NCBI GenBank assembly: GCA_017614715.1
Contig: JAGABI010000025.1
Span: 1-64,000, forward strand
DNA from: Bacteroidales bacterium
GTDB lineage: Bacteria > Bacteroidota > Bacteroidia > Bacteroidales > UBA932
Reading direction: 5' to 3'
Length of the DNA: 64,000 nt
Part shown: piece after piece, positions 1 through 64,000 of the stretch
Layout of the letters: the number at the start of each line of letters is the position of its first letter
How positions within the stretch are numbered: position 1 is the stretch's first letter
Notes under the pieces: generated by a model
What the model saw: only the letters and a program-made list of their open reading frames with translations
Database searches by the model: none
What the model was told of the DNA's origin: nothing
Program-made: the position numbers and the translations under genes

Positions 1-237
1 AGGCTCTCCAAACTCGTGCGCAGCGCCATCGCCAATTGGGAATCCAAGAACGAGGACAGCCGCAAGGAACTTGAGAATGGCAACGTTTACATCCAGACAA
101 TCATGGTAGATGAGGGTCGCACGCTCAAGCGTATCCGCACCGCCCCCCAGGGTCGTGCAGCACGCATCCGCAAGCGCAGCAACCACGTTACCATCGTTCT
201 GGCAGTCAAGAATCAAACCGTAAAGGAGGAGGCATAA
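1..237 (+). CDS. rplV: 50S ribosomal protein L22, C-terminal part
   Basis: The last 78 residues of ribosomal protein L22, which lines the peptide exit tunnel of the large subunit; the 5' end lies before the window. The frame is open from base 1. The stretch [20 protein letters not shown] is the conserved arginine-rich beta-hairpin region of L22, followed by the usual strand ITIVLAVK-like ending. The stop is one base before the start of rpsC, as in the S10 operon of nearly all bacteria, so the two are cotranscribed and probably translationally coupled. Confidence 0.93.
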
Positions 238-238
238 T

Positions 239-1012
239 ATGGGACAGAAAACTAACCCTATCAGCAACCGTATAGGTATCACCCGTGGTTGGGACTCCAA
301 CTGGTGCGGTAACTACCCCGAGCGTCTCAAAGACGATGCTCAGATCCGTGAATACCTCAACGCCCGTCTGCAGAAGGCTTCTGTAAGCCGCATCGTAATC
401 GAGCGCACAATGAAGGTGATCACCATCTCCATCCACACCGCCCGTCCCGGCATCATCGTCGGCAAGAACGGCGCAGAGCTCGAGACCCTCAAGGGTGAGG
501 TTAAGAAGATTTGCGGAAAGGACGTTCAGATCAACATCTACGAGGTTAAGCGTCCCGAAGCTGACGCCAACATCGTTGCCAACAACATCGCACGCCAGAT
601 CGAGGGCCGCGTATCATATCGCCGCGCCATCAAGATGGCTGTCGCTTCCACCATGCGTTCCGGCGCCGAGGGTATCAAGATCCTCATCAGCGGCCGCGTA
701 GGTGGCGCCGAGATGGCCCGCAACGAACTCTACAAGGAAGGTCGTACCCCTCTGCACACTTTCCGTGCAGATATCGACTACGCACTTGCAGAGGCTCACA
801 CCAAAGTTGGTGTCCTCGGTATCAAGGTTTGGATTTGCAACGGTGAGGTCTATGGCAAACGTGACCTCAACCCCAACGCAGGCGTAGCAGCTGCTTCTAA
901 CGCAGGTGAACGCCGCGGTGGCGAGCGCCGTGAACGTCGCGGTGGACGTGACGACCGTCGTGGTGGCGAACGCCGCGGTGGCGACCGTCGCCCCCGTCGT
1001 GACGCTGAGTAA
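239..1012 (+). CDS. rpsC: 30S ribosomal protein S3
   Basis: Small-subunit protein S3 at the mRNA entry channel, 257 residues. The N-terminus [14 protein letters not shown] is typical of S3. A type-2 KH RNA-binding domain covers roughly residues 40-110, with its GxxG-type loop VGKNG at 74-78; the S3 C-terminal domain follows to about residue 215. The last 40 residues are a low-complexity Arg/Gly tail (repeats such as [14 protein letters not shown]), longer than in Escherichia coli S3; such tails are common in Bacteroidetes S3. It starts one base after the rplV stop. Unusually it is not followed by rplP: a strong terminator and convergent secG come next. Confidence 0.97.
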
Positions 1013-1031
1013 TTATCCAAGCGTTAAATAG

Positions 1032-1064
1032 CAATAAAGCCGGCCCTCAAAGCCGGCTTTATTG
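1032..1064 (+). terminator. Intrinsic terminator after rpsC
   Basis: A perfect 13-bp inverted repeat (CAATAAAGCCGGC at 1032-1044 and its complement at 1052-1064) with a 7-base loop lies 20 bases after the rpsC stop. The 3' arm ends in TTTATTG and is followed by TTTATT, so it should stop rightward transcription. In an ordinary S10 operon transcription would continue into rplP, so this marks a real operon end here. Confidence 0.8.
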
Positions 1065-1093
1065 TTTATTATCATCTTAATCATCCGGGCACA

Positions 1094-1124
1094 AAAAAAC
1101 CGGCCGTCTGCGGGCCGGTTTTTT
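1094..1124 (-). terminator. Bidirectional terminator after secG
   Basis: Inverted repeat AAAAAACCGGCC (1094-1105) / GGCCGGTTTTTT (1113-1124) with a 7-base loop, between the convergent genes rpsC and secG. Both arms carry runs giving a U-tract in either direction. It lies 18 bases past the secG stop and is the natural terminator of the minus-strand lptE/secG unit. Confidence 0.8.
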
Positions 1125-1142
1125 GCGGTAATAAAGATTCGC

Positions 1143-1520
1143 TTATTCTGCGGGGGTCTCTGCGGGGGCCTCAGCTGCGCCCTCTTCTGCGGGAACAGCC
1201 ACGGTGTTTGCAGGGAACTCGGGTTCACCCTCTGCAGGAACTGCCTGCTGAATCTGATTCTCGATGCTGCTTGCAGAGCCGCTGGAGGGCTTGGGGGTGA
1301 AGAAAGTTGCCACAACGCAAAGAACCAGCACGACAGCGGCCAGAACCCATGTGGTCTTCTCCAGAAAATCTGCAGTCTGACGAACGCCGAAGGTGGTGTT
1401 GCCTGCAGCAAAGTTAGCTGCCAGTCCGCCGCCCTTGGAATTCTGCACAAGCACGATAAGTGTCAGAAGCACGCTGGCTACCACGATAATTACCGAAAGT
1501 GTGATATAAATAGCTTGCAT
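1143..1520 (-). CDS. secG: Preprotein translocase subunit SecG
   Basis: Small inner-membrane subunit of the SecYEG channel, 125 residues. Two membrane helices are visible (about residues 4-24 and 58-77) separated by the SecG signature VLVQNSKGGGLAANF, with GNTTFGVRQTADFLEKTTW before helix 2. The C-terminal tail is low-complexity, rich in Ala, Glu and Pro (residues 80-125), longer than in Escherichia coli. It is transcribed leftward and shares the minus strand with lptE, but a separate promoter (1561-1592) lies between them. Confidence 0.95.
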   Translation of the reverse strand: MQAIYITLSVIIVVASVLLTLIVLVQNSKGGGLAANFAAGNTTFGVRQTADFLEKTTWVLAAVVLVLCVVATFFTPKPSSGSASSIENQIQQAVPAEGEPEFPANTVAVPAEEGAAEAPAETPAE

Positions 1521-1560
1521 ATTATTGAATATTATTTGTTTCTGCTCTATTTAGGGGGTG

Positions 1561-1592
1561 CAAAGTAAGCACTTTTTTTGCGATATAACAAA
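1561..1592 (-). promoter_or_regulatory. Candidate secG promoter
   Basis: On the minus strand TTTG (plus positions 1589-1592) is followed after 20 bases by TTACTTTG (1561-1568). This fits the Bacteroidetes sigma-ABfr pattern TTTG-N19-21-TAnnTTTG with one mismatch in the -7 box. It lies about 40 bases upstream of the secG ATG and 11 bases past the lptE stop. Confidence 0.5.
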
Positions 1593-1603
1593 TTTATAAT
1601 ACT

Positions 1604-2113
1604 CTACCACTGTGCCACCGACGCATTGAAGATATCCTCCACGAGGGTTTCGATAATCTCGTCGCACAGGGAAGCCTCCACCTCGTCCAGCGAGAGGTCT
1701 GCGTCATAATCCTGATATGCGGCAAACGACTTCTTTTCAAAACTCTCTTCCGGATGCTTGAAATTCTCAAAAGTCGCCTTGCAGGTCACCGTGAGGCGGT
1801 TCTGGGCTGCTGTCTCGTCTTTGGAAACGCCCTGCGCCTTTACGTCATAAGATTCTACCGTTACCACAAGCAGCAGGTCGCCGTCCATCTCCACCTGCTC
1901 CAGGCTGGTGAGTTTTTTGAACTTGTCCTTCATGGCCTCGGTGAGGTCGTTGGCCAGTGCGGGATTCACCTTCATCGCGTTGTTCTCCACCGGTTCTATG
2001 GTGATGGTATGCACGTCGGGACGGATGGATGTGCCCGAGAACGAATAGATGCCGCACCCGCCGGCACAAAAGGCCACCGCCAGCACCATAATAACTTTCA
2101 AATATCTTGTCAT
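1604..2113 (-). CDS. lptE: LPS-assembly lipoprotein LptE family
   Basis: Outer-membrane lipoprotein of the LptDE translocon that inserts lipopolysaccharide into the outer leaflet; 169 residues from the chosen start. A hydrophobic signal (LKVIMVLAVAFCAGG) ends at a lipobox-like cysteine, followed by GIYSFSGTSI, the characteristic start of Bacteroidetes LptE proteins. I chose the ATG at 2113 rather than the in-frame ATG at 2143: the upstream one adds ten residues and lies inside an arm of a dispersed inverted repeat, while 2113 gives a normal signal peptide (MTRYLKV). The order sigma-54 activator - lptE - secG matches Bacteroides. Confidence 0.85.
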   Translation of the reverse strand: MTRYLKVIMVLAVAFCAGGCGIYSFSGTSIRPDVHTITIEPVENNAMKVNPALANDLTEAMKDKFKKLTSLEQVEMDGDLLLVVTVESYDVKAQGVSKDETAAQNRLTVTCKATFENFKHPEESFEKKSFAAYQDYDADLSLDEVEASLCDEIIETLVEDIFNASVAQW

Positions 2114-2132
2114 AACCCCAATTCTATTACTC

Positions 2133-2277
2133 AAGTTTCGCATCTACCTTAATTCTTTATTTTGAGCGGCAGGTGGTATGCGAAACTTTTTCCTACCGCA
2201 CATTCTTTTATGTTTGTCCCCAACCCTATATCCCTTCCCCAGGGAAGGGACTTTTTCCAACGCCTTACGGCTCTAAA
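2133..2277 (-). repeat. 145-bp dispersed structured repeat, copy A
   Basis: Read on the minus strand, this unit begins TTTAGAGCCGTAAGGCG, contains a hairpin with arms TCCCTTCCC / GGAAGGGA, and ends with an 11-bp perfect inverted repeat AAGTTTCGCAT (2133-2143) / ATGCGAAACTT (2178-2188) around a 34-base spacer. A second copy of almost identical length and order lies at 47318-47463, directly upstream of mutS and in the same orientation relative to the gene it precedes. The lptE start lies 19 bases beyond this copy. No protein is encoded. Confidence 0.75.
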
Positions 2278-2282
2278 CAGGT

Positions 2283-2301
2283 GTTTCGCTAATTGCGAAA
2301 C
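2283..2301. repeat. GTTTCGC / GCGAAAC palindrome at end of sigma-54 gene
   Basis: GTTTCGC (2283-2289) and GCGAAAC (2295-2301) flank a 5-base loop. The arms are the same GTTTCGC/GCGAAAC words that form the large inverted repeat of the neighbouring 145-bp element. The right part encodes the final residues (GFRN) of the activator gene. It may be an extra hairpin belonging to copy A; copy B lacks it. Confidence 0.55.
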
Positions 2302-3515
2302 CCCAATTCTTTAATTTTCCGGTATAGCGTACGCTCTGAGATACCCAGCTCGGCCGCAGCCTCCTTGCGGTTGCCGTGGTGCTTCTCCAGCGCCTTCACA
2401 ATCAACTCCGACTTCTTGTCGTTTATGGAGAGGTTCTGGTCTGCATCCTGCTCCGCCGGGGATTCAGGTTCGTGGTAAACCTCCTGCACCGGCTGCTCCT
2501 CTACCCCGACCGGCTCGTATGGATGCACCTCGGCCGCCTCGCTGCTCTCCACAATAAGGTTGGAATGCTGCGGTATGAATTTCCCGCCGGAGGGGGCCTG
2601 CCCCTGGGCGTCCAGGCGGGCCTTGAGATTCTCTATATCCTGCTTGAGCTGCATTATCATCTTGAAGATGATGTCGCGGTCGCTCATATAATCGGCAGAG
2701 GCACTGCCCGCCAGGGCGGGGAGCGAAATGTTGAGGTCGTTCTGCAGATACTTCTCCAGGGTCCGGCTGTCTATTATGCGCTCCGTCTCCATCACAGATA
2801 TGCGCTCCGCCACACTCTTCAACTCGCGCACATTACCGGGCCAGCCGTAATGCTCCAGCTTTTCCACGGCATCCGGGGTAAGCCGGATGGCGGGCATCAT
2901 ATACTTGTTGGCAAAATCCAGGGCAAACTTGCGGAACAACTTGTGGATATCCTCCTTACGGTCGCGCAGGGCCGGCATACGGATAGGGACCGTGTTCAGG
3001 CGGAAATAGAGATCTTCGCGGAACCGGCCCGATTCGATGGCGCGGCGCAGGTCAATGTTTGTGGCGGCCACCACCCGGACATTGGTCTTCTGTATCTTGG
3101 ACGACCCGACCTTCATGAACTCGCCCGTCTGAAGCACGCGCAAAAGGCGCACCTGGGTGGAGAGGGGCAGCTCAGCCACCTCGTCCAGAAAGAGGGTGCC
3201 GCCGTCGGCCTCCTCAAAATAACCCTTGCGCGTCTCCGAGGCGCCGGTGAAAGAACCCTTCTCGTGACCGAACAGTTCGGAATCTATAGTTCCCTCCGGA
3301 ATAGCACCGCAGTTTATAGAGAGATATACGTTATGCTTGCGGGGGCTGTTATAGTGGATTACCTGGGGTATGAACTCCTTGCCTACTCCGCTCTCTCCGG
3401 TGACCAGCACAGACAGGTCTGTCTTGGCCACCTGCAGGGCAATGCCGATGGCGCTGTCCAATGCGGCAGAATCTCCGATAATGCCAAACCGCTGCTTTAT
3501 GGATTCAAAATTCAT
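2289..3515 (-). CDS. Sigma-54-dependent transcriptional activator (no receiver domain)
   Basis: AAA+ enhancer-binding protein that remodels sigma-54 RNA polymerase; 408 residues from the ATG at 3515. That start was chosen because MNFESIKQRFGIIGDS fits the family start, whereas the longer frame adds ten unlikely residues. Walker A GESGVGKE is at 40-47, the sigma-54-contacting loop GSFTGA (canonical GAFTGA with Ala to Ser) at 87-92, and Walker B GGTLFLDEV at 105-113. A Fis-type helix-turn-helix (RKEAAAELGISERTLYRKI) closes the protein. There is no N-terminal receiver or sensor domain, so activity must be set by expression or a partner. It precedes lptE, as in Bacteroides. Confidence 0.92.
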   Translation of the reverse strand: MNFESIKQRFGIIGDSAALDSAIGIALQVAKTDLSVLVTGESGVGKEFIPQVIHYNSPRKHNVYLSINCGAIPEGTIDSELFGHEKGSFTGASETRKGYFEEADGGTLFLDEVAELPLSTQVRLLRVLQTGEFMKVGSSKIQKTNVRVVAATNIDLRRAIESGRFREDLYFRLNTVPIRMPALRDRKEDIHKLFRKFALDFANKYMMPAIRLTPDAVEKLEHYGWPGNVRELKSVAERISVMETERIIDSRTLEKYLQNDLNISLPALAGSASADYMSDRDIIFKMIMQLKQDIENLKARLDAQGQAPSGGKFIPQHSNLIVESSEAAEVHPYEPVGVEEQPVQEVYHEPESPAEQDADQNLSINDKKSELIVKALEKHHGNRKEAAAELGISERTLYRKIKELGFRN

Positions 3516-3560
3516 AGCTGCGAATTTACAATTTTTTCGCCACATGTTTTTGATAATTAT

Positions 3561-3568
3561 TATATTTG
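3561..3568 (+). promoter_or_regulatory. Candidate -7 box for the 3614 lipoprotein gene
   Basis: TATATTTG is an exact match to the Bacteroidetes -7 consensus TAnnTTTG, 46 bases upstream of the lipoprotein ATG. No well-spaced TTTG -33 box is evident. It sits between divergent genes. Confidence 0.45.
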
Positions 3569-3613
3569 CCCCAAATCAGAAAGAAAAACAATAACAATAT
3601 CAACTATCAATTT

Positions 3614-5251
3614 ATGAAGAAGCTTTTACTTATCGCATTTGCCTGCCTTGCAGTGATTTCCTGCAACAAGGTTTCTAAAATGGCCGACCTCGCAAACCTC
3701 GTCAAAGTCGAGTGCGACCCCGAGATTCTTGAGGTAGTAGCAGATAATATCGACGCTGACGTCACTGTTACCTTCCCCGCAAAATACTTCCACAAGAAAG
3801 CCATCCTCGAGGTGGTTCCCGTTATGAAATTCGACGGACAGGAAGTTGCCGGCGAGCCCTTCGTATATCAGGGCGAGAAGGTTATGGACAACTACAAGAC
3901 CGTGGGTAAAGACGGCGCAAGCATCACCGAGCATGTCCAGTTCAAATATGTTCCGGGTATGGAGAAATCCGAGCTCGTAGGCCGCGCTACCGTTAAGTAT
4001 AAAAAGAAATCATGGGCATTCCCCGAGGATATCAAGATTGCAGACGGCGCAAACACCACCTATATGCTGGCAAACAAGACCGGCTCCTATGCCGCTGCTG
4101 CCGATAACTATCAGGATGTTATCCCCGAGGAGGTTGAGGCTCAGATCCTCTATCTCATCAACAGCGCAAACGTACGCTCCAACCAGCTCACCTCCGAGTC
4201 CATCAAGGAGTACAAGACCGGTGTCAAGGATGTGATGAAAGACGACCGCCGCACCATCACCGGCACCGACATCATCGCCTATGCATCTCCCGATGGTCCC
4301 GAGAAGCGCAACAACGTCCTTTCCGACCAGCGTGCCGCTTCTGCAAAGAGCGCATTCAAGCAGGTATCCAATAAGCTTGAGACCGGTGGCGTGACTACCC
4401 GCAGTATCGGTGAGGACTGGGAAGGTTTCCAGGAGCTGGTGAACAACTCCAACATTGAAGACAAGGACCTCATCCTCCGCGTCCTCTCCATGTACAGCGA
4501 CCCCGATGTCCGCGAGCGTGAGATCAAGAATATGTCCAGCGTTTACGGAACTCTTGCAAAGGACGTTCTCCCGGAACTCCGCCGTGCACGCTTCGTGACC
4601 AACGTTGAATTCCAGAACTACACTGCAGAAGAACTCAAGGCCCTGGTTGAGGACAACATCGACATCCTTGACGAAGAGGCCCTGCTCCGCAGCGCAACCC
4701 TCACCGACGATCAGTCTGCAAAATTGGACATCTACCATCAGGCTATCAAGAAATACGACAGCGACCGCGCTAAGCTCAACTCCGCTTGCATCATGCTTGA
4801 TCAGGGCAAAGATGCAATGGCTGAGACTTTCCTCAAGAAGGTCAGCGACACCGCTGTAGAAGGGTATAACAATCTCCGCGGCGTGCTTGCACTCCGCAAC
4901 GGCGACCTGGCAAAGGCTCTCGATTTCTTTGAGAAGGAAACTGGTGACGCCAGCAAGGTCAACCTCGGTACCATGGACATTCTCAATGGTAACTACGCCG
5001 CTGCCGCCAAGAAACTCGCTGGCACCGGTGACGTAAACGAGGCTCTTGCATATATCCTCAACGGCGACCTTACAAAAGCTTCCAGCCTGCTGAAAGACAA
5101 TGATTGCGAACTGGCTGCCTACGAGCGCGCCATCATCGCAGCACGTCAGGGCAAGGCTTCCGTCGCATTGTCGGAACTTGCTAAAATCAAAAATAGCAAA
5201 GATCTTAAAGATCGCGCAGAGAATGATATCGAATTCGCCAAGATTAAATAA
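3614..5251 (+). CDS. Large lipoprotein with OmpA-like and helical-repeat segments
   Basis: A 545-residue lipoprotein of unassigned function. The start at ATG 3614 gives a clean signal MKKLLLIAFACLAVISCNKV with lipobox cysteine at residue 17; the longer frame would bury it. The middle contains IIAYASPDGPEKRNNVLSDQ followed by RAASAKSAF, the pattern seen in OmpA-like domains of Bacteroidetes (ASPxG then LSxxRA). The C-terminal third is alpha-helical with TPR-like spacing (for example AVEGYNNLRGVLALRNGDLAKAL and repeated 'NGDL.KA' units). It ends in a good terminator. Probably a periplasm-facing envelope protein; no enzymatic motif is seen. Confidence 0.75.
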   Translation: MKKLLLIAFACLAVISCNKVSKMADLANLVKVECDPEILEVVADNIDADVTVTFPAKYFHKKAILEVVPVMKFDGQEVAGEPFVYQGEKVMDNYKTVGKDGASITEHVQFKYVPGMEKSELVGRATVKYKKKSWAFPEDIKIADGANTTYMLANKTGSYAAAADNYQDVIPEEVEAQILYLINSANVRSNQLTSESIKEYKTGVKDVMKDDRRTITGTDIIAYASPDGPEKRNNVLSDQRAASAKSAFKQVSNKLETGGVTTRSIGEDWEGFQELVNNSNIEDKDLILRVLSMYSDPDVREREIKNMSSVYGTLAKDVLPELRRARFVTNVEFQNYTAEELKALVEDNIDILDEEALLRSATLTDDQSAKLDIYHQAIKKYDSDRAKLNSACIMLDQGKDAMAETFLKKVSDTAVEGYNNLRGVLALRNGDLAKALDFFEKETGDASKVNLGTMDILNGNYAAAAKKLAGTGDVNEALAYILNGDLTKASSLLKDNDCELAAYERAIIAARQGKASVALSELAKIKNSKDLKDRAENDIEFAKIK

Positions 5252-5271
5252 AGTTTAGAATTATAAGCAGC

Positions 5272-5304
5272 AAAAAAGGTCAACTTCGTAAGTTGGCCTT
5301 TTTT
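5272..5304 (+). terminator. Terminator after the lipoprotein gene
   Basis: GGTCAACTT (5278-5286), a 3-base loop, then AAGTTGGCC (5290-5298) and six T's, preceded by six A's. It follows the lipoprotein stop by 20 bases and isolates that gene from metX. Confidence 0.85.
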
Positions 5305-5319
5305 GTTGTCCAGAAGTAC

Positions 5320-5364
5320 TTGTAACATTATTTTTTCTTTGTTACAAAAAATACGGTACATTTG
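5320..5364 (+). promoter_or_regulatory. Candidate metX operon promoter with dyad operator
   Basis: TTGTAAC (5320-5326) and GTTACAA (5341-5347) form a 7-bp inverted repeat with centres 21 bases apart, two DNA turns, just upstream of TACATTTG (5357-5364), a match to the -7 consensus TAnnTTTG. The spacing suits a dimeric repressor or activator. It lies 18 bases before the metX ATG. Confidence 0.45.
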
Positions 5365-5381
5365 CGGTTCAATTTGACAGA

Positions 5382-6395
5382 ATGCTGCGTCACACATATA
5401 CATACGATAAAGTATTTCAACTGGAAGCGGGCGGATCGCTGGACTCCCTGACGATTTGTTACCATACCAGCTGTGAAACACGCGGTGACCGCCCGGTAAT
5501 CTGGATATGCCACGCCCTTACCGCCAACTCCAACCCGGAAGAGTGGTGGGACACGCTGGTGGGCAAGGGGTTGCTGTTCGACACCGACAAATACTATATC
5601 GTATGTGCCAACATTATTGGCAGCTGTTACGGCACCACCGGCCCCACCACGTATGCAAAGGCCCCTTTGCGTAACTTCCCGCTGGTAACCATCCGCGACC
5701 TTGTGAGGGCCCACGACCTGCTGCGCGAACACCTGGGGATAGAGAAGATAGACCTTCTGATTGGCGGCAGCAACGGCGGCTTCCAGTCGGTAGAGTGGGC
5801 GGCAAGCTTCCCGGACCGGATAAAGAACCTGTGCCTGATTGCGACCGGCGCAATTGTAAGCCCTTGGTGCACAGCCACCCTTGAGGCGCAGCGCATGGCC
5901 ATCAAGGCCGACCCGACATTTGATGCATCCAAAGATGCCAGCGGCGGGGCTGCCGGCCTGGCAGCGGCCCGGAGCATGGCCATGGTGACATATCGTAACT
6001 ACGAGGGGTACGGACGCACCCAGGCGGAGACAAATCCCGACTTTCTGATTGCCAACCGCGCCGTTACATATCAGCAGTATCAGGGGCAAAAGCTCTGCCG
6101 CCGTTTTGACGCATATTCTTATTACTGCCTCACGCTGGGAGTAGATACCCACAATGTGGGGCGCAAACGTGGCGGAGTGGAAAAGGCGCTTGCGGGTATA
6201 ACCGCAAAGACACTCTGCATCGCAATAGACAGCGATATCCTGTTCCCGATAGCCGAGAGCAGGCGCCTTGCAGACGCCATCCCCGGCGCAAGCCTTGAGA
6301 TAATTTCATCTGACTTCGGGCACGACGGATTCTTGCTCGAACACGAACAGATTTCTAATTGTATTAATAAACACTTCGATCTATGCAAGTTTTAA
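5382..6395 (+). CDS. metX: Homoserine O-acyltransferase (MetX family)
   Basis: Alpha/beta-hydrolase-fold enzyme that acylates homoserine, the first committed step of methionine synthesis; 337 residues. The nucleophile elbow GGSNGG places Ser130; the rest of the triad is Asp285 (DSDILF) and His314 (FGHDGF). Family landmarks ICHALTANS near residue 42 and CANIIGSCYGTTGP near 75 are present. Acetyl versus succinyl preference cannot be judged by eye. The last 13 bases overlap the start of thrA, so both steps around homoserine are made from one transcript and probably coupled in translation. Confidence 0.94.
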   Translation: MLRHTYTYDKVFQLEAGGSLDSLTICYHTSCETRGDRPVIWICHALTANSNPEEWWDTLVGKGLLFDTDKYYIVCANIIGSCYGTTGPTTYAKAPLRNFPLVTIRDLVRAHDLLREHLGIEKIDLLIGGSNGGFQSVEWAASFPDRIKNLCLIATGAIVSPWCTATLEAQRMAIKADPTFDASKDASGGAAGLAAARSMAMVTYRNYEGYGRTQAETNPDFLIANRAVTYQQYQGQKLCRRFDAYSYYCLTLGVDTHNVGRKRGGVEKALAGITAKTLCIAIDSDILFPIAESRRLADAIPGASLEIISSDFGHDGFLLEHEQISNCINKHFDLCKF

Positions 6396-8815
6396 AGTTT
6401 GGAGGTTCATCCGTAGCCAATGCCACCAACATGAGCAAGGTGGTAGAGATTGTGACGAAGGCCGTCAGCAACGACAAGACTATTCTGGTAGCATCTGCAA
6501 TCAGCAAAGCTACCGATACACTTATCAAGATTGGCCGAATGTCAGAGATGGGTGACATGGGATACAAGGATATCCTTGCCGAACTTGAACAGAGGCATCA
6601 TCAGATCATATCAGAGCTTATCCCGCAGTACTTCCAGAACGACATCAACCACGAGATTTCCGAGCGGTTCGTGCAGCTGGGAGGCATCTGCGACGGCATC
6701 TGCCGCATCCGCGAACTCACCGGGCACTCCCTTGACCTTATAATGAGTTTTGGCGAGCTGCTTTCCACCCGCATCCTGGCGGCAAAGTTCACCTCGATGG
6801 GCGTCGGCTGCAAATGGGTCGATTCCCGCGACATTATCAAGACCCGCCACGAGCAGGGTCAGAATGTAGTTGACACTGAGGCCACCAACCGCAACGCACA
6901 GGATTACTTTGGCGGCAGCAACGCCAAACTGTATGTGATGCCGGGCTTCATCGCCTCCGACGCAGAGGGCCGCACCACTACCCTGGGCCGCGGCGGCAGC
7001 GACTATTCCGCATCTATCCTGGCTGCAGCCATCGGCGCCCGCCGCCTGGAGATCTGGACCGACGTCTGCGGTATGATGACCGCCGACCCGCACATAGTGC
7101 CCGAGGCCAAGACCATAGAGCACATCTCCTACCGCGAGGCGCTGGAACTCTCCCACTTTGGGGCAAAGGTGGTCTATCCCCCTACAATCCAGCCGGTTGT
7201 GGGCAACAATATCCCCATTCTGGTAAAGAATACCTTTGACCCGGAGGGGAAAGGGACCCTCATTGAGAGCAATCCACCCGAGACTGCCGGAAACATAAAG
7301 GGTATCTCCAACAGCGACAAGCTGGCCATCCTCTCCATGGAGGGGAGCGGCATGGTGGGCGTTCCCGGCTACTCCAGCCGCCTGTTCGACGCCCTGGCCA
7401 AGAACGATATAAACATCATACTGATTACCCAGGCATCTTCCGTCCACACCATGCTGGTGGTAATTGACGAGAAGGATGCCGCCCTGGCCAAGAAGGCCGT
7501 GGACGAGACCTTTGCATACGAAATCAGCCTCAAGAAGCTTGAACCGCTCAAGATTGAGCGCGGCTTCTCCATCATCTCGCTCGTGGGCGACGACATGAAG
7601 AACCAGTCGGGCGTTACCGGACGCATGTTTGACGCGCTCGGCGGCGAGGGGATCACCATCCGCGCCATCGCACAGGGCTCTTCAGAGCGTAACATATCTG
7701 CAGTTATCCGCACAGAAGACATCAACGAGGCGGTCCGCGCCATCCACGACGAGTTCTTCAGCGAGTATCAGCACACCCTGAACCTCTTCATCGCCGGTTA
7801 TGGCAATGTGGGCGGGCAGCTGATCAACGTTATCAAGGAGAACGGCGTGGCCATCAACATTGTGGGTATCTGCAACATCAACGGCAAGTTCTTCTGCAAG
7901 AACGGCCTCAACCTGGACGAGATTGCACCTGCATTCGCGGCTCTGGACCGCAACGTACGCATAAATACCGGCGACTTTATAGACGAGGCCATAAAGATGG
8001 CCCTCCCCAACTCGGTATTTGTGGACTGCACCTCAGATATAGGCATTGCAACCCACTACCCCTCCATCCTGGCGGCCGGCATCAGCGTCGTGACCTGCAA
8101 CAAGATTGCCAACTCGCTGGATATGAACCTTTACCGCCAGATCCGCCGTTGCGCGGAAGAGGGCAAGGCTTCCTTCTATTACGATACCAACGTGGGTGCC
8201 GCCCTGCCGGTTATCCACACTCTCAAGCAGATGGTAAGCAGCGGTGATACCGTGGAGCATATAGACGCAATAGTTTCCGGTACACTGAACTACATCTTCA
8301 GCGAATACGGCCAGGCCACTTGCAAAGACTCTTTCTCCACCATCGTGCGCCGCGCGAAGGAGCTGGGCTTTGCAGAGCCCGATCCCCGCACCGACCTGCA
8401 GGGCATCGACGTGATGCGCAAGGCCATAATCCTTGCCCGCGAGACTGGGGCCGAGGTCGAGGCAGAGGATATCGACATCAAGGGCTTCCTCCCCGAGGAG
8501 TGCCTCAAAGGGACCGTGGACGACTTCTTCGCTACGATGGAAAAGAACGAAGCGTACTTTGCAGGGCTGCGTAACGACGCCCTCGCAAAGGGTGGCAAGC
8601 TGCGGTATATGGCAGAGATCGAGGGTGACAAGGTGGCCATCGGCCTCCGTTGCATCACGCCGGAGCACCCCTTCTTCAGTTATGAGGGGACCGACTCCGC
8701 AGTGTCCATCGCCACCAAGTTCTACCCCTATCCCGTCGTTATCAAGGGTGCCGGCGCCGGTGCGCGCATCACCGCCGGCGGTGTTTATGGAAATATTTGT
8801 CTATGTAGAAAATAA
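6383..8815 (+). CDS. thrA: Bifunctional aspartokinase / homoserine dehydrogenase
   Basis: Fusion protein of 810 residues catalysing the first and third steps from aspartate toward threonine and methionine. The aspartokinase half opens with VLKFGGSSVAN and carries GRGGSDYSASI near residue 205; regulatory ACT segments lie around 315-455 (GMVGVPGYSSRLF, SGVTGRMFDALGGEGI). The dehydrogenase half begins near 465 with the NAD(P)-binding FIAGYGNVGGQLI and holds GTLNYIFS and LGFAEPDPRTDLQG. Length matches ThrA of Escherichia coli (about 820). It overlaps metX and is followed 14 bases later by asd, giving a compact operon for the aspartate family. Confidence 0.97.
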   Translation: MQVLKFGGSSVANATNMSKVVEIVTKAVSNDKTILVASAISKATDTLIKIGRMSEMGDMGYKDILAELEQRHHQIISELIPQYFQNDINHEISERFVQLGGICDGICRIRELTGHSLDLIMSFGELLSTRILAAKFTSMGVGCKWVDSRDIIKTRHEQGQNVVDTEATNRNAQDYFGGSNAKLYVMPGFIASDAEGRTTTLGRGGSDYSASILAAAIGARRLEIWTDVCGMMTADPHIVPEAKTIEHISYREALELSHFGAKVVYPPTIQPVVGNNIPILVKNTFDPEGKGTLIESNPPETAGNIKGISNSDKLAILSMEGSGMVGVPGYSSRLFDALAKNDINIILITQASSVHTMLVVIDEKDAALAKKAVDETFAYEISLKKLEPLKIERGFSIISLVGDDMKNQSGVTGRMFDALGGEGITIRAIAQGSSERNISAVIRTEDINEAVRAIHDEFFSEYQHTLNLFIAGYGNVGGQLINVIKENGVAINIVGICNINGKFFCKNGLNLDEIAPAFAALDRNVRINTGDFIDEAIKMALPNSVFVDCTSDIGIATHYPSILAAGISVVTCNKIANSLDMNLYRQIRRCAEEGKASFYYDTNVGAALPVIHTLKQMVSSGDTVEHIDAIVSGTLNYIFSEYGQATCKDSFSTIVRRAKELGFAEPDPRTDLQGIDVMRKAIILARETGAEVEAEDIDIKGFLPEECLKGTVDDFFATMEKNEAYFAGLRNDALAKGGKLRYMAEIEGDKVAIGLRCITPEHPFFSYEGTDSAVSIATKFYPYPVVIKGAGAGARITAGGVYGNICLCRK

Positions 8816-8829
8816 AAAGGTATATCGTC

Positions 8830-9843
8830 ATGAAACAATATAAAGTTGCAGTTGTAGGGGCTACCGGTCTTGTGGGTAGCAAAATGATAGAAGTATTGGG
8901 TGAAGTCAATTTCCCCGTAGGTGAACTCGTACCGTGCGCATCGGAGCGTTCGGTGGGCAAGAAGGTGACCTTTGGCGGCCGTGAGTGGACCGTTGTATCG
9001 CTTGCCGACGGTGTCGCAGCCAGGCCCGACATCGCCATCTTCTCTGCAGGAGCGGGTGTCAGCAAAGAGTGGGCTCCCAAGTTTGCAGAGGTTGGCTGCC
9101 GCGTGGTGGACAACTCCTCACAGTGGCGTATGGATCCCACCAAAAAGCTGGTGGTTCCCGAGATCAACGGCGACGTGCTCACCGCAGACGACATGATTAT
9201 CGCCAACCCCAACTGCTCCACCATACAGATGGTGCTGGCGCTGGCACCCCTGCACGAGCGCTACAAAATCAAACGCGTGGTGGTATCCACCTACCAGAGC
9301 GTTACCGGCAGCGGCATGAAGGGTATCCACCAGATGCTGCGTGAGCGCGGCGACAAGTCTGCCCAGGACCTGCCCAACGCCTATCCCCACCAGATAGACC
9401 GCAACGTGCTGCCCCACATCGATGTCTTCCTGGACAACGGCTACACCAAGGAGGAGATGAAGATGACCAACGAAACCGTGAAGATATTCGGTGACGAGAG
9501 CATAAAGGTCACCGCTACAACCGTACGCGTTCCGGTAACCGGCGGCCACAGCGAGGCTGTGAACGTTGAGTTTGAGAAGGACTACGACCTGGCCGATGTA
9601 AAGGCAATCTTTGCCGACGGGAAGGCTCCGGGGTGCGTTCTTTGCGACGATCCCGCCAACAATGTCTATCCCATGCCTCTGGATGCGTTCGGCCGCAACG
9701 AGGTATTCGTGGGGCGTCTGCGCCGCGATTTTTCTGCACCGAACTGCTTGAATATGTGGGTGGTTGCTGATAATCTCCGCATCGGCGCAGCCACCAATGC
9801 GGTCCACATTGCGCAGTACCTTATCCGAAACATCCTGAAATAG
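8830..9843 (+). CDS. asd: Aspartate-semialdehyde dehydrogenase
   Basis: Makes aspartate semialdehyde from aspartyl phosphate, linking the two activities of ThrA; its product also feeds lysine/diaminopimelate. 337 residues, the usual length. The N-terminus VAVVGATGLVG is the NADP-binding loop, SSQWRMDPTKKLVVPEIN is conserved, and the catalytic cysteine is Cys129 in NPNCSTIQMV. The start 14 bases after thrA supports cotranscription. No terminator is obvious in the 99 bases before the susC start. Confidence 0.97.
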   Translation: MKQYKVAVVGATGLVGSKMIEVLGEVNFPVGELVPCASERSVGKKVTFGGREWTVVSLADGVAARPDIAIFSAGAGVSKEWAPKFAEVGCRVVDNSSQWRMDPTKKLVVPEINGDVLTADDMIIANPNCSTIQMVLALAPLHERYKIKRVVVSTYQSVTGSGMKGIHQMLRERGDKSAQDLPNAYPHQIDRNVLPHIDVFLDNGYTKEEMKMTNETVKIFGDESIKVTATTVRVPVTGGHSEAVNVEFEKDYDLADVKAIFADGKAPGCVLCDDPANNVYPMPLDAFGRNEVFVGRLRRDFSAPNCLNMWVVADNLRIGAATNAVHIAQYLIRNILK

Positions 9844-9877
9844 TCCGGATTTTTCTTTAATTATTGTAAAATAATCT

Positions 9878-9885
9878 TAACTTTG
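9878..9885 (+). promoter_or_regulatory. Candidate -7 box of the susC/susD operon
   Basis: TAACTTTG matches TAnnTTTG. It is followed by a dyad: TTGTCC (9883-9888) pairs with GGACAA (9920-9925), enclosing TCGCA (9894-9898) / TGCGA (9910-9914). The structure ends 17 bases before the ATG and could be a transcript leader hairpin or a protein-binding site. No ECF or hybrid two-component regulator gene is adjacent. Confidence 0.45.
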
Positions 9886-9942
9886 TCCGATGTTCGCACG
9901 CCTGCGCGCTGCGAGAATTGGACAATCTTAAGATTTTACAAT

Positions 9943-12900
9943 ATGAAATTATCATCTCTTTGTGCGAGCCTGCTGCTATCCGTACTTGTGATGACTGTGG
10001 GTGGCGTTAACCCCGCCCACGCCAGCAACAATCTGCAGGGCCGTACAATCACCGTTACCGTCACCGACAACCAGGGTCCCGTACCGGGCGCAAATGTCGT
10101 TGTGATTGGCCAGCAAATTGGCGGTTCTACCGATGCCGACGGTGTAATTACCCTTGCCAGAGTACCAGCTAACGCCACTCTTGAGGTATCTTTCGTGGGT
10201 TACATCACGAAGAAAGTATCTGTGGGCAACAAGTCCAAGATTCAGGTTTATCTGGAAGAGGACAAACAGAAAATTGACGAGGCGGTGGTTGTCGCTTACG
10301 GTCACCAGAAAAAGATTACCGTGACGGGAGCCATCGAGCAGGTGGGACACGAAGAACTCATTGAGACCCAGGTCCCCAACTTTGCCAACGCCCTCGCGGG
10401 CCGTGTTGCAGGTCTGACGACCATTCAGGAGAGTGGCCAGCCCGGACGTGACGACGTGACGGTTTACCTCCGCGGTCAGGGTACCTCTTCCGACAACACC
10501 CCGCTGCTGCTTATCGACGGTGTGCCGAGTGACGGCCAGGCCGACAAGCTGGGTATGCTCAACGTGAACGAGGTGGCCAGCGTAACCATCCTGAAGGATG
10601 CCGCATCCACCGCAATCTTCGGTACCCGCGGCGCAAACGGTGTAATCCTGATTACCACCCGCCGTGGTGAGGCGGGCAAGACCATACTCAGCGCACAGGT
10701 TACCTCCAGCGTGGCTTCACTCCACTTCCCGTGGACCAGGGTTAACTCATGGGAACACGCTGCATTGCGTAACCAGGCCCGCGCCAACGACGGTTTCGGC
10801 CCCGACTTTACCGATTACCAGATTGCCAAATTCCGCGAGCAGAGCGGCGACCCCTTCTTCCCCAACCGCGACATGTACAAAGAGTCGATTGCCAAATTCG
10901 CCCCCACCGAGCGCGTCGAACTCAACATCTCCGGCGGTTCCAAGAAGACCCGCTACTTCACCAGTGCAGGTATCATTTACCAGGAAGGTAATACCAAGAT
11001 CCTCCCCCGCAAGGTGCTTGGCTACAACGCACAGTTCGACATGCTGCGCTACACCATCCGCAACAACTTTGACTTCAACCTCAACGAGAATCTGAAGATA
11101 TCCCTCACCCTCTCCATCTACTACCAGCGCACCAACGAGCCGGCCGGTGGTACAGGCGTGTTTGACACCGCCCTGGGTACTCCGCCCACCAACCCCGGTC
11201 CCCTTACCGTTGCCGGTTACTTTGACTCGGAGGGGAACGAGGTTCCCGCAGGCGTAGTGGTGGCAAGGCAGAATTCCAACAACACCTCTGCCTGGGCTAT
11301 CGTAAACCGTTCCGGTTACTACTACAGAACCACATTCAGCTTGCTCTCGCAGGCAACTGTGGAATATGACCTGAGCAAATTTATCAAAGGCCTGTCGGTA
11401 TCGGCCAATGTGGCATACAACGACTTTGCCGGAGGTAACCTCTCGGGCGCACTCCAGGGCTACGACGCCTATTCATATTATCAGGCAAAGACCCCCGGAG
11501 AGAAATCTTACTACATCGCCACCGTCCGCAACTCTAACGAGACCTTTGCTATCGGCGAGCGCGCTACCTACGGTAACCAGATGCTTCAGATACACCTGCG
11601 CGCCAACTACTATCAGCAGTTCGGCGACCACACCGTGAGCGCAATGATTTTTGCACAGGCTGAGAACAAGATGAGCAACGTGATGCACAAGCTGAATCCT
11701 GTGCGTACGTCACTCCCTTATAAATATGCAGGTATATCCGGCCGTGTAACCTGGGACTACAAAACCAGATATCTGGCAGAATTCGATGCCGGATACAACG
11801 GCAGCGAGCAGTTCTCCCCCGAGAACCGTTTCGGTTTCTTCCCCGCATTCTCTGCAGGATGGGTTGTAAGCAACGAGGATTTCTTCAAGAACAATGTCCA
11901 CTTCTTTGACGAGTTAAAGTTCCGTGCTTCCATCGGTAAGGTAGGTAACGACCACCTGCCTGGAGAGCGCTTCCTCTACTACTCCACAGTGAGCCGGTAC
12001 GATTCCGGTATCTCCGGCACCCTCTATTCCGGCAAAGGTGTAAGCATCTCCTATCTCGGCAACCCCGATATCAGCTGGGAGACCGTCCTCAAGCAGAACT
12101 ATGCAATTGACTTCCGCTTCTTGAAGAACTTCAGCGGTAAGGTCGATGTATTCTTTGAAAGCTGCGACAACCGCGTATTCATGCCGGCATCAATGCCTAC
12201 TGCCAGCGGTCTTGCAGCAAGCAGCATCCCTTACCAGAACATCGGTGTCACCAGGAACAAAGGTATAGAGTTGGAACTCAACTGGTCCAAGGAGTTCAGC
12301 AAGAAGTTCCGCATGAACGCCGGCGGACAGATTTCCCACTCCCGCTCCAAGATTGTCTATTGCGACGAGGTCCTGCTGGATGAGAGCTACGCATACCGCA
12401 AGCGCACAGAGGGCTTCATGCCTGGCCAGCAATGGGGTCTTGCCATCGACTACGATGACGAATACGGATACAAGAACGGTTACATCAACACCCCTGAACA
12501 GCTTGAGAAGGCCAAGGAGATGTACGATATCGGTACCCCCCGTCTGGGTGACTTCCTCTACCAGGATGCCAACGGCGACGGTCACATTGACGACCGCGAC
12601 CTGGTGCCCATCAAGCACAGCTCCGTACCTGAAATCAGTTTCGGTTTCAACGTCGGATTCCAGTACAAGCGCTGGGGCGTATCTGCACAGTTCAACGGTA
12701 TGGCCCTCGTATCGGCTTACCGTATGGGTCTCGGTGTTTCCGAGCTCAACAATGCCGGTACCTATACCGACTATCACCTTCAGGCATGGACCAAAGAGCG
12801 CTGGGCTAACGGAGAAAGGATTGAATATCCCGCCCTCTCTACCTACACCAACGTCTCGCTCCGTGCGAACGACTTCTTCATCAACAACCGCTCCTACTGC

Positions 12901-13113
12901 CGTCTGAAAAACCTCCAGGTTTCATACCAGATCCCGCCGAACAAACTGTTCCGCACCCTGGGCGTAGCCAGCGGCAACATCATCGCCTATGGTAACAACA
13001 TCTTTATCATAGACAACCAGAGAGTGAAGGCGGTGGATGCCGAAACCAGCGGTTCCTCAGTATCCTACCCTCTGAACCGCACATATCAGTTGGCTCTCAA
13101 TATCAAATTCTAA
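9943..13113 (+). CDS. SusC-type TonB-dependent outer-membrane transporter (pair 1)
   Basis: Outer-membrane beta-barrel importer of 1056 residues that works with the SusD lipoprotein encoded next. Start ATG 9943 gives a signal peptide (LCASLLLSVLVMTVGG...AHA). A carboxypeptidase-regulatory-like beta domain follows (about 32-110: GPVPGANVVV...STDADGVITL), then the plug with LLLIDGVPSDG and AIFGTRGANGVILITT, then the barrel ending ALNIKF with a terminal Phe. A DANGDGHIDDRD loop, usual in SusC proteins, lies near 865. The substrate cannot be inferred: no glycosidase, protease or regulator lies in the cluster. Confidence 0.95.
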   Translation: MKLSSLCASLLLSVLVMTVGGVNPAHASNNLQGRTITVTVTDNQGPVPGANVVVIGQQIGGSTDADGVITLARVPANATLEVSFVGYITKKVSVGNKSKIQVYLEEDKQKIDEAVVVAYGHQKKITVTGAIEQVGHEELIETQVPNFANALAGRVAGLTTIQESGQPGRDDVTVYLRGQGTSSDNTPLLLIDGVPSDGQADKLGMLNVNEVASVTILKDAASTAIFGTRGANGVILITTRRGEAGKTILSAQVTSSVASLHFPWTRVNSWEHAALRNQARANDGFGPDFTDYQIAKFREQSGDPFFPNRDMYKESIAKFAPTERVELNISGGSKKTRYFTSAGIIYQEGNTKILPRKVLGYNAQFDMLRYTIRNNFDFNLNENLKISLTLSIYYQRTNEPAGGTGVFDTALGTPPTNPGPLTVAGYFDSEGNEVPAGVVVARQNSNNTSAWAIVNRSGYYYRTTFSLLSQATVEYDLSKFIKGLSVSANVAYNDFAGGNLSGALQGYDAYSYYQAKTPGEKSYYIATVRNSNETFAIGERATYGNQMLQIHLRANYYQQFGDHTVSAMIFAQAENKMSNVMHKLNPVRTSLPYKYAGISGRVTWDYKTRYLAEFDAGYNGSEQFSPENRFGFFPAFSAGWVVSNEDFFKNNVHFFDELKFRASIGKVGNDHLPGERFLYYSTVSRYDSGISGTLYSGKGVSISYLGNPDISWETVLKQNYAIDFRFLKNFSGKVDVFFESCDNRVFMPASMPTASGLAASSIPYQNIGVTRNKGIELELNWSKEFSKKFRMNAGGQISHSRSKIVYCDEVLLDESYAYRKRTEGFMPGQQWGLAIDYDDEYGYKNGYINTPEQLEKAKEMYDIGTPRLGDFLYQDANGDGHIDDRDLVPIKHSSVPEISFGFNVGFQYKRWGVSAQFNGMALVSAYRMGLGVSELNNAGTYTDYHLQAWTKERWANGERIEYPALSTYTNVSLRANDFFINNRSYCRLKNLQVSYQIPPNKLFRTLGVASGNIIAYGNNIFIIDNQRVKAVDAETSGSSVSYPLNRTYQLALNIKF

Positions 13114-13125
13114 TCGGACAAGACT

Positions 13126-14976
13126 ATGAAAAACAGATATTTACTCGCATTTGTGACATTGGTGCTGTCGCTGTGCTCCTGCAATAAGGTATCCGATTGG
13201 CTTGAGAAGCAAGATACCGGCGACCTCCAGTACGATGACATCTGGGCCGACTACAACTATGTTGAAGGTTGGCTTAACAACTGCTTCATGGGCCTTCCCG
13301 GCTGCGGCTGGTGGTGCGCCGGAGGCGAACCCCTATGGGCCCTGACCGACGAGGGATGGTCTTCTCTTGATGCCGCTACTACCGCTTCCCACAGTGTATA
13401 TGACGGCAACTTCAGCACGACTAACGGATGGCCCGGCGGACACAACCTCTATGTTGGAGCGCTCTACCGCATCCGCAATATCAACCAGTTCCTGCACTAT
13501 ATAGATCGCCCCGAAACCCCGGTTTTGACTGAAGAGGGTCGCCGCCGTATGAAGGCAGACGCCTATGTGCTCAGGGCTTATTATATGTTCGAGTTGTTCA
13601 AGGAATACGGTCCGCTCTATCTTTATAATGAAGACGGCGTATCGCAGGAAGACGGACACCCCGAATATCTTCCCTTCATCACAAGCCTCACCGATACCTA
13701 CACTAACCTGCGCAGGGTTCCGATTGAAGACTATGTCCGCTGGATAATAGCCGACTGTGACCGGGGTCTGGCAATTGACGACCTCCCCTGGCGTCCTACC
13801 CTCGCCAGCGAAGCCGGGCGTATGACCAAGTCGCTCGCATGGAGCATCAAGGCCGCAGTCATGTTCTGGTATGCAAGTCCCCTGTTCAACGAGGGCAAGG
13901 ACCATTGGGAAGAGGCTTACCAGATGAATAAGAAGACTCTGGAACTGCTCCGCGAACACGGCTATGCATTGTATACCAAGTGCACCAACACCTCTATTTA
14001 CGGAGATGGTCCGGCAAACGCATTCCGGCAATACTATACCGACGGTTCACTCACCTGGGCAGCATCTTCACCTACCGACACGGAGACAATCTTTGCAATT
14101 GGGGGCTCTTCCGGCAATTACGGCAGCAACTGGGTCGGCTCCCGCCACACCAGCATAGGCGCTTGTGGCACATGCCCCACACAGGAGATTGTGGACTGCT
14201 ATGAAACTATCGACGGCGTGCCTGTCCTTGACTTGGCAAACCCTTATGCCGACGTGTATCACCTCAAACCCAACTTCAATCCTGCCAATACACTGTACGA
14301 CGACCAGCACCCTTACGACAACCGCGACCCCCGATTTGAGGCTTGCATCATGCACCACGGTACCCCGTACACTTGGGACAAGGCCTATACAGTGGATATC
14401 AGCCCGGAAGGCCGCAACTATCGCAGTACCCTCCCGACCGACATTACACAAACCCGCACTGGTTATTATTACTGCAAGACCGTTCCGCCGAACATTAACT
14501 ACAATGCTCCCAGAACGGGTCCCGGTATGCGCCAGTACAAGATGTCAGAGTTGATTCTCAACTTTGCAGAGTGCGCCTTTGAAGCCGGCCATCTTGATGA
14601 GGCCCGCGAGGCGATTAACGAAATCCGCGACCGCGTGGGTATGCCCCACCTCCCCGCTTCCCTCACCAAAGAGCAGTTGAAGCTGCGCCTGTACAACGAG
14701 CGCCGCGTAGAGCTCGCCTTTGAAGAGACCCGCTACTACGATCTCCGCCGCCGCTGCCGTCCTGAAGAGGATATCCCCGGCATCAAGTACCTTACCGGCG
14801 TTGACGTATCTTATGCCGGCGACTGGTCTGCCGCTACTTACACCCGTGTACTGATTCGCGAAGAAGAACGCCACGGTTATGAGGCAAGGTGCAAACTGAC
14901 CCCCCTGCCCAAGGGGGAGGTTTCCAACCTCAAGGTTATCACTGGAGTTGATTTCCAGAACTATGGATGGGAATAA
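13126..14976 (+). CDS. SusD-like surface substrate-binding lipoprotein (pair 1)
   Basis: Surface-exposed lipoprotein of 616 residues that caps the SusC barrel and binds the nutrient. Signal MKNRYLLAFVTLVLSLCSC with lipobox cysteine at 19. The SusD family motif CPTQEIVDCYETIDGVPVLD lies near residue 350, and the C-terminal RagB/SusD region holds LNFAECAFEAGHLDEAREAI and YNERRVELAFEETRYYDLRR. It begins 12 bases after susC. The N-terminal half is rich in Trp and Gly (for example PGCGWWCAGGEPLW), suggesting aromatic surfaces for ligand binding; the ligand is unknown. Confidence 0.93.
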   Translation: MKNRYLLAFVTLVLSLCSCNKVSDWLEKQDTGDLQYDDIWADYNYVEGWLNNCFMGLPGCGWWCAGGEPLWALTDEGWSSLDAATTASHSVYDGNFSTTNGWPGGHNLYVGALYRIRNINQFLHYIDRPETPVLTEEGRRRMKADAYVLRAYYMFELFKEYGPLYLYNEDGVSQEDGHPEYLPFITSLTDTYTNLRRVPIEDYVRWIIADCDRGLAIDDLPWRPTLASEAGRMTKSLAWSIKAAVMFWYASPLFNEGKDHWEEAYQMNKKTLELLREHGYALYTKCTNTSIYGDGPANAFRQYYTDGSLTWAASSPTDTETIFAIGGSSGNYGSNWVGSRHTSIGACGTCPTQEIVDCYETIDGVPVLDLANPYADVYHLKPNFNPANTLYDDQHPYDNRDPRFEACIMHHGTPYTWDKAYTVDISPEGRNYRSTLPTDITQTRTGYYYCKTVPPNINYNAPRTGPGMRQYKMSELILNFAECAFEAGHLDEAREAINEIRDRVGMPHLPASLTKEQLKLRLYNERRVELAFEETRYYDLRRRCRPEEDIPGIKYLTGVDVSYAGDWSAATYTRVLIREEERHGYEARCKLTPLPKGEVSNLKVITGVDFQNYGWE

Positions 14977-15003
14977 GGCTTATACACTGTAAAATATCAA
15001 GCT

Positions 15004-18000
15004 ATGCGAATAAGATATAGATTAACACTGATTCTGATGCTTCTTGCCGCGGGGTTTGCCAATCTCTCCGCACAGGAATCAATGATTATCAGCATCAAGG
15101 GCTTCGTAACCGACGAGTTTGGCAACCCCCTGTACAATGCCCTGCTGGTGAGTGCCAACCGGGCAAACCAGTATATCACCAACCCCGACGGTTCCTATGA
15201 CTTCCAGATCAGGGACGCCAGTACCTACCTCACCGTAAGCTACCCCGGCTTCCACAATCAGGATGTCACCATTGCCGAGATTCTTGACGGCAATAACACC
15301 ATCGTGATGAAAGCCAGCGGGCAGGATGAAGACGAACTGGTGGACCTGGTTCACCACAAGTTACGCAAGAACCTGATTACAGGTAGCGTATCCACCGTGA
15401 GCGGCAGTGAACTTCAGAAAACCCCTACCCTGCGTCTGCAGGAATCATATATGGGGCGTATCCTTGGCCTGGGCAGCATTGAGCTCGACGCCAACCCTTC
15501 CATCTTCCCGGAAACCGGCGGTGACTATAACCCATATTACAACTTCAATATCCGCGGCACCCACTCTTACAACAGCGGCCGTGACATCACGTATATGGTG
15601 GACGGTATCCGCTTCGAGGGCTACGACGGACATATCTTCACCTATTTCAACCCGCGTGAGATAGCGTCCATTTCGGTTATCCGCGACGCCGCCTCCCTGG
15701 CGCTGTACGGCATAATAGGCGGTGACGGTGTAATCAGCATCACAACCAAGCGCGGCCAGCAGGGTGAACCCCGCATAATGGTGGCTTATGACCACTCCAT
15801 GCGCCAGATGGATACTGAACGCTATCACATGCCTGATGCATACACCTTTGCCACCCTGCGCAACCAGGCCTGCATCAATGACGGTCTCTCACCCGAGTAT
15901 TCCGACCAGGCACTGGAGAATTACCGCACCGGCATCTGGCCCAGCCACGACTATTACAACGAGTTTGTTAAGCAGTTCACAACTTTGGACAAGCTCTATC
16001 TCTCAATTGGCGGCGGTAGTGAATACGTGCAGTATATGTGTAACTTCCAGTGGCTCCACACCGGCGCCCTGTACAACCAGCCGGAGTACAAGGACATCCG
16101 CTATTCCATGAATCCCGGTAGCGCCAATTACTTCCATGTGGCTTCCAACCTGGACTCCAAGCTGAACTACTTTATTTCTGCAACATTCACCCTCCGCGGT
16201 GACTTCAAGATAGAGAATGGTCTGGGTAGTGCCCCCAACGACCGTATGAGGGTCCGCTATTCCGATATGCTCAAGCATATCATGATTGCTGCGCCTACCA
16301 TCACCAGCCTGTATGCTCCTGAAGGTGCATTTGCAGAAGGGAGGGATATCTCTTATATGCCTCTGTTCAGCGACCGCAGCACCATGGGCGGTATCTGGGG
16401 TACCAAGTACGATACAAACCCTTACGGCGAGCTGACCCACTCCGGCCGAACAATGAAATATGCAACCTTTGTTCATATGGATGCCAAGGTCAACTTTGAC
16501 TTTGGTATGGTTACCCCCGGCCTGGGCGGCCAGGTAGGCTTCTCCTTCAAGGGCGGCGGAGACAAGGATATCGACTACACCATCAGCTACACGATGTATC
16601 AGGCTAACGATCCCGGCCTTACATCTTTCCGCCAGTATGGTGGTGAATATGACACCAACGGTTACTCCAAGTATTATACGTTCTGCTACAGTTACGAGTA
16701 CTTTGGCAAAGCTTTCTACAACCGTCAGTTCGGTGACCACAGCATAAATGCCGTATTTATGGGCAACCACCGCGAGCTGGTTACCCGTGACGTCGGCGGT
16801 ATGAACAACATCCCCTACCGTAGCGAGATATTCGGCCTGAACGCTGTTTATTCTTATAAAGACAAGTATATCGTAAGCGGTAACCTGGGTTACTCCGGAA
16901 GTGACGTGTTCCCCAAGAAAAACCGCTTCCACTTTACCCCCGGCGTCGGCCTGGCCTGGATAGTATCCAAAGAGAACTTCCTTAAAGATAATGGCATTCT
17001 CTCTTACCTGAAGCTCCGCGGAAGCTATGGCCGGTCTGCCCGCAGCACCTTTACGACTTACCGTTTCGTTTACAACTCCAACACCACCACCTCAACGTGG
17101 GATCAGAGCCGCCTGGGCAACGACAGCCTCCAGCCCGAATATATCAAAGGCCTGGATGCAGGTATCGACCTGACACTCTTCAACTGCCTGACTTTCACCG
17201 GCTCTATATTCAAGGAGAGGATGGATAACGGCTATATGGATTCAACCAAATATGTCCCGGTATTCCAGGGTGTCTCGCTGGGTAATTACCCTGCCACCAA
17301 CACCGGCAAGTTTGAGAACAAGGGCTATGAGGTCAGTCTCCAGTTCAAGAAGCAGCTGAGCAAAGATTTCACCCTTTGGGCAGGCGCCTCCACCTGGTAC
17401 AACGAGAACCAGGTCATCTATGTCGGCGAGATGGAGAGGGACAAATCCTACTACTGGCCCAAATGCCCCAACCACCCCGACGAGGACTGGCCCTACTTCT
17501 CTGAAGGTTATGCTACAGGGACCTGGAGCGGTTACCGCATCGACGTTCCGGAAGGCGAAAGTCTCTATATGGCCGACGGCAGCCTCAACCCCAAAACGCT
17601 GTTCAACAGCGCAGAGGAGATTGAGTCCTGCGGTATAGATTACTCGCAGCTCGGCACCGTACGCCCCGGCGACTTCAAGTACAAGGACCTCAACGGTGAC
17701 GGCGTGCTCAACTACAAGGATAATGATAAATACGAGTATTCTTCCACTCCCCGCCAGTATTATACCGCAAACCTTGGCTTCCGTTGGAAAAACTTTGAGG
17801 TCAGCACCCTCTTCTATGGAGCAAGCAAGTATATGAGGGCCCTTGGCGACGAGTTCTTCACAGGCTATAACTACGACGGCTTCTTCTGCGACCTGCACGA
17901 ACACGCATGGACCGCTGAGCGTTATGCAAACGGCGAGTTCATCAACGCCCCGGCGCTCTCCATGTCAAGCACCGTGAGCCACGTGACCAATGAATACAAC

Positions 18001-18228
18001 CTTGTGGACGCATCCTTCCTCAAACTGAAGAATGTCGAGATTGCATACAACATCCCCGCAAAGCTCTGCAAGAAGATCTCTGCGCAGGATATCCGCATCG
18101 CCCTCCAGGGTCAGAACCTGTATACCTGGGACAAGTTGCCCAGCAAGTATATGGACCCCGAAACAATCTATCTGGGCATGTACCAGCCTATGAGGGTTTA
18201 CAACATTGCTCTTAATGTAACTTTCTAA
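15004..18228 (+). CDS. SusC-type TonB-dependent outer-membrane transporter (pair 2)
   Basis: Second transporter of the cluster, 1074 residues. Signal peptide (LILMLLAAGFANLSAQ), carboxypeptidase-regulatory-like domain (about 32-105: DEFGNPLYNALLV...NPDGSYDFQI), plug with TYMVDGIRFEG and SLALYGIIGGDGVISITT, and a barrel ending IALNVTF. The DLNGDGVLNYKDND loop matches the one in pair 1. The junction before the plug (QDEDELVDLVHHKLRKN) lacks the usual VVVGYG box seen in pair 1, so the protein has diverged there. It follows the first susD by 27 bases, so all four genes look like one operon. Confidence 0.93.
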   Translation: MRIRYRLTLILMLLAAGFANLSAQESMIISIKGFVTDEFGNPLYNALLVSANRANQYITNPDGSYDFQIRDASTYLTVSYPGFHNQDVTIAEILDGNNTIVMKASGQDEDELVDLVHHKLRKNLITGSVSTVSGSELQKTPTLRLQESYMGRILGLGSIELDANPSIFPETGGDYNPYYNFNIRGTHSYNSGRDITYMVDGIRFEGYDGHIFTYFNPREIASISVIRDAASLALYGIIGGDGVISITTKRGQQGEPRIMVAYDHSMRQMDTERYHMPDAYTFATLRNQACINDGLSPEYSDQALENYRTGIWPSHDYYNEFVKQFTTLDKLYLSIGGGSEYVQYMCNFQWLHTGALYNQPEYKDIRYSMNPGSANYFHVASNLDSKLNYFISATFTLRGDFKIENGLGSAPNDRMRVRYSDMLKHIMIAAPTITSLYAPEGAFAEGRDISYMPLFSDRSTMGGIWGTKYDTNPYGELTHSGRTMKYATFVHMDAKVNFDFGMVTPGLGGQVGFSFKGGGDKDIDYTISYTMYQANDPGLTSFRQYGGEYDTNGYSKYYTFCYSYEYFGKAFYNRQFGDHSINAVFMGNHRELVTRDVGGMNNIPYRSEIFGLNAVYSYKDKYIVSGNLGYSGSDVFPKKNRFHFTPGVGLAWIVSKENFLKDNGILSYLKLRGSYGRSARSTFTTYRFVYNSNTTTSTWDQSRLGNDSLQPEYIKGLDAGIDLTLFNCLTFTGSIFKERMDNGYMDSTKYVPVFQGVSLGNYPATNTGKFENKGYEVSLQFKKQLSKDFTLWAGASTWYNENQVIYVGEMERDKSYYWPKCPNHPDEDWPYFSEGYATGTWSGYRIDVPEGESLYMADGSLNPKTLFNSAEEIESCGIDYSQLGTVRPGDFKYKDLNGDGVLNYKDNDKYEYSSTPRQYYTANLGFRWKNFEVSTLFYGASKYMRALGDEFFTGYNYDGFFCDLHEHAWTAERYANGEFINAPALSMSSTVSHVTNEYNLVDASFLKLKNVEIAYNIPAKLCKKISAQDIRIALQGQNLYTWDKLPSKYMDPETIYLGMYQPMRVYNIALNVTF

Positions 18229-18238
18229 ATTGGATATC

Positions 18239-20005
18239 ATGAAAAAGTTATATACTCTGTTACTCCCGGTAATCGCAATCCTGACACTGCTGCCCTCCTG
18301 CAGCCAGTTATTGGAACCCGAACCCTACGGCCTCGTAGACCTGGATCTGGTGTGGACCAAATATAACTACACCTCGTCGCTGGTGGGCACTATCGGCCGG
18401 GCCACGGAATTCCGCGCTACCCTGGACTACGCACCTTTCTGTGACGAGAGCCAGCACGTTAACGACCGTATCGGCGGCACATATTACAACTGGTACAATA
18501 AGGACTTCCTTTCCGCCGACTACCCCATGGGATCCGGCTACGAGAACTACTACAACAATATCCGCACAATAAACTACTATCTTACCAACAATTATAAGAT
18601 TAGTTTTACCAACGTTGACCCTCTTGAGCTGGAGTACTGGGAGGTCAAAGCACACCTGTACCGTGCCTGGCACTATTTTATGCTGATGAAGCGTTTTGGC
18701 CAGGCTGTCATATTCACAGAATGTTATGACCTGAACGAGACCTTCACCGATGTCCACCTGAACAGCGTGGAGGAGATTGCGGACTTTATTATCAGTGAAC
18801 TGGATATCTGCCTGGCAGCCACTGAAGACGAGTTTTCTGGATATACTTTCCGCTGGAAGCCTGGATCATACGGTATGAACCGCGGATGGGCATGGGTACT
18901 CAAGGCCCGTACTGCCATGTATGCTGCCAGCCCGCTCTATTACAAAGAGGGGAGCAAATATACATGGGAGTATGCTTACCAGATTAACAAGCAAGCTGTG
19001 GAAGCGCTCCTGGCCCACGGATGGAAACTGTTTGATGTAGCACCAAAGGACAATTATGCATACTCTTGCTACGACTATTACCACATCTTTGAGTACGATG
19101 GTGCACGTAATATCGACAATGAGACTATTATGGGCAACAACACCAGACTCCCCATGTGGCAGGATTATGGTCTGCCCACCACCAGGGGCGTTCTCTCTTG
19201 CGGCATCTGCCCCACTCAGGAGCTCGTGGACTGCTATGAGACCATCGACGGCGAACCTATCCTCGATCTGGAGAAGCCCTACCTGGACGAAGCGCACCTG
19301 CAGCCCAACTACAACAAGAACAACAAACTCTACGACCCCGAGAATCCTTACGAGAACCGCGACCCCCGCTTCTACGGCTCCATTTACTACAACAATGCTC
19401 CTCGCTGGTGGGTCAATCCCGACTCTCTCCGCGTAGAGACTTTCGTGGGTGGCAACTGCGGTATTTCAGAAGAGGCTAATTCCAAGTACTATACCCGCAC
19501 CGGTTATTACATCCGCAAATTCTGCTGCGACAAATCCAGCGACAGAGTCGGAACACTCGACGGTCGCATACATAGCGCCCGCCTTGCGGAGATGTTCCTG
19601 AACCTGGCCGAGTGCGCTTGTGAATCAGGCCACTTTGATGATGCATACTACTACACCGATCTCGTGCGCGAACGCGTGAACATGCCCACCCTGCCTGAAA
19701 ATCTCACCAAGGACCAGCTGCGCCTCCGCATCCGTAACGAGCGCCGCGTGGAACTTGCATTCGAGAATATCCGCTGGGATGATGTCCGCCGCTGGAAGAT
19801 TATCGACCAGACAGAGGAGCATGTGACCGGTATGCGCATCACCAAGGACGAGAAGACCGGCAAGCTCACATACACCCGCTTCGCCTTCCCTACCCGTACC
19901 AACAAGGGACACTACAAGTACCTTCTCTTCCCGATGAGCGAAACAGAGGTCAACAAGATGAAGTACCTCACCGGCGAAGACTGGCAAACCCCCGGTTGGG
20001 AATAA
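18239..20005 (+). CDS. SusD-like surface substrate-binding lipoprotein (pair 2)
   Basis: 588 residues from ATG 18239, chosen over an in-frame TTG nine bases earlier because it gives MKKLYTLLLPVIAILTLLPS then lipobox Cys21. Family motifs: CPTQELVDCYETIDGEPILD, LNLAECACESGHFDDAYYY, and RNERRVELAFENIRWDDVRR. The first and second SusD proteins share the PTQE..DCYETIDG block and end in the same way (TGxDxxxxGWE), so the pairs probably arose by duplication with strong divergence elsewhere. Starts 10 bases after the second susC. Confidence 0.93.
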   Translation: MKKLYTLLLPVIAILTLLPSCSQLLEPEPYGLVDLDLVWTKYNYTSSLVGTIGRATEFRATLDYAPFCDESQHVNDRIGGTYYNWYNKDFLSADYPMGSGYENYYNNIRTINYYLTNNYKISFTNVDPLELEYWEVKAHLYRAWHYFMLMKRFGQAVIFTECYDLNETFTDVHLNSVEEIADFIISELDICLAATEDEFSGYTFRWKPGSYGMNRGWAWVLKARTAMYAASPLYYKEGSKYTWEYAYQINKQAVEALLAHGWKLFDVAPKDNYAYSCYDYYHIFEYDGARNIDNETIMGNNTRLPMWQDYGLPTTRGVLSCGICPTQELVDCYETIDGEPILDLEKPYLDEAHLQPNYNKNNKLYDPENPYENRDPRFYGSIYYNNAPRWWVNPDSLRVETFVGGNCGISEEANSKYYTRTGYYIRKFCCDKSSDRVGTLDGRIHSARLAEMFLNLAECACESGHFDDAYYYTDLVRERVNMPTLPENLTKDQLRLRIRNERRVELAFENIRWDDVRRWKIIDQTEEHVTGMRITKDEKTGKLTYTRFAFPTRTNKGHYKYLLFPMSETEVNKMKYLTGEDWQTPGWE

Positions 20006-20019
20006 GATTCGGCTGCGCT

Positions 20020-20055
20020 ATCGCCTGATGGCGATTACTACTGGGGCGAGGCCCC
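20020..20055 (+). repeat. Two small hairpins after susD pair 2
   Basis: ATCGCC-TGAT-GGCGAT (20020-20035) and GGGGC-GAG-GCCCC (20043-20055) are consecutive perfect hairpins between the last susD stop and the operon terminator. They may protect the 3' end of the susCD mRNA. Confidence 0.5.
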
Positions 20056-20075
20056 AAGATAACACTAACTGACAC

Positions 20076-20107
20076 AAAGCGTTCCGACACAGTTTCGGGA
20101 CGCTTTT
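20076..20107 (+). terminator. Terminator of the susCD operon
   Basis: An 11-bp stem, AAAGCGTTCCG (20076-20086) with CGGGACGCTTT (20096-20106), followed by T's. It is the first strong terminator after the four-gene susCD run, supporting a single transcript. Confidence 0.8.
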
Positions 20108-20150
20108 GTTATATGTGCACAAAAATATTTTAAAAATTTTGGTACTATGT

Positions 20151-20183
20151 ATTGCAAGGTATTAAAAAAGTTTTATATCTTTG
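20151..20183 (+). promoter_or_regulatory. Promoter of the PspC/PadR operon
   Basis: ATTG (20151-20154) is followed after 21 bases by TATCTTTG (20176-20183), matching TTTG-N19-21-TAnnTTTG with one mismatch in the -33 box. The first ATG of the operon is 27 bases downstream. Confidence 0.6.
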
Positions 20184-20210
20184 CATCAACAAATACTAAA
20201 CACACCTGAA

Positions 20211-20780
20211 ATGAAAAAGACTGTATCGGCTGCAATCGGCAGCACCAACTTCATTATCGACGAAGACGCCTATGCACGTCTTGATTCTTACCTGGCTGCT
20301 TTCCGTGCAAAACTGCACGAAGGGGCAGACACCCAGGAGGTGATGACCGACCTTGAGAACCGCATCGCTGAGCTGGCTGGGGCCAAACTCGGCGGCGAGA
20401 ACCGGGTTATTACCCTCTCCCTCATAGACGAAATCATCAGCAGCATCGGTATGCCAGACGGCACCTCATACCGCCGCGAGAGCCAGGAGGCAACTTCTGA
20501 GGCAACTAAGAGCGAACCCGTCGTCCACAAGTTTTTCCGCGACAGGGACCACCGCTCCATCGGCGGCGTATGCAGCGGCCTGGCTGCTTACTTCAATCTC
20601 GACGTTACCCTCGTACGCGTAGCGTTTATCCTGCTGTTCCTCTTTGGCAGCACCGGCTTCTGGCTCTACATCGTGCTCTGGATAATTGCGCCCACCGCAA
20701 ATACCCCCACAGAGAAGTGCCAGCTGCGCGGTATCGAGCCCTCCTTTGAGAATCTCTCCAAATTCACCACAAGCAAATAA
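20211..20780 (+). CDS. PspC-domain membrane protein, short form
   Basis: 189 residues from ATG 20211. The first 85 residues form a soluble helical domain (KKTVSAAIGSTNFIIDEDAY...DLENRIAEL) that is clearly related to the N-terminus of the 329-residue protein two genes downstream. A PspC domain follows at about 110-170: KFFRDRDHRSIGGVCSGLAAYFNLDVTLVRVAF and a membrane segment (FILLFLFGSTGFWLYIVLWII). PspC proteins are inner-membrane envelope-stress components in other bacteria. It is first in an operon with a PadR regulator that probably controls it. Confidence 0.85.
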   Translation: MKKTVSAAIGSTNFIIDEDAYARLDSYLAAFRAKLHEGADTQEVMTDLENRIAELAGAKLGGENRVITLSLIDEIISSIGMPDGTSYRRESQEATSEATKSEPVVHKFFRDRDHRSIGGVCSGLAAYFNLDVTLVRVAFILLFLFGSTGFWLYIVLWIIAPTANTPTEKCQLRGIEPSFENLSKFTTSK

Positions 20781-20785
20781 TCACC

Positions 20786-21115
20786 ATGGACAACATTACA
20801 GAAAACGTGCGCTCACAGATGCGCAAAGGGGTGCTAGAATATTGCATCCTATGCCTTCTCTCCAAAGAAGACGCCTACGCCTCCAGCCTGCTCACACAGC
20901 TCAAAGAGGCAAATATGATTGTCGTGGAGGGAACCCTTTACCCTATGCTGATACGGCAGAAGAATCAGGGGCTGCTCACATACCGATGGGAAGAGTCACC
21001 CCAGGGTCCGCCCCGCAAATATTATTCGCTCACAGACAAAGGTCGCGAACAGCTCGCACAGATGGATGACGCGTGGCGTGAGATTATCGCAACCATAGAG
21101 GAAATCAGAAAATAA
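20786..21115 (+). CDS. PadR-family transcriptional regulator
   Basis: 109-residue winged-helix protein of the PadR family: VRSQMRKGVLEYCILCLLSKEDAYASSLLTQL, then the wing region VVEGTLYPMLIRQKNQGLL and GPPRKYYSLTDKG. These proteins usually repress their own operon or a neighbouring membrane or transport gene and respond to a small ligand. It lies 5 bases after one PspC gene and 5 bases before another, so it is likely the dedicated regulator of this membrane module. Confidence 0.92.
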   Translation: MDNITENVRSQMRKGVLEYCILCLLSKEDAYASSLLTQLKEANMIVVEGTLYPMLIRQKNQGLLTYRWEESPQGPPRKYYSLTDKGREQLAQMDDAWREIIATIEEIRK

Positions 21116-21120
21116 CAACC

Positions 21121-22110
21121 ATGAAAAAGACAGTTCAAGTAAATATCGGAGGCTGCGCCTTCAACATCGACGAAGAGTCATATTCTCTCATAGAAGAGTA
21201 TATGGGCGGCCTCAAACGTTTCTACAACAACACCCTCGATGGCAAGGAGATAGTAGAAGACATAGAAGAGCGTATGGCAGAACTGCTGCTGGAACGCTGT
21301 GGCACTGGCAACGTGGTGTCTGTGGCCGATGCGCGCTATGTAATAGGCATTCTGGGGACTCCGGCCGCCTTTGCAGAGGAATCGGGCGCCGACAATGCAA
21401 AACCGCAGGAAAGGCCAAAAAAGCGGCTCTATCGCAACCCGGAGGGACGCATCATCGGTGGCGTATGCAACGGTTTGGCTGCTTATTGGAATTGGGACGT
21501 GACCCTCATCCGGCTCATTGCAGCCATCCTGTTCCTGGCCTCTTTTGCTTCTGAGCACTTTGTCCTGGTTCTCCCGGTATTATATATCCTCTGCTGGATT
21601 GCCATGCCAAATGCAGACACCGTACAGAAGCAGTGCGAAATGCGTGGAGAACAGCTTTCGGCTGCGGGTATCGGACAGCAGTATGCCGCATTCGGACCCT
21701 CCAACACACAACCCGCCGGCAGAACCGCAGGCCGCGTTCTGGGTGTCATCCTCGGCATATTCCTTTTCATGACCGGCCTCAGTTCATTATGCGGCGGCGT
21801 ATTCGCCTTCTGCCTGCCTTCCCTGGCCGGCCTCAACCCGGAAATCGCCTCCTGGTGGGCAGAGATAGTGAACGAATTCGGCCTGGAGAGCATCATGCCG
21901 CTGGGTATTTCCACCTTAATTGTAGCCGCCGTGGCCTACGCCATCCCCTGCATCCTGGCCATCTACTACGGCATCCTGCTCACCTTCAACCTCAAGTCGC
22001 CCAAGTGGCGCCCCGGCCTGATTCTGGTACTCATCTGGGTCATCTCGCTGATAGCCCTGGCCGTACTGGTAGGCATGAATATCATCAAAATAATACCGCT
22101 GATTAATTAG
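21121..22110 (+). CDS. PspC-domain membrane protein, long form
   Basis: 329 residues. The N-terminal 85 residues repeat the domain of the short PspC protein (KKTVQVNIGGCAFNIDEESY...DIEERMAEL). A PspC domain follows (LYRNPEGRIIGGVCNGLAAYWNWDVTLIRL, about 99-160 with a membrane segment), and then a C-terminal part with three further membrane segments (about 200-225, 257-285, 298-322). It resembles the long PspC proteins that accompany PadR regulators in Bacteroidetes. The duplication of the soluble domain in one operon suggests that the two proteins form hetero-oligomers. Confidence 0.85.
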   Translation: MKKTVQVNIGGCAFNIDEESYSLIEEYMGGLKRFYNNTLDGKEIVEDIEERMAELLLERCGTGNVVSVADARYVIGILGTPAAFAEESGADNAKPQERPKKRLYRNPEGRIIGGVCNGLAAYWNWDVTLIRLIAAILFLASFASEHFVLVLPVLYILCWIAMPNADTVQKQCEMRGEQLSAAGIGQQYAAFGPSNTQPAGRTAGRVLGVILGIFLFMTGLSSLCGGVFAFCLPSLAGLNPEIASWWAEIVNEFGLESIMPLGISTLIVAAVAYAIPCILAIYYGILLTFNLKSPKWRPGLILVLIWVISLIALAVLVGMNIIKIIPLIN

Positions 22111-22112
22111 CC

Positions 22113-22547
22113 ATGAAACCCATTATAACAACCTTGAAAAAATATGCATCGTTCAGGGGCGTTGCATCCCATAAAGAGTTTTGGTGCTGGGCTTTGTTTG
22201 CCGGATTAGTAGCCGGAGGTTTGTTTACGCTGGCCTGGTTTACCGGAAAAATAGGCGCATACATACTCTGGGCAGCCTGCGCCCTGCTGATAATACCGAC
22301 CTTTGCGGTAACGGTCCGGAGACTACACGACGTGGGACGTTCTGGATGGTGGGTGTTGCTCTGGTCGATTCTCCTTGTGGGGACTGTGCTATATGGATTC
22401 CTTTCCGGGTATCTGCTTCAGAATATGAACCCTGGCGACACAGTGTCTCCCTTTGTTAACATATCCGTCCCTATTGTGGCGCTGCTCGCGTTTGGGTATA
22501 GCCTGCTGATGCTATATTGGCTCGCCTCCCCGGGCAAGACTCATTAG
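22113..22547 (+). CDS. DUF805 small membrane protein
   Basis: 144 residues with four predicted membrane helices (about 28-43, 51-68, 79-98, 115-137). The signature VRRLHDVGRSGWWVLL is that of DUF805 (YhaH-type) proteins, whose function is unknown. The N-terminus (TTLKKYASFRGVASHKEFW) also matches the family start. It follows the long PspC gene by two bases and closes the operon. Confidence 0.88.
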   Translation: MKPIITTLKKYASFRGVASHKEFWCWALFAGLVAGGLFTLAWFTGKIGAYILWAACALLIIPTFAVTVRRLHDVGRSGWWVLLWSILLVGTVLYGFLSGYLLQNMNPGDTVSPFVNISVPIVALLAFGYSLLMLYWLASPGKTH

Positions 22548-22592
22548 AAACTGCTGGCAGCATTCTGCCTGACGATCAATGCATTATAACAA

Positions 22593-22621
22593 GCAACGGT
22601 ACCCCAAAAGGGGGCCGTTGC
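22593..22621 (+). terminator. Hairpin after the PspC operon
   Basis: GCAACGG (22593-22599) pairs with CCGTTGC (22615-22621); an inner CCCC / GGGG pair closes an AAAA loop, with a small bulge between. There is no T-run after it, so it may stabilise the mRNA rather than terminate strictly. It lies 45 bases past the DUF805 stop. Confidence 0.5.
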
Positions 22622-22639
22622 CATGTGTTGTCTCTACCC

Positions 22640-22770
22640 AACTTTCGCAGGTAACTATTATGCGCCATTATCACCTCTCTGCAGCAGACACGCGTGACTT
22701 CTGCGGACTTTTTGCCTCAGAAGTCACAGCCGCCCTTGCTAGCATCTCCTATAGAGCTACTGTGTGCAAC
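22640..22770 (+). repeat. RAYT-flanking structured repeat, left copy
   Basis: A 131-base unit ending 105 bases upstream of the transposase gene. It opens with AACTTTCGCAGGTAACTATT, has a perfect 10-bp hairpin 54 bases later (GTGACTTCTG at 22694-22703 with CAGAAGTCAC at 22718-22727), and ends with TGTGTGCAAC at 22761-22770. The copy after the gene (23861-23991) aligns without gaps: the same distances of 54 and 67 bases, the same loop end TTTGCCT and the same TGTGTGCAAC. Stem bases differ but remain paired. See the finding on covariation. Confidence 0.8.
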
Positions 22771-22875
22771 TTGCGATATTCGGGTAACAGAAAACAAGGA
22801 TTATTTCTTGCAGATTACACTCAGTTTGTTGTATCTTAGCCTCAGAGCAGCCACTAATGGCGGCGAGAGATTAAG

Positions 22876-23844
22876 ATGGTGTTAGACAAAGAACTGCTCG
22901 ATGAGCTCATTTCTGATCTGGGGCTCAATCACCCCTTCGTCAAAGGCGCAACGATTCCTGTTAAACGTTGCTGGCATTTCTGCACCGACGGAAATGCCGT
23001 TGATATCATCTTCTACGATGAAGAGGATTTCATAAACGGAATGAACCGCATTTATGTCACCCTACAGAACTACCACGTTGTCATTCTTGCATTCTGCCTG
23101 ATGGATAACCACCTGCACTTTGTCCTCCATGGAGACTTTGACCAGTGCAACCGTTTTATGCACGACTACGTTCGCAGAACATCTCACGACATTTCTGTCA
23201 GGCATAATGAACAACATAAATTAGAAAATGTTCCAATACATCATCAGGTGGTAGATACTGACTTCTATCTCAAGGTTGTCATATGCTACACCATAAAAAA
23301 CGCCCCTGTGGCTGGGATCAGGCATAATGCCTGGAGCTATCCCTGGTCCAGCGGCCCTTTATACTTCAATTCTCCCGGCTACTGGTGCTCACCCGGATGG
23401 ATGATGGAATCCTGCAAAACTGTCCGGACAGAAGAACTGGGATTCCGCTCCAGGTTGTCGTCTTTAAAAACAAAGCAGGTCCCAAAGATACCAGCACATA
23501 TGGTTGGTCCTGTCGTCCTTCCCGGGGACTATGTTGCCTACGAGATAGTAGAGCAACTGTTCAAGACCAACAAAAGCTTCAACTTCTTCTTGTGTATAAC
23601 CAAAGAAGACGATGTCGAAGCCCGGGGCGGTAGCATTTCTCACCTGTCTATCCCCATTCAAGAGATGCGGCAACATAAAAACGACATTTGTCTGGAACTG
23701 TTTGGCGTAGAAAGTACCAAGACTTTATCCACCAGCCAGCGCCTTAAACTTGCCCGCACAATGAGGGCCCGTTATAACAGTTCTCTCAAGCAAATTATCC
23801 GGCTATCCGGGCTTGTTTATGACGAGGTCAAAGATCTGCTTTAG
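22876..23844 (+). CDS. REP-associated tyrosine transposase (RAYT, Y1/HUH family)
   Basis: 322-residue protein with a Y1 transposase domain: the HUH metal site NHLHFVL at about 77-83 (preceded by VILAFCLMD), then the RAYT signature DFYLKVVICYTIKNAPVAGI with the likely catalytic Tyr near residue 135, and SYPWSSGP. The C-terminal part ends in a helix-turn-helix-like segment RLKLARTMRARYNSSLKQII. RAYTs are single-copy relatives of IS200/IS605 transposases that act on REP hairpins as single-stranded DNA. This copy sits between two collinear hairpin repeats, its likely substrate. The reading frame looks intact. Confidence 0.88.
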   Translation: MVLDKELLDELISDLGLNHPFVKGATIPVKRCWHFCTDGNAVDIIFYDEEDFINGMNRIYVTLQNYHVVILAFCLMDNHLHFVLHGDFDQCNRFMHDYVRRTSHDISVRHNEQHKLENVPIHHQVVDTDFYLKVVICYTIKNAPVAGIRHNAWSYPWSSGPLYFNSPGYWCSPGWMMESCKTVRTEELGFRSRLSSLKTKQVPKIPAHMVGPVVLPGDYVAYEIVEQLFKTNKSFNFFLCITKEDDVEARGGSISHLSIPIQEMRQHKNDICLELFGVESTKTLSTSQRLKLARTMRARYNSSLKQIIRLSGLVYDEVKDLL

Positions 23845-23860
23845 TTATTGTTGTGGTCAT

Positions 23861-23991
23861 AACTCTCACAGGTAGCAATAATGTAGTGCTGGATTTCTTT
23901 ATGAGCATTCCTTTGCAACCTGTGGGGCCAATTTGCCTCGGAGGTTGCGTGGGTATGGCTCTCCTGTCTCTGGGTGATGCTTGTGTGCAAC
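23861..23991 (+). repeat. RAYT-flanking structured repeat, right copy
   Basis: Starts 17 bases after the transposase stop with AACTCTCACAGGTAGCAATA (16 of 20 bases as in the left copy). The hairpin at 23915-23948 pairs GCAACCT with AGGTTGC around a 20-base loop that ends in the shared TTTGCCT; TGTGTGCAAC is at 23982-23991. Length and internal spacing equal those of the left copy exactly. Direct orientation. Confidence 0.8.
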
Positions 23992-24044
23992 CTCTGCTTT
24001 TGCCCCGAACAATGGGCGGATGTCCTTGTCGCTCTGTCTGACTA

Positions 24045-24131
24045 GCCTCGCCGCGGCCCGGCATGGAAACAGAAACGCTCGTCATCGGGGACGAGCGCTA
24101 CTTAAGTCTTACTTCTGGGTTTTATCTTTAG
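24045..24131 (+). pseudogene. 3'-end fragment of a trmN6-like gene
   Basis: From ATG 24063 the plus strand reads METETLVIGDERYLSLTSGFYL then stop (24129-24131), 19 of 22 residues as in the end of the intact trmN6 gene (29778-30491). At DNA level 37 of 39 bases match over 24063-24101. Upstream the match fades after SPRPG (compare SPSPGTR), and a stop at 24039-24041 shows no longer frame. It is in opposite orientation to the intact gene and overlaps the 3' end of the convergent Spy-like gene. Confidence 0.75.
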
Positions 24132-24675
24132 GTTCTTTTGGATCCTTTGGCCCTTTAGGCCCTTTATGTCCCTTGGGGCCTTTCTGGTCACCAGGAACGC
24201 GCGGCCCCTTGGGTCCGTCGCCCGCTTTGAATCTGCTGAAGAGATGCTGGCGGAAACCCTCTTCTGCAGCGAACAGGGCAGCTACCTTCTTCATTGGCAG
24301 AACTTTTTTGAATTTTTCTGTGTACTCTGCCATCAACGCTGTCTCCTGCTGGCGGGCAGCTACCAGGCTGGCGATTGCCGCGGAGGCCTCGTCGTCGCTC
24401 AAATCTTTGTTCTTACGAATCTTGTCAAGGGCTGTCATCACTGTACGGTGAGCCTCGTCGGCAGCTTTACTGTATTCGTTGTACACGGGCCAGAAAACCT
24501 GCGCCTCTTCTACTGTGAGGTCCATCTCGTTAGTAAGGAATGCAACCTTTTCTGCCTGGAAGCGTTCGTGGTGCATTTTGTGGTCGGGTGCAGGGCATTC
24601 CTGCTGCTGTGCAAATGCGCATACACTTATGGCGGCAATTGCTAAAAGGGTAATAATACGTTTCATTTTGATCAT
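24109..24675 (-). CDS. Spy/CpxP-like periplasmic protein with Gly-Pro-Lys tail
   Basis: 188 residues, exported (RIITLLAIAAISVCAFAQQ). The body is helical and resembles the Bacteroidetes Spy/CpxP/metal-sensor-like family: FLTNEMDLTVEEAQVFWPVYNEY, then LPMKKVAALFAAEEGFRQHLF. Such proteins are periplasmic chaperones or stress sensors. The last 38 residues are a collagen-like tail of GPK and KDP units (GPKGHKGPKGPKDPKEPKD), strongly basic. It is last in a sigma factor - anti-sigma - effector run, starting two bases after the previous stop; either of two ATGs (24675 or 24666) could be used. Confidence 0.8.
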   Translation of the reverse strand: MIKMKRIITLLAIAAISVCAFAQQQECPAPDHKMHHERFQAEKVAFLTNEMDLTVEEAQVFWPVYNEYSKAADEAHRTVMTALDKIRKNKDLSDDEASAAIASLVAARQQETALMAEYTEKFKKVLPMKKVAALFAAEEGFRQHLFSRFKAGDGPKGPRVPGDQKGPKGHKGPKGPKDPKEPKDKTQK

Positions 24676-24677
24676 TT

Positions 24678-25088
24678 TTATTCGGCCTCTGCCATCTGGT
24701 CGTATATATACGCACCGGATATGTCGGTATAGGCCAGGTATTCCATTATTTCGTCTTGTGTGAGATTGTCTTGTGTGTCGGCGGCGTCATATTCTGCAAG
24801 CTGTGCATCGCTCACGTTAATATACGTCAGGTACTCCTGGTCTGCCGATACCGTTGCGGCAGGCGATGCGGGAGCGGATAGACGCCAGAACCCGATTGCA
24901 ATGGCGGCCAGGCATGCGGCGGCTGCGATGGGCCAGAATCTGCCAATAGTGACTCTGCGGCCACCGGTCTTGCCTGTGGTGGCAACGCAGCTCGCAACCC
25001 GGGCGGGAAGATTATCAAAGTAACCTTCCGGGACACGGAACGGAGAACTCTTGAGTTCAGCCTTCTGAAGTATGTCGTCACCTTTCAT
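24678..25088 (-). CDS. Probable anti-sigma factor (membrane protein)
   Basis: 136 residues. The N-terminal 45 residues are cytoplasmic (KSSPFRVPEGYFDNLPARV, a motif common in small Bacteroidetes proteins encoded after ECF sigma factors), a membrane helix is at about 51-68 (FWPIAAAACLAAIAIGFW), and the C-terminal acidic part (YLTYINVSDAQLAEYDAADT) should face the periplasm. No zinc-binding ZAS motif is visible. The role as anti-sigma factor is inferred from position and topology only. Confidence 0.65.
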   Translation of the reverse strand: MKGDDILQKAELKSSPFRVPEGYFDNLPARVASCVATTGKTGGRRVTIGRFWPIAAAACLAAIAIGFWRLSAPASPAATVSADQEYLTYINVSDAQLAEYDAADTQDNLTQDEIMEYLAYTDISGAYIYDQMAEAE

Positions 25089-25138
25089 TGTTGTATTGAA
25101 AACACTCAGTATATTAGACGAAAATGGAATATAAAGGT

Positions 25139-25693
25139 TTAATAGTCGATATCAATTCGTTTCTTGACATAGTCCAGCACCTTGTTGTAGGCGTGATGAT
25201 AAGAGGCCTTGAGGGCGCCCACACTGGTGCCCAGTACCTTGGATATCTGCTCGTAAGGGGTTTCGTCGTAATAGCGCATGGTGAACACCACCCGCTGCTT
25301 TGCGGGCAGGGAGGCGATAGCCTGCTGCAGGGTCAGCTGAAGAGCGTCGCCGTCAAAATTGCGGTCGGTTTTGAGCAGGTTTCCTACACGTTCCGGCTCT
25401 TGTGAGAGGGAGAAGGCACCTGTAATTTGCCTCTTGTTAAGGAATGTGAGAGTTTCGTTGGTCGCTATCCGCCATAGCCAGGTGAACAGGCCGCTGTCGC
25501 CACGGAAGCTGTCCATCGCGCTCCAAGCTTTCACAAAGGTATTCTGCAGCAGATCGTCGGCATCCTCATGCACTAATACCAGACGGCGTATATGCCAGTA
25601 GAGGCGTTCACCGTAGATTTTAACTACCTGGTTGAACGCCTCTTCCTTAGCTCCGGACTTGTACAGCCGGATTATGTCAGAATCGTCTGCCAA
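25139..25693 (-). CDS. ECF-type RNA polymerase sigma factor
   Basis: 184 residues with region 2 (RLYWHIRRLVLVHEDADDLLQNTFVKAWSAMDSFRGDSGLFTWLWRIATNETL) and region 4 (LPAKQRVVFTMRYYDETPYEQISKVLGTSVGALKASYHHAYNKV). Length and domain order are those of extracytoplasmic-function sigma factors. It heads an operon with a membrane protein and a periplasmic Spy-like protein, the layout of an envelope-stress circuit. No susC gene is attached, so it is not a typical glycan-uptake sigma factor. Confidence 0.93.
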   Translation of the reverse strand: MADDSDIIRLYKSGAKEEAFNQVVKIYGERLYWHIRRLVLVHEDADDLLQNTFVKAWSAMDSFRGDSGLFTWLWRIATNETLTFLNKRQITGAFSLSQEPERVGNLLKTDRNFDGDALQLTLQQAIASLPAKQRVVFTMRYYDETPYEQISKVLGTSVGALKASYHHAYNKVLDYVKKRIDIDY

Positions 25694-25859
25694 TTATTTG
25701 AGCATCGCCGGAAGCTGTTTTGAAATAGTTCACGAAAAGATTTATGAAAATGTTTTGAGAGATTTTCTCGTCCTGATGAAGGCGCATAGGGGTTCCTATG
25801 TAACTGAATAAGGATGGGAAAAGATTCAAAACAGATCATAAAGATCGATGTTAATTATT

Positions 25860-27872
25860 TCATAACAGCTTCTTTACCTGATTGTAAACGTTTTCTGCGG
25901 TGAAGCCCAGCTTCTGGTCAAGGACTTTGTAAGGAGCTGAGAAACCGAAACTCTCAAGTCCAAATACCTTGCCATTTGCACCCACCAGGCCTTCCAGATT
26001 TACCGGCAGGCCGGCTGTGAGGCCGAATACCTTCTTGCCGGCAGGGATAACGCTCTGCTGATATGCCTTTGTCTGGCTGCGGAACAGACCCTCTGAAGGA
26101 GCAGAAACGATGCGAACCTTCACGCCGTCCTTGCGGAGCAGTTCTGCACCTGCTACCAGGGTAGAGACTTCGCTGCCGGATGCGACCATAATCACATCGT
26201 AACGGTCGTCGCTGCCGGCAACCACGTATGCGCCCTTTGCCACCTGGCTGTAATCGTTGCCTTCCGGCAGGTTGGTGATGTTCTGGCGGGAGAGGATAAG
26301 GCAGGTAGGAGTTGCGGTGTTCTCCATGGCGAGTTTCCATGCCTCGGTGGTCTCCTCCACATCTGCGGGACGCAGTACCAGGGTGGAGTTCTTGCCATGA
26401 TGGTTTTTGAGTTTCTCCATCAGACGGATCTGTGCTTCCTGCTCTACCGGCTCGTGGGTCGGACCGTCTTCACCTACGCGGAATGCGTCGTGGGTCCAGA
26501 TGAACTTCACGGGAGTCTCCATCAGCGCAGCCATACGGATGGCGGGTTTCATGTAGTCAGAGAATACGAAGAATGTTCCGCAAGCGGGGATTACGCCGCC
26601 ATGCAGCGCCATACCCAGGCAGCAGCAAGCCATAGTGAGCTCTGCCACGCCTGCCTGCAGGAATGCCCCGGAGAAGTCACCGGCTTTGAGGGCGTGGGTC
26701 TTCTTGAGGAAGCCGTCGGTCTTGTCGCTGTTGGAGAGGTCTGCAGAAGATACTATCATGTTCTCTACCTGCTCTGCAAGCGCGCCCAGCACTGTGCTGC
26801 TGGCTGCGCGGGTTGCTGCACCGGCTTTCTGCTGGATGGCAGCCCAGTTGACCTCGGGAGCGGCTCCGCTGAACCATTTCTCCAGTTTAGCGGCCTTGTC
26901 GGGATTAGCCTTTGCCCAGGCAGCCTTGACAGCTTTGCGCTCTGCCACGATTGCGAGCAGCTCTTTGCGGCGGCGGTTGTAGAGTCTCTTCACGTTGGGG
27001 AACACCTTGAAGGGGTTCTCAGGGTCACCGCCCAAATTCTTGATGGTATTAACGTATGCGTCGCCGCCGAGGGGTGCGCCGTGGGTAGCACAGCAATTCT
27101 CATAGCTGCTGCCGTCTGCCTTGCGTGCTCCCTTGCCCATTACGGTGTGACCGATAATCAGGGTCGGAGCGTCCTTGACAGCCTGAGCCTTCTTGAGGGC
27201 GCGGCGGATCTGCTGAACGTCATTGCCGTTGATTTCGAAGACCTTCCAGCCCCATGCCTGGTATTTCTTTGCGACATCTTCGCTGGTAACATCCTTAACC
27301 TCGGTGGAGAGCTGGATATCGTTGCTGTCGTAGAACATGATCAGGTTGTCCAGCTTCAGGTGGCCGGCAAGACGTCCTGCGCCCTGGGAAATCTCCTCCT
27401 GAATACCGCCGTCGGAGATATATGCATAGATGGTCTGGTTCATCACCTCATTGCCCAGGCGTGCTGCCAGGAACTTGGCTGCTATAGCTGCGCCCACTGC
27501 AAAGGTATGGCCCTGACCCAGAGGACCGGAGGTATTCTCAATGCCGCGCTCCACGCAAACTTCCGGGTGACCGGGTGTCGGGCTGCCCCACTGACGGAAC
27601 GCCTCAAGTTCACGCAGTTTGAACTTGCCGGTAAGGGCAAGGGTGGAATAGAGCATCGGGGACATGTGTCCGGGATCGAGGAAAAAGCGGTCACGGCTCT
27701 CCCAACGGGGGTTTTCGGGGTCATATACCAAAAACTCGGAGAAGAGTACGTTGATAAAATCTGCACCGCCCATGGCGCCGCCCGGGTGGCCAGAATTAGC
27801 TTTTTCGACCATAGATGCCGCGAGAATACGGATGTTGTCCGCAGCGAGATTCATTGTAGAGATTCTGTTCAT
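25860..27872 (-). CDS. tkt: Transketolase
   Basis: Thiamine-diphosphate enzyme of the non-oxidative pentose phosphate pathway, 670 residues from ATG 27872. A longer frame reaches 27944 but its extra residues (arginine-rich, no similarity) read through the promoter region. Landmarks: ANSGHPGGAMGGADF at about 25, GHTFAVGAAIA, the ThDP-binding stretch ISDGGIQEEISQGAG near 152, and the pyrimidine-domain segment WTHDAFRVGEDGPTHEPVEQ. It ends QVKKLL. Divergent from lepA; the two share a 120-base promoter region. Confidence 0.96.
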   Translation of the reverse strand: MNRISTMNLAADNIRILAASMVEKANSGHPGGAMGGADFINVLFSEFLVYDPENPRWESRDRFFLDPGHMSPMLYSTLALTGKFKLRELEAFRQWGSPTPGHPEVCVERGIENTSGPLGQGHTFAVGAAIAAKFLAARLGNEVMNQTIYAYISDGGIQEEISQGAGRLAGHLKLDNLIMFYDSNDIQLSTEVKDVTSEDVAKKYQAWGWKVFEINGNDVQQIRRALKKAQAVKDAPTLIIGHTVMGKGARKADGSSYENCCATHGAPLGGDAYVNTIKNLGGDPENPFKVFPNVKRLYNRRRKELLAIVAERKAVKAAWAKANPDKAAKLEKWFSGAAPEVNWAAIQQKAGAATRAASSTVLGALAEQVENMIVSSADLSNSDKTDGFLKKTHALKAGDFSGAFLQAGVAELTMACCCLGMALHGGVIPACGTFFVFSDYMKPAIRMAALMETPVKFIWTHDAFRVGEDGPTHEPVEQEAQIRLMEKLKNHHGKNSTLVLRPADVEETTEAWKLAMENTATPTCLILSRQNITNLPEGNDYSQVAKGAYVVAGSDDRYDVIMVASGSEVSTLVAGAELLRKDGVKVRIVSAPSEGLFRSQTKAYQQSVIPAGKKVFGLTAGLPVNLEGLVGANGKVFGLESFGFSAPYKVLDQKLGFTAENVYNQVKKLL

Positions 27873-27962
27873 ATTTCTAGTGATTTGCTTGCTTTGTCTC
27901 CTTAGGGCCCGGTGCACTTGCGCGCAGCGGGATACATCACGCAAAAATAACGAAAAATGGTG

Positions 27963-27970
27963 TATATTTG
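27963..27970 (+). promoter_or_regulatory. Candidate lepA -7 box
   Basis: TATATTTG, an exact TAnnTTTG match, 22 bases upstream of the lepA ATG in the divergent tkt-lepA spacer. No clear TTTG is found at the expected upstream distance. Confidence 0.45.
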
Positions 27971-27992
27971 TAGCGTTTTAGGCACCTTCCGC

Positions 27993-29777
27993 ATGAAAAA
28001 CATAAGAGATTTTTGCATTATTGCGCACATTGACCACGGTAAGAGTACTCTGGCCGACCGTATGCTGGAGTATACCAAGACTCTGGACCAGCGGGAGATG
28101 GAGGCGCAGGTGCTGGACTCTATGGACCTGGAGAAGGAGAAGGGTATCACCATCAAGAGCCATGCAATCCAGATGGACTATGAAAAGGATGGCGAAAAGT
28201 ATGTCCTTAACCTGATTGACACCCCCGGCCACGTCGATTTCTCTTATGAAGTTTCGCGCGCAATTGCTTCTTGCGAAGGGGCGCTGCTGGTGGTGGACGC
28301 CACCCAGGGCATCCAGGCGCAGACCATATCGAACCTCTATCTGGCCATCGACCATAATCTGGAAATCATCCCCGTAATCAACAAGATTGATATGGATGCA
28401 GCACAGCCGGAGGTGGTGCGCGACCAGATTGTGGACCTGCTGGGATGCGACCCTGACGATGTGCTTCTGGTTAGCGCCAAGACCGGCGAGGGCGTAAAAG
28501 AGGTGCTTGACGCCATCGTAGACAAGATACCCGCCCCAAAGGGCGACCCTGAAGCCCCCCTTCAGGCGCTGATATTTGACAGCGTGTTCAACCCTTTCCG
28601 CGGCATCATCGCCTATTTCAAAGTGGTTAACGGCAGCATATCTACCGGTGACAAGGTGAAATTCGTAAATACCGGCAGCGAATATGTAGCCGATGAGGTG
28701 GGTGTCCTCAAGATGAAACTCGTGCCGCGCAAAACCATCGAGTGCGGCAGCGTAGGATACATCATCTCCGGCATCAAAAACGCCGTTGAGGTTAAGGTGG
28801 GCGACACAATCACCCACATTGAGAGCCCTTGCAGCACGGCCATTGCGGGATTCGAAGAGGTCAAGCCGATGCTCTTCGCGGGCGTATATCCCGTGGAAGC
28901 GGACGAATATGAACAGTTGCGCTCGTCTCTGGAAAAACTCCAGCTGAACGACGCCTCGCTGGTGTTTGAGCCGGAGAGTTCGCTGGCGCTGGGTTTCGGC
29001 TTCCGTTGCGGATTCCTCGGCCTGCTTCACATGGAAATTGTGCAGGAGCGGCTGTTCCGCGAGTTTGACATGGATGTCATAACCACCGTCCCCAACGTGT
29101 CGTATAATGTTTATACTACCCAGCATGAGGTGGTTCAGGTTCACAACCCTTCAGGCCTGCCGGTCATAAATATCATAGACCATATCGACGAACCATACAT
29201 CCGCGCCCAGATAATCTCCCGCAGCGATTTCTTTGGCCCGATAATGAAGCTCTGCCTGGACAAGCGCGGCACCCTGGTGAGCCAGCACTTTATCACTGCC
29301 GACCGCGTGGAACTCAACTACGACATGCCTCTGGCAGAGATAGTTTTCGACTTCTACGACCGTCTCAAATCCATATCAAAGGGATACGCATCGTTTGACT
29401 ATCATGTCATCGGATATAAGCAGGCCGATCTGGTTAAGCTGGATATCCTGCTCAACGGCGAGCAGGTCGATGCCCTCTCCAGCCTGATTCACCGCGACCA
29501 CGCCTACGAATTCGGCCGCCGCATCTGCGAGAAGCTCAAAGACCTGATTCCGCGCCAGCAGTTCGACATCGCCATCCAGGCCGCAATCGGCGCCAAGATA
29601 ATCGCTCGCGAAACCGTGAAGCAGGTGCGCAAGGATGTCACCGCAAAGTGTTATGGCGGCGACATCACCCGCAAGCGCAAACTGCTGGAGAAGCAGAAGC
29701 AGGGCAAGAAGCGTATGCGCCAGGTCGGCAACGTAGAGGTGCCCCAGAGCGCATTCATGGCAGTGCTGAAACTGTAA
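27993..29777 (+). CDS. lepA: Elongation factor 4 (LepA)
   Basis: Translational GTPase that assists ribosome assembly and back-translocation; 594 residues from ATG 27993, chosen because [20 protein letters not shown] is the standard start. G-motifs: AHIDHGKST (G1), [12 protein letters not shown] (G3) and NKIDM (G4). The LepA-specific C-terminal domain is present: [20 protein letters not shown] then [17 protein letters not shown]. It converges on trmN6 with no gap between the two stops. Confidence 0.97.
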
Positions 29778-30491
29778 CTACAGATAGAACTCTCCGGTCA
29801 AGGACCTGTAACGCTCGTCGCCGATGACGAGCGTTTCTGTTTCCATACGTGTCCCGGGCGAGGGGGAAAATTCCAGCATCAGACGCTTTGGGAGCGCGGC
29901 TGATTTGGTTTTGACAAAACACTGGCGCGTCGTGAACCAGCCAAAAAGGGTCGCCTCCAGAATCATCTTTTTCCCCTGGTCAAACGGGAGGATCAGCGAC
30001 AGCCTGCCACGGTCGTTGAGCAGCTTTGAGGCGGCAAACAACAGATCTCTGCGGCTGAGGGTATCCGTACTGCGGGCAGCGTCGCGCTCTACACTGCCGG
30101 AAGACGGACTGTCGTCGTAATAAGGGGGATTGCAGAAGATTACGTCGTAAAGGTCGGGTGTGGAAGAGTTGCGGCACACCTCGTCCGCATACTCCTGCAG
30201 CGATATCTTGCGGGCCTTCAGATGCCTGCTCCACTGCGATGATGCAAAGTTATCGGAAGAGTCTGCAACAGCTCCGGCATCGATATCTACCGCATCAACA
30301 GTGAAGTCCGCGCCCCCTGCCTTAGAGAGCCTCTGCGCCGCCATCAGCGCCAGCAGTCCACTGCCACAGCCGGCGTCCAGCAGTCGATACGCACCAGAAA
30401 CATCCATCCAGGAGCCGAACAAAACCGAATCAACCCCCACTTTCATTGCGGTGCGGTCGTCCTTTACAGAAAAGCGTTTGAAAGTAAACAC
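29778..30491 (-). CDS. trmN6: tRNA1(Val) A37 N6-methyltransferase (TrmN6/YfiC type)
   Basis: S-adenosylmethionine-dependent methyltransferase, 237 residues. The SAM-binding loop LLDAGCGSGLLALMAA is near residue 37 and the N6-adenine catalytic motif NPPYYDD near 120. The N-terminus FKRFSVKDDRTAMKVGVDSVLFGSW is typical of the YfiC family. The start is GTG at 30491, sharing one base with the stop of the upstream ABC-transporter gene (TAGTG), which implies coupled translation. A 3' fragment with the same ending lies at 24045-24131. Confidence 0.9.
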   Translation of the reverse strand: MFTFKRFSVKDDRTAMKVGVDSVLFGSWMDVSGAYRLLDAGCGSGLLALMAAQRLSKAGGADFTVDAVDIDAGAVADSSDNFASSQWSRHLKARKISLQEYADEVCRNSSTPDLYDVIFCNPPYYDDSPSSGSVERDAARSTDTLSRRDLLFAASKLLNDRGRLSLILPFDQGKKMILEATLFGWFTTRQCFVKTKSAALPKRLMLEFSPSPGTRMETETLVIGDERYRSLTGEFYL

Positions 30492-31141
30492 TATATGAAT
30501 AAGCCGTCGCGCATCTCCAAAGTTCGGTCGCTCATCGCGGCCAAATCCTTGTCGTGCGTCACTATCACGATGGTGATGCCGTATTTATCGCGCAGGGTGA
30601 AGAACATCTTGTGCAACTCTGCACGGGTGACGCTGTCCAGATTGCCGCTGGGTTCGTCGGCCAGCAGCACCGCCGGAGAGTTTATAAGGGCGCGGGCCAC
30701 CGCCACACGCTGCTGCTCGCCGCCGCTCATCTCGGAGGGCTTGTGGGTCATACGGGCTGCCACCCCGAGGTCTTCAAAGAGGGTGCGGGCCCGCTCCTTT
30801 ACCGCCGCATCGCACCTGCCCCCGATCATCGCGGGGAGCAGCACATTCTCCATTGCGGTAAATTCCGGAAGAAGGTGGTGAAACTGGAAGACGAAGCCTA
30901 TCTCGCGGTTTCTGAAGGCCGCCAGAGGCTTTTCTGCCAGGGAGAAAATGTCCGTGCCGTTAATCAATACGTGACCGGCATCGGGACGGGAAAGAGACCC
31001 GAGAATAGAGAGCAGGGTGGATTTGCCGGCTCCGCTGGCACCCACGATGCTCACCACCTCGCGGTCGGAGGCAGAAAAATCGATACCCTTAAGAACCTTA
31101 AGGGTACCGAACGATTTTTCTATGCCTGTAGCTTGTATCAA
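30491..31141 (-). CDS. ABC transporter ATP-binding protein, LolD/MacB-like
   Basis: 216-residue ATPase. Walker A GASGAGKST (33-41), Q-loop FVFQFHHLLPEFTAMENVLLPAM, the signature MSGGEQQRVAVARAL, Walker B AVLLADEPSGNLD and the switch His in VIVTHD. The pattern FQFHHLLPEFTA.EN is typical of LolD, the ATPase of the LolCDE lipoprotein-release complex; no permease gene is adjacent, so its partner is encoded elsewhere. It follows fusA2 by 25 bases on the same strand and overlaps trmN6 by one base. Confidence 0.87.
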   Translation of the reverse strand: MIQATGIEKSFGTLKVLKGIDFSASDREVVSIVGASGAGKSTLLSILGSLSRPDAGHVLINGTDIFSLAEKPLAAFRNREIGFVFQFHHLLPEFTAMENVLLPAMIGGRCDAAVKERARTLFEDLGVAARMTHKPSEMSGGEQQRVAVARALINSPAVLLADEPSGNLDSVTRAELHKMFFTLRDKYGITIVIVTHDKDLAAMSDRTLEMRDGLFI

Positions 31142-31166
31142 AGCTGTAGTTGTATCAACAAGAGTA

Positions 31167-33284
31167 TTATTCCTCCTCCTTCTGCTGCTCTTCGTATTCC
31201 TTGAGGAGCTTCTCCTGAACGTCCATAGGTACCTGCTGGTACTCGATGAAGGTCATTGTGAAGGTTCCACGGCCGGAAGTTATAGAGCTCAGGGTTGTGG
31301 AATAGCGGTAGAGTTCTGCCAGAGGCACGCGTGCGCGGAGTACCTGGAAGCCCTTCTCGGCACCCATACCCTCGATGATACCGCGGCGGTTCTGGATATC
31401 ACTCATAACGTCACCGGTGCAGTCGCCGGGAACCATGATCTCAACCATGTAAATGGGCTCCAGAAGCTTGGGACCTGCCTTCTTGAAGGCATCCTTGAAG
31501 GCGTTGCGGCCAGCGATGATGAAGGCGATTTCCTTGGAGTCAACCGGGTGCATCTTACCATCGTAGATGTAAACGCGGATGTCGCGGGCATAAGAACCTG
31601 TCAGAGGGCCCTCCTCCATTTTCTGCATGATACCTTTCTTGATGGCGGGCATGAAGCCGGCATCGATGGCACCACCCACAACGCAGTTTACAAACTCAAA
31701 CTTGCCGCCCCAATCCAGGGTAGCGTCCTCTTTACCCTTGATGGTGAGCTGGGTGTCCTTACCGTCGATTTTGAAGCGACCGGTAGGTTCAACACCTTCC
31801 ACGATGGGTTCGATGAGCATAACTACGCGGCCGTACTGACCAGCACCGCCGGACTGTTTCTTATGGGTGTACTCTGCAGTAGCGACCTTGGTGATGGTCT
31901 CGCGGTACGGAATCTTGGGAGCGAAGAACTCGACGTCAATCTTATAGTCGTTGTTCAGATGCCATTTGAGGATATTGATGTGCTGCTCGCCCATACCGTT
32001 GATAATGGTCTGGCGGAGCTCCTTGCTGTATTCTACGCGCATTGTAGGATCCTCTGCAGCGGCGCGGTTGAGAGCCTCGCCCAGCTTCTCGTCGTCTTTC
32101 TCGTCCAGAGCGCGGATAGCTGCACGGTATTTTGCCGGCGGGAACTCAATGGGAGGGAAAGCGGTGTCGTAACCGGGAGTATTAAGGGTCTGGTTGGTCT
32201 TGACTGCCTTGAGCTTAACGGTACAGCCCATATCGCCAGCCACCAACTCGGTAACTTTCTCTTTCTTTTTGCCGGCAACTGCATACAGGGTGGTGATGCG
32301 CTCTTTGCCACCATTGTCCATGTTCACGAAATCCTGACCCTCGGAGATCTTGCCAGACACTACCTTGAAATAGGTAACGTCGCCAAGGTGCTGCTCCAGG
32401 GCAGTCTTGTAAACGAACAGGGAGGTCTTGCCTGCTGCATCCTCCTTGGGGGCGGGTGCCACCTCGGTGAGGAACTCGAGCATGCGTTTTACACCCATAT
32501 CCTTCTTGCCGGAGATGCAGAAGACGGGGTAGAACTCGCCCTTTACAAAACCGGCGTTGAGACCGGCGTGAAGCTCTTCTTCTGTGAGCTCACCTGCTTC
32601 AAAGAATTTCTCCATCAGGGCTTCGTCGCTCTCTGCAGCCATCTCCACGATAGCGGAATGCATCTCCTCTGCGCGGCCGGTCAGGTCAGCGGGGATGTCG
32701 CACTCCTCTGTCTTGCCGTCTTCACCGGAGAATTTGTACATCTTCATCTTGAGAGCATCCACCACTGCATTGAACTCCATACCGGGGTTAACGGGGAACT
32801 GTACGGGAACAGCCTTAGAGCCGAATGCCTGATGCAGGCTGTCCAGAGTGTTCTCCCAGTTTGCCTTCTCGGTTTCGAGCTGGTTCACAGCGATGAGCAT
32901 CGGTTTCTTGTACTGCTCTACGTAGCGGCCGTGTATCTCGGTACCAACCTCAACGCCTGCACCTGCGTTCACAACCATGATTGCGGAATCGCACACGTTA
33001 AGGCCAAGGATTGCACCCTCGATGAAATCGTCGGCACCGGCAGCATCGATAAAGTTGAGTTTGTGATCTGCAAACTCTGCGTAGAACGGAGTAGAATAGA
33101 TGGAGCGCTGGAACAGCTGCTCTACCTCTGTGTTGTCGGATACTGTGTTCTTGCCCTCAACTGTCCCGCGACGGTCAATGACTTTGCCTTCGAACATGAT
33201 GGTCTCGGCAAGGGTTGTTTTACCGCAGCGGGTACCACCTAGGAGTACGACGTTGCGAATTTTGTCTGTGGAGTAATTTTTCAT
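31167..33284 (-). CDS. fusA2: EF-G paralogue with degenerate GTPase centre (EF-G2)
   Basis: 705-residue EF-G homologue. The G1 loop is GGTRCGKTT (16-24) rather than GHVDAGKTT. Switch II reads DAAGADDF (80-87) where canonical EF-G has DTPGHVDF, so the catalytic histidine is alanine (Ala84), and G4 is NQLE (134-137) instead of NKMD. Domains III-V are well conserved (GQYGRVVMLIEP, GGAIDAGFMPAIKKGI, RRGIIEGM). An EF-G2 lacking GTPase activity has been described in Bacteroides, where it supports slow translation under starvation and aids gut colonisation; this protein fits that class. A separate promoter lies upstream. Confidence 0.9.
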   Translation of the reverse strand: MKNYSTDKIRNVVLLGGTRCGKTTLAETIMFEGKVIDRRGTVEGKNTVSDNTEVEQLFQRSIYSTPFYAEFADHKLNFIDAAGADDFIEGAILGLNVCDSAIMVVNAGAGVEVGTEIHGRYVEQYKKPMLIAVNQLETEKANWENTLDSLHQAFGSKAVPVQFPVNPGMEFNAVVDALKMKMYKFSGEDGKTEECDIPADLTGRAEEMHSAIVEMAAESDEALMEKFFEAGELTEEELHAGLNAGFVKGEFYPVFCISGKKDMGVKRMLEFLTEVAPAPKEDAAGKTSLFVYKTALEQHLGDVTYFKVVSGKISEGQDFVNMDNGGKERITTLYAVAGKKKEKVTELVAGDMGCTVKLKAVKTNQTLNTPGYDTAFPPIEFPPAKYRAAIRALDEKDDEKLGEALNRAAAEDPTMRVEYSKELRQTIINGMGEQHINILKWHLNNDYKIDVEFFAPKIPYRETITKVATAEYTHKKQSGGAGQYGRVVMLIEPIVEGVEPTGRFKIDGKDTQLTIKGKEDATLDWGGKFEFVNCVVGGAIDAGFMPAIKKGIMQKMEEGPLTGSYARDIRVYIYDGKMHPVDSKEIAFIIAGRNAFKDAFKKAGPKLLEPIYMVEIMVPGDCTGDVMSDIQNRRGIIEGMGAEKGFQVLRARVPLAELYRYSTTLSSITSGRGTFTMTFIEYQQVPMDVQEKLLKEYEEQQKEEE

Positions 33285-33339
33285 TTTGATTTATATGATT
33301 TTTTGTTTATTCCCTTCGGGTTTTTGCGGTTAAAGTGCG

Positions 33340-33371
33340 CAAAATTAGTAAATAATATTCATTTCGTCAAT
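33340..33371 (-). promoter_or_regulatory. Candidate fusA2 promoter
   Basis: On the minus strand ATTG (plus 33368-33371) is followed after 20 bases by TAATTTTG (33340-33347), one mismatch from TTTG-N19-21-TAnnTTTG. It overlaps the last codons of the S46 peptidase gene and lies 55 bases before the fusA2 ATG, so EF-G2 can be expressed apart from the upstream genes. Confidence 0.55.
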
Positions 33372-35453
33372 AAGACGGCTGCAGCCGCCAAACTTGTCTA
33401 TTATGAACAGTACATAGCGGATATCCACGCAGATACAACGCTGCAAATCAGGCTCGAAAATGATGTCGCCGGACATCGACTCCCAGTTGCCGTCAAACGC
33501 CAGCCCCACCAGGTTGCCGCGGCCGTCCATCACCGGGCTGCCGCTGTTGCCGCCGGTAATGTCTCCAGTCATAATGAAACATGCCGGCAGACTGCCATCC
33601 TGCCGCGCATAGCGGCCAAAGTCGCGCGCCTTATAGAGCTCTTTAAGTTTTGCCGGGACCACAAACTCCCAGTTGTCGGGGTCTTCTTTCTCCATGACAC
33701 CCTTCAGCGTAGTGTAATAGTCGTACCGCACGCCATCTTTGGGGGAGTAGGCCTTCACCTGGCCGTAGGTCAGGCGCATGGTGAAATTGGCGTCGGGATA
33801 CATCGCCTGCTTCTTTTTCATCTCCAGCTGACCGGCGATATAATCTTTATGCCCCTTTTGCAACTGCGCGGAAACTGTCTTCATGGCACTGCCAAGCCCC
33901 ATATAGATCCCGCTGACAGAATCATACAGTTTGGCCGCCGGGTCACCCGCAATCACCTCAGCCGCATTGTCTTGGGCCAGGACTGCATCCAGCTTTTCGC
34001 GGGAAGAGAATACCGACTTTTCAAACAAGTCATCCACATAGGCCCGTACATCTCCCCCGAAATCGCTGTCTATTGTCTTGTACAGCCCCGGATGGAATTC
34101 TGCCGGGACGCTGTCGCGATATATCTCAATCATCCTTGCGGTAACCTTGCGGTCGGTAGGCTCGGAATAATTCCTGTAGAAACGCTCTATCATCGGCATA
34201 GCCTCTGCCGTCTCCGTGCCGAAAGAGGCCACGTTACCCGCAATGCCCATTAGCTCGATGTTGCCCAGGGTCTCGCGGAGGTATGTCGCTACGCTGAGTA
34301 TCGGGGCGCGCTCTATGACCGCCTTGTCTATCTCTTCCAGGGCGGCGCCATATTTTTTCTGACGGCTGTCGCGCTCATTGACCCAGTTGGTGAAATCCTT
34401 CTCTTCCTGCGCCCGGCGCTGTTCCACGTCAAGTTTTGCAAAAGCCTCGTTCATCCCCTGCCACTTTTTCCAGGCATTGGTGGAGCCGCTGTACTTGCTG
34501 GCATACTTTATCTTGATTGCCGGGTCGGCCAGCATGTCTTCCAGAAGGATTTTCTGCCGTTCTCCGCGGCAGTAGATGCCGATTGCGTTAGAAACATCCC
34601 TCTGCTGCGCCACCTCGCTACTGGTCATGAAGCGGTTGGTGCGGCCCGGGTAACCCATTATCATGGTAAAATCGCCCTCTTCCACCCCTTTGAGAGATAT
34701 GTTCAAAGCCTTTTTGGGGGTATAAGGAACATTGTCGGCAGAGTAATCTGCAGGATTGCCATCTTTGTCGGCATAAATCCGGAACACGGAGAAGTCGCAG
34801 GTGTGGCGGGGCCACATCCAGTTGTCGGTGTCCGCGCCGAACTTACCTATGGAAGACGGCGGCGCCCCCACGAAACGGATATCTTTAAACTTCTTGTAAC
34901 CAATAAGATAATATGCGTTGCCGCCAAAGAAAGAGACTACGCTGGCACTCACGTATTTATCGGCCTTGGTCAGGGGTGCGGTGAGCTGGGCGGTAATGTC
35001 AGAAAAGGCCTTGTCAAACTCTTCCCCCTCCAGATCTTTCGTAACCTTGTTTACCTGTTTGGTAACATCGGTAAAACTCTGCAGGAAGGTCACCGTGAGC
35101 CCCTCCACCGGCAGCTCGTCCCCAAGCGTCAATGCCCAGTAGCCGTTGGCGAGATAGTCGTGCTCCACGCTGCTCAGGCTCTGGATGGAGCTGTAGCCGC
35201 AATGGTGGTTGGTGAGCAGCAGCCCCTGGTTGGAAACAACTTCTCCGGTGCAGCCCCCGCCAAATATCACAACCGCGTCCTTCAGCGAGGTGTGGTTGAT
35301 GCTGTAAATCTCATCGGCAGAGAGCTTGCAACCCATCTGCCGCATCGTTTTGATGTTCATCTTTTCAAGCAGCGGCAACAGCCACATACCCTCGTCGGCA
35401 GCGGCGCCAAACGACACAATCGCCGCCAGAATTATCGTAAAAAGCTTTTTCAT
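33345..35453 (-). CDS. S46-family dipeptidyl-peptidase, DPP7-like
   Basis: 702-residue exported serine peptidase (signal MKKLFTIILAAIVSFGAAA) that removes dipeptides from the N-terminus of peptides in the periplasm. The chymotrypsin-like triad is visible as TNHHCGY (residues 81-87), DNWMWPRH, and GGNSGSP near the C-terminus. Eighteen residues after the catalytic Ser the sequence is FDGNWE: glycine at the position that is Gly in Porphyromonas DPP7 and Arg in DPP11, so a hydrophobic P1 preference is expected rather than Asp/Glu. It starts one base after the stop of the NSS transporter gene, suggesting joint use in peptide or amino-acid uptake. Confidence 0.92.
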   Translation of the reverse strand: MKKLFTIILAAIVSFGAAADEGMWLLPLLEKMNIKTMRQMGCKLSADEIYSINHTSLKDAVVIFGGGCTGEVVSNQGLLLTNHHCGYSSIQSLSSVEHDYLANGYWALTLGDELPVEGLTVTFLQSFTDVTKQVNKVTKDLEGEEFDKAFSDITAQLTAPLTKADKYVSASVVSFFGGNAYYLIGYKKFKDIRFVGAPPSSIGKFGADTDNWMWPRHTCDFSVFRIYADKDGNPADYSADNVPYTPKKALNISLKGVEEGDFTMIMGYPGRTNRFMTSSEVAQQRDVSNAIGIYCRGERQKILLEDMLADPAIKIKYASKYSGSTNAWKKWQGMNEAFAKLDVEQRRAQEEKDFTNWVNERDSRQKKYGAALEEIDKAVIERAPILSVATYLRETLGNIELMGIAGNVASFGTETAEAMPMIERFYRNYSEPTDRKVTARMIEIYRDSVPAEFHPGLYKTIDSDFGGDVRAYVDDLFEKSVFSSREKLDAVLAQDNAAEVIAGDPAAKLYDSVSGIYMGLGSAMKTVSAQLQKGHKDYIAGQLEMKKKQAMYPDANFTMRLTYGQVKAYSPKDGVRYDYYTTLKGVMEKEDPDNWEFVVPAKLKELYKARDFGRYARQDGSLPACFIMTGDITGGNSGSPVMDGRGNLVGLAFDGNWESMSGDIIFEPDLQRCICVDIRYVLFIIDKFGGCSRLIDEMNIIY

Positions 35454-35454
35454 A

Positions 35455-36807
35455 CTAGAAAATTATTGAGATGGCGGTAGCGACAATCACTATCGGCGCC
35501 ACATATTTTATTATGAAGAAAAGGACGGAAGCCAGCGCGGGAGAAACGTTAATGGTCCCGCCGGAGGTAATCTCGTCCACAAACTGCTCTTTGCCCATGC
35601 TCCAGCCCACGCACAGCACGGTGAGCAGGCCGCCGGTGGTCATCAGGAAGTTAGCCGATACATAGTCGAACTGGTCAAAAATGTTCATCCCGTGAATGGT
35701 GACCCCGCGCAGCACCCCTTGCGAAAGGGAGCACAGGCTGCCCGTCATCACCAGCACCAGCGCCACTATCAAAGCTGCATTGGAGCGACTCTTTTTGCCC
35801 AGACTCATGATGGACGACGTGATGACCTCGAACAGCGACACCGCCGACGACACCGCCGCCAGAAACAGTGCAAAGAAGAACAAAATAGAGCAGAGGCCGC
35901 CCAGCGGCATCTGGGTGAAAATCTGCGGCAGTGTGACAAACACCAGGCCGGCGCCCTGGGTGGGGTTGACTCCGAAGGCGAACACAGCCGGCATTATGGC
36001 GCAACCCGCCATCACGGCAAAAAATGTGTCGCTTACAGAGATAATGGCGGCATTCTTGGTGAGATTGCTGCTCTTGGGGGTATATGCTCCGTATGTTATC
36101 AGCATACATGCACCCAGACTCAGCGAGAAGAACGACTGCCCCAGCGCCGCCAGCAGCGATTCAAAGTTCAGACAAGAGAAATCTGGTTTGAAAAGGTAGT
36201 CTATACCCGCTTTTGCGCCGGGAAGCGTGACGCTGCGTATCCCTATCAGGATTATCAGCACAAACAGCATCGGCATCATCAGCTTGCTGGTCTTTTCAAT
36301 CCCTTTCTGCACGCCGAGGATAATGATGAATATGGTCAGGGCGATGAACAGCCAGCTGTAGATTATTGGGGCCGTGGTGCTGGTCATGAACCCCTCGAAC
36401 ATGGTAGGACTGTCTATCACAGCGCCGCGGTGGAACTGCCCGGCAACGGACAGAATCAGGTACTTGATGGTCCAACCGCCCACTACCACATAGAAAGACA
36501 TTATCATGAAGCAGGTTATCATACCCATGATACCTGCCCCGCCCCAGGCTTTTTTGCCGGAGACTTTGATATACGATTCTGCCGGAGATCCGCCTCCACG
36601 ACGGCCAATCACACTCTCTGCCAAAAGAATCGGCGTACTGATTATCAGGGTAATAATCAAATAAACGATGATGAATGCAGCTCCGCCGTTCTGCCCCACC
36701 AGATATGGGAACCGCCAGAGGTTACCCAGGCCGATGGCGCTGCCAATGGCGGCGGCTATCATCCCGAAATTGCTCGAGAAAGTGTCGTTATGCCTCTTTT
36801 CTGTCAT
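35455..36807 (-). CDS. Sodium-dependent transporter, NSS (SNF) family
   Basis: 450-residue inner-membrane protein from ATG 36807; another ATG lies five codons upstream, and both overlap folA. The family start is clear: FSSNFGMIAAAIGSAIGLGNLWRFPYLVGQNGGAAF, the first helix with the sodium and substrate unwinding. About eleven hydrophobic helices follow. NSS members carry amino acids or related amines with Na+. It lies between folA (20-base overlap) and the S46 dipeptidyl-peptidase (one-base gap), so an amino-acid substrate is plausible but not shown. Confidence 0.92.
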   Translation of the reverse strand: MTEKRHNDTFSSNFGMIAAAIGSAIGLGNLWRFPYLVGQNGGAAFIIVYLIITLIISTPILLAESVIGRRGGGSPAESYIKVSGKKAWGGAGIMGMITCFMIMSFYVVVGGWTIKYLILSVAGQFHRGAVIDSPTMFEGFMTSTTAPIIYSWLFIALTIFIIILGVQKGIEKTSKLMMPMLFVLIILIGIRSVTLPGAKAGIDYLFKPDFSCLNFESLLAALGQSFFSLSLGACMLITYGAYTPKSSNLTKNAAIISVSDTFFAVMAGCAIMPAVFAFGVNPTQGAGLVFVTLPQIFTQMPLGGLCSILFFFALFLAAVSSAVSLFEVITSSIMSLGKKSRSNAALIVALVLVMTGSLCSLSQGVLRGVTIHGMNIFDQFDYVSANFLMTTGGLLTVLCVGWSMGKEQFVDEITSGGTINVSPALASVLFFIIKYVAPIVIVATAISIIF

Positions 36808-37276
36808 ATACTTTGAATTCAAATCGCAAGCCGCTCGCCTCGTCGGTCATCATCTCGCTGCAGCTGACTAGAGTCCAGTCTTCCGGATTGATCATGGGGA
36901 AAAAAGTGTCGGCATCCTTCACCACGGTGTGGACGCGTGTCAGATAGAGCCGTTCAGCGAGAGAGATAGCTTCTGCATAGAGCCTGCCGCCCCCCATAAT
37001 AAAGATCTCTTCTTTGCCGGCTGCCGCTATCGCCTGCTCGAGCGACTGCGCCACAATAATCCCATCACTGGGCTCCAGTGTGCGGCTTACAACAACGTTC
37101 TCGCGGTTTCTGAGCGGACGGCACCCTATCGACTCCCAGGTCTTGCGACCCATTATCACGGTGTGGCCCAGCGTGACCTGCTTGAAATATTTCAGGTCGG
37201 CGCTGATATGCCACGGCATGTCTCCCGCGCGGCCGATGGCCAGATTATCGCTGACTGCAACAATAATGTTAATCAT
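36788..37276 (-). CDS. folA: Dihydrofolate reductase
   Basis: Reduces dihydrofolate to tetrahydrofolate, regenerating the cofactor used up by thymidylate synthase. 162 residues. INIIVAVSDNLAIGRAGDMPWHISADLKYFK contains the Met20-type loop and the proton-donor acidic residue in this class (Asp in SADL), then GHTVIMGRKTWESIG and IFIMGGGRLYAEAI. It lies seven bases after the thyA stop, the usual pairing, and overlaps the next gene. Confidence 0.96.
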   Translation of the reverse strand: MINIIVAVSDNLAIGRAGDMPWHISADLKYFKQVTLGHTVIMGRKTWESIGCRPLRNRENVVVSRTLEPSDGIIVAQSLEQAIAAAGKEEIFIMGGGRLYAEAISLAERLYLTRVHTVVKDADTFFPMINPEDWTLVSCSEMMTDEASGLRFEFKVYDRKEA

Positions 37277-37283
37277 AGCGGTA

Positions 37284-38078
37284 TCAGACTGCGACAGGCG
37301 CCTTTATCGCAGGCCACGGGTCGTAGCCTTCGAGGGTGAAATCTTCATATTTGAAAGCGAAGATATCCTTTACGTCGGGGTTTATCTTCATCTGCGGCAG
37401 GGGGCGGGGCTCACGCTCCAACTGTGTTGCAACCTGCTCAAAATGGTTTTTGTAGATATGCACATCCCCGAAAGTATGTACAAAATCGCCCGGAGTGTAG
37501 CCGCAAACCTGCGCCATCATCATGGTCAGCAGGGCATAAGAGGCAATGTTGAACGGCACGCCCAGGAACACGTCGGCACTGCGCTGATAGAGCTGGCAGC
37601 TCAGGCGGCCGTTAGCCACATAAAACTGGAACAGCGAGTGGCAGGGCGGCAGGGCCATCTTGTCCACCTCCGCTACATTCCATGCAGATACAATGTGCCT
37701 GCGGCTGTCGGGGTTATTTTTGAGCGACTCCACAACATTCTTCAACTGGTCAATGTGCCCGCCGTCCGGGGTCGGCCAGCTGCGCCACTGATGGCCATAA
37801 ACCGGCCCCAGGTCGCCATTTTCGTCGGCCCACTCGTCCCAAATGGATACCTTGTTGTCGTGCAGATACTTGATATTTGTGTCGCCGGCAATAAACCACA
37901 GCAATTCGTAAATGATGGAGCGCAGGTGCACCTTCTTTGTGGTAAGCAGCGGGAAGCCGTCTTCCAGATTGAAACGCATCTGGTAGCCAAACACGCTCTG
38001 CGTGCCGACTCCGGTGCGGTCGCCCTTCATTGTGCCGTTGGCGCGGATATGACGGAGCAGGTCTAAGTATTGTTTCAT
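37284..38078 (-). CDS. thyA: Thymidylate synthase
   Basis: Makes dTMP from dUMP with methylene-tetrahydrofolate; 264 residues, the same length as Escherichia coli ThyA. The start ATG 38078 gives [11 protein letters not shown]; the open frame further upstream is arginine-rich noise antisense to nothing known. The catalytic Cys146 is in [12 protein letters not shown], with RRHIVSAWN before it and the dUMP-binding region [15 protein letters not shown] after. It forms an operon with folA, the NSS transporter and the S46 peptidase. Confidence 0.97.
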
Positions 38079-38097
38079 TATCGTAACGTTGTAGCTA

Positions 38098-38105
38098 CAA
38101 ATATA
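38098..38105 (-). promoter_or_regulatory. Candidate thyA -7 box
   Basis: The minus strand reads TATATTTG (plus CAAATATA), an exact TAnnTTTG match, 20 bases upstream of the thyA ATG. A TTTG -33 box at the expected spacing is not evident. Confidence 0.45.
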
Positions 38106-38110
38106 GTGTT

Positions 38111-39100
38111 TTAGCGCAAAATGTCTGCTATTATGGGGAGATGGTCGCTGGCGCCGCCGTTGTAGCGGGGGCCGATGTTGGTGCGGCGGGGTTTGCGGCC
38201 CAGAAACGCCTTGTCCTCTTCCAGCAGAAAACCGGGTCTGAACACCTCTGCCGGGCCTATTTTGCAAGCCGCGGCGGGCGATGCCAGCATCTGGTCAATC
38301 ATCTCCCACTCCCCTTTGTACTTGATGGTGCCCCCCTCCTTTGGTGTGATGTTCTGCAGATTCGCCACACGGCAGAGCTCCATTATGACGCCGGCATCGG
38401 GTGTATCGTTGAAATCGCCCATCAGCACTATCGCGGCGGCAGGTTCTGCTTGCTGAAGCGAGTCCAGGTGCGCCAGCAGGGCATCGCACACAGCCTGGCG
38501 CTTGTGTTCCGAGGCCTTTGCGCCGCCATACTTGCTGGGCCAATGGTTCACATAGACGTGCAGGGTGTCGGGCGGGGTGGCAGCACGGTCGTTGGTATCC
38601 GCCCTATTCCGGGAGGCAGCCTCGCCACCAAGGGCCACTTTGGCGTAAAGAATCTCCCTCGTAGCAAATTCCCGGACGGTGATCCAGCCGTGCGCGAGCA
38701 CCTTCACGCGGGCCGGGTCGTAGAGCAAGGCGACATCTATCCCGCGAGGGTCGGGGCTGTCACGGTGCAGTATGCGGTAGCGGAGCCTGGCCAGCGGAGT
38801 GTCATTCACCAGCGACTCCAGCACATAGCAGTTCTCCACCTCGCACAACCCCACTAGGGCGGGCAAGTCGCCGCCAAAACGCTCTCCAGAGGCGATAATG
38901 GTCTTTGCAATAAGATTGCGCTTAGCCATGAACTTACGCCGCGTCCAGCGGTATTCGCCCCCCGGAGTGAAGCCGTCGTCGGCAGTTGCCGGGTCGTCCC
39001 TGGTGTCAAAAAAGTTCTCGAGATTCCACGCGAAAATCTGGGCCTTGAGCCCGGTTGCCGCAAAGAACGCGGCCATCACAACAACACAAATCCTTCTCAT
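38111..39100 (-). CDS. Exported endonuclease/exonuclease/phosphatase-family protein
   Basis: 329 residues with signal peptide ([19 protein letters not shown]). The EEP (DNase I-like) fold is shown by [11 protein letters not shown] at the mature N-terminus, GLCEVEN (catalytic Glu), [35 protein letters not shown] and the C-terminal ASDHLPI with the catalytic His. Exported members act on nucleic acids or phosphoesters; the substrate is not evident. It is transcribed toward thyA. Confidence 0.88.
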
Positions 39101-39212
39101 AAGTCATCTACATCACGGTGGGAACGCCCTCGTTACGGGGACCCCCACTCCCATCGGTGGCCAAGTTAGTGAAAAAGTTGTATATTCGCAGGTTATTGAT
39201 CACGTAAATCGT

Positions 39213-40316
39213 ATGTCACTTAAATGCGGAATCGTGGGACTGCCCAATGTTGGCAAGTCAACCCTGTTCAACTGTATCAGCTCTTCCAAGGCACAGAGCG
39301 CCAATTTCCCGTTCTGCACCATAGAACCTAACATCGGCAGCTGCAACGTGCCGGACGAGCGCCTGCAAGTTCTTGAAAACCTGGTGCATCCGCGCCGGGT
39401 GGTGCCTGCCACCGTGGAGATTGTGGACATCGCCGGCCTGGTGAAAGGCGCCAGTCGCGGCGAGGGCCTCGGCAACCAGTTCCTGGCCAACATCCGCGAG
39501 ACGGATGCCATACTGCACGTACTCCGCTGCTTTGACGACGACAACATCACCCACGTGGACGGCTCCGTGGACCCGGTACGCGACAAGGACGTGGTGGACC
39601 TGGAGTTGCAGATCAAAGACCTGGAAACGGTGAACAACCGTCTGGAAAAGGTCCGCAAGCAGGCCAAGGTCGGTGGCGACAAAACCGCCATGAAGGCCGT
39701 GGAGATGCTGGAGAAATACAAGGCGGTGCTTGAGCAGGGACGCAACGCCCGCGAGGTGATTCCGGAGAATCCCGATGAAGAGCGTCTTGCAAAGGAGTTC
39801 TGCCTGCTCACCTGCAAGCCGGTGCTCTACGTCTGCAACGTAGATGAAAACTCCGCCGCCACCGGCAATGCCTACACTGCAGCCGTGGCCGAGGCCATCA
39901 AGAACGAGGATGCAGGGATGATGATAATCGCCGCAAAGATAGAGAGCGAGATTGCAGAGCTCGAAACATACGACGAGAGGCAGATGTTCCTGGGAGAAAT
40001 CGGGCTGGAACGCAGCGGTGTAGAGCGCCTGATACAGGCTGCATACGACCTGCTTGGCCTGCAGACATATTTCACTGTGGGCGAGCCGGAAGTGCGCGCC
40101 TGGACCATCCGCAAGGGGGACAAAGCTCCCCGCGCAGCCGGCGTGATACACACCGACTTTGAGAAGGGCTTCATCCGCGCCGAGGTCATCAAATACAATG
40201 ATTTCATCTCCCTTGGCAGCGAATCGGCCTGCCGCGCCGCCGGCAAGCTGGGCAGCGAAGGGAAAGAATATGTTGTGCAGGACGGCGACATAATGCACTT
40301 TTTATTCAACGTATAA
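39213..40316 (+). CDS. ychF: Ribosome-binding ATPase YchF (redox-responsive)
   Basis: Obg-family P-loop protein of 367 residues that binds ribosomes and prefers ATP. The start ATG 39213 gives [20 protein letters not shown], the standard beginning; the frame extends upstream without family similarity. The YchF-specific [32 protein letters not shown], the NVDEN motif in place of NKxD, and the C-terminal TGS-like domain ([15 protein letters not shown]...GFIRAEVI) are all visible. A TATATTCG sequence at 39181 may be its -7 box. Confidence 0.96.
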
Positions 40317-40335
40317 TATTAATAATCAACATACT

Positions 40336-42108
40336 ATGTACAGAACGCATACTTGTGGAGAATTGAGGATGGCCAATGTGGGTCAGGTTGTGACCCTGGC
40401 AGGCTGGGTGCAGCGCATCCGCAAAATGGGAGGAATGAGCTTCATTGACCTGCGCGACCGCTACGGCATCACTCAGCTGGTTGTGGACGACGCCTCCAGC
40501 GAAGATGTGAAAGAGGCGCTTGCAAAACTGGGACGCGAGGCGGTGATACAGGCCGTCGGAAAGGTGGCAGAGCGCCAGAGCAAAAACGCAAAGCTGGATA
40601 CCGGCGATATAGAGATTATCCTCTCCGGCATCAATATCCTGAATCTCTCCGCCACCCCGCCCTTTACAATTGAGGACAACAGCGACGGCGGCGAGGAGCT
40701 CCGGGCAAAATACCGCTACCTCGATTTGAGGCGCAACCCGCTCAAGAACGCCCTGATGCTGCGTCACAAGATGGCGCACGAGGTGCGCAACTACCTTGAC
40801 GCTCAGGGTTTCATGGAGATTGAGACCCCCTATCTGATAAAATCCACCCCGGAGGGCGCACGCGACTTTGTGGTGCCCAGCCGTATGAACCCCGGCGAGT
40901 TCTACGCCCTGCCGCAGAGCCCCCAGACCTTCAAACAGCTGCTGATGGTGGCCGGCTATGACCGCTACTTCCAGATTGTACGCTGCTTCCGCGACGAGGA
41001 CCTGCGTGCCGACCGTCAGCCGGAGTTCACCCAGATTGACTGCGAGATGAGCTTTGTGGAGCAGGAAGATGTGCTGGACCTCTTTGAGGGGATGATGCGC
41101 ACGCTGTTCAAGAACGTTATCGGAGTGGAAATCGCCAACCCCATCCCCCGCATCAGCTGGTACGATGCGATGGACCGCTATGGCAGCGACAAGCCCGATA
41201 TCCGTTTCGGCATGGAGATCCGCGAGATTTCTGACCTGGTGAAGGGGTGCGGATTCAGCGTGTTTGACGGCAGTGAGTACATCGGCGCGATAGCTGTTCC
41301 CGGCGCGGCAGAATACACCCGCAAGCAGCTGGACGAGCTCACCGAGTGGGTAAAACGCCCGCAGGTGGGTGCCAAAGGTCTGGTTTACATCAAGTTGAAT
41401 CCGGATGGAAGCATCAAGAGTTCTATAGATAAATTCTATACTCCCGAACAGCTGAAAGTTGTCGCAGAGAAGGTTGGTGCCGCTACAGGCGACCTGGTGC
41501 TCGTGCTCTGCGGGGCAAAACGCAAGACCCAGACAATGCTGGGCGTACTCCGTATAGAGATGGGCAACCGCCTTGGCCTGCGCAAACCCACCGACTTTGC
41601 GCCGCTGTGGGTTGTGGACTTCCCGCTGCTCGAGTGGAGCGAAGAGGACGGCCGCTTCTATGCGATGCACCACCCCTTCACCGCCCCCAAGCCGGAGCAT
41701 CTGGAGTGGTTCTACAGCGATAAGAAAGAGGATCTGGAACGCGTTTGCGCCAATGCATATGACTTTGTGCTGAACGGCTGTGAACTTGGCGGCGGCAGCA
41801 TCCGTATTCATCAGGCAGACGTGCAGCAGCGCATGTTTGAGGTTCTGGGCATCAGCAAGGAGGACGCAGAATACAAGTTCGGCTTCATCATCAACGCTTT
41901 CAAGTACGGCGCCCCGCCTCACGGAGGCCTGGCATTCGGTTTTGACCGCGTTTGCGCGCTGTTCGGCGGGCAGGAGACCATCCGCGACTTCATCGCATTC
42001 CCCAAGAACAACGTGGGACGTGACGTGATGATAGACGCTCCCAGCCGCATCGACCAGGTGCAGATGGACGAACTGTTCCTGGCCAGCACCGCGCCTGCAG
42101 AGGAATAA
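40336..42108 (+). CDS. aspS: Aspartyl-tRNA synthetase
   Basis: Class II synthetase of 590 residues. N-terminal anticodon-binding OB domain ([22 protein letters not shown]), motif 2 ([18 protein letters not shown]), a bacterial GAD insertion domain in the middle (about 290-410), and motif 3 GLAFGFDRV near the C-terminus. Whether it charges only tRNA-Asp or also tRNA-Asn cannot be read from the sequence by eye. It follows ychF by 19 bases and is followed by mrp after 18. Confidence 0.96.
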
Positions 42109-42126
42109 TTTTCAGACATTTAGCGT

Positions 42127-43152
42127 ATGACCGACCGCATTATGGAGGCCCTCTCGGGGGTAATGCACCCGGCCGAGGGGCGCGACATCGTCTCGCTCGG
42201 GATGGTGGAGAATGTGCACGCCGCGCAGACCGGGATAAAGTTCAACCTGGTTTTCAAGCGCAAAGACCCGCTGGCGGCGAGCATAAAGGCTGCCTGCCAC
42301 GAGGTGTTGGAGGCGGCTTTTCCGGGGTATAAGATATCGATTCTGGAGCTGGTGCGTGCAACCCCGGCACCCAAGGCGGCTCCGGTCAATCCCGATTTGG
42401 AGAATCTTGCACAGGTAGGCAGCGTAATCGCTGTGGCCAGCGGCAAGGGTGGGGTCGGCAAATCTATGGTGGCGGTCAACCTGGCCATTACTCTCGCCCG
42501 CAAAGGGTACAAAGTCGGTGTTGCCGATGCAGATATTTACGGCCCCTCCATCCCCAAGATGACCGCTACTGAAGATGTGCAGCCCGAGGCCGAGATTGAG
42601 GGCGAAAAGCAGACGCTCATTCCCGTAGAGAAATACGGCGTAAAGTGGATGTCCATCGGCTACTTTGCCCGTCCGGAACAGGCACTGATATGGCGCGGCC
42701 CCATGGCCAGCAATGCGCTGAAACAGATGATATTGCAGGTGGCCTGGGGAGAGCTGGACTACCTGCTTATAGATCTCCCTCCCGGAACAGGCGACATACA
42801 GATTTCACTAGTGAACGACGTGCCGCTGGACGGTGTGTTCGTGGTCACGACCCCTCAGAGCGTGGCGCTGGCCGACGTGGAGAAGAGCATTGATATGTTC
42901 CGCAACCCCAAGGTAGACAAACACATCTTCGGCATAATAGAGAATATGTCGTGGTTCACCCCGGAAGAGTACCCGGACCATAAGTACTTTATCTTTGGCC
43001 GGGGCGGGGCTCAGAAACTTGCTGAAAAGTACAACCTGCCCCTGCTGGCGCAGATCCCCCTGGTGGCCTCCATCAGCAGCGACGGTGACAGCGGCACCCC
43101 CGCCGCCTTGCACGACGGAGCGGTGTATGACGCCCTGAGTGAAATTTTTTGA
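42127..43152 (+). CDS. mrp: Mrp/ApbC-type iron-sulfur carrier ATPase
   Basis: 341 residues. An N-terminal MIP18/DUF59-type domain (DIVSLGMVENV, about 1-80) precedes a P-loop ATPase with the deviant Walker A GKGGVGKSMVAVNLA, then DADIYGPSIP and DLPPGTGD. These proteins help to assemble or carry Fe-S clusters. The CxxC pair that binds the cluster in Escherichia coli Mrp (after IENMS) is absent; the segment reads ENMSWFTPEEYPDHKYF. That appears usual for Bacteroidetes members. The stop overlaps the -33 region of the tRNA-Gln promoter. Confidence 0.93.
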   Translation: MTDRIMEALSGVMHPAEGRDIVSLGMVENVHAAQTGIKFNLVFKRKDPLAASIKAACHEVLEAAFPGYKISILELVRATPAPKAAPVNPDLENLAQVGSVIAVASGKGGVGKSMVAVNLAITLARKGYKVGVADADIYGPSIPKMTATEDVQPEAEIEGEKQTLIPVEKYGVKWMSIGYFARPEQALIWRGPMASNALKQMILQVAWGELDYLLIDLPPGTGDIQISLVNDVPLDGVFVVTTPQSVALADVEKSIDMFRNPKVDKHIFGIIENMSWFTPEEYPDHKYFIFGRGGAQKLAEKYNLPLLAQIPLVASISSDGDSGTPAALHDGAVYDALSEIF

Positions 43153-43178
43153 TAATATTGTAAATACTCCTATATTTG
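43148..43178 (+). promoter_or_regulatory. tRNA-Gln promoter
   Basis: TTTG (43148-43151), 19 bases, TATATTTG (43171-43178): a full match to the Bacteroidetes consensus, the best promoter in the window. It overlaps the mrp stop codon, and the tRNA begins 15 bases downstream. Confidence 0.8.
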
Positions 43179-43192
43179 CACTCCAATTCGAC

Positions 43193-43263
43193 TGAGATAT
43201 GGTGTAATGGTAGCACTAGAGATTCTGGCTCTCTCGGTTCGGGTTCGAGTCCTGATATCTCAA
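43193..43263 (+). tRNA. tRNA-Gln (anticodon CTG)
   Basis: Cloverleaf read by hand: acceptor TGAGATA/TATCTCA (43193-43199 with 43256-43262), D-stem GTGT/GCAC, anticodon stem AGAGA/TCTCT with loop TTCTGGC, anticodon CTG at 43225-43227, and T-arm containing GGTTCGAGTCC. Discriminator A at 43263; CCA is not encoded. The weak first pair T1-A72 is characteristic of glutamine tRNAs. Confidence 0.95.
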
Positions 43264-43270
43264 CACAAAA

Positions 43271-43296
43271 AACTCCGCCTAATGCGGAGTTTTTTT
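43271..43296 (+). terminator. Terminator after tRNA-Gln
   Basis: AACTCCGC (43271-43278), 5-base loop, GCGGAGTT (43284-43291) and a T-run. It ends the monocistronic tRNA transcript. Confidence 0.88.
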
Positions 43297-43300
43297 GTTA

Positions 43301-43581
43301 CTATTGGTTTGTGCGTTGCACCCGGAAGCCGAGTGCTGCGATAATGCGATAAAAAGTTCCTACACTTGGCATTATCTCTCGACCCGAGACACATAACTTT
43401 TGTCTGCGAGTTCTAACTGTGTAACACCAGCCTCTTTTCTAATATCACGTATTATTTGTCCTGAATAAAACGAGTATGCTTCTTCTTCAAATCTGGTGCG
43501 TTCTGGCGTTCCCGGTGCACCATATTTAGCATCTAATACGGCATCATAGTCCCTTATCTTTCTGTCATTAACTTGGTTCAT
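43301..43581 (-). pseudogene. Frameshifted HigA-like (XRE) antitoxin
   Basis: The minus strand encodes a 69-residue frame (RTRFEEEAYSFYSGQIIRDI, then RKEAGVTQLELADKSYVSRVER) that stops inside the helix-turn-helix domain. In another frame directly after it comes EIMPSVGTFYRIIAALGFRV, the usual C-terminal continuation of these antitoxins, ending at 43301. The HTH also seems about four residues short between ELADK and SYVSR. So the gene has a small in-frame deletion and a frameshift. No HigB toxin gene is adjacent. Confidence 0.75.
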
Positions 43582-43664
43582 CGTTTTCTACTTTAGCCCA
43601 AATGTAACTATAATTGTAATATGTTACAACTTTTTCCAGAAACGGTAACGCCTTTTTGAAAATG

Positions 43665-43758
43665 CAAATACCCACCATCCGCAAAGTGCAGATGCCTCCG
43701 CTTGCAATGCTTTCTGGGCAAAAATCTGCCCCTGAAAGCATTCAAGCTACGGTATTTG
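43665..43758. repeat. Large hairpin structure H1
   Basis: CAAATACC (43665-43672) pairs with GGTATTTG (43751-43758). Nested inside are GCTTG/CAAGC (43700-43704, 43743-43747), AATGCTTTC/GAAAGCATT (43706-43714, 43734-43742) and GGGCA/TGCCC (43716-43720, 43727-43731) with a 6-base loop. The inner 48 bases are almost fully paired. No coding frame with family similarity overlaps it. Confidence 0.7.
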
Positions 43759-43779
43759 TCTGCGCTTCGCTCTGTCGCC

Positions 43780-43848
43780 AACGGTCCAGCCAAAGCGCTC
43801 CAACGTTTTGTTTTGGCTCCACGAAACTTTGGCGGGAGCGCAACCGTT
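43780..43848. repeat. Hairpin structure H2
   Basis: AACGGT (43780-43785) pairs with ACCGTT (43843-43848), and GCGCTCC (43795-43801) with GGAGCGC (43835-43841). The word CCAAAGCGC at 43790 recurs inverted as GCGCTTTGG at 43917-43925. Part of the hairpin cluster between the antitoxin relic and the FISUMP gene. Confidence 0.6.
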
Positions 43849-43984
43849 TTCCCTCCTAAAGTCGGAGTGACGAGCAATGCCGCGCGGGACGGGTGTGACC
43901 TCAGCGGAACTCCCTGGCGCTTTGGCGGGACAGGAATAGGGTTCTATCCAGCATAAGTGGCGGAGTGGCACAGTCGCATTATTC

Positions 43985-44126
43985 CGGCAATCACAAGCGG
44001 ACAATGTACGCCCTTAGACCACTGTGTCATGGGAGACCCCGCTTTGAATGCTGATATCAGCAAACAGAGCGGACACTTCTGCTCCTTACACACACTAAAC
44101 GGCATCCAATCCGCTTGTGATTGCCG
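43985..44126. mobile_element. 142-bp element with 17-bp perfect inverted ends (MITE-like)
   Basis: CGGCAATCACAAGCGGA (43985-44001) and its exact reverse complement (44110-44126) enclose 108 bases. Inside, CCGCTTT (44039-44045) pairs with AGAGCGG (44066-44072) around the 12-base palindrome GCTGATATCAGC (44050-44061). The size, the long perfect terminal repeats and the absence of coding capacity resemble a miniature inverted-repeat element, but no target-site duplication is obvious, so mobility is an inference. Confidence 0.55.
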
Positions 44127-44138
44127 AAAAATATTTTG

Positions 44139-44217
44139 ACGGCCTTGCGGCCGTATGGGTTGAGGGCTGTCGCCCCCATGACAGGAGGTTTTGATGATGC
44201 CCGCATACGCAGGCATC
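44139..44217. repeat. Three consecutive small hairpins
   Basis: ACGGCC-TTGC-GGCCGT (44139-44154); CTGTC (44167-44171) with GACAG (44180-44184); and a 9-bp stem with a 4-base loop at 44196-44217 (GATGCC...GGCATC). The last, read on the minus strand, encodes the MPAYAGI-like string often seen where intergenic hairpins are translated, so it is not a gene. Together with H1, H2 and the 142-bp element, these fill the 667 bases without a gene from 43582 to 44248. Confidence 0.6.
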
Positions 44218-44247
44218 TGGCAGTCCGGGCTACGCCCATGACTGCCA
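44218..44247 (-). repeat. GC-rich hairpin immediately after the FISUMP stop codon
   Basis: TGGCAGTC (44218-44225) pairs with GACTGCCA (44240-44247), and inside it GGGC/GCCC (44227-44230, 44234-44237) closes a 3-base loop. Only one base separates it from the TAA of the FISUMP gene. There is no T-run in the gene's direction. It could be a transcription-end hairpin, or the DNA hairpin that follows variable regions in diversity-generating retroelements. Confidence 0.65.
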
Positions 44248-44248
44248 A

Positions 44249-45736
44249 TTATTCTGTGACAGGGCGAACAGAGAACCCGTCGTAGCGGTAGTAGTAGCCC
44301 CAGCCGTAATAGTCGGAATAGAAGTCCACGTAGCACGCGCGGTACGGGTAGTCCGTACTGAGGGAAGAAGACCAGTAGTAGCCGTCGGACCCCGCAAGGC
44401 CGAGGCCGGTATTGTACCGGTAGCCAGCGGCGGGAAGGAATATGCTGTTGCCGTTGGTGTTGCTGGTAACGAGTCTTCCGTTAACACCATTCTGGGTTGT
44501 CCATGTCCAGGTGCATTCATCTAACAGTTCCTGCCACTCTTCAATTGTGGGCATTCTCCATGTGCCACCCCAATTTGCTGTAGCTGCGTCATCCTCGGGA
44601 TCGAGTACGGTGTTGTTGTCAATAGGGCCGTAATCACTGGATGTATTATACTTGGAGAATTTCACGTTATCCCATGAATCGCCGCTTGTGCGGAACGGAC
44701 AAGTGTCCCAGTAATAGTAATTCGATTCTTGCGGCGCCGTGGCTCCCCAAGCGAAGTAATCTCCGTACTCCTCCGGAGCATTAGCACCAACGTTGCAGGT
44801 TGCCCACTTGAGACCGGAGGTCAAGCCGAGGTCAACGGCTCCAGGTGTGCCGTTGGTGAAATTATCGGAGAAGCGCAGGAAGGCGGCCTTGCCCTTGTTC
44901 ACCACGCGGGAGACTACCGGGGCGGTGTATGTGCCGGAGTTGGTTCTCAATGTGGCGGTCACTGTCTTATTGCTGAAGTCCAGCGGCTGCACGGCAATAT
45001 AGGCACGCACCGTCTCATTCTCCCTTGTAGTGGCAGTGTTCTCAAATTTCAGAGTAAGGGATTCCCTGGTTTCAATTGGTGTAACCGCTGGAGTATCTCC
45101 GGAAATATCCAGAGCAGCCTTCTCTACGAAGATGGCCTCGTCGCAGGATATTGTCAGCGATGTGATGGTTGCGGGTTCGGGGACTACGATGTCTATGTAG
45201 AGAATAGAACCCTGCCTGTCCATCTGGAAGGTGACACTGTTGTTCTCTGGCATCGTCTTGGCCGAGGCCAGATAATCGTATGCCGAGAGGTGTGCGAAAC
45301 TGCCGTTGCCGTTCTGCACCTGTCCAGAATAATCCATGATAATTGTCTTGTTGTCCTGGAAGTAGTTCCATACACTGAACGGATAGTATGCAGCATATGA
45401 TGCATTGTTTCTCAGTGCCCAGCCGCCGCCGTCGAACGTTGCGCTGGTGGAACTCGATTGAGTCTTAATAGGAAACTCCACCTGATTGCCCTCGTGGGGA
45501 AAGATGCCGAGGGTGTCTCCTACTGCCCAGTTGAATACCAGTGCGATGCCGTCATCCACTGATGTCGCTTTTGTCTGCTCAGAGCCACTTATCGGCTCGA
45601 ACTCTATTTCGCCAGGGCCAACGAACTTGATGGTATTGATGTAGTCCTGCATATCAAGGGCGGACTGTTTGTCTGCGGTGCAAGCAGTCATTGACACCAG
45701 TAATATTGATGCCACAAGGAGTTTGATGTTCCTCAT
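44249..45736 (-). CDS. Fimbrillin-like lipoprotein with C-terminal FISUMP domain
   Basis: 495 residues. Signal MRNIKLLVASILLVSMTAC with lipobox Cys19. Residues about 45-290 resemble Bacteroidetes fimbrillin/Mfa-like proteins (FNWAVGDTLGIFP, YAAYYPFS, VQPLDFSNKTVTATL). The C-terminal about 195 residues form a Fibrobacter-succinogenes-major-paralogous (FISUMP) domain: VDLGLTSGLKWATCNVGA, YGDYFAWG, WRMPTIEEWQELL, GYYWSSS and the terminal GFSVRPV. The segment before that ending is dense in Tyr, Asp and Gly, as in variable C-type-lectin-like folds. Likely a surface adhesin or pilus-tip protein. It lies alone in an accessory strip. Confidence 0.8.
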   Translation of the reverse strand: MRNIKLLVASILLVSMTACTADKQSALDMQDYINTIKFVGPGEIEFEPISGSEQTKATSVDDGIALVFNWAVGDTLGIFPHEGNQVEFPIKTQSSSTSATFDGGGWALRNNASYAAYYPFSVWNYFQDNKTIIMDYSGQVQNGNGSFAHLSAYDYLASAKTMPENNSVTFQMDRQGSILYIDIVVPEPATITSLTISCDEAIFVEKAALDISGDTPAVTPIETRESLTLKFENTATTRENETVRAYIAVQPLDFSNKTVTATLRTNSGTYTAPVVSRVVNKGKAAFLRFSDNFTNGTPGAVDLGLTSGLKWATCNVGANAPEEYGDYFAWGATAPQESNYYYWDTCPFRTSGDSWDNVKFSKYNTSSDYGPIDNNTVLDPEDDAATANWGGTWRMPTIEEWQELLDECTWTWTTQNGVNGRLVTSNTNGNSIFLPAAGYRYNTGLGLAGSDGYYWSSSLSTDYPYRACYVDFYSDYYGWGYYYRYDGFSVRPVTE

Positions 45737-45861
45737 AACTTAGTAATATTTATTAGTTATCTGTTTATTAATGATTCACTTGCAGTGGGAAATACCCCGC
45801 CAAATGTACGCATTACATCTAGCAAATACAACCCCATGTGCCACTGGTCAAATATTCGGTC

Positions 45862-45904
45862 TCATTTCCTCAGTGCATCTACCGGGTTGAGGCGGGAGGC
45901 TTGG
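45862..45904 (-). pseudogene. 3'-end fragment of a MacB-type permease gene
   Basis: Read on the minus strand the 43 bases encode QASRLNPVDALRK then stop, and match 41 of 43 bases the end of the intact permease gene at 51261-51303, which is on the plus strand. Similarity stops abruptly on both sides. It lies in the 209-base gap between the FISUMP gene and the toxin relic; nothing else is recognisable in that gap. Confidence 0.75.
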
Positions 45905-45945
45905 ACCATCCGCTCAGTGAAGCCGTCATTATATGCAGTGTATAA

Positions 45946-46126
45946 TCACAAATGATGGGCGATTACATGATTATTTGTAAGATGCCGAACCAGATAAACT
46001 GTTTCACCCTCTACAATATGGACGCTATAGAACACATACCAGATTGTATGTTTGTTACGGGGAAAGGCTGAATAGAATAAATCTTTGCCAAATCTCTCAA
46101 AATAGGCAGAAGCCCCTTTCCCTATC
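45946..46126 (-). pseudogene. Truncated RelE/ParE-type toxin
   Basis: The frame after the antitoxin stop reads GKGASAYFERFGKDLFYSAF then TIWYVFYSVH and VYLVRHLTNNHVIAHHL, the C-terminal half of a Bacteroidetes RelE/ParE-like toxin paired with Phd antitoxins. The expected N-terminal half (about 50-60 residues) is missing; the open frame runs back into the antitoxin gene without similarity. A deletion seems to have joined the antitoxin end to the middle of the toxin. Confidence 0.65.
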
Positions 46127-46348
46127 TTAATCTTTTCTCTCAAACATCTGCGTAAGCCCTTCGCGGACTCGTTCAATCACATCATCCACAGTGATGGCTC
46201 GTGCAAGATCCGCTTCCGGAGCTGTGCTCTGTGCCATCAAGATGAAAGACTCGTCACGTCCACGCTGGATAACCACTCGTTCCGTACGTGCAAGATCCAG
46301 GTATTTCTTCATATTGTTGCGGAGTTCCGCCGAACTGATTACAACCAT
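46127..46348 (-). CDS. Phd/YefM-family antitoxin
   Basis: 73-residue antitoxin. The N-terminal DNA-binding fold MVVISSAELRNNMKKYLDLA and the toxin-binding C-terminus (DDVIERVREGLTQMF) are intact. Family members neutralise RelE/Doc-type toxins and repress their own promoter. The partner toxin downstream is truncated. A perfect 16-bp palindrome eight bases upstream is the probable operator. Confidence 0.85.
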   Translation of the reverse strand: MVVISSAELRNNMKKYLDLARTERVVIQRGRDESFILMAQSTAPEADLARAITVDDVIERVREGLTQMFERKD

Positions 46349-46355
46349 ACTGCAG

Positions 46356-46402
46356 GTACATTATAATGTACAAATTTATGGAGAGCAGACTAAAAAAGCA
46401 AG
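46356..46402 (-). promoter_or_regulatory. Antitoxin promoter and palindromic operator
   Basis: GTACATTATAATGTAC (46356-46371) is a perfect 16-bp palindrome between promoter and start codon. On the minus strand CTTG (46399-46402), 20 bases, TAAATTTG (46371-46378) fits the Bacteroidetes promoter with one -33 mismatch. The operator abuts the -7 box, so antitoxin binding would block initiation: classic autorepression. Confidence 0.7.
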
Positions 46403-46511
46403 TACAAACTGATTCTTTTTAGTACATTTGCAACGAACTTTTGATAGTTGTCCTTTTGGTATTGAACGTTATCGTTCGCGAAACTGTGTCGGGCCTCTAT
46501 CAGAAGTTTTG

Positions 46512-47276
46512 TTATTCCAGGCTTTTGCAGAGTGTGATGAAATCCTCAACGGAGAGTTGTTCCGGACGGAGGCCGGCGTATTGTTCCGGAGGTTCAACCC
46601 CAAGGGGTTTGAGGCTGTTGCGGAGGGTTTTGCGGCGCTGGTTGAAGGCCGTTTTGACCACGGCCTTGAATTTTGTCTCGTCGCAGCCGAGCTCTGTCCG
46701 GCTGTTCCGCCGCAATCTGATTACCGCTGATTTTACCTTAGGAGGCGGGGAGAATTCGTGTTCTCCCACGGTGAAGAGGTATTCTATGTCGTACCATGCC
46801 TGTAATAATACCGACAGGATGCCGTAGCTTTTGTTTCCGGGGCCGCTTGCGAGCCTTTCTGCGACCTCTTTTTGCAGCATCCCTACAACCTGGGGCACGC
46901 TCTCGCGGTAATCCAGAATCTTGAAGAAGATTTGAGAGGAAATGTTGTAGGGGAAGTTGCCTATCACGGCAAAGTCGTCTTCGGGGAATATTTTCCGCAG
47001 GTCGGTCTTGAGAAAGTCGGCGGCATAGAGGTTGGGCATTATTGCCGGGAGGTTTTCACGCAGGTATTGTATGGACTCGTCGTCTATCTCGATGCCTTTT
47101 AAGACGATATCATCGCGCTGCAGCAGGTGTCTGGTGAGGGCGCCGGTGCCGCACCCGACCTCCAGGGTGTTGAGTTTATCCCCGTCATTCACCACCAGGG
47201 CATCGGCAATACGCTTCGCGATGCCCTCGTTTGTCAGGAAGTGCTGCCCCAGGCTTTTTTTTGCTCGTACTTTCAT
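46512..47276 (-). CDS. rsmA: 16S rRNA dimethyladenosine transferase (KsgA)
   Basis: Dimethylates two adjacent adenines near the 3' end of 16S rRNA late in 30S assembly; 254 residues. The start ATG 47276 gives MKVRAKKSLGQHFLTNEGIA, the conserved beginning; the longer frame reads through the dispersed repeat. SAM loop LEVGCGTGALT, catalytic motif IGNFPYNISSQI, and PPPKVKSAVIRL are all present. Divergent from mutS. Confidence 0.96.
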   Translation of the reverse strand: MKVRAKKSLGQHFLTNEGIAKRIADALVVNDGDKLNTLEVGCGTGALTRHLLQRDDIVLKGIEIDDESIQYLRENLPAIMPNLYAADFLKTDLRKIFPEDDFAVIGNFPYNISSQIFFKILDYRESVPQVVGMLQKEVAERLASGPGNKSYGILSVLLQAWYDIEYLFTVGEHEFSPPPKVKSAVIRLRRNSRTELGCDETKFKAVVKTAFNQRRKTLRNSLKPLGVEPPEQYAGLRPEQLSVEDFITLCKSLE

Positions 47277-47285
47277 CTTCACATA

Positions 47286-47293
47286 CAAAGATA
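47286..47293 (-). promoter_or_regulatory. Candidate rsmA -7 box
   Basis: The minus strand reads TATCTTTG (plus CAAAGATA), an exact TAnnTTTG match, nine bases before the rsmA ATG. This would leave a very short leader. No good -33 box is seen. Confidence 0.35.
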
Positions 47294-47317
47294 GACGTTT
47301 TTTTGGTACTTTTGTAG

Positions 47318-47463
47318 TTAGAGCCCGTAGGGCGTAGAGTAAGTCCCTTCCCCGAGGGAAGGGATTTAGGGATGGGGATACGTAATAAGTAAAGTGCGGG
47401 AGGGAGAAGTTTCGCAAATATCTCTAACGCACATGTTTAGGTAGAATATTCATTTGCGAAACT
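47318..47463 (+). repeat. 145-bp dispersed structured repeat, copy B
   Basis: Plus-strand unit beginning TTAGAGCCCGTAGGGCG, then a hairpin with CCCTTCCC/GGGAAGGG arms (47344-47363), then GATGGGGATACG, GTGCGGGAGG, and a 12-bp perfect inverted repeat AGTTTCGCAAAT (47408-47419) / ATTTGCGAAACT (47452-47463) around a 32-base spacer. It matches copy A (2133-2277, minus) in order, spacing and most bases. The mutS GTG start is two bases past its end. Confidence 0.75.
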
Positions 47464-47465
47464 GA

Positions 47466-50084
47466 GTGAACGTGTCGGATAAGAATACCCCATTGATGCA
47501 GCAGTACTACGAAATCAAATCGCAGTACCCCGATAGCATTTTATTCTACCGTGTGGGTGATTTTTACGAGACCTTTGCGGAAGATGCGGTGGTGGTGAGC
47601 AAGGTGTTGGGGCTGGTGTTGACACGGAAGGCGAGCGGTGCCGGCAGTTACACCAATCTGGCAGGAGTTCCGCATCACGCCATAGACATTTACCTTCCCA
47701 AGATGGTGGCAGCGGGCTATAAAGTGGCCATCTGTGACCAGCTGGAGGACCCTAAGCTGACCAAAAAACTGGTGAAGCGCGGCGTCACTGAGTTGGTAAC
47801 TCCGGGCGTGAACTACAACGAGGCGCTGCTCGACTCCACAAAGAATAACTGGCTGTGCGCACTCTATTTTGAGAAGGACCTGGCCGGTGCGGCATTTCTG
47901 GATATCTCCACAGGTACGTTCCGCGTGGCGCAGGGCTCGCTGGACCTGGTGGATCTGCTGCTGGCCGATTATGCCCCCAAAGAGATTCTTTTGCAGAAGG
48001 GGTTTGAAGACGGGTTCAAGCAGCGTTTTGCCGAGAAGTCGTTTGTAACATCGGTGGACAGTTGGGCGTTTGTATATCACACTGCATATAAGAAGCTCAT
48101 CAAGCAGTTCGAGACCGACTCCCTGAAGGGATTCGGGGTGGAGGATATGCCGCTGGCCATAACTGCGGCCGGTGCGGTGATGGCTTATCTTGATATTACT
48201 GAGCATAAGGATATCTCCCATATCCGCACCCTTGGACGGATAGACAGCGGCGAGTTTATGTGGATAGACCGCTTTACGATGCGCTCCCTGGAGGTTCTGC
48301 AACCGATGTCGCAGGGCGGGGCCTCCCTGATCAGCATCCTGGACAGCTGCCGCTCTCCGATGGGGAGCCGCCGCCTGCGCGAATGGATGGCTATCCCCCT
48401 CAAAAACCCTGCTGCGATAAAGGCCCGTGCCGATGTCGTGCAGGCTTTTTATGACAACGCCAAACTCCGCTCGGCAATCCGCGACCGCATCGCAAACGTC
48501 GGTGATCTGGAGAGGATAGTGTCGCGCGCTGCGGCTGGCAAGATACTGCCGCGGGAGGTGCTTCAGATGGGGCGCGGCCTTGAGATGATAGGTGATATAA
48601 TCGAACTGGGGCGCGGGGAGGAGGCCATTGCATCGCACATCGGCCGGCTGGATGCCTTGAAGGAGCTTTCGCAGCGTATTGCAGCCACCATAAAGGCCGA
48701 TACTGCGCAGCAGGTGGGCAAGGGCGAGGTTATCGCCGCAGGCATCGATGCAAAGCTGGATGATTACCGTAACATCCTGGAAAACAGCAAGAACATCTTG
48801 CTTGACATTCAGCAGCGGGAGCGTGACGCTACCGGTATTGCATCGCTCAAGGTAAGTTACAACAACGTATTCGGCTACTATCTGGAGGTACGCAATACCT
48901 ATAAGGACCTTGTGCCGGCCGACTGGATCCGCAAGCAGACGCTGGTTGGTGCGGAGCGCTATATCACCGCGGAGCTCAAGGAATACGAAGAGAAGATTCT
49001 GGTGGCACAGGACCAGATTGTGGCTATAGAGTCGGCGATTTACGCCGATCTGGTGCGTGAACTGCAGGCAAACATCGCCGCCATTCAGCGCAACGCTGTG
49101 GCTGTGAGCGAATTGGATTGCCTGAGTTCGTTCGCCTTCACCGCCCGTGAAAAAGGTTACCATCGTCCGGTGGTGGACGATTCGCTGGAAATAGATATCA
49201 AGAAGGGGCGCCATCCGGTTATAGAGGCACTGCTGCCTGAGGGTGAGGAGTATGTCGCAAATGACGTCTTCCTCAGCAACGACAGCCAGCAGATAATAAT
49301 CCTCACCGGTCCCAATATGGCCGGTAAATCGGCCCTGCTGAGGCAGACGGCCCTGATTGTGCTGATGGCGCAGATCGGGTGCTTCGTGCCCGCAAAGAGC
49401 GCCCATATCGGCTTTGTGGACAAGCTCTTCACCCGCGTGGGAGCATCGGACAACATCTCCCGGGGCGAATCTACCTTTATGGTGGAGATGACGGAGAGCG
49501 CAACCATCCTGAACAATCTTTCACAACGGTCGCTGCTGCTGCTGGACGAGATAGGTCGCGGCACCAGCACATACGACGGAATGTCCATCGCCTGGGCTAT
49601 TGTAGAGTATCTGCACGCAAGCCCGATGGCGCCCAAGACGCTGTTTGCCACCCATTATCACGAACTCAACGAGATGGAAACCCAGCTCGACAGGGTTCAT
49701 AACTTTCACATTTCCACGCAGGAGGTAGACGGACACGTGATTTTCCTGCGCAAATTGTGTCCCGGCGGGGTGGCCAGCAGTTTTGGTATTCACGTGGCCC
49801 GCATGGCCGGTATGCCCGACGCGGTGCTGCACGCGGCACAGAAGAAGCTCAGCACGCTGGAGGGTAGCAAAGCCTCAGGGCAGGCCGGCGCTGCCGGCGC
49901 GCACCCTATGCAGCTGTCGTTCTTTCAGTTGGACGACCCGCTTTTACTTGACATTAAACACATTATCGAGAGAATAGATATCAATACGATTTCCCCACTA
50001 AACGCTTTTGATACTATCAGACAAATCAAAAACAAATTAGCTGGAGGAAAAGACGATGGAGATCTTTCATCAAATCAAAAGTGA
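47466..50084 (+). CDS. mutS: DNA mismatch repair protein MutS
   Basis: Mismatch-recognition ATPase of 872 residues. The mismatch-binding Phe-x-Glu motif lies in LFYRVGDFYETFAEDA near the N-terminus. Walker A GPNMAGKS, then ESTFMVEM, LLLDEIGRGTSTYDG and FATHYHEL. The start must be GTG: an in-frame stop at 47463-47465 immediately precedes GTG 47466, and a second GTG is at 47472; the first ATG (47496) would remove residues before the conserved LMQQYYEIK. The C-terminus (PLNAFDTIRQIKNKL) overlaps the next gene by 29 bases. Confidence 0.96.
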   Translation: MNVSDKNTPLMQQYYEIKSQYPDSILFYRVGDFYETFAEDAVVVSKVLGLVLTRKASGAGSYTNLAGVPHHAIDIYLPKMVAAGYKVAICDQLEDPKLTKKLVKRGVTELVTPGVNYNEALLDSTKNNWLCALYFEKDLAGAAFLDISTGTFRVAQGSLDLVDLLLADYAPKEILLQKGFEDGFKQRFAEKSFVTSVDSWAFVYHTAYKKLIKQFETDSLKGFGVEDMPLAITAAGAVMAYLDITEHKDISHIRTLGRIDSGEFMWIDRFTMRSLEVLQPMSQGGASLISILDSCRSPMGSRRLREWMAIPLKNPAAIKARADVVQAFYDNAKLRSAIRDRIANVGDLERIVSRAAAGKILPREVLQMGRGLEMIGDIIELGRGEEAIASHIGRLDALKELSQRIAATIKADTAQQVGKGEVIAAGIDAKLDDYRNILENSKNILLDIQQRERDATGIASLKVSYNNVFGYYLEVRNTYKDLVPADWIRKQTLVGAERYITAELKEYEEKILVAQDQIVAIESAIYADLVRELQANIAAIQRNAVAVSELDCLSSFAFTAREKGYHRPVVDDSLEIDIKKGRHPVIEALLPEGEEYVANDVFLSNDSQQIIILTGPNMAGKSALLRQTALIVLMAQIGCFVPAKSAHIGFVDKLFTRVGASDNISRGESTFMVEMTESATILNNLSQRSLLLLDEIGRGTSTYDGMSIAWAIVEYLHASPMAPKTLFATHYHELNEMETQLDRVHNFHISTQEVDGHVIFLRKLCPGGVASSFGIHVARMAGMPDAVLHAAQKKLSTLEGSKASGQAGAAGAHPMQLSFFQLDDPLLLDIKHIIERIDINTISPLNAFDTIRQIKNKLAGGKDDGDLSSNQK

Positions 50085-51303
50085 CCCGCTCAGGACCTTT
50101 CTGTCGCTGTTCGGGGTCAGTGTCGGAATCTTTGTAGTAGTTGTTTCATTCGCCCTTGTTGATGGCTTCAAACGGGCCGTGGTGGCCGGATTTGACCATT
50201 TTGGGAGCGATATGATTATGGTGGAGCGCTTCCCCGTGGTGGAAGAAAGCAGCGGCGACGGGGCTGGAAACGATGATGGCGGAGGTGACGCCGACTGGAG
50301 CCGTTATGCCGCCCGCCCCCAACCGAGCAAGGAAGACTTCTTAGCCCTCGCGGGGCAGAGCACCAGTACAATGGCCTGGTCCGCAATTGCAGCAGAGGCG
50401 GAGGCTGATATCTCGTACTCGGGCAAAATAATGCGCGGCTGCAAGTTGGTCGGGGTCAGGGGCGCCTGGCAGCACCTGATTTACTCTTCTGTATGCGAGG
50501 GGCGCGATTTCTCCATGGCAGAATTGTCAGGTGCAGACACCAAGGTGATAATCGGGGCCAAGATAGCAGACGGTCTGTCTGGACAAAGTTCGAGCAGCAC
50601 CCTTTGCGGCAGCACGGTACGCATAGACGGCCGCAATATGACAGTCGTGGGTATACTTTCAGAAGAGGGTAAAAACATTATAAACCTCTATGCCAGCGAC
50701 TACGCCCTGTTTGTGCCGTTTGCTGCGGCAGAGAATATTGCCGGCGACGGAGCGCTAGAGACTATGATTGCGGCGGGGCCAGGCAGCGCTTCGCGTGAGG
50801 CTGCTATGGGTGAGATGAGGCGAACCCTGCGTGCCGCGCGGCGGCTCTCTCCGGCACAAGAGGATAACTTCGCCCTGAACACAATGGAAGACCTCTGCCG
50901 GCAAACCGTCTCCCTGACGCGCAAGATTACAGTACTGGGTCTCGCAGTAGCGCTGTTTTCGCTGCTAATAGGGGGCTTCGGCATTGTGAACATAATGTTC
51001 GTCTCTGTAAAAGAGCGGACCTGGTCAATCGGCCTCAAAAAAGCCCTGGGAGCACGTCGTAATAGGATTCTGCTGGAGTTTCTGCTGGAGGCGCTGATAT
51101 TGTCCGTGCTAGGTGCGGCTCTGGGCCTCCTTCTAGCCTGGGGCGTTGTGGCACTTATCCCATCCGGAGTCGTCGATGCAAATATCACATCCGCCCATAT
51201 AGCCCTCGCCTTCGCTCTCGCCTGCACCCTGGGCCTTGCCAGCGGCCTCGCCCCCGCCGCCCAGGCCTCCCGCCTCAACCCGGTAGATGCACTGCGGAAA
51301 TGA
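50056..51303 (+). CDS. MacB/FtsX-type ABC transporter permease
   Basis: 415-residue inner-membrane permease. N-terminal helix (FLSLFGVSVGIFVVVVSFALVDGF), a large periplasmic domain (about 45-280), then three C-terminal helices (ITVLGLAVALFSLLIGGFGIVNIM; LILSVLGAALGLLLAWGVVAL; IALAFALACTLGLASGL), ending ASRLNPVDALRK. It follows the MacB topology without an ATPase, which must be encoded elsewhere. The domain carries a Gly/Asp-rich insert (SSGDGAGNDDGGGDAD near 70). The start overlaps mutS; a 43-base copy of its 3' end lies at 45862-45904. Confidence 0.88.
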   Translation: MEIFHQIKSDPLRTFLSLFGVSVGIFVVVVSFALVDGFKRAVVAGFDHFGSDMIMVERFPVVEESSGDGAGNDDGGGDADWSRYAARPQPSKEDFLALAGQSTSTMAWSAIAAEAEADISYSGKIMRGCKLVGVRGAWQHLIYSSVCEGRDFSMAELSGADTKVIIGAKIADGLSGQSSSSTLCGSTVRIDGRNMTVVGILSEEGKNIINLYASDYALFVPFAAAENIAGDGALETMIAAGPGSASREAAMGEMRRTLRAARRLSPAQEDNFALNTMEDLCRQTVSLTRKITVLGLAVALFSLLIGGFGIVNIMFVSVKERTWSIGLKKALGARRNRILLEFLLEALILSVLGAALGLLLAWGVVALIPSGVVDANITSAHIALAFALACTLGLASGLAPAAQASRLNPVDALRK

Positions 51304-51306
51304 AAA

Positions 51307-51335
51307 AAACCCTGAGCCGCTAAAGCCCAGGGTTT
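51307..51335 (-). terminator. Terminator between permease and ppiD
   Basis: AAACCCTG (51307-51314) pairs with CAGGGTTT (51328-51335). On the minus strand the stem is followed by a run of seven T's, a strong terminator for the ppiD gene 22 bases away; on the plus strand the U-tract is weak. Confidence 0.8.
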
Positions 51336-51357
51336 ATAATGTAGAAAAGTCTATATC

Positions 51358-53412
51358 CTAGTAAAACTTGCCTCTGTAATCCTTGACATCTGATTCTTGA
51401 GCTACGATGTCTGTGAGGGCACGGAGCTGGGATGCAGCAACCTGAGATGCCTTGTTAACGGCGTCAGCCTCTGTGTAATACTCACCGGTAGCAGCATCTT
51501 TCACTTCGAAGAAATAGACACCGTATGAGCCCTTCACAGGACCCTTAACCTTACCGGGCTCGGCCGCAGCCACAGCGCCCATAAGCGCAGGCTCCAGGCT
51601 CATATCGCTGCCGGCAAAGCTGATACCGTCGCGATGGTTCACCGTAGTATCGAATTTCTCCGCCAAAGCCTCGAGCGACTCGCTGCCGCTGACCTTGGCA
51701 GCAGCCTCTTCTGCCAGGTTGTCAACCTTCTTGCGGTTGATGAGCTCCATTGTGATGTTATCCTTGACATCTTCAATAGCCATCTTACCCTCTTTACGAG
51801 CCTTAGTAACAGCAGCAACAAAATAGTACTTGTTGTCTACGGTTATTACGTCAGATACGGAACCCTCCTTGGTCTTGCTGTCAAATACCCAGTGAATGAC
51901 GCTGCGGGCATTATCAACGGCGCCGATGCGGCGGGTGTCAATGGTAACATTCGGCTGGGGAATAACCGGGAGGTTCTCTTCCTTGACGATCTCTGCAAAC
52001 TTCTCATATTTGCCGGAGCTGCGGTCTGCAAGGTCTGCAGCCTTCATGTTGAAATCGCGGAAAGTATTGTCTGAAGGGTTGATATTCTTGCGCAGGTAAG
52101 CGAGTTGAACCTTCTCTTTGGGAGCGTCGGCATCATCAACCTTGATTACTGCCACCATCTGGTATGCGTCGATGTCAATGATCTTGGCCTCACCCTTCTT
52201 CATGGCGAAGGCCTCGCCAAAGAAGCCCATGTTATTGGCTTCCAGGTTATCCATAGTAACCCATCCGCCGTTCACGAGTTCTTCGCTGGTGCCGTTCCTG
52301 CGAACTGAGTTCAGCAGGGAATCTGCAACAGCCCTATCGGCTGAGGGGAACACCTTGAAAGAGAAATTGACCCTGTCGGGCATCATCTTGCGCTCAGCAA
52401 CCCTTACTGCAGTAAAGGCCTCTGCGGTCTCTTCCACGGGGCTTACGCTGCCACTGCCGCCAAATGCATAATCTGCAAAAACATCGGGAAGTTCCTCTTT
52501 GCTGTAGAACTTATCCTCCCAGCGGCGGTCCGAGTTGAGGGCTATGAAGTTTTTGAGGTTCTCAGCCTCGGCAAACTGCTCGTAAAGTGCATCGAACTCT
52601 ACCCTTGTGGCTTCAATATCCTCCTGGCTGGGAACAACCTCGAACATTACATATTCAATATCGCGGTTTGCCGGCTGAACAAAAAGGTCCTTGCGGTCGT
52701 TAAAGAACTTGGCTACCTCTGCAGAAGAGATCTGGATGGTGGAGTCCACACCAAAGTTGATGGGCACTACAAAGAAGTCGATATCCTTGGTGGTATTGCC
52801 CTCTGCAATGGCGCGCTCTATCTGGGAAGCATTCAGGGTTGAGCTGTTGCGCAGCGCTGAATAGTACTTGCCGTACATCTGCTGTGCATAAACCTGCTCT
52901 TTAAGATGCTCCCAATACTTGCGGGATACGCCGCTCTCGTCCAGGTCCATCTGGGAAAGGAACTCCTTAACTGCATCTGAGTTGAACTGACCGTTCTCAT
53001 CCACGAACATGCGCTGCTGTGCGATAACCGGAGAAGCCGTTTCGCCCTGAAGCAGATTTACCATTTCTGCATCCTCTACGCTGAAGCCCGCCTTCTTAAT
53101 CTTGGGGAAGAAAATCTTCTGGTTGAACAGCTGGTTCCAAGTCATCTCGCGGAGCTGGTTCTGTGCCTCTTCGCTGTTGACATTACCGCCGTTGAGGGCA
53201 TTCATCAACTGGGTGTTCTGCTCCAATGCGGTGTAATACTCACGATATGAGATGGCTTTGCCATTCATCTCGCCCACATTGTTATCTTTTGACATACTCT
53301 GCAATGTTGACCCGAGGGTGTTGGGGTCAATGATAAACGACAGCAGTGCTATCGCAATCAGGATAGAAATAAGAATTCCGAGTTTTACACGGATTTTCTC
53401 CAATACGGCCAT
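51358..53412 (-). CDS. Membrane-anchored periplasmic peptidyl-prolyl isomerase (PpiD/SurA type)
   Basis: 684-residue chaperone. A single N-terminal membrane anchor (LGILISILIAIALLSFIIDP), then a SurA-like N-terminal chaperone domain (MNGKAISYREYYTALEQNTQLM) and parvulin-like segments (RNGTSEELVNGGWVTMDNLE around 365; GPVKGSYGVYFFEVKD near the end). These proteins help outer-membrane proteins to fold. It follows lptC after 82 bases with its own TAATTTTG box (53480-53487, minus). Confidence 0.88.
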   Translation of the reverse strand: MAVLEKIRVKLGILISILIAIALLSFIIDPNTLGSTLQSMSKDNNVGEMNGKAISYREYYTALEQNTQLMNALNGGNVNSEEAQNQLREMTWNQLFNQKIFFPKIKKAGFSVEDAEMVNLLQGETASPVIAQQRMFVDENGQFNSDAVKEFLSQMDLDESGVSRKYWEHLKEQVYAQQMYGKYYSALRNSSTLNASQIERAIAEGNTTKDIDFFVVPINFGVDSTIQISSAEVAKFFNDRKDLFVQPANRDIEYVMFEVVPSQEDIEATRVEFDALYEQFAEAENLKNFIALNSDRRWEDKFYSKEELPDVFADYAFGGSGSVSPVEETAEAFTAVRVAERKMMPDRVNFSFKVFPSADRAVADSLLNSVRRNGTSEELVNGGWVTMDNLEANNMGFFGEAFAMKKGEAKIIDIDAYQMVAVIKVDDADAPKEKVQLAYLRKNINPSDNTFRDFNMKAADLADRSSGKYEKFAEIVKEENLPVIPQPNVTIDTRRIGAVDNARSVIHWVFDSKTKEGSVSDVITVDNKYYFVAAVTKARKEGKMAIEDVKDNITMELINRKKVDNLAEEAAAKVSGSESLEALAEKFDTTVNHRDGISFAGSDMSLEPALMGAVAAAEPGKVKGPVKGSYGVYFFEVKDAATGEYYTEADAVNKASQVAASQLRALTDIVAQESDVKDYRGKFY

Positions 53413-53479
53413 ATCAATAATTTTTAGTTTTTTGCATCAATCATACTATACCCGTAAATGAAATAAGGGTATTAGCGCG

Positions 53480-53487
53480 CAAAATTA
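53480..53487 (-). promoter_or_regulatory. Candidate ppiD -7 box
   Basis: The minus strand reads TAATTTTG, a TAnnTTTG match identical to the fusA2 -7 box. It lies in the 82-base gap between lptC and ppiD. No -33 box at the right distance. Confidence 0.35.
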
Positions 53488-53494
53488 GAAAAAA

Positions 53495-54145
53495 TTATTT
53501 AATCCGAGGCATCGGACCCACAAAATTCACCGTGTCAAGGTAAAATTTGGTAGAATCGTTAACTACCCTTCCGAAAGAATCAAACGGCTTTTTAATGGTA
53601 GAACGGTTGGCCCTTTGGTCGCATGTCATACCGTATCCCTGGAGTTTGCCCTGCGGAGATGTCATCACCACATAGCAGTCGGTATAAATCTGCTCTTTCT
53701 GCTTGTCCCAATAGACGGTATCGGTGATTATACGTTCGCCTTTGATGTGATTGAGGATGTTTACGTTGCCGTATGCCATCCAGTCGTCTTTGCGGGAGGT
53801 GGTGGTGTGCTCCGCACCAGCCGCAACAAGCTGCGACTCCAAAAGGCCGTCTTCGTTATATACATAAACCTCAAACCCCTCACTGTAAACCTCTTTGGTG
53901 ATGGGAACAGAATCCTGTTCGTATTGGTAGGTATCCATCGCGCGGGTGCGCATCTGCATCGTGAGATTGGCCTTGTTGTATTCCATGGCCTGCATCCCGC
54001 GTACGCTCTGAACCGGCGTCACCCGCCAGTCGATCGGGGCTGGTTTCGGATCGTTCTTGCAAGATACCAACAACGTTGCAACGCATAAAAAGAGAGGTAG
54101 AGACAGTCCTCTGGCTGCCTCTACTCTCTTTCTTATGATATTGTT
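53495..54145 (-). CDS. lptC: LPS export periplasmic protein LptC family (start uncertain)
   Basis: Inner-membrane/periplasmic bridge protein of the Lpt pathway. From the TTG at 54073 the frame is 192 residues: LVSCKNDPKPAPIDWRVTP, VYSEGFEVYVYNEDGLLESQ, GNVNILNHIKGERIITDTVYWDK. That start cuts the export signal. The same frame stays open upstream as IIRKRVEAARGLSLPLFLCV-ATLLVSC, a good signal with lipobox LVSC, but contains no ATG, GTG or TTG between the previous gene's stop (54156) and 54073. Start probably near 54139-54106 with a rare codon (ATC, ATA or CTG), or there is a sequence error. The 5' limit given is approximate. Confidence 0.75.
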   Translation of the reverse strand, partial: NNIIRKRVEAARGLSLPLFLCVATLLVSCKNDPKPAPIDWRVTPVQSVRGMQAMEYNKANLTMQMRTRAMDTYQYEQDSVPITKEVYSEGFEVYVYNEDGLLESQLVAAGAEHTTTSRKDDWMAYGNVNILNHIKGERIITDTVYWDKQKEQIYTDCYVVMTSPQGKLQGYGMTCDQRANRSTIKKPFDSFGRVVNDSTKFYLDTVNFVGPMPRIK

Positions 54146-54155
54146 GCGTTTCGTT

Positions 54156-55472
54156 TTATTTAGCTGTTCTTACGGTGGTGACGTCGCGAAGCGCGCCGCA
54201 AGAAACGGTGTAGCTCTGGCCGTCGGTCAAATCGTACATGAATGCATCCGCCTTGTTGGGGAAATATGCGGCGTATTGACCAGCCAGGGCGTTGGCCTCT
54301 GAGGTGAGGGTGGGATCGGCAGCCTTTGCCTTGTTCACATAGTCGTATGCTACCCAGAAGTTAGCGTGGGATTCTACCTCATTGCCACCGCAGCGGGCTG
54401 TTCCCCAGATTGTTCCAATCAGAAGGTATGCCTTGCCCTTGTAGTCATCGGAAAGCGCAGCAGCCTTGTTTGCAGCAGCTATTGCACCGGCGTTATTGTT
54501 GGCTTTCTTATAGTTGTAGGTGCCCAGCTCAAAGTAGTAGCTTGCCAACTGTGCCGCATCGCTGCCGTCGCAACCGTTGATAGCCTCCTGGAGGAACTTG
54601 ACTGCCTTGGCGCTGTCGTCCTTGCGGGAATACAGCTTGTAAAGCAGGTAAGCGCTGCTGGCAGAGGGATCTTTTGAATACAGAGACTCAACAGCCTTGA
54701 GGTAAAGCTCGCTGTCCAGGCAATCTGCACTGCTCAGCATCTTGACAACGCCACGGAGAGTTTCTTCGTCGTCCGGATTGGCTGCGTAGCGGGGAGCGAG
54801 GAGTTCCAGCAGGTTGTCGCAGCTTGCGATTCCGCTGTTCATGAAGAGTGTCTCAACATCTTTCTGCGCCTTGCGGAGCTTCTGGTCGTCTTTTGTGGTG
54901 AGCGAAGCGTTGATGGCCTCTGTGATGGCGGTATAGTCTGCCATAACCTGCTCTGCACCAAGGTCACCTGAGGTGAAAAGGTTGGTGGCAGATTCCATCA
55001 GCTTCACATACACCAGATCGCTGGCATTGATGCCGGTGGCGATGAATATCTCCTTGTACTGGTCGTAAACAGCTTTGGGGTTCTTCTCGTTCCAGCGGAA
55101 GTTGTTGATATCGATTGCCTTGTTGTTGAGGGCAGAAACAGCGTTCTTGGGGTAGTTGGCCACACGCTGGTCGTAAAGCATCATGAGGGTGTCCAGATAA
55201 CCTTCGCGGGCTTTGGCATCCTTGGTTTTCTTATATGCCCAACGCATCAGCTTCTGACCGTCAATCAGCATGTTCTGACTGGCGGTAACGGGGCAGAGGG
55301 TGTAAGCCTGACGCCAGGGACCGAAAGCCTCCTCCATATTGTTTTGCTTGACGTACTCCAAGTAATATGAGAGATACTTTACACATTCGGCACTGTCAGG
55401 TCCGAATTTGCCCTGTGCGAATGCGTTCATGGTGAACATCACCGCAAACATTATTGTCAAAATCTTTTTCAT
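54156..55472 (-). CDS. Periplasmic TPR-like protein
   Basis: 438 residues with signal peptide (MKKILTIMFAVMFTMNAFAQG). The mature protein is alpha-helical with tetratricopeptide-like repeats: GPWRQAYTLCPVTASQNMLI, LAPRYAANPDDEETLRGVV, KDPSASSAYLLYKLYSRKDD, and AQLASYYFELGTYNYKKANN. Proteins like this lie between coaX/outer-membrane protein and lptC in Bacteroides, suggesting an envelope-biogenesis role, but no specific function is known. It starts 20 bases after the upstream gene. Confidence 0.85.
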   Translation of the reverse strand: MKKILTIMFAVMFTMNAFAQGKFGPDSAECVKYLSYYLEYVKQNNMEEAFGPWRQAYTLCPVTASQNMLIDGQKLMRWAYKKTKDAKAREGYLDTLMMLYDQRVANYPKNAVSALNNKAIDINNFRWNEKNPKAVYDQYKEIFIATGINASDLVYVKLMESATNLFTSGDLGAEQVMADYTAITEAINASLTTKDDQKLRKAQKDVETLFMNSGIASCDNLLELLAPRYAANPDDEETLRGVVKMLSSADCLDSELYLKAVESLYSKDPSASSAYLLYKLYSRKDDSAKAVKFLQEAINGCDGSDAAQLASYYFELGTYNYKKANNNAGAIAAANKAAALSDDYKGKAYLLIGTIWGTARCGGNEVESHANFWVAYDYVNKAKAADPTLTSEANALAGQYAAYFPNKADAFMYDLTDGQSYTVSCGALRDVTTVRTAK

Positions 55473-55492
55473 AGTGTAAAGCTGTTAATAAG

Positions 55493-56830
55493 TTACCTGT
55501 ATAGTGATTTGTGGAACCATAAGTCAAACAGATTCAGGCCCACGTTTATCTTCACATAATTCTCTAATACCAAATTGTTTGCCAAAGTGCCATTTCGCCC
55601 CAGTTCTACGCTCAAAGCCAACGACGTAAACCGGTTGTTGAAGGGGAATCCGGCCCCGAATGTGATGCCGTAATTATTTATGGGAGTGCCATTTACGGCA
55701 AGATAACCCTGATTATAGAAAACGCCGGCGCGGTATGTGACATTATTTGCATAATGACGGATATCATATTTGTTGGGGGTAATCTCTCCGCCCAGGCGGA
55801 ACTGCTGCATGCGGCGCGTAACCACGTCTATTCCGGGTGCATTTGTGAAAGTGGTCTTGCTCCAATCCTGCATGATATAGTCAAAACCGAACATCCATTT
55901 ATCGGTTTTGCGCAAAGTGAATCCCGCACCAATCTCGGCCGGAATCAGATAATCCAGCTTGGTGATGACATTTGCGATAGTATCCACAGAATTAGACGTA
56001 GAGGCGATCGTAAGGTCTGTATATTCACCGCCCATCTTGCTCCCTATCTTATATGTAGCACCGAGTGTAAGCGCCAGATCCGGCTTTAGATTTGCGGTAT
56101 ATTGCACTCCTGCCTTGGCACCGAAACCGCGTGAAACGCTGCTCCAGGAGCGTGCTATCTGGCGATAATGCGTGTTGGTGGTGAAATCGGCTGAGGAAGA
56201 GTGGATGGTGTTGCCAAGGTAATAGATGCCGTCCACACCGATGCTAAGATTGTCTATAATGCTCCAGCCGGCGCCCAGGACTATCTGGTAGGTGCCCCCC
56301 TTGCCCATCTTATCATACTCCACGTCGCCCATCTCCAGAAGCACGTCGTCGGCACGTTCGCGCGATACAAACTCGTAGCCGGTGGTGGCGAATGGCATCA
56401 AGCCCGCCTTGAAGGCAATCCTCTTGGACAACGGGAGAGAAACCAGTATATGGTGGATGTTGAAAATATTGTTCACGGAGAGGAGCTTTCCGTTAGCGGT
56501 TGGCTCAATAGAAGTAGATGCGTCGGCAGAATAGAAAATATTTTTCTGGGTGACGCCAAAATCGAGCATAAAGGCCCTGTTTTCACGGGCTGTGACGGCT
56601 GCCGGGTTCACCCAGTTGATATATGCATTGTTCCGGTCACCTATCGCTATGCCGCCCATGGCCAGGGAGTTCTGCCCACCGAGGGTCTCCAGGTTGCCGA
56701 TACCGTACATAGAATAGGGCGAGAACGTATCGTATGCAACGTCGGCCTGTGCCTGAAGCCGCTCTGGCATCAGCACTGCGAAAACGGCCGCCAGCACTGC
56801 GGTAATTAATCTTATGTACAGTTTATTCAT
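55493..56830 (-). CDS. FadL-like outer-membrane beta-barrel protein
   Basis: 445 residues, signal peptide (LITAVLAAVFAVLMPERLQAQ). The mature N-terminus DTFSPYSMYGIGNLETLGGQNSLAMGGIAIG followed by INWVNPAA is typical of Bacteroidetes FadL/PorV-like barrels, and alternating hydrophobic strands run to the end. No substrate is evident. It starts one base after the coaX stop, a conserved arrangement in Bacteroidales. Confidence 0.85.
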   Translation of the reverse strand: MNKLYIRLITAVLAAVFAVLMPERLQAQADVAYDTFSPYSMYGIGNLETLGGQNSLAMGGIAIGDRNNAYINWVNPAAVTARENRAFMLDFGVTQKNIFYSADASTSIEPTANGKLLSVNNIFNIHHILVSLPLSKRIAFKAGLMPFATTGYEFVSRERADDVLLEMGDVEYDKMGKGGTYQIVLGAGWSIIDNLSIGVDGIYYLGNTIHSSSADFTTNTHYRQIARSWSSVSRGFGAKAGVQYTANLKPDLALTLGATYKIGSKMGGEYTDLTIASTSNSVDTIANVITKLDYLIPAEIGAGFTLRKTDKWMFGFDYIMQDWSKTTFTNAPGIDVVTRRMQQFRLGGEITPNKYDIRHYANNVTYRAGVFYNQGYLAVNGTPINNYGITFGAGFPFNNRFTSLALSVELGRNGTLANNLVLENYVKINVGLNLFDLWFHKSLYR

Positions 56831-56831
56831 C

Positions 56832-57578
56832 TTATACCATTGCTATTTGGGCAAGTGCATCCAGCACCAGGTTCTCCATCACAAGTACCTTGCCCTTGAG
56901 TCCGGCGGCAAAAACCGGGGCATCCCCGCCGGTGAGAATCACTTTCCGGTGCGGATGCGCACGCATATATCCCTCAATTTCAAACTTTATGCCGAGTATA
57001 TTACCCGACGCCAGTGCAGTATCGAGGTCATATCCGACCTCCGATATCGTATTTATATCTCCCTTTGCAAGTATTGTCTGGGGCTCGCAAAGCGGTATCT
57101 TGCCGGTGAAATGGCTCAGGGCGCGGTAACGCATATTCAGCCCCAGGGAGATGGCGCCCCCCACATAGTGACCCTTGTCTATGAACTCCACAGTTGTGGC
57201 GGTACCAAAGTCAAACAGCAGGATATCCTCTTCCGGCATCAGTATGCTCGCCTGTAATATGGCGGCCATCCGGTCGGCACCCATACCGTCGGGCATATTG
57301 TCCAGGTACTTGTAAATCGCCGGACCACCAGCAACCTGCTCCCTTACATAATCCACATTGAAATCTATGAATCTGCGGCAACGGGTTTTAAGATGCTCTC
57401 GGAGGGAACGGTCTTCATTGCGCACGGAGGCAAGTACTATAGTGTCGTATCCGCTGCCGGTTTTTGCCTGCAGGTCAGACGGGTCTTCAAAGCGCTGTAC
57501 CGACTTCTGCGTCAGGGCGTCGTAACTGGCCACTTTGCAGGAGGTGTTGCCGATGTCAATTACCAGATTCATTTTCAA
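56832..57578 (-). CDS. coaX: Type III pantothenate kinase
   Basis: First enzyme of coenzyme A synthesis, 248 residues. The N-terminal phosphate loop LVIDIGNTSCKVA, catalytic Asp in PDGMGADRMAAI, LLFDFGTATTVEFID, YVGGAISLGLNMRYRAL and LTGGDAPVFA are the type III landmarks. Two ATGs (57578 or 57572) are possible starts; both overlap the end of mfd by about 20 bases. Confidence 0.95.
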   Translation of the reverse strand: MKMNLVIDIGNTSCKVASYDALTQKSVQRFEDPSDLQAKTGSGYDTIVLASVRNEDRSLREHLKTRCRRFIDFNVDYVREQVAGGPAIYKYLDNMPDGMGADRMAAILQASILMPEEDILLFDFGTATTVEFIDKGHYVGGAISLGLNMRYRALSHFTGKIPLCEPQTILAKGDINTISEVGYDLDTALASGNILGIKFEIEGYMRAHPHRKVILTGGDAPVFAAGLKGKVLVMENLVLDALAQIAMV

Positions 57579-60500
57579 AAGTGTCGAACTGCAAAGTTAG
57601 CATTTCTTGCAATAATTCCACCGCTTTTTTCACACTGGTTACATTATCACATTTGACAAACAACGAATTAGGGCGCTGGATGAGCTGATATTTGTGCCCC
57701 GAGTGCTGAATATGATTCAAAATGCCGCCAAATACCCGGCTGCTGTAATAAGTTGAATTCTGATTTGAGACAAAGTACGCCGCCATCCCTCCGTTTTTGA
57801 GGATGATTTTCTCAAAACCAAGTTCCATTGCGGCCTGGCGCAACCTCACAATGTTTATAAGTTCCTCCAACTGCTGCGGAACAGGCCCGAACCTGTCTGT
57901 CATCTCCATGACGAAACCATCTATCAGGGAGGCGCTTTTCATATTGTCCAGCTCCCTGTACAGGCGCATCTTCTCCTTTGGAACATTAATATAATCGTCT
58001 GGAATACAGGCCTCTATATCGGTATCTATATAACAGTCAGAGACCCATCCGCCAGCAATAAGGCCGCCCGTATCGGGTGTGTTATCCTCTAACTCCATCT
58101 CCCCCCTGAGTTCACTCATGGCCTCAGAGAGTATCTTCTGATACGTTTCAAAGCCCATTTCGTCTATATACCCGCTCTGTTCCGCCCCAAGGAGGTTTCC
58201 TGCGCCGCGAATGTCCAGATCCTGCATTGCAATGTTGAATCCGCTCCCAAGGTCGCTGAAGGTCTCTATGGCATTCAGGCGGGCCCGCGCATCGTCTGTA
58301 AGGATTTCCTGAGAGGGGACTATCAGGTAACAGAAAGCCTTTACGTTACTGCGGCCTACCCTTCCGCGCAACTGGTGCAAATCGCTCAGGCCAAAATTCT
58401 GGGCGCGGTTGATCAGCATTGTGTTGGCGTTGGGGATATCCACACCATTTTCCATTATGGTTGTAGAGACCAGTATATCGTAGTCCCCGTCCATAAAGTC
58501 CAGAATCTTTTTCTCCAGCACGGCGGGCTCCATCTTGCCGTGGGCCACGCATATCCTCGCCTGGGGACATATCTGCCGCAGGTTGTCGGCCACGGCATCT
58601 ATATCCTCTACCCTGTTGTGTATGAAGAAAACCTGGCCGCGACGCTCAAGTTCCGATTCGATGATCTCTTTTATGATTTCTCCGTCATAATCTATTATCT
58701 CCGTATGGATAGGGATACGGTTTGGCGGAGGAGTCGAGATTATTGATATGTCGCGCGCTCCCAACAGCGAGAACTGCAGGGTACGTGGAATCGGGGTGGC
58801 GGTGAGGGTCAGGGTATCTACATCCTTGCGTATCATACGCATTTTCTCCTTTGCACTCACCCCGAACTTTTGCTCCTCATCTATTATCAACAGCCCTAAA
58901 TCTTTGAAAATTATCTCTTTACCAAGAATGCGATGGGTTCCTATGAGGATGTCTATCTTCCCTTCGCGCAACCGTTTGGCAATGTCGCGCACTTCTGCGG
59001 CAGTTTTCAGACGGCTGATAAACTCTATGTTGCATGGAAAATTATGGAGCCGCGCCTGGAAAGTGTGATAGTGCTGCAACGCCAGGATGGTCGTGGGGAC
59101 CAGAACCGCCACCTGTTTGCCGCTGGCCACCGCCTTGAACGCCGCCCGGACGGCAACCTCGGTCTTACCGAATCCCACGTCTCCGCAAATCAGGCGGTCC
59201 ATGGGGTGGTTATCCTCCATATCCCGCTTTACATCCTCAACCGCTTTGTGCTGATCCGGGGTATCCTCATACATAAAGGAGGATTCCAACTCCTGCTGCA
59301 GATAGTCATCCGGGGCAAAGCTGAAGCCCGGGGCGGTGCTGCGCTCGCTGTAGAGTTTTATCAGGTCTGCAGCGATATCCTTGACCTTGGACTTGGTATT
59401 GTTCTTTAGTTTCTCCCAATTCTTGCTGCCGAGTTTGTATATCTTGGGAGGGGCGCCTTCTGACGATTTGTAACGGGATATTCGGTGGATGCCATGGATG
59501 GAGACAAATATCACGTCGCCATCCTTATAGGTAAGTTTTATGGCCTCCTGCATCTTGCCGTTGACATCGGTGTGCACCAGGCCGCCGAAACGACCCACAC
59601 CGTGGTCTATATGAACCACATAATCACCTATGTTAAAGGCCATCAAGTCGTTGAGAGTGAGCCTTTCGCTGCTGGATACCTCCCGCTTGGTGACGATGCG
59701 GTGATAACGCTCAAAAATCTGATGGTCTGTGTACCAGCACTGCTTCTCTTTTGTGCTTATGTAGCCCTCCTGAAGTGAGATTGGTATGAAATCTACATTT
59801 CCAACCCCTTCAAGAATCTGTTTCAAACGTATGGTCTGATTCAGCTGGGGTGAAAGTATATGCACCTGATAGCCGTTGGAATACTTCTCCTCTATGTCGC
59901 GGGTGAGTATCTCAAAGTTCTTGTTGAATGCAGGCTGGGGTATAACGTCCACTTCGGTTGCTCCATAATGTACATCTTCACAAAAATCCCAATAGATTGT
60001 GTTCTCCGGCAGCTGGCTGCCCAAATCCACATACTCATCTTCTGAATGGTTCTCAAAAAGGTTGGGATATATATCCACCCTGCCCACTTTCTCCACTGTA
60101 CGCTGCGTGTCGGAGTTGAAACGCGCTATGGAATCTATCTCGTCACCAAAGAAATCTATGCGGTATGGCATATTGTCGGCATACGAGAATATATCTATTA
60201 TAGAGCCCCTTAAAGAGAATTCACCTGGCATAGAAACAAAATCCACCTTCTTAAATCCGGCATCAAAGAGAACCTCCTTAAGAAACTCATGACTCAGTTT
60301 ATCCCCCTTGTTTATGGATATTATGGAGCTGGCTGTATTGCTCCTCTTCAAAACTTTCTCCTGCAGGGAATCTTTGTATGTGACAATAATCAGGGGATTA
60401 TTTACACTGTTAAGCTGCTTGTTGAGCAACTCCTTTGATATCGATGTTCCGGCGCAGGCTATGCTGCTCTCAAGATTATCTGGCAAACCTTCGGTCACAA

Positions 60501-60777
60501 AAGAATCTATGGCACCTATGGCGGCGGTGCGCTGAACCTTGCAGGTGGCGCTCTTTACAGATTGGGAAGATTTACCATCTGCAGTAGAGGGAAAATAATA
60601 GATGCAGTTGTCTGTAAAGAAGTTGTCTATGTCGCTCGTGAAAAACAGCGCCTCTTTTTTTGTATTGAAGCAGACTATGTTCAGGGTGCTGCAATTCAGG
60701 CGGGATATTACATTTGATGCAAATACAGCTTTGCACGATATACCCCCGCCAAGATTATCGAATTTCAAGACCTTCAT
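57556..60777 (-). CDS. mfd: Transcription-repair coupling factor
   Basis: Superfamily 2 translocase of 1073 residues that removes stalled RNA polymerase and recruits UvrA. The start ATG 60777 (MKVLKFDNLGGG) overlaps the end of the preceding gene by 23 bases. UvrB-homology region (SMPGEFSLRGSIIDIFSYAD), RNA-polymerase-interaction domain (DYVVHIDHGVGRFGGL), helicase motifs GDVGFGKTEVAVRAAFKAV, IDEEQKFGV, LTATPIPRTLQFS, DLHQLRGRVGRSNV, and the C-terminal TRCF domain. The N-terminal part is somewhat AT-richer and more divergent than the motor. Confidence 0.96.
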   Translation of the reverse strand: MKVLKFDNLGGGISCKAVFASNVISRLNCSTLNIVCFNTKKEALFFTSDIDNFFTDNCIYYFPSTADGKSSQSVKSATCKVQRTAAIGAIDSFVTEGLPDNLESSIACAGTSISKELLNKQLNSVNNPLIIVTYKDSLQEKVLKRSNTASSIISINKGDKLSHEFLKEVLFDAGFKKVDFVSMPGEFSLRGSIIDIFSYADNMPYRIDFFGDEIDSIARFNSDTQRTVEKVGRVDIYPNLFENHSEDEYVDLGSQLPENTIYWDFCEDVHYGATEVDVIPQPAFNKNFEILTRDIEEKYSNGYQVHILSPQLNQTIRLKQILEGVGNVDFIPISLQEGYISTKEKQCWYTDHQIFERYHRIVTKREVSSSERLTLNDLMAFNIGDYVVHIDHGVGRFGGLVHTDVNGKMQEAIKLTYKDGDVIFVSIHGIHRISRYKSSEGAPPKIYKLGSKNWEKLKNNTKSKVKDIAADLIKLYSERSTAPGFSFAPDDYLQQELESSFMYEDTPDQHKAVEDVKRDMEDNHPMDRLICGDVGFGKTEVAVRAAFKAVASGKQVAVLVPTTILALQHYHTFQARLHNFPCNIEFISRLKTAAEVRDIAKRLREGKIDILIGTHRILGKEIIFKDLGLLIIDEEQKFGVSAKEKMRMIRKDVDTLTLTATPIPRTLQFSLLGARDISIISTPPPNRIPIHTEIIDYDGEIIKEIIESELERRGQVFFIHNRVEDIDAVADNLRQICPQARICVAHGKMEPAVLEKKILDFMDGDYDILVSTTIMENGVDIPNANTMLINRAQNFGLSDLHQLRGRVGRSNVKAFCYLIVPSQEILTDDARARLNAIETFSDLGSGFNIAMQDLDIRGAGNLLGAEQSGYIDEMGFETYQKILSEAMSELRGEMELEDNTPDTGGLIAGGWVSDCYIDTDIEACIPDDYINVPKEKMRLYRELDNMKSASLIDGFVMEMTDRFGPVPQQLEELINIVRLRQAAMELGFEKIILKNGGMAAYFVSNQNSTYYSSRVFGGILNHIQHSGHKYQLIQRPNSLFVKCDNVTSVKKAVELLQEMLTLQFDTFENESGN

Positions 60778-61918
60778 AAAAACTCTCCAACTGACCTCTA
60801 TCAACCCTGTTGCATTCCCTCCAGTAATCCATCATCTCAAAGAAATCCTGATACATCTTTTCTTCCACCGCAGAAATCTTTCTTCTAAAAAGCTGAATCT
60901 GCCTGAAATCTACATACGCAGCACCCTCATCATTTATTAAAAAGACCTCATTTTTACGCTTTAAGGCGCGCACACAAGCAGAACTGTTTACATTCTCTTC
61001 TGTAGCTTTCAAATCTGCAGGAATATTTTCCCCTCCGCATACCATCAGCGGAACCATTTGACTCACCGGAGGATATCCAAGTGCACACCAAATAACAGCA
61101 AGGGACCTCTCTTCTCCTGGGTTCACTCCCTGGACAATGGTCACAGAAACTGAGGAACGGCGTGGAATGAAACCCTTGTCAACATAATAATCAAAACCTT
61201 CACTGATGGGATTGAATTCTAATTCTGACTGATAAAAATTACGTGAAAGAGAATCCATCACAAATAGCGGATCAATCTTTTTTCCCTCTCCCAGATAATC
61301 ATCAATCACTTTTTTGGCATTGTTATAACGGACATATCCCTGCCCTTCACCTTCCCTTCCGCTGAAAGAGTAGTTGCTGCGGATAATATAACCCTGGGGA
61401 TTATCATTCACATCAAATTTCTGCCATGTGAAATTGTTCACCTCATAGTAAGCCGCGCCACCATAAGCATCTATAACGCCAAAGTTTGCCTCTATACCCA
61501 TCGGTTTAGACAATCCATCAAGCATATTTTCAAACTCTTGTAACGTTTCACATGAAGCAAGTGCGTTGTACATAACAAATCCCTCCTTATCCATCTGGTT
61601 GCTGGGGGTGGTATCACCTTTTTTCCTGATATTGTAAGAGACAGAATTCATTATAGAAAACCCTGCGGAATTCACCCCGCTCCACGCCTCTGCAGTAGGA
61701 GCACTGTTGCTTAAATATATAAAACTATATTTTACAGCACCCCCTGCAGGCACATATTCCACCCTGTTTTGCTCAAAACTGCTGTCGCGGTTTTTCCAGA
61801 TGATGGGACGACCGTCCTCAGTCACTTTTCCGGAAAAAATGGCTGTTGTACAGCAATTGGTCTTATACGGCAGAATAAAACCAAATAGGATGGTAAATAT
61901 GTAAAGGAATCTTTTCAA
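60755..61918 (-). CDS. Exported Ntn-type hydrolase/acyltransferase (C45/choloylglycine-hydrolase-like)
   Basis: 387 residues. Signal peptide FLYIFTILFGFILPYKTNC, then CTTAIFSGKVTEDGRPIIWKNRD: a cysteine placed to become the catalytic N-terminal nucleophile after cleavage, with the typical following Thr-Thr and RPIIWKNRD strand. YNALASCETLQEFENML and VIDAYGGAAYYEVNN are also family features. Related enzymes cut linear amides such as bile-salt or acyl-amino-acid conjugates; the substrate here is unknown. It lies between ruvB and mfd in a tight operon with which it has no obvious functional link. Confidence 0.8.
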   Translation of the reverse strand: MKRFLYIFTILFGFILPYKTNCCTTAIFSGKVTEDGRPIIWKNRDSSFEQNRVEYVPAGGAVKYSFIYLSNSAPTAEAWSGVNSAGFSIMNSVSYNIRKKGDTTPSNQMDKEGFVMYNALASCETLQEFENMLDGLSKPMGIEANFGVIDAYGGAAYYEVNNFTWQKFDVNDNPQGYIIRSNYSFSGREGEGQGYVRYNNAKKVIDDYLGEGKKIDPLFVMDSLSRNFYQSELEFNPISEGFDYYVDKGFIPRRSSVSVTIVQGVNPGEERSLAVIWCALGYPPVSQMVPLMVCGGENIPADLKATEENVNSSACVRALKRKNEVFLINDEGAAYVDFRQIQLFRRKISAVEEKMYQDFFEMMDYWRECNRVDRGQLESFYEGLEIR

Positions 61919-61921
61919 ACT

Positions 61922-62947
61922 CTAAAACAGTGTGTTGTCCGGAGCGTTAAGACTCAGACCGAGGTGTGTATAGGCAAGTTCAGTTGCTTCGCGACCGCGG
62001 GGAGTCCGGCGGATAAATCCTTCTTTTATAAGGAAGGGCTCATAAACCTCTTCAAATGTACCCTGATCTTCGCTGATTGCAGTAGCAATGGTGGATGCCC
62101 CTACCGGACCACCTTTGAATTTCTCTATTATGGTGGTAAGAATCTTATTATCTATAGCATCCAGGCCACGCTTGTCTATATTGAGCGCGTTGAGGGCATA
62201 TCTGGTTATGGGAAGGTCAATTTCTCCGTTACCTTTAACCTGGGCAAAGTCCCTCACACGCCTCAGCAGATTATTGGCGATACGGGGTGTGCCACGGCTG
62301 CGCATTGCAATCTCCGTGGCAGCATCATCTTCTATACCTATATCCAGTATTGATGCGCTGCGCTTTATAATACCGGCCAGAGTCTTATAATCGTAATATT
62401 CAAGATGCTCCTGAATGCCAAACCGGGCCCTTAACGGTGACGTTAGTAAACCGCTGCGGGTGGTGGCGCCGATAAGGGTGAACGGACTGAGTGATATCTG
62501 GACACTGCGGGCTCCGGGACCCTTGTCTATCATTATATCTATGGTGAAATCTTCCATCGCAGAGTAGAGATACTCCTCCACCACCGGACTTAGACGGTGA
62601 ATCTCATCTATAAACAGCACGTCGCCCGGTTCCAGGCTGGTAAGAAGGCCTGCAAGATCTCCTGGTTTATCCAGCACCGGACCTGAGGTAATTTTCATAT
62701 TAACCCCAAGTTCGTTGGCAACTATATGGGCAAGAGTGGTTTTACCGAGGCCGGGAGGGCCGTGAAACAGGATATGATCCAGCGATTCTCCACGAATAAT
62801 CGCCGCCTGGACATAGATTTTGAGTTTCTCTATAATATCTGCCTGCCCCCCGAAGTCATCAAACTGGCCTGGACGGATTTTGTTTTCAAAATCTGTATCC
62901 TTTCCGGCGAATTCTTCTCGCTGCCTATATGAAACTTTTTCACTCAT
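61922..62947 (-). CDS. ruvB: Holliday junction branch-migration helicase RuvB
   Basis: AAA+ motor of the RuvAB complex, 341 residues. [26 protein letters not shown], Walker [20 protein letters not shown], Walker [27 protein letters not shown], sensor [17 protein letters not shown], and the winged-helix C-terminus [17 protein letters not shown]. First gene of the run leading to mfd and coaX; the next gene starts three bases later. Confidence 0.97.
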
Positions 62948-63210
62948 ATTCTTTATAGCCGGATATTATCAACCATTAAACAAAGATAAGACAAAATTAT
63001 TAATTCATTTTTTGGCTCTATATTCTGCCTGTTGAAAATGTTGATAAATTAATTTTTCCGCTCTTGATATATATTATAAATACTTTTCTGGAATTTTGAG
63101 ATGTTAGTATCGATGTTGAGAAAAACTGAAAACTTGTGGGTTTACCAGGCTTTTTACGTTATTTGAAAAGTTATCAGAATTTATCAACATGCATAATATG
63201 TCTTGTTAAC
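62948..63210. other. AT-rich intergenic region with DnaA-box-like words
   Basis: About 260 bases with no gene between frdB and ruvB. TGTTGATAA (63039-63047), TTATCAGAA (63171-63179) and TTATCAACA (63181-63189) are one or two bases from the DnaA box TTATCCACA; the outer two are inverted. GTTAAC is at 63205-63210. It presumably holds the ruvB promoter. An origin function is only a weak possibility: there are few boxes, no dnaA, and no clear AT-repeat array. Confidence 0.3.
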
Positions 63211-63240
63211 AATTATGCCCGGTAAGTGCCGGGCATAATT
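63211..63240 (-). terminator. Terminator after frdB
   Basis: AATTATGCCCGG (63211-63222) and CCGGGCATAATT (63229-63240) form a perfect 12-bp stem with a 6-base loop, 24 bases past the frdB stop on the minus strand. It may work in both directions. Confidence 0.75.
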
Positions 63241-63263
63241 TTGCAGTATGTGTTTATAAAAAA

Positions 63264-64000
63264 CTACTCGCTGAGCTTAGCAGAGAGGAATTCGCGGTTG
63301 AGACGTGCAATGTGTGATACGGTAATACCCTTGGGGCACTCCATTTCACATGCACGGGTATTTGTGCAACTGCCAAAACCAAGTGCATCCATGGTATCAA
63401 CCATAGCTTTTGCACGGCGTTTTGCCTCTATCTTACCCTGAGGTAACAGAGCCAGTGAACTTACCCTTGCTGCTACAAACAGCATTGCAGAACCGTTCTT
63501 GCAGGTAGCTGCGCAGGCACCACAACCAATGCAGGCTGCGGCATCCATACTCTCATCTGCATTCTCTTTCTTGATAGGGATAGCGTTTGCATCGGGCACA
63601 CCACCTGTATTTACAGAAATGAAACCGCCGGCCTGGAGTATCTTGTCGTATGCGCGTCTGTCAACTACCAAATCCTTGATGATAGGGAAGCCGCTGCTGC
63701 GCCAGGGTTCGATTGTGATTGTGCTGCCATCCTTGAATTTGCGCATATAAAGCTGGCAGGTGGTAACACCACTCTCAGGACCGTGTGCACGACCGTTTAT
63801 ATAAAGTGAGCAAGCACCGCAGATACCTTCGCGGCAGTCGTGATCAAAGCTGACGGGGCCGCTGTGGCCTTTGCAACCTTTATCAAAAGCTACCGGATTG
63901 ATCTTCTCATTAACAAGCTGCTCGTTGAGAATATCCATCATCTCGAGGAAAGAGGTATCGGGACTGATTCCGTCAACCTTGTAAGTCTCAAAATGACCCT
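63264..64000 (-). CDS. frdB: Fumarate reductase / succinate dehydrogenase iron-sulfur subunit, 5' end outside window
   Basis: Electron-transfer subunit of respiratory complex II. The frame is open to the window edge; the visible start [20 protein letters not shown] precedes an internal Met-Met at 63941, so the N-terminus lies outside. The [2Fe-2S] ligands are in [19 protein letters not shown], the [4Fe-4S]/[3Fe-4S] ligands in [14 protein letters not shown] and [14 protein letters not shown]. In Bacteroidales this enzyme works as fumarate reductase in anaerobic growth. The flavoprotein subunit would be expected just upstream. Confidence 0.95.

Follow-up and report, generated by a model that had tools for sequence, protein, structure and literature searches.

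A small mobile element with a covarying pseudoknot in front of start codons of rumen Bacteroidales

Two copies of a structured repeat before lptE and mutS

The window analysed here comprises 64,000 nucleotides of contig JAGABI010000025.1 from a Bacteroidales bacterium, whose genome (G000) amounts to 2.0 Mb in 69 contigs. It contains two copies of a structured repeat, copy 1 at 2277–2133 on the minus strand and copy 2 at 47318–47462 on the plus strand, with positions and order of parts as given in the initial annotation. Copy 1 reaches further left than described there, to position 2301, and an extra hairpin (GTTTCGC-AATTA-GCGAAAC) is part of the element. Both copies indeed adjoin a gene start, the distances of 19 and 2 bases being corrected to 21 nt at lptE (ATG 2113–2111, counted from the stem end) and to 3 or 9 nt at mutS, which starts with the GTG at 47466 or at 47472. 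The larger distance at lptE is due to a 10-bp target-site duplication between stem and ATG. The features are the following.

2301–2310, minus: first, left-hand occurrence of the duplicated 10-bp target site AGAATTGGGG, copy 1; in the relatives G021 and G006 a single copy lies directly before the lptE ATG
2283–2301, minus: hairpin HP0, GTTTCGC-AATTA-GCGAAAC, copy 1; remnant of the left terminal inverted repeat, outer CTCAA lost
2262–2271, minus: hairpin HP1, GCC-GTAA-GGC, copy 1
2232–2252, minus: hairpin HP2, AGTCCCTTCCC / GGGAAGGG, copy 1
2217–2230, minus: conserved G-rich single strand TATAGGGTTGGGGA, copy 1
2192–2199, minus: S1 5' strand GCGGTAGG of the pseudoknot, copy 1
2178–2186, minus: S2 5' strand GTTTCGCAT, copy 1
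2166–2173, minus: S1 3' strand CCTGCCGC, within the 'variable spacer', copy 1
2130–2143, minus: S2 3' strand plus TTGAG, the right terminal inverted repeat TGCGAAACTTGAG, copy 1
2116–2125, minus: second, right-hand occurrence of the duplicated target site AGAATTGGGG, immediately followed by TT-ATG of lptE
1604–2113, minus: gene downstream of copy 1, named lptE in the initial annotation; no NCBIfam model matched
47307–47314, plus: box TACTTTTG just upstream of copy 2, which we take to be a Bacteroidetes-type promoter box (TAnnTTTG); also found in the closest relatives, whose sites are empty
47318–47466, plus: copy 2, form without HP0, with the end TGAG at 47463–47466
47323–47333 and 47342–47366, plus: hairpins HP1 and HP2 of copy 2
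47394–47405 and 47421–47432, plus: 5' and 3' strands of helix S1, copy 2
47409–47419 and 47452–47462, plus: 5' and 3' strands of helix S2, copy 2
47466–50084, plus: mutS, GTG start at 47466 or 47472

In general the element is 150–190 bp long (298 bp with a nested insert) and has no open reading frame. From 5' to 3' it is composed of HP0, which is present in full-length copies only (CTCAAGTTTCGCA-N-TGCGAAAC), HP1, HP2, a G-rich strand (AGGGATGGGG), a TGTGCGKYAGG block, the 5' arm of S2 (GTTTCGCAAG), a loop, the 3' arm of S2 (CTTGCGAAAC), TTGAG or TTGTG, and the start codon. HP1 is a hairpin of 3–4 bp, for example GCCC-GAA-GGGC, with several alternative stems that vary in a compensatory manner among copies (GCCC/GGGC, GTCC/GGAC, GACC/GGTC, GCAC/GTGC, GGCA/TGCC), and HP2 is folded from AAGTCCCTTCCC and GGGAAGGGATTT. 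At 2217–2239 and 47356–47376 four G tracts (GGG-AA-GGG-...-GGG-..-GGGG) stand beside a C-rich partner, and a G-quadruplex could form there as an alternative to HP2. Other sequences nested within HP2 were seen at the loci L004, L316, L317 and L353–L355.

Related elements in other genera possess the HP1-HP2 core together with different terminal stems, so that the core may be older than the ends described here. Three of them in genome G071 (L311, L312, L313) have a swapped terminal stem (AACGTCAGTTCGACGAA; AACGTnAGTTCGAnGAA) and apparent 5-bp duplications (ATAAT, ATATT). A second subfamily (CCCTCCCC..GGGGAGGG; L243, L240, L031) bears, in three genomes, a leader word TGCGATGAC(G) complementary to a word in the early coding sequence of the gene that follows. 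Furthermore, the core-bearing elements L085 and L093 are located between imperfect direct repeats of about 30 bp. The idea that the 3' part of the element copies the start-codon region (L085, L091, L093) was dropped because copies in front of different genes have the TTTCAT motif in common, and by sequence alone this motif is complementary to the usual start AUGAAA.

Distribution and position relative to genes

Both repeats are copies of a small mobile element of rumen Bacteroidales which is found before many unrelated housekeeping genes. The genome-wide search for the stem proposed in the initial annotation found GTTTCGCA-N20-50-TGCGAAAC eight times in G000 and the reversed control pattern not once. 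A covariance model made from 28 copies matched at least 14 copies in this genome and about 115 in the home genus, where 21 of 26 genomes have between 1 and 15 each. G076, which belongs to another genus of the same family, has 13 copies, and for the other genera of the family the matches were mostly zero and the remaining few weak. The exact core CCCTTCCC-N-GGGAAGGGATTTAGGGATGGGG occurs in 67 stretches, all titled Bacteroidales or Bacteroidia and mostly ruminant-derived, and had no match in viral contigs. Degenerate or partial copies also exist (xseB, L359). No account of the element was found in the open-access literature, which omits most subscription papers.

The 3' edge of S2 is followed within 13 nt by a sense start codon in 46 of 53 distinct pseudoknot copies (median distance to the ATG 8 nt), and at random a sense start within 15 nt is expected for 5.1 %, as estimated by rough gene calling from the intergenic DNA of the window in either orientation. 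The constant position relative to start codons claimed from two copies thus extends to the family, and the random positions and orientations that had been named as arguing for a passive repeat were not found over the 53 copies. The ancestral gaps at the insertion sites, between co-directional genes, measure about 0–5 nt or are overlaps; they explain much of the constant distance but not the constant orientation. By NCBIfam the downstream proteins include RecR, dUTPase, an RlmB-like methyltransferase, HolA, a CinA-like protein, MutS and a GlpT-like transporter; others, read from sequence, are presumably PolA, UvrA, PurA, ThyA, RecA, Pth, ArgG, HisG, PyrB, AroC and GalE. The same gene can be hit in several genomes (holA in G000 and G017, a purA-like gene in G022 and G076). 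Some core copies are found where a convergent gene ends and come with a terminator-like hairpin (L049, L071, L081, L110, L067, L088, L101); the first four of them look like one conserved site.

Ends, target duplications and empty sites

The suggestion of a mobile element was borne out by terminal inverted repeats, target-site duplications and empty sites. Full-length copies show both ends and duplications in their sequence: those of G076 have complete ends with a 13-bp terminal inverted repeat (CTCAAGTTTCGCA...TGCGAAACTTGAG), for which 14 sites were counted in that genome and none for the reversed control. Five copies with a left end show duplications of 7–10 bp, namely TATGAATTA, TTATAGTG and TAATGACA in G076, the first of which includes the ATG of the downstream gene, as well as TAATCAA and AGAATTGGGG. 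The longest word common to both flanks averaged 6.18 in 11 copies with a left end compared with 4.29 after shuffling (0/2000). Most copies of the home genus have an intact right end only. Neither a left terminal inverted repeat nor a detectable duplication (3.97 vs 3.80 shuffled) was found in 33 copies that start with HP1, the home-genus majority, and the commonest form is therefore unlike a textbook miniature inverted-repeat transposable element (MITE). This form includes young private insertions such as that at mutS; it may possess another type of left end or move by a one-ended process.

At mutS the element of G000 sits between TACTTTTGTAG and the start; in G021, G006 and G007, whose MutS proteins are 94–98 % identical, the site is empty and the same promoter box is followed by the start region a few bases on. 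At carA the relatives have an overlapping stop and start (ATAATG), between which the element is located in G000. Copy 1 at lptE is placed between two copies of AGAATTGGGG (2310–2301 and 2125–2116) and the closest relatives have one; empty sites of relatives exist also at lptE, dut, holA and the glpT-like gene. Most insertions occur in one genome only. Of the shared ones, the recR copy is common to G000, G006 and G021 and absent from G010, G016, G018 and G024, and the rlmB-like copy is common to G000, G021 and G007 and absent from G006. The cinA-like gene of G006 has an apparent scar which looks internally deleted. A terminal inverted repeat pair enclosing a transposase was not found among the sites listed for 250 family genomes, mostly fragmented assemblies. 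In G104, from another genus of the family, many near-perfect 28-bp palindromes (CTCAAGTTTCGCA-CT-TGCGAAACTTGAG; L373–L386) correspond to both terminal inverted repeats fused and are REP-like.

With its terminal inverted repeats, target-site duplication, short non-coding multicopy nature and empty sites, the full-length form has the features of a MITE. Bacterial MITEs (PMC10969869) and BrickBuilt of Porphyromonas gingivalis (PMC4596501), the latter likewise from the Bacteroidales, are also short, multicopy and intergenic with inverted-repeat ends and no open reading frame. However, BrickBuilt lies 49–591 nt from genes and contains tandem repeats and promoters (PMC4596501), whereas the present element ends about 8 nt before starts and has a covarying pseudoknot. 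The text of a MITE review, as far as searched, mentions neither start codons nor pseudoknots (PMC10969869). By description, BOX, RUP and SPRITE of Streptococcus pneumoniae are similar as modular small repeats near genes with folding transcripts (PMC3049150; PMC10969869), but the parts of these accounts that were consulted do not describe a strict placement in front of start codons.

The pseudoknot and its possible effect on translation

S2 is formed by the GTTTCGCA/TGCGAAAC stem. The block before it pairs with the first part of its loop in a helix S1 (for example GCGTCAG/CTGACGT, GCGGTAGG/CCTATCGC and TGCATTGGTGT/ACATCAATGC), and since S1 crosses S2 the arrangement is an H-type pseudoknot. The spacer described earlier as not conserved is indeed variable in sequence but not unpaired throughout: the GTGCGG block base-pairs with the beginning of the spacer, and the 'variable spacer' is one strand of the second helix. 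In 35 non-redundant copies the S1 duplex averages −16.4 kcal/mol with the cognate partner and −12.35 ± 0.47 kcal/mol with partners shuffled (0/20,000), a comparison that is not a full null because the copies have common ancestry. A score from Watson-Crick pairs only gave 7.71 vs 5.85 ± 0.26 shuffled (0/300), and the preference for the sense over the antisense strand goes beyond composition (difference −3.93 vs −2.71 ± 0.36). Copies with quite different S1 (L046, L047, L043) pair best, or nearly so, with their own partner. S2 has 10 bp, its variable positions 9 and 10 being paired in 34/35 and 26/35 copies (0/5000 shuffles) and positions 11 and 12 not belonging to the helix. The two crossing helices are thus kept by covariation. 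Pairing is kept in two orthologous insertions (pepD, an aroH-like gene), for which swapping strands as a test of compensatory change gave a mixed result.

Prevotella bryantii is a species of the Bacteroidales without functional Shine-Dalgarno pairing, in which structures of −5.2 and −11.1 kcal/mol near the start brought reporter protein to 0.12 and 0.007, respectively, and a −9 kcal/mol hairpin at −21 was harmless (PMC3155529). In the present element the S2 hairpin by itself has a mean of −12.7 kcal/mol, and the ATG follows 8 nt after its end. Given the effect in P. bryantii, a leader of this kind should repress, be opened by something or offer another entry; the element may therefore be a translational brake or switch, or an unusual site of translation entry. 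The promoter activity suggested in the initial annotation found no support: TACTTTTG of the mutS copy lies upstream of the element and is present at the relatives' empty sites as well.

These observations can be joined in one scheme. A non-autonomous DNA element of about 150–190 bp would be mobilised in trans by a putative transposase that acts on the 13-bp repeat CTCAAGTTTCGCA and duplicates 7–10 bp of target. It occupies tiny gaps just 5' of start codons in sense to the downstream gene, and its transcript would form the 5' leader of that gene. In this RNA the right inverted repeat is predicted to become S2, crossed by S1, with about 8 nt between the end of the pseudoknot and the start. The fold would lower or condition translation initiation at the host gene; because the start codon is left outside the helices, insertions would be tolerated. 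We give this reading, a mobile non-autonomous element before start codons providing a pseudoknot leader that affects translation initiation, a probability of roughly three in four. Considerably more doubtful is a stronger form, in which a transposable translation-control module inserts selectively in sense before starts and confers the same pseudoknot-gated initiation site on each host gene, as a common switch or an internal-entry type of initiator in a phylum without Shine-Dalgarno initiation.

The most serious rival, with a chance a little below even, is a passive MITE whose position is a leftover of purifying selection in a compact genome and whose pseudoknot serves transposition by folded-end recognition. 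The ancestral gaps of about 0–5 nt or overlaps, the unrelated host genes, the mostly private insertions and the coincidence of S2 with the terminal inverted repeat all fit it. However, a neutral element entering a co-directional gap should do so in either orientation, and among the pseudoknot copies placed against genes no antisense one was seen just before a start; convergent and longer intergenic regions are also available and rarely used by the pseudoknot form. A conserved riboswitch-like RNA controlling a regulon appears improbable. The covarying structure directly before starts and its fold z-score (about −4) are what such an RNA would show, and to this extent the proposal of a shared regulatory RNA holds. 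A regulator of a gene class is a different matter, since the host genes (mutS, carA, dut, recR, holA, the glpT-like gene) are unrelated, without a common pathway, and insertions are mostly private, the sites differing even between species with 94–98 % identical MutS; a search of Rfam at the gathering score and at E up to 2 matched no relevant family.

About as improbable is a single-strand element of the REP or IS200/IS605 type whose movement depends on a Y1 (RAYT) transposase. Hairpins near both ends, the constant orientation, the HP1-start form without terminal repeat or duplication and the presence of Y1_Tnp genes in these genomes speak for it. None of the 12 Y1_Tnp loci has a terminal inverted repeat or core nearby except for one chance-like site with two mismatches, nor were the same hairpins found flanking an adjacent Y1 gene. 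We know of no terminal inverted repeats or target duplications in IS200/IS605-like and REP-like elements. REP elements are likewise palindromic, intergenic and present in many copies, and Y1 subclass 2.6, which occurs in Bacteroidetes, has atypical secondary structures on its flanks (PMC6006769; PMC3733652), but the full-length element differs by its terminal repeats and 7–10-bp duplications, and no Y1 gene examined adjoins a copy. In its full-length form the element is best filed as a MITE, one that would work in the manner of a 5' leader RNA.

It is a puzzle that core genes tolerate such a leader in many species. If the reading of a mobile pseudoknot leader is right, rumen Bacteroidales harbour a selfish element that repeatedly rewires the translation starts of core genes (mutS, carA, dut, recR, holA), and sister species with and without the leader at the same gene provide natural experiments. 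These would also bear on the way in which strong structure at the start codon is handled by ribosomes working without Shine-Dalgarno pairing, a question raised by the work on Prevotella.

What the first reader, a model, noticed from the sequence alone, without database searches (positions are those of the whole stretch)
43640..44248. Gene-free 650 bp packed with nested hairpins
At least seven strong inverted repeats lie end to end: H1 (43665-43758, multi-level), H2 (43780-43848), the 142-bp element, a palindrome inside it, and hairpins at 44139, 44167, 44196 and 44218. Open frames in the region translate to strings typical of repeats, not proteins. The H1 loop side read on the minus strand (TTTTTGCCCAGAAAG) resembles the RAYT repeat (TTTTTGCCTCAGAAG), so part of the cluster may be RAYT-mobilised REP DNA. 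Alternatively it is a structured non-coding RNA or a recombination hot-spot.
Basis: seen in the sequence. Interest (0 to 1): 0.6.

Follow-up and report, generated by a model that had tools for sequence, protein, structure and literature searches.

The report
Hairpin cluster beside a hypermutating gene
The hairpin-packed stretch is the tail end of a gene that a bacterial self-mutation machine (a diversity-generating retroelement) rewrites: four conserved hairpins mark the rewritten end, and two other folded repeat elements lie behind them, one of which seems to be new.

Summary
The hairpins are real and are three repeat modules laid end to end. Module C (44139-44246) is four hairpins directly after the stop codon of gene 44249-45736(-). 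That gene is a remote target of a diversity-generating retroelement (DGR): its 3' end matches a template repeat elsewhere in the genome, which lies between an avd-like gene and a reverse transcriptase, and differs from it at 33/58 template adenines but only 15/129 other bases. The same four-hairpin block, with compensatory changes, follows 13 such variable regions in 4 genomes. By homology with phage BPP-1 (PMC3240598) it is most likely the hairpin/cruciform that marks DGR targets. Module A (43678-43931) is a 254-bp dispersed element with strong covariation (21 of 42 pairs), found in 10 of 26 genomes of this rumen Bacteroidales genus and none of 137 sampled genomes of other genera. Module B (43982-44129) is a MITE-like hairpin repeat. 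A RAYT origin is not supported: the genome's RAYT-like gene has a different palindrome beside it, and the genome with most A copies (17) shows no Y1 transposase. All 18 A hits near DGR parts point their right end at them. A's function is unknown.

The parts
44249..45736 (-). Remote DGR target gene: 495-aa lipoprotein-like protein with a weak C-terminal FISUMP/Lcl_C match
   Evidence: ORF; Lcl_C E 4e-7, below cut-off; FISUMP TIGR02145 E 2e-4, below cut-off
44265..44441 (-). Variable region (VR), 3' end of the target gene
   Evidence: 76% to TR at G000:C45; 33/58 TR adenines changed against 15/129 other positions
44139..44246 (-). Module C: four-hairpin array directly 3' of the VR gene's stop codon
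   Evidence: Fold z -6.7; same block after 13 VRs in 4 genomes; covariation
44219..44246 (-). C hairpin P1 (7-bp stem plus inner GGGC/GCCC)
   Evidence: 93% of helix-1 cells paired
44196..44217 (-). C hairpin P2
   Evidence: 94% of cells paired
44163..44176 (-). C hairpin P3, loop GACA (fits the GRNA loop of phage DGR targets)
   Evidence: GRNA loop in 11 of 13 rows
44139..44154 (-). C hairpin P4 (weakest; 57% of cells paired in this alignment)
43982..44129 (.). Module B: dispersed hairpin repeat resembling a MITE, 20-bp terminal inverted repeats
   Evidence: I1; similarity 43966-44131 to other places in the genome; fold z -7.5
43678..43931 (+). Module A: 254-bp structured dispersed element with defined ends
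43685..43766 (+). H1 hairpin of module A
   Evidence: covariation; covariance model R1
43784..43931 (+). Second domain of module A, closed by helix 43784-43798/43917-43931
   Evidence: I4; helix 5
43372..43581 (-). Short ORF resembling an antitoxin N-terminus (69 aa); neighbour, not part of the DGR
   Evidence: TIGR03070 E 5.8e-5, below cut-off

Best explanation
The region is the 3' flank of a remote DGR target gene. The DGR at G000:C45 (core target gene, four hairpins, avd-like gene, template repeat TR, reverse transcriptase) copies its adenine-rich TR into mutated cDNA and writes it over the 3' ends (VRs) of several lipoprotein genes, of which 44249-45736 is one. Module C, four hairpins directly after the VR, is the target-recognition structure, as the hairpin/cruciform after the VR is in phage BPP-1. 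Behind it lie two unrelated dispersed hairpin repeats, B and A, that do not belong to the DGR machinery as such. Shown: RT, TR, adenine-biased VR divergence, conservation and covariation of C at VR ends, the multi-copy nature of A and B. Inferred: that C is needed for homing, that this target is still being rewritten, and that A and B spread by transposition or recombination.
For: RT in the own genome, nearest solved sequences being 'Reverse transcriptase' 8ub7 and others (run on the G021 orthologue; I recall these entries as the BPP-1 DGR RT). Avd-like neighbour (NF033474 E 1.2e-5, below cut-off). TR at L030:2205-2395 with 21 AAY codons, counted by eye. Adenine bias in 14 of 14 VRs tested, p from 5e-5 to 7e-14; core VR 24/60 A against 4/136 other. 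C after 13 VRs in G000, G006, G021 and G016, 10 of 31 pairs with two-sided changes, 0 of 500 shuffles reach the covariation score. The P3 loop fits GRNA in 11 of 13 rows, the loop consensus in PMC3240598 (passages read).
Against: The last ~20 bases of the window VR differ from the TR at non-adenine positions, so it may be a former target or belong to another TR. The C stems are shorter than, or built differently from, the 7-10 bp stems with 4-nt loops of phage DGRs, and P3 starts about 70 bases beyond the stop codon, against 4-34 bp from the VR in that paper. Some of the VR-like hits in the genome lack C. The avd, FISUMP and Lcl_C matches are all below curated cut-offs. The fold prediction of the target was too poor to test the C-type lectin fold (mean pLDDT 43), and a profile search of solved structures found nothing.
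Confidence: 0.9

Rival explanations
1. The hairpins are REP/BIME-type DNA spread by a RAYT transposase.
For: Dispersed intergenic hairpins; a RAYT-like gene exists at G000:C15.
Against: A different palindrome pair lies just downstream of that RAYT-like gene; its 16-nt motif occurs in 6 of 206 loci held and not in the finding; G006 has 17 A hits and no Y1_Tnp match, while 12 of 16 A-free genomes have one; C is tied to VR ends, not scattered.
Confidence: 0.05
2. Module A is a structured non-coding RNA gene present in several to 17 copies, not a mobile DNA hairpin.
For: Constant ~254-bp length at about 70% identity, strong covariation with conserved loops, z -3.6.
Against: No Rfam match; no fixed place relative to neighbouring genes (14, 14, 11 and 8 of the four arrangements among 47 copies with genes on both sides); pieces and fusions are common.
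Confidence: 0.25
3. Module A is the boundary of a cassette-like mobile unit carrying DGR targets or toxin-antitoxin genes, working like an integron attachment site.
For: 18 of 18 A hits with a DGR part within 3 kb point their right end at it; same-orientation rows of A with genes between (L102, L104); homology of window and C15 units starts at A's left end.
Against: No integron integrase above cut-off in 26 genomes; one-sided flank sharing is not clearly skewed to the right (6 right-only and 4 left-only clusters); the 18 are not independent, perhaps 12 lineages; no attC core seen by eye.
Confidence: 0.12
4. The four hairpins of C are only transcription terminators of the lipoprotein genes.
For: They follow stop codons.
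Against: Four in a row with covariation; no U-run follows P1 to P3 in the alignment; found here only at VR ends, with the same linker sequence between P2 and P3.
Confidence: 0.05

Closest known systems
DGR target hairpin/cruciform of Bordetella phage BPP-1 and other phage DGRs (PMC3240598, abstract and passages read)
   Same: Inverted repeats directly downstream of the VR; stem sequence varies while pairing is kept; loop GRNA in P3
   Different: Four hairpins instead of one; P1 is a 7-bp stem with an inner stem; the GRNA hairpin has a 5-bp conserved stem and lies about 70 bases beyond the stop codon; bacterial lipoprotein targets, most far from the RT
Remote DGR targets, e.g. Treponema denticola (PMC4891356, two passages read)
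   Same: VR genes far from the core module
   Different: Shared 3' hairpin block at core and remote targets; the words 'hairpin' and 'inverted repeat' do not occur in that paper's main text
REP/BIME and MITE-type intergenic repeats
   Same: Dispersed, intergenic, hairpin-forming (A, B)
   Different: A is 254 bp, two-domain, has no matching terminal inverted repeats, and no link to RAYT was found
Integron cassette arrays (attC), recalled
   Same: Folded sites in same-orientation rows with one or two accessory genes between
   Different: No IntI, no attC core seen, gene orientation mixed

Membership tests
Diversity-generating retroelement | DGR-type reverse transcriptase next to the TR | tested here: met
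   PF00078; best solved relatives 8ub7 group; TR 2205-2395 and RT 2502-3824 of L030
Diversity-generating retroelement | VR differs from TR mainly at TR adenines | tested here: met
   14 of 14 VRs, largest p 5.2e-5
Diversity-generating retroelement | Accessory avd gene | tested here: inconclusive
   NF033474 E 1.2e-5 with 25.5 of 80 bits; bAvd E 0.058
Diversity-generating retroelement | Target with C-type lectin fold | tested here: inconclusive
   Model too poor; Lcl_C and FISUMP weak; no PDB profile hit
Diversity-generating retroelement | Hairpin/cruciform just 3' of VR, required for homing | tested here: inconclusive
   Presence, position and covariation met; requirement needs an experiment
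REP elements mobilised by RAYT | Same palindrome beside the RAYT gene | tested here: not met
REP elements mobilised by RAYT | Co-occurrence with Y1 transposase | tested here: not met
   G006: 17 A hits, 0 Y1_Tnp
Integron cassette (attC) | Integron integrase in the genome | tested here: not met
   0 of 26 above TIGR02249 cut-off; the control genomes ring equally weakly; genomes are incomplete
Integron cassette (attC) | attC core sequences | not tested
   Looked at by eye only; no attC model was run
MITE (module A) | Terminal inverted repeats and target-site duplication | tested here: inconclusive
   Ends do not mirror each other and no duplication was seen by eye; no clean empty site found
MITE (module B) | Terminal inverted repeats | tested here: met
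   20-bp arms, 95% complementary
Rfam RNA families | Match to a curated model | tested here: not met
   only a tRNA in the window at gathering scores

The most novel reading that the evidence does not exclude
Module A is a directional, structured attachment element of an unrecognised cassette system in rumen Bacteroidales that gathers and moves DGR target genes and toxin-antitoxin genes without an integron integrase, so that a single retroelement gains new remote targets that arrive with their hairpin landing marks.
Probability: 0.1. Interest if true: 0.75.

Novelty: new variant of a known kind. Interest (0 to 1): 0.5.

Why it matters
It ties an unexplained hairpin cluster to a working principle, target marking by a DGR, and gives natural stem variants of the mark (GGCAGTC/GACTGCC, GACTCGC/GCGAGTC, GTCGGGC/GCCCGAC) at core and remote targets of one genome group, so the hairpin rule known from one phage can be tested in a gut bacterial DGR with many targets. 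Roux et al. 2021 (PMC8144416, passages read) state that their survey would not detect remote targets; a shared 3' hairpin block is a handle for finding them. Module A is a well-bounded structured element for which I found no name.

Tried and rejected
RAYT/REP origin: rejected for A, B and C. Integron: no integrase above cut-off. Phage or plasmid origin of A: no match in phages or plasmids; the short core found in viral contigs is a chance match, local similarity 47 bp or less. The one genome-collection hit outside Bacteroidales (L138, Coleofasciculus) is similar over 25 bp only. Cassette asymmetry: one-sided flank sharing was not skewed as a cassette model predicts. Empty-site search at rpsA: flanks too diverged. 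Viral relatives of the RT: none confirmed. Structure of the target: model too poor, so no fold search was run. Tandem repeats in the RT gene: none found by TRF, although repeats are visible in the protein. One search chose wrong reading frames at several loci; only its DNA was used, and the C alignment was remade. Row dropping: one search kept 57 of 74 rows (17 left out, reversed self-matches); alignment A2 used 36 copies and A3 32; one search left out L204, a second fetch of L040, and used 50 of 51 full copies.

Full report
WHAT IS THERE. The stretch 43640-44248 lies between a tRNA (43193-43263; tRNA-Gln at the matching place in G021 and G007) with a short antitoxin-like ORF behind it, and the 3' end of a minus-strand gene of 495 aa (44249-45736). 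They fall into three blocks, each folding better than all of 200 shuffles: A, B and C. Searching the own genome with the region gave 20 matches besides itself and showed that the blocks are separate repeats. Of 60 genomes searched, the own included, 11 matched, all of one genus. Named relatives are Bacteroidales genomes, mostly from the ruminant gut (25 of 26 loci are Bacteroidales).

THE DGR. One of the C copies and one of the A copies flank the only reverse transcriptase found in the own genome (C45). The order there is: target gene with VR, C, avd-like gene, TR, RT, A reversed. The TR (L030:2205-2395) matches the 3' ends of further genes, the window's among them. Of the window VR's positions, 33 of 58 facing a TR adenine differ, against 15 of 129 others; for the core VR 24 of 60 against 4 of 136; all 14 VRs tested in three genomes are biased, each against its own genome's TR. 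In reading frame the TR carries 21 AAY codons (my count), and in the window VR many of these encode Y, D, G or S. RT orthologues lie in G021 and G006, each with a TR, a C and an A (in G006 an A without its first hairpin) nearby; G004 has only a distant RT (27%). This is a DGR with many targets. The own genome has 19 TR-like places at E <= 1e-3, the TR itself included; I did not show that each is a live target, and several of the matching genes carry the VR-like part elsewhere than at their end, without C.

MODULE C. A search with the C block found it at 13 places in G000, G006, G021 and G016, each time directly after the stop codon of a VR gene. The alignment shows P1, P2, a conserved linker, P3 and P4. 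With the structure named by me, 85.7% of cells pair (sliding the partners gives 32-41%), 10 of 31 pairs have two-sided changes, and none of 500 shuffles reaches the covariation score; one measure, further pair types, does not exceed the shuffles. P4 is badly aligned and pairs in only 57% of cells. Guo et al. 2011 (PMC3240598; abstract and passages read) showed for BPP-1 that a hairpin/cruciform directly after the VR is needed for efficient homing, that its stem may vary in sequence, and that phage DGRs have 7-10 bp stems and GRNA loops 4-34 bp from the VR. P3 here has a GRNA loop in 11 of 13 rows. I therefore read C as this mark in a four-hairpin form. That it works so is inferred.

MODULE A. 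A is 254 bp with sharp ends. A profile of 36 copies found 82 hits (83 with one doubly fetched), of which 51 are full length, in the loci held. On the 36-copy alignment 95.5% of cells pair, 21 of 42 pairs have two-sided changes (98 cells), and no shuffle reaches this; the structure was partly derived from these sequences, which favours it. A covariance model of its first hairpin matches 10 of 26 genomes of the genus. In a family sample of 149 genomes it matches 6, all in the same genus, and none of the 137 from other genera, under stricter filters. No Rfam family, phage or plasmid matches. A sits between genes without preferred side or direction. Pieces break at few places: 5 left-end pieces stop at element positions 52-57, just past the loop of H1; a sixth stops at 63. 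In nine copies the left end is missing or replaced (matches that start at positions 23-33 and run to the right end); at least seven carry there a ~90-bp repeat that is common in the genus.

A AND THE DGR. In the own genome 5 of 14 A copies lie within about 3 kb of a VR, in 3.9% of the genome (P 1.3e-4, binomial, not corrected for clustering). Of 82 A hits in the loci, 18 have a DGR part (C, VR, TR or target homology) within 3 kb, and all 18 turn their right end to it, whichever way the gene points (p 8e-6 if independent, weaker because some are orthologues or duplicates: I count about 12 lineages by eye). A has no such bond in the 64 other hits, and occurs in seven genomes in which no orthologous RT was found (several are incomplete). 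Flank comparison of 50 copies found 1 pair sharing both flanks, 13 sharing only the left and 7 only the right, so A marks joints between unrelated stretches, but not in the one-sided way that a cassette would give. The window unit A-B-C-gene has a second copy at C15 (83-86%), beginning at A's left end beside different genes.

MODULE B. About 148 bp with near-perfect inverted ends. It occurs at C15 in the same A-B-C order, at three other places in the own genome and in G021; those are not beside C.

PRIOR WORK. The searches of the library were for DGR hairpins, DGR in Bacteroidales or rumen, FISUMP and remote targets, REP/RAYT in Bacteroidetes, MITEs in Bacteroidales, and DGR hairpins in Bacteroides. 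In their listings I saw no description of a four-hairpin DGR target block or of element A; this is limited to those searches and to open-licence papers. Of PMC10743442 I saw passages only; its hairpins are protein hairpins.

VERDICT. A confirmed observation with a mostly new explanation: a DGR target mark plus two dispersed structured repeats. The DGR part is a new variant of a known kind. Element A is the less understood and more surprising part.

Noticed in passing
L030:3245-3450; L079 and L080 RT frames: The DGR reverse transcriptase carries, just before its catalytic YVDD, an insert of degenerate copies of the same motif (about 3 units in G000, 5 in G021 and G006); the nearest solved RT has only a few residues there. 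TRF sees no DNA repeat.
   Followed up: partly
L129:3-980 (G000:C15): RAYT-like transposase (NF047646 E 1.7e-10, below cut-off) with an inverted pair of palindromes just downstream (GTGTCGATAACGTCCC); the motif recurs at L069, L035 and L096.
   Followed up: partly
L033:853-947 and many places: A ~90-bp repeat, common across the genus also in genomes without A, is fused into the left arm of A's first hairpin in at least seven copies.
   Followed up: partly
L102:233-5084: Row of same-direction A copies and A pieces with one or two accessory genes between them, resembling a cassette array.
   Followed up: partly
L070, L071, L072, L073 and others: Large lipoproteins with VR-like stretches inside the gene rather than at its end and without module C; possible former or non-DGR paralogues.
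   Followed up: no
43372-43581: 69-aa ORF like the N-terminus of an antitoxin, ending early; perhaps a decayed toxin-antitoxin gene beside the tRNA. In G021 and G007 the tRNA-Gln at the matching place is followed by other accessory DNA, with a DGR target in G021.
   Followed up: no
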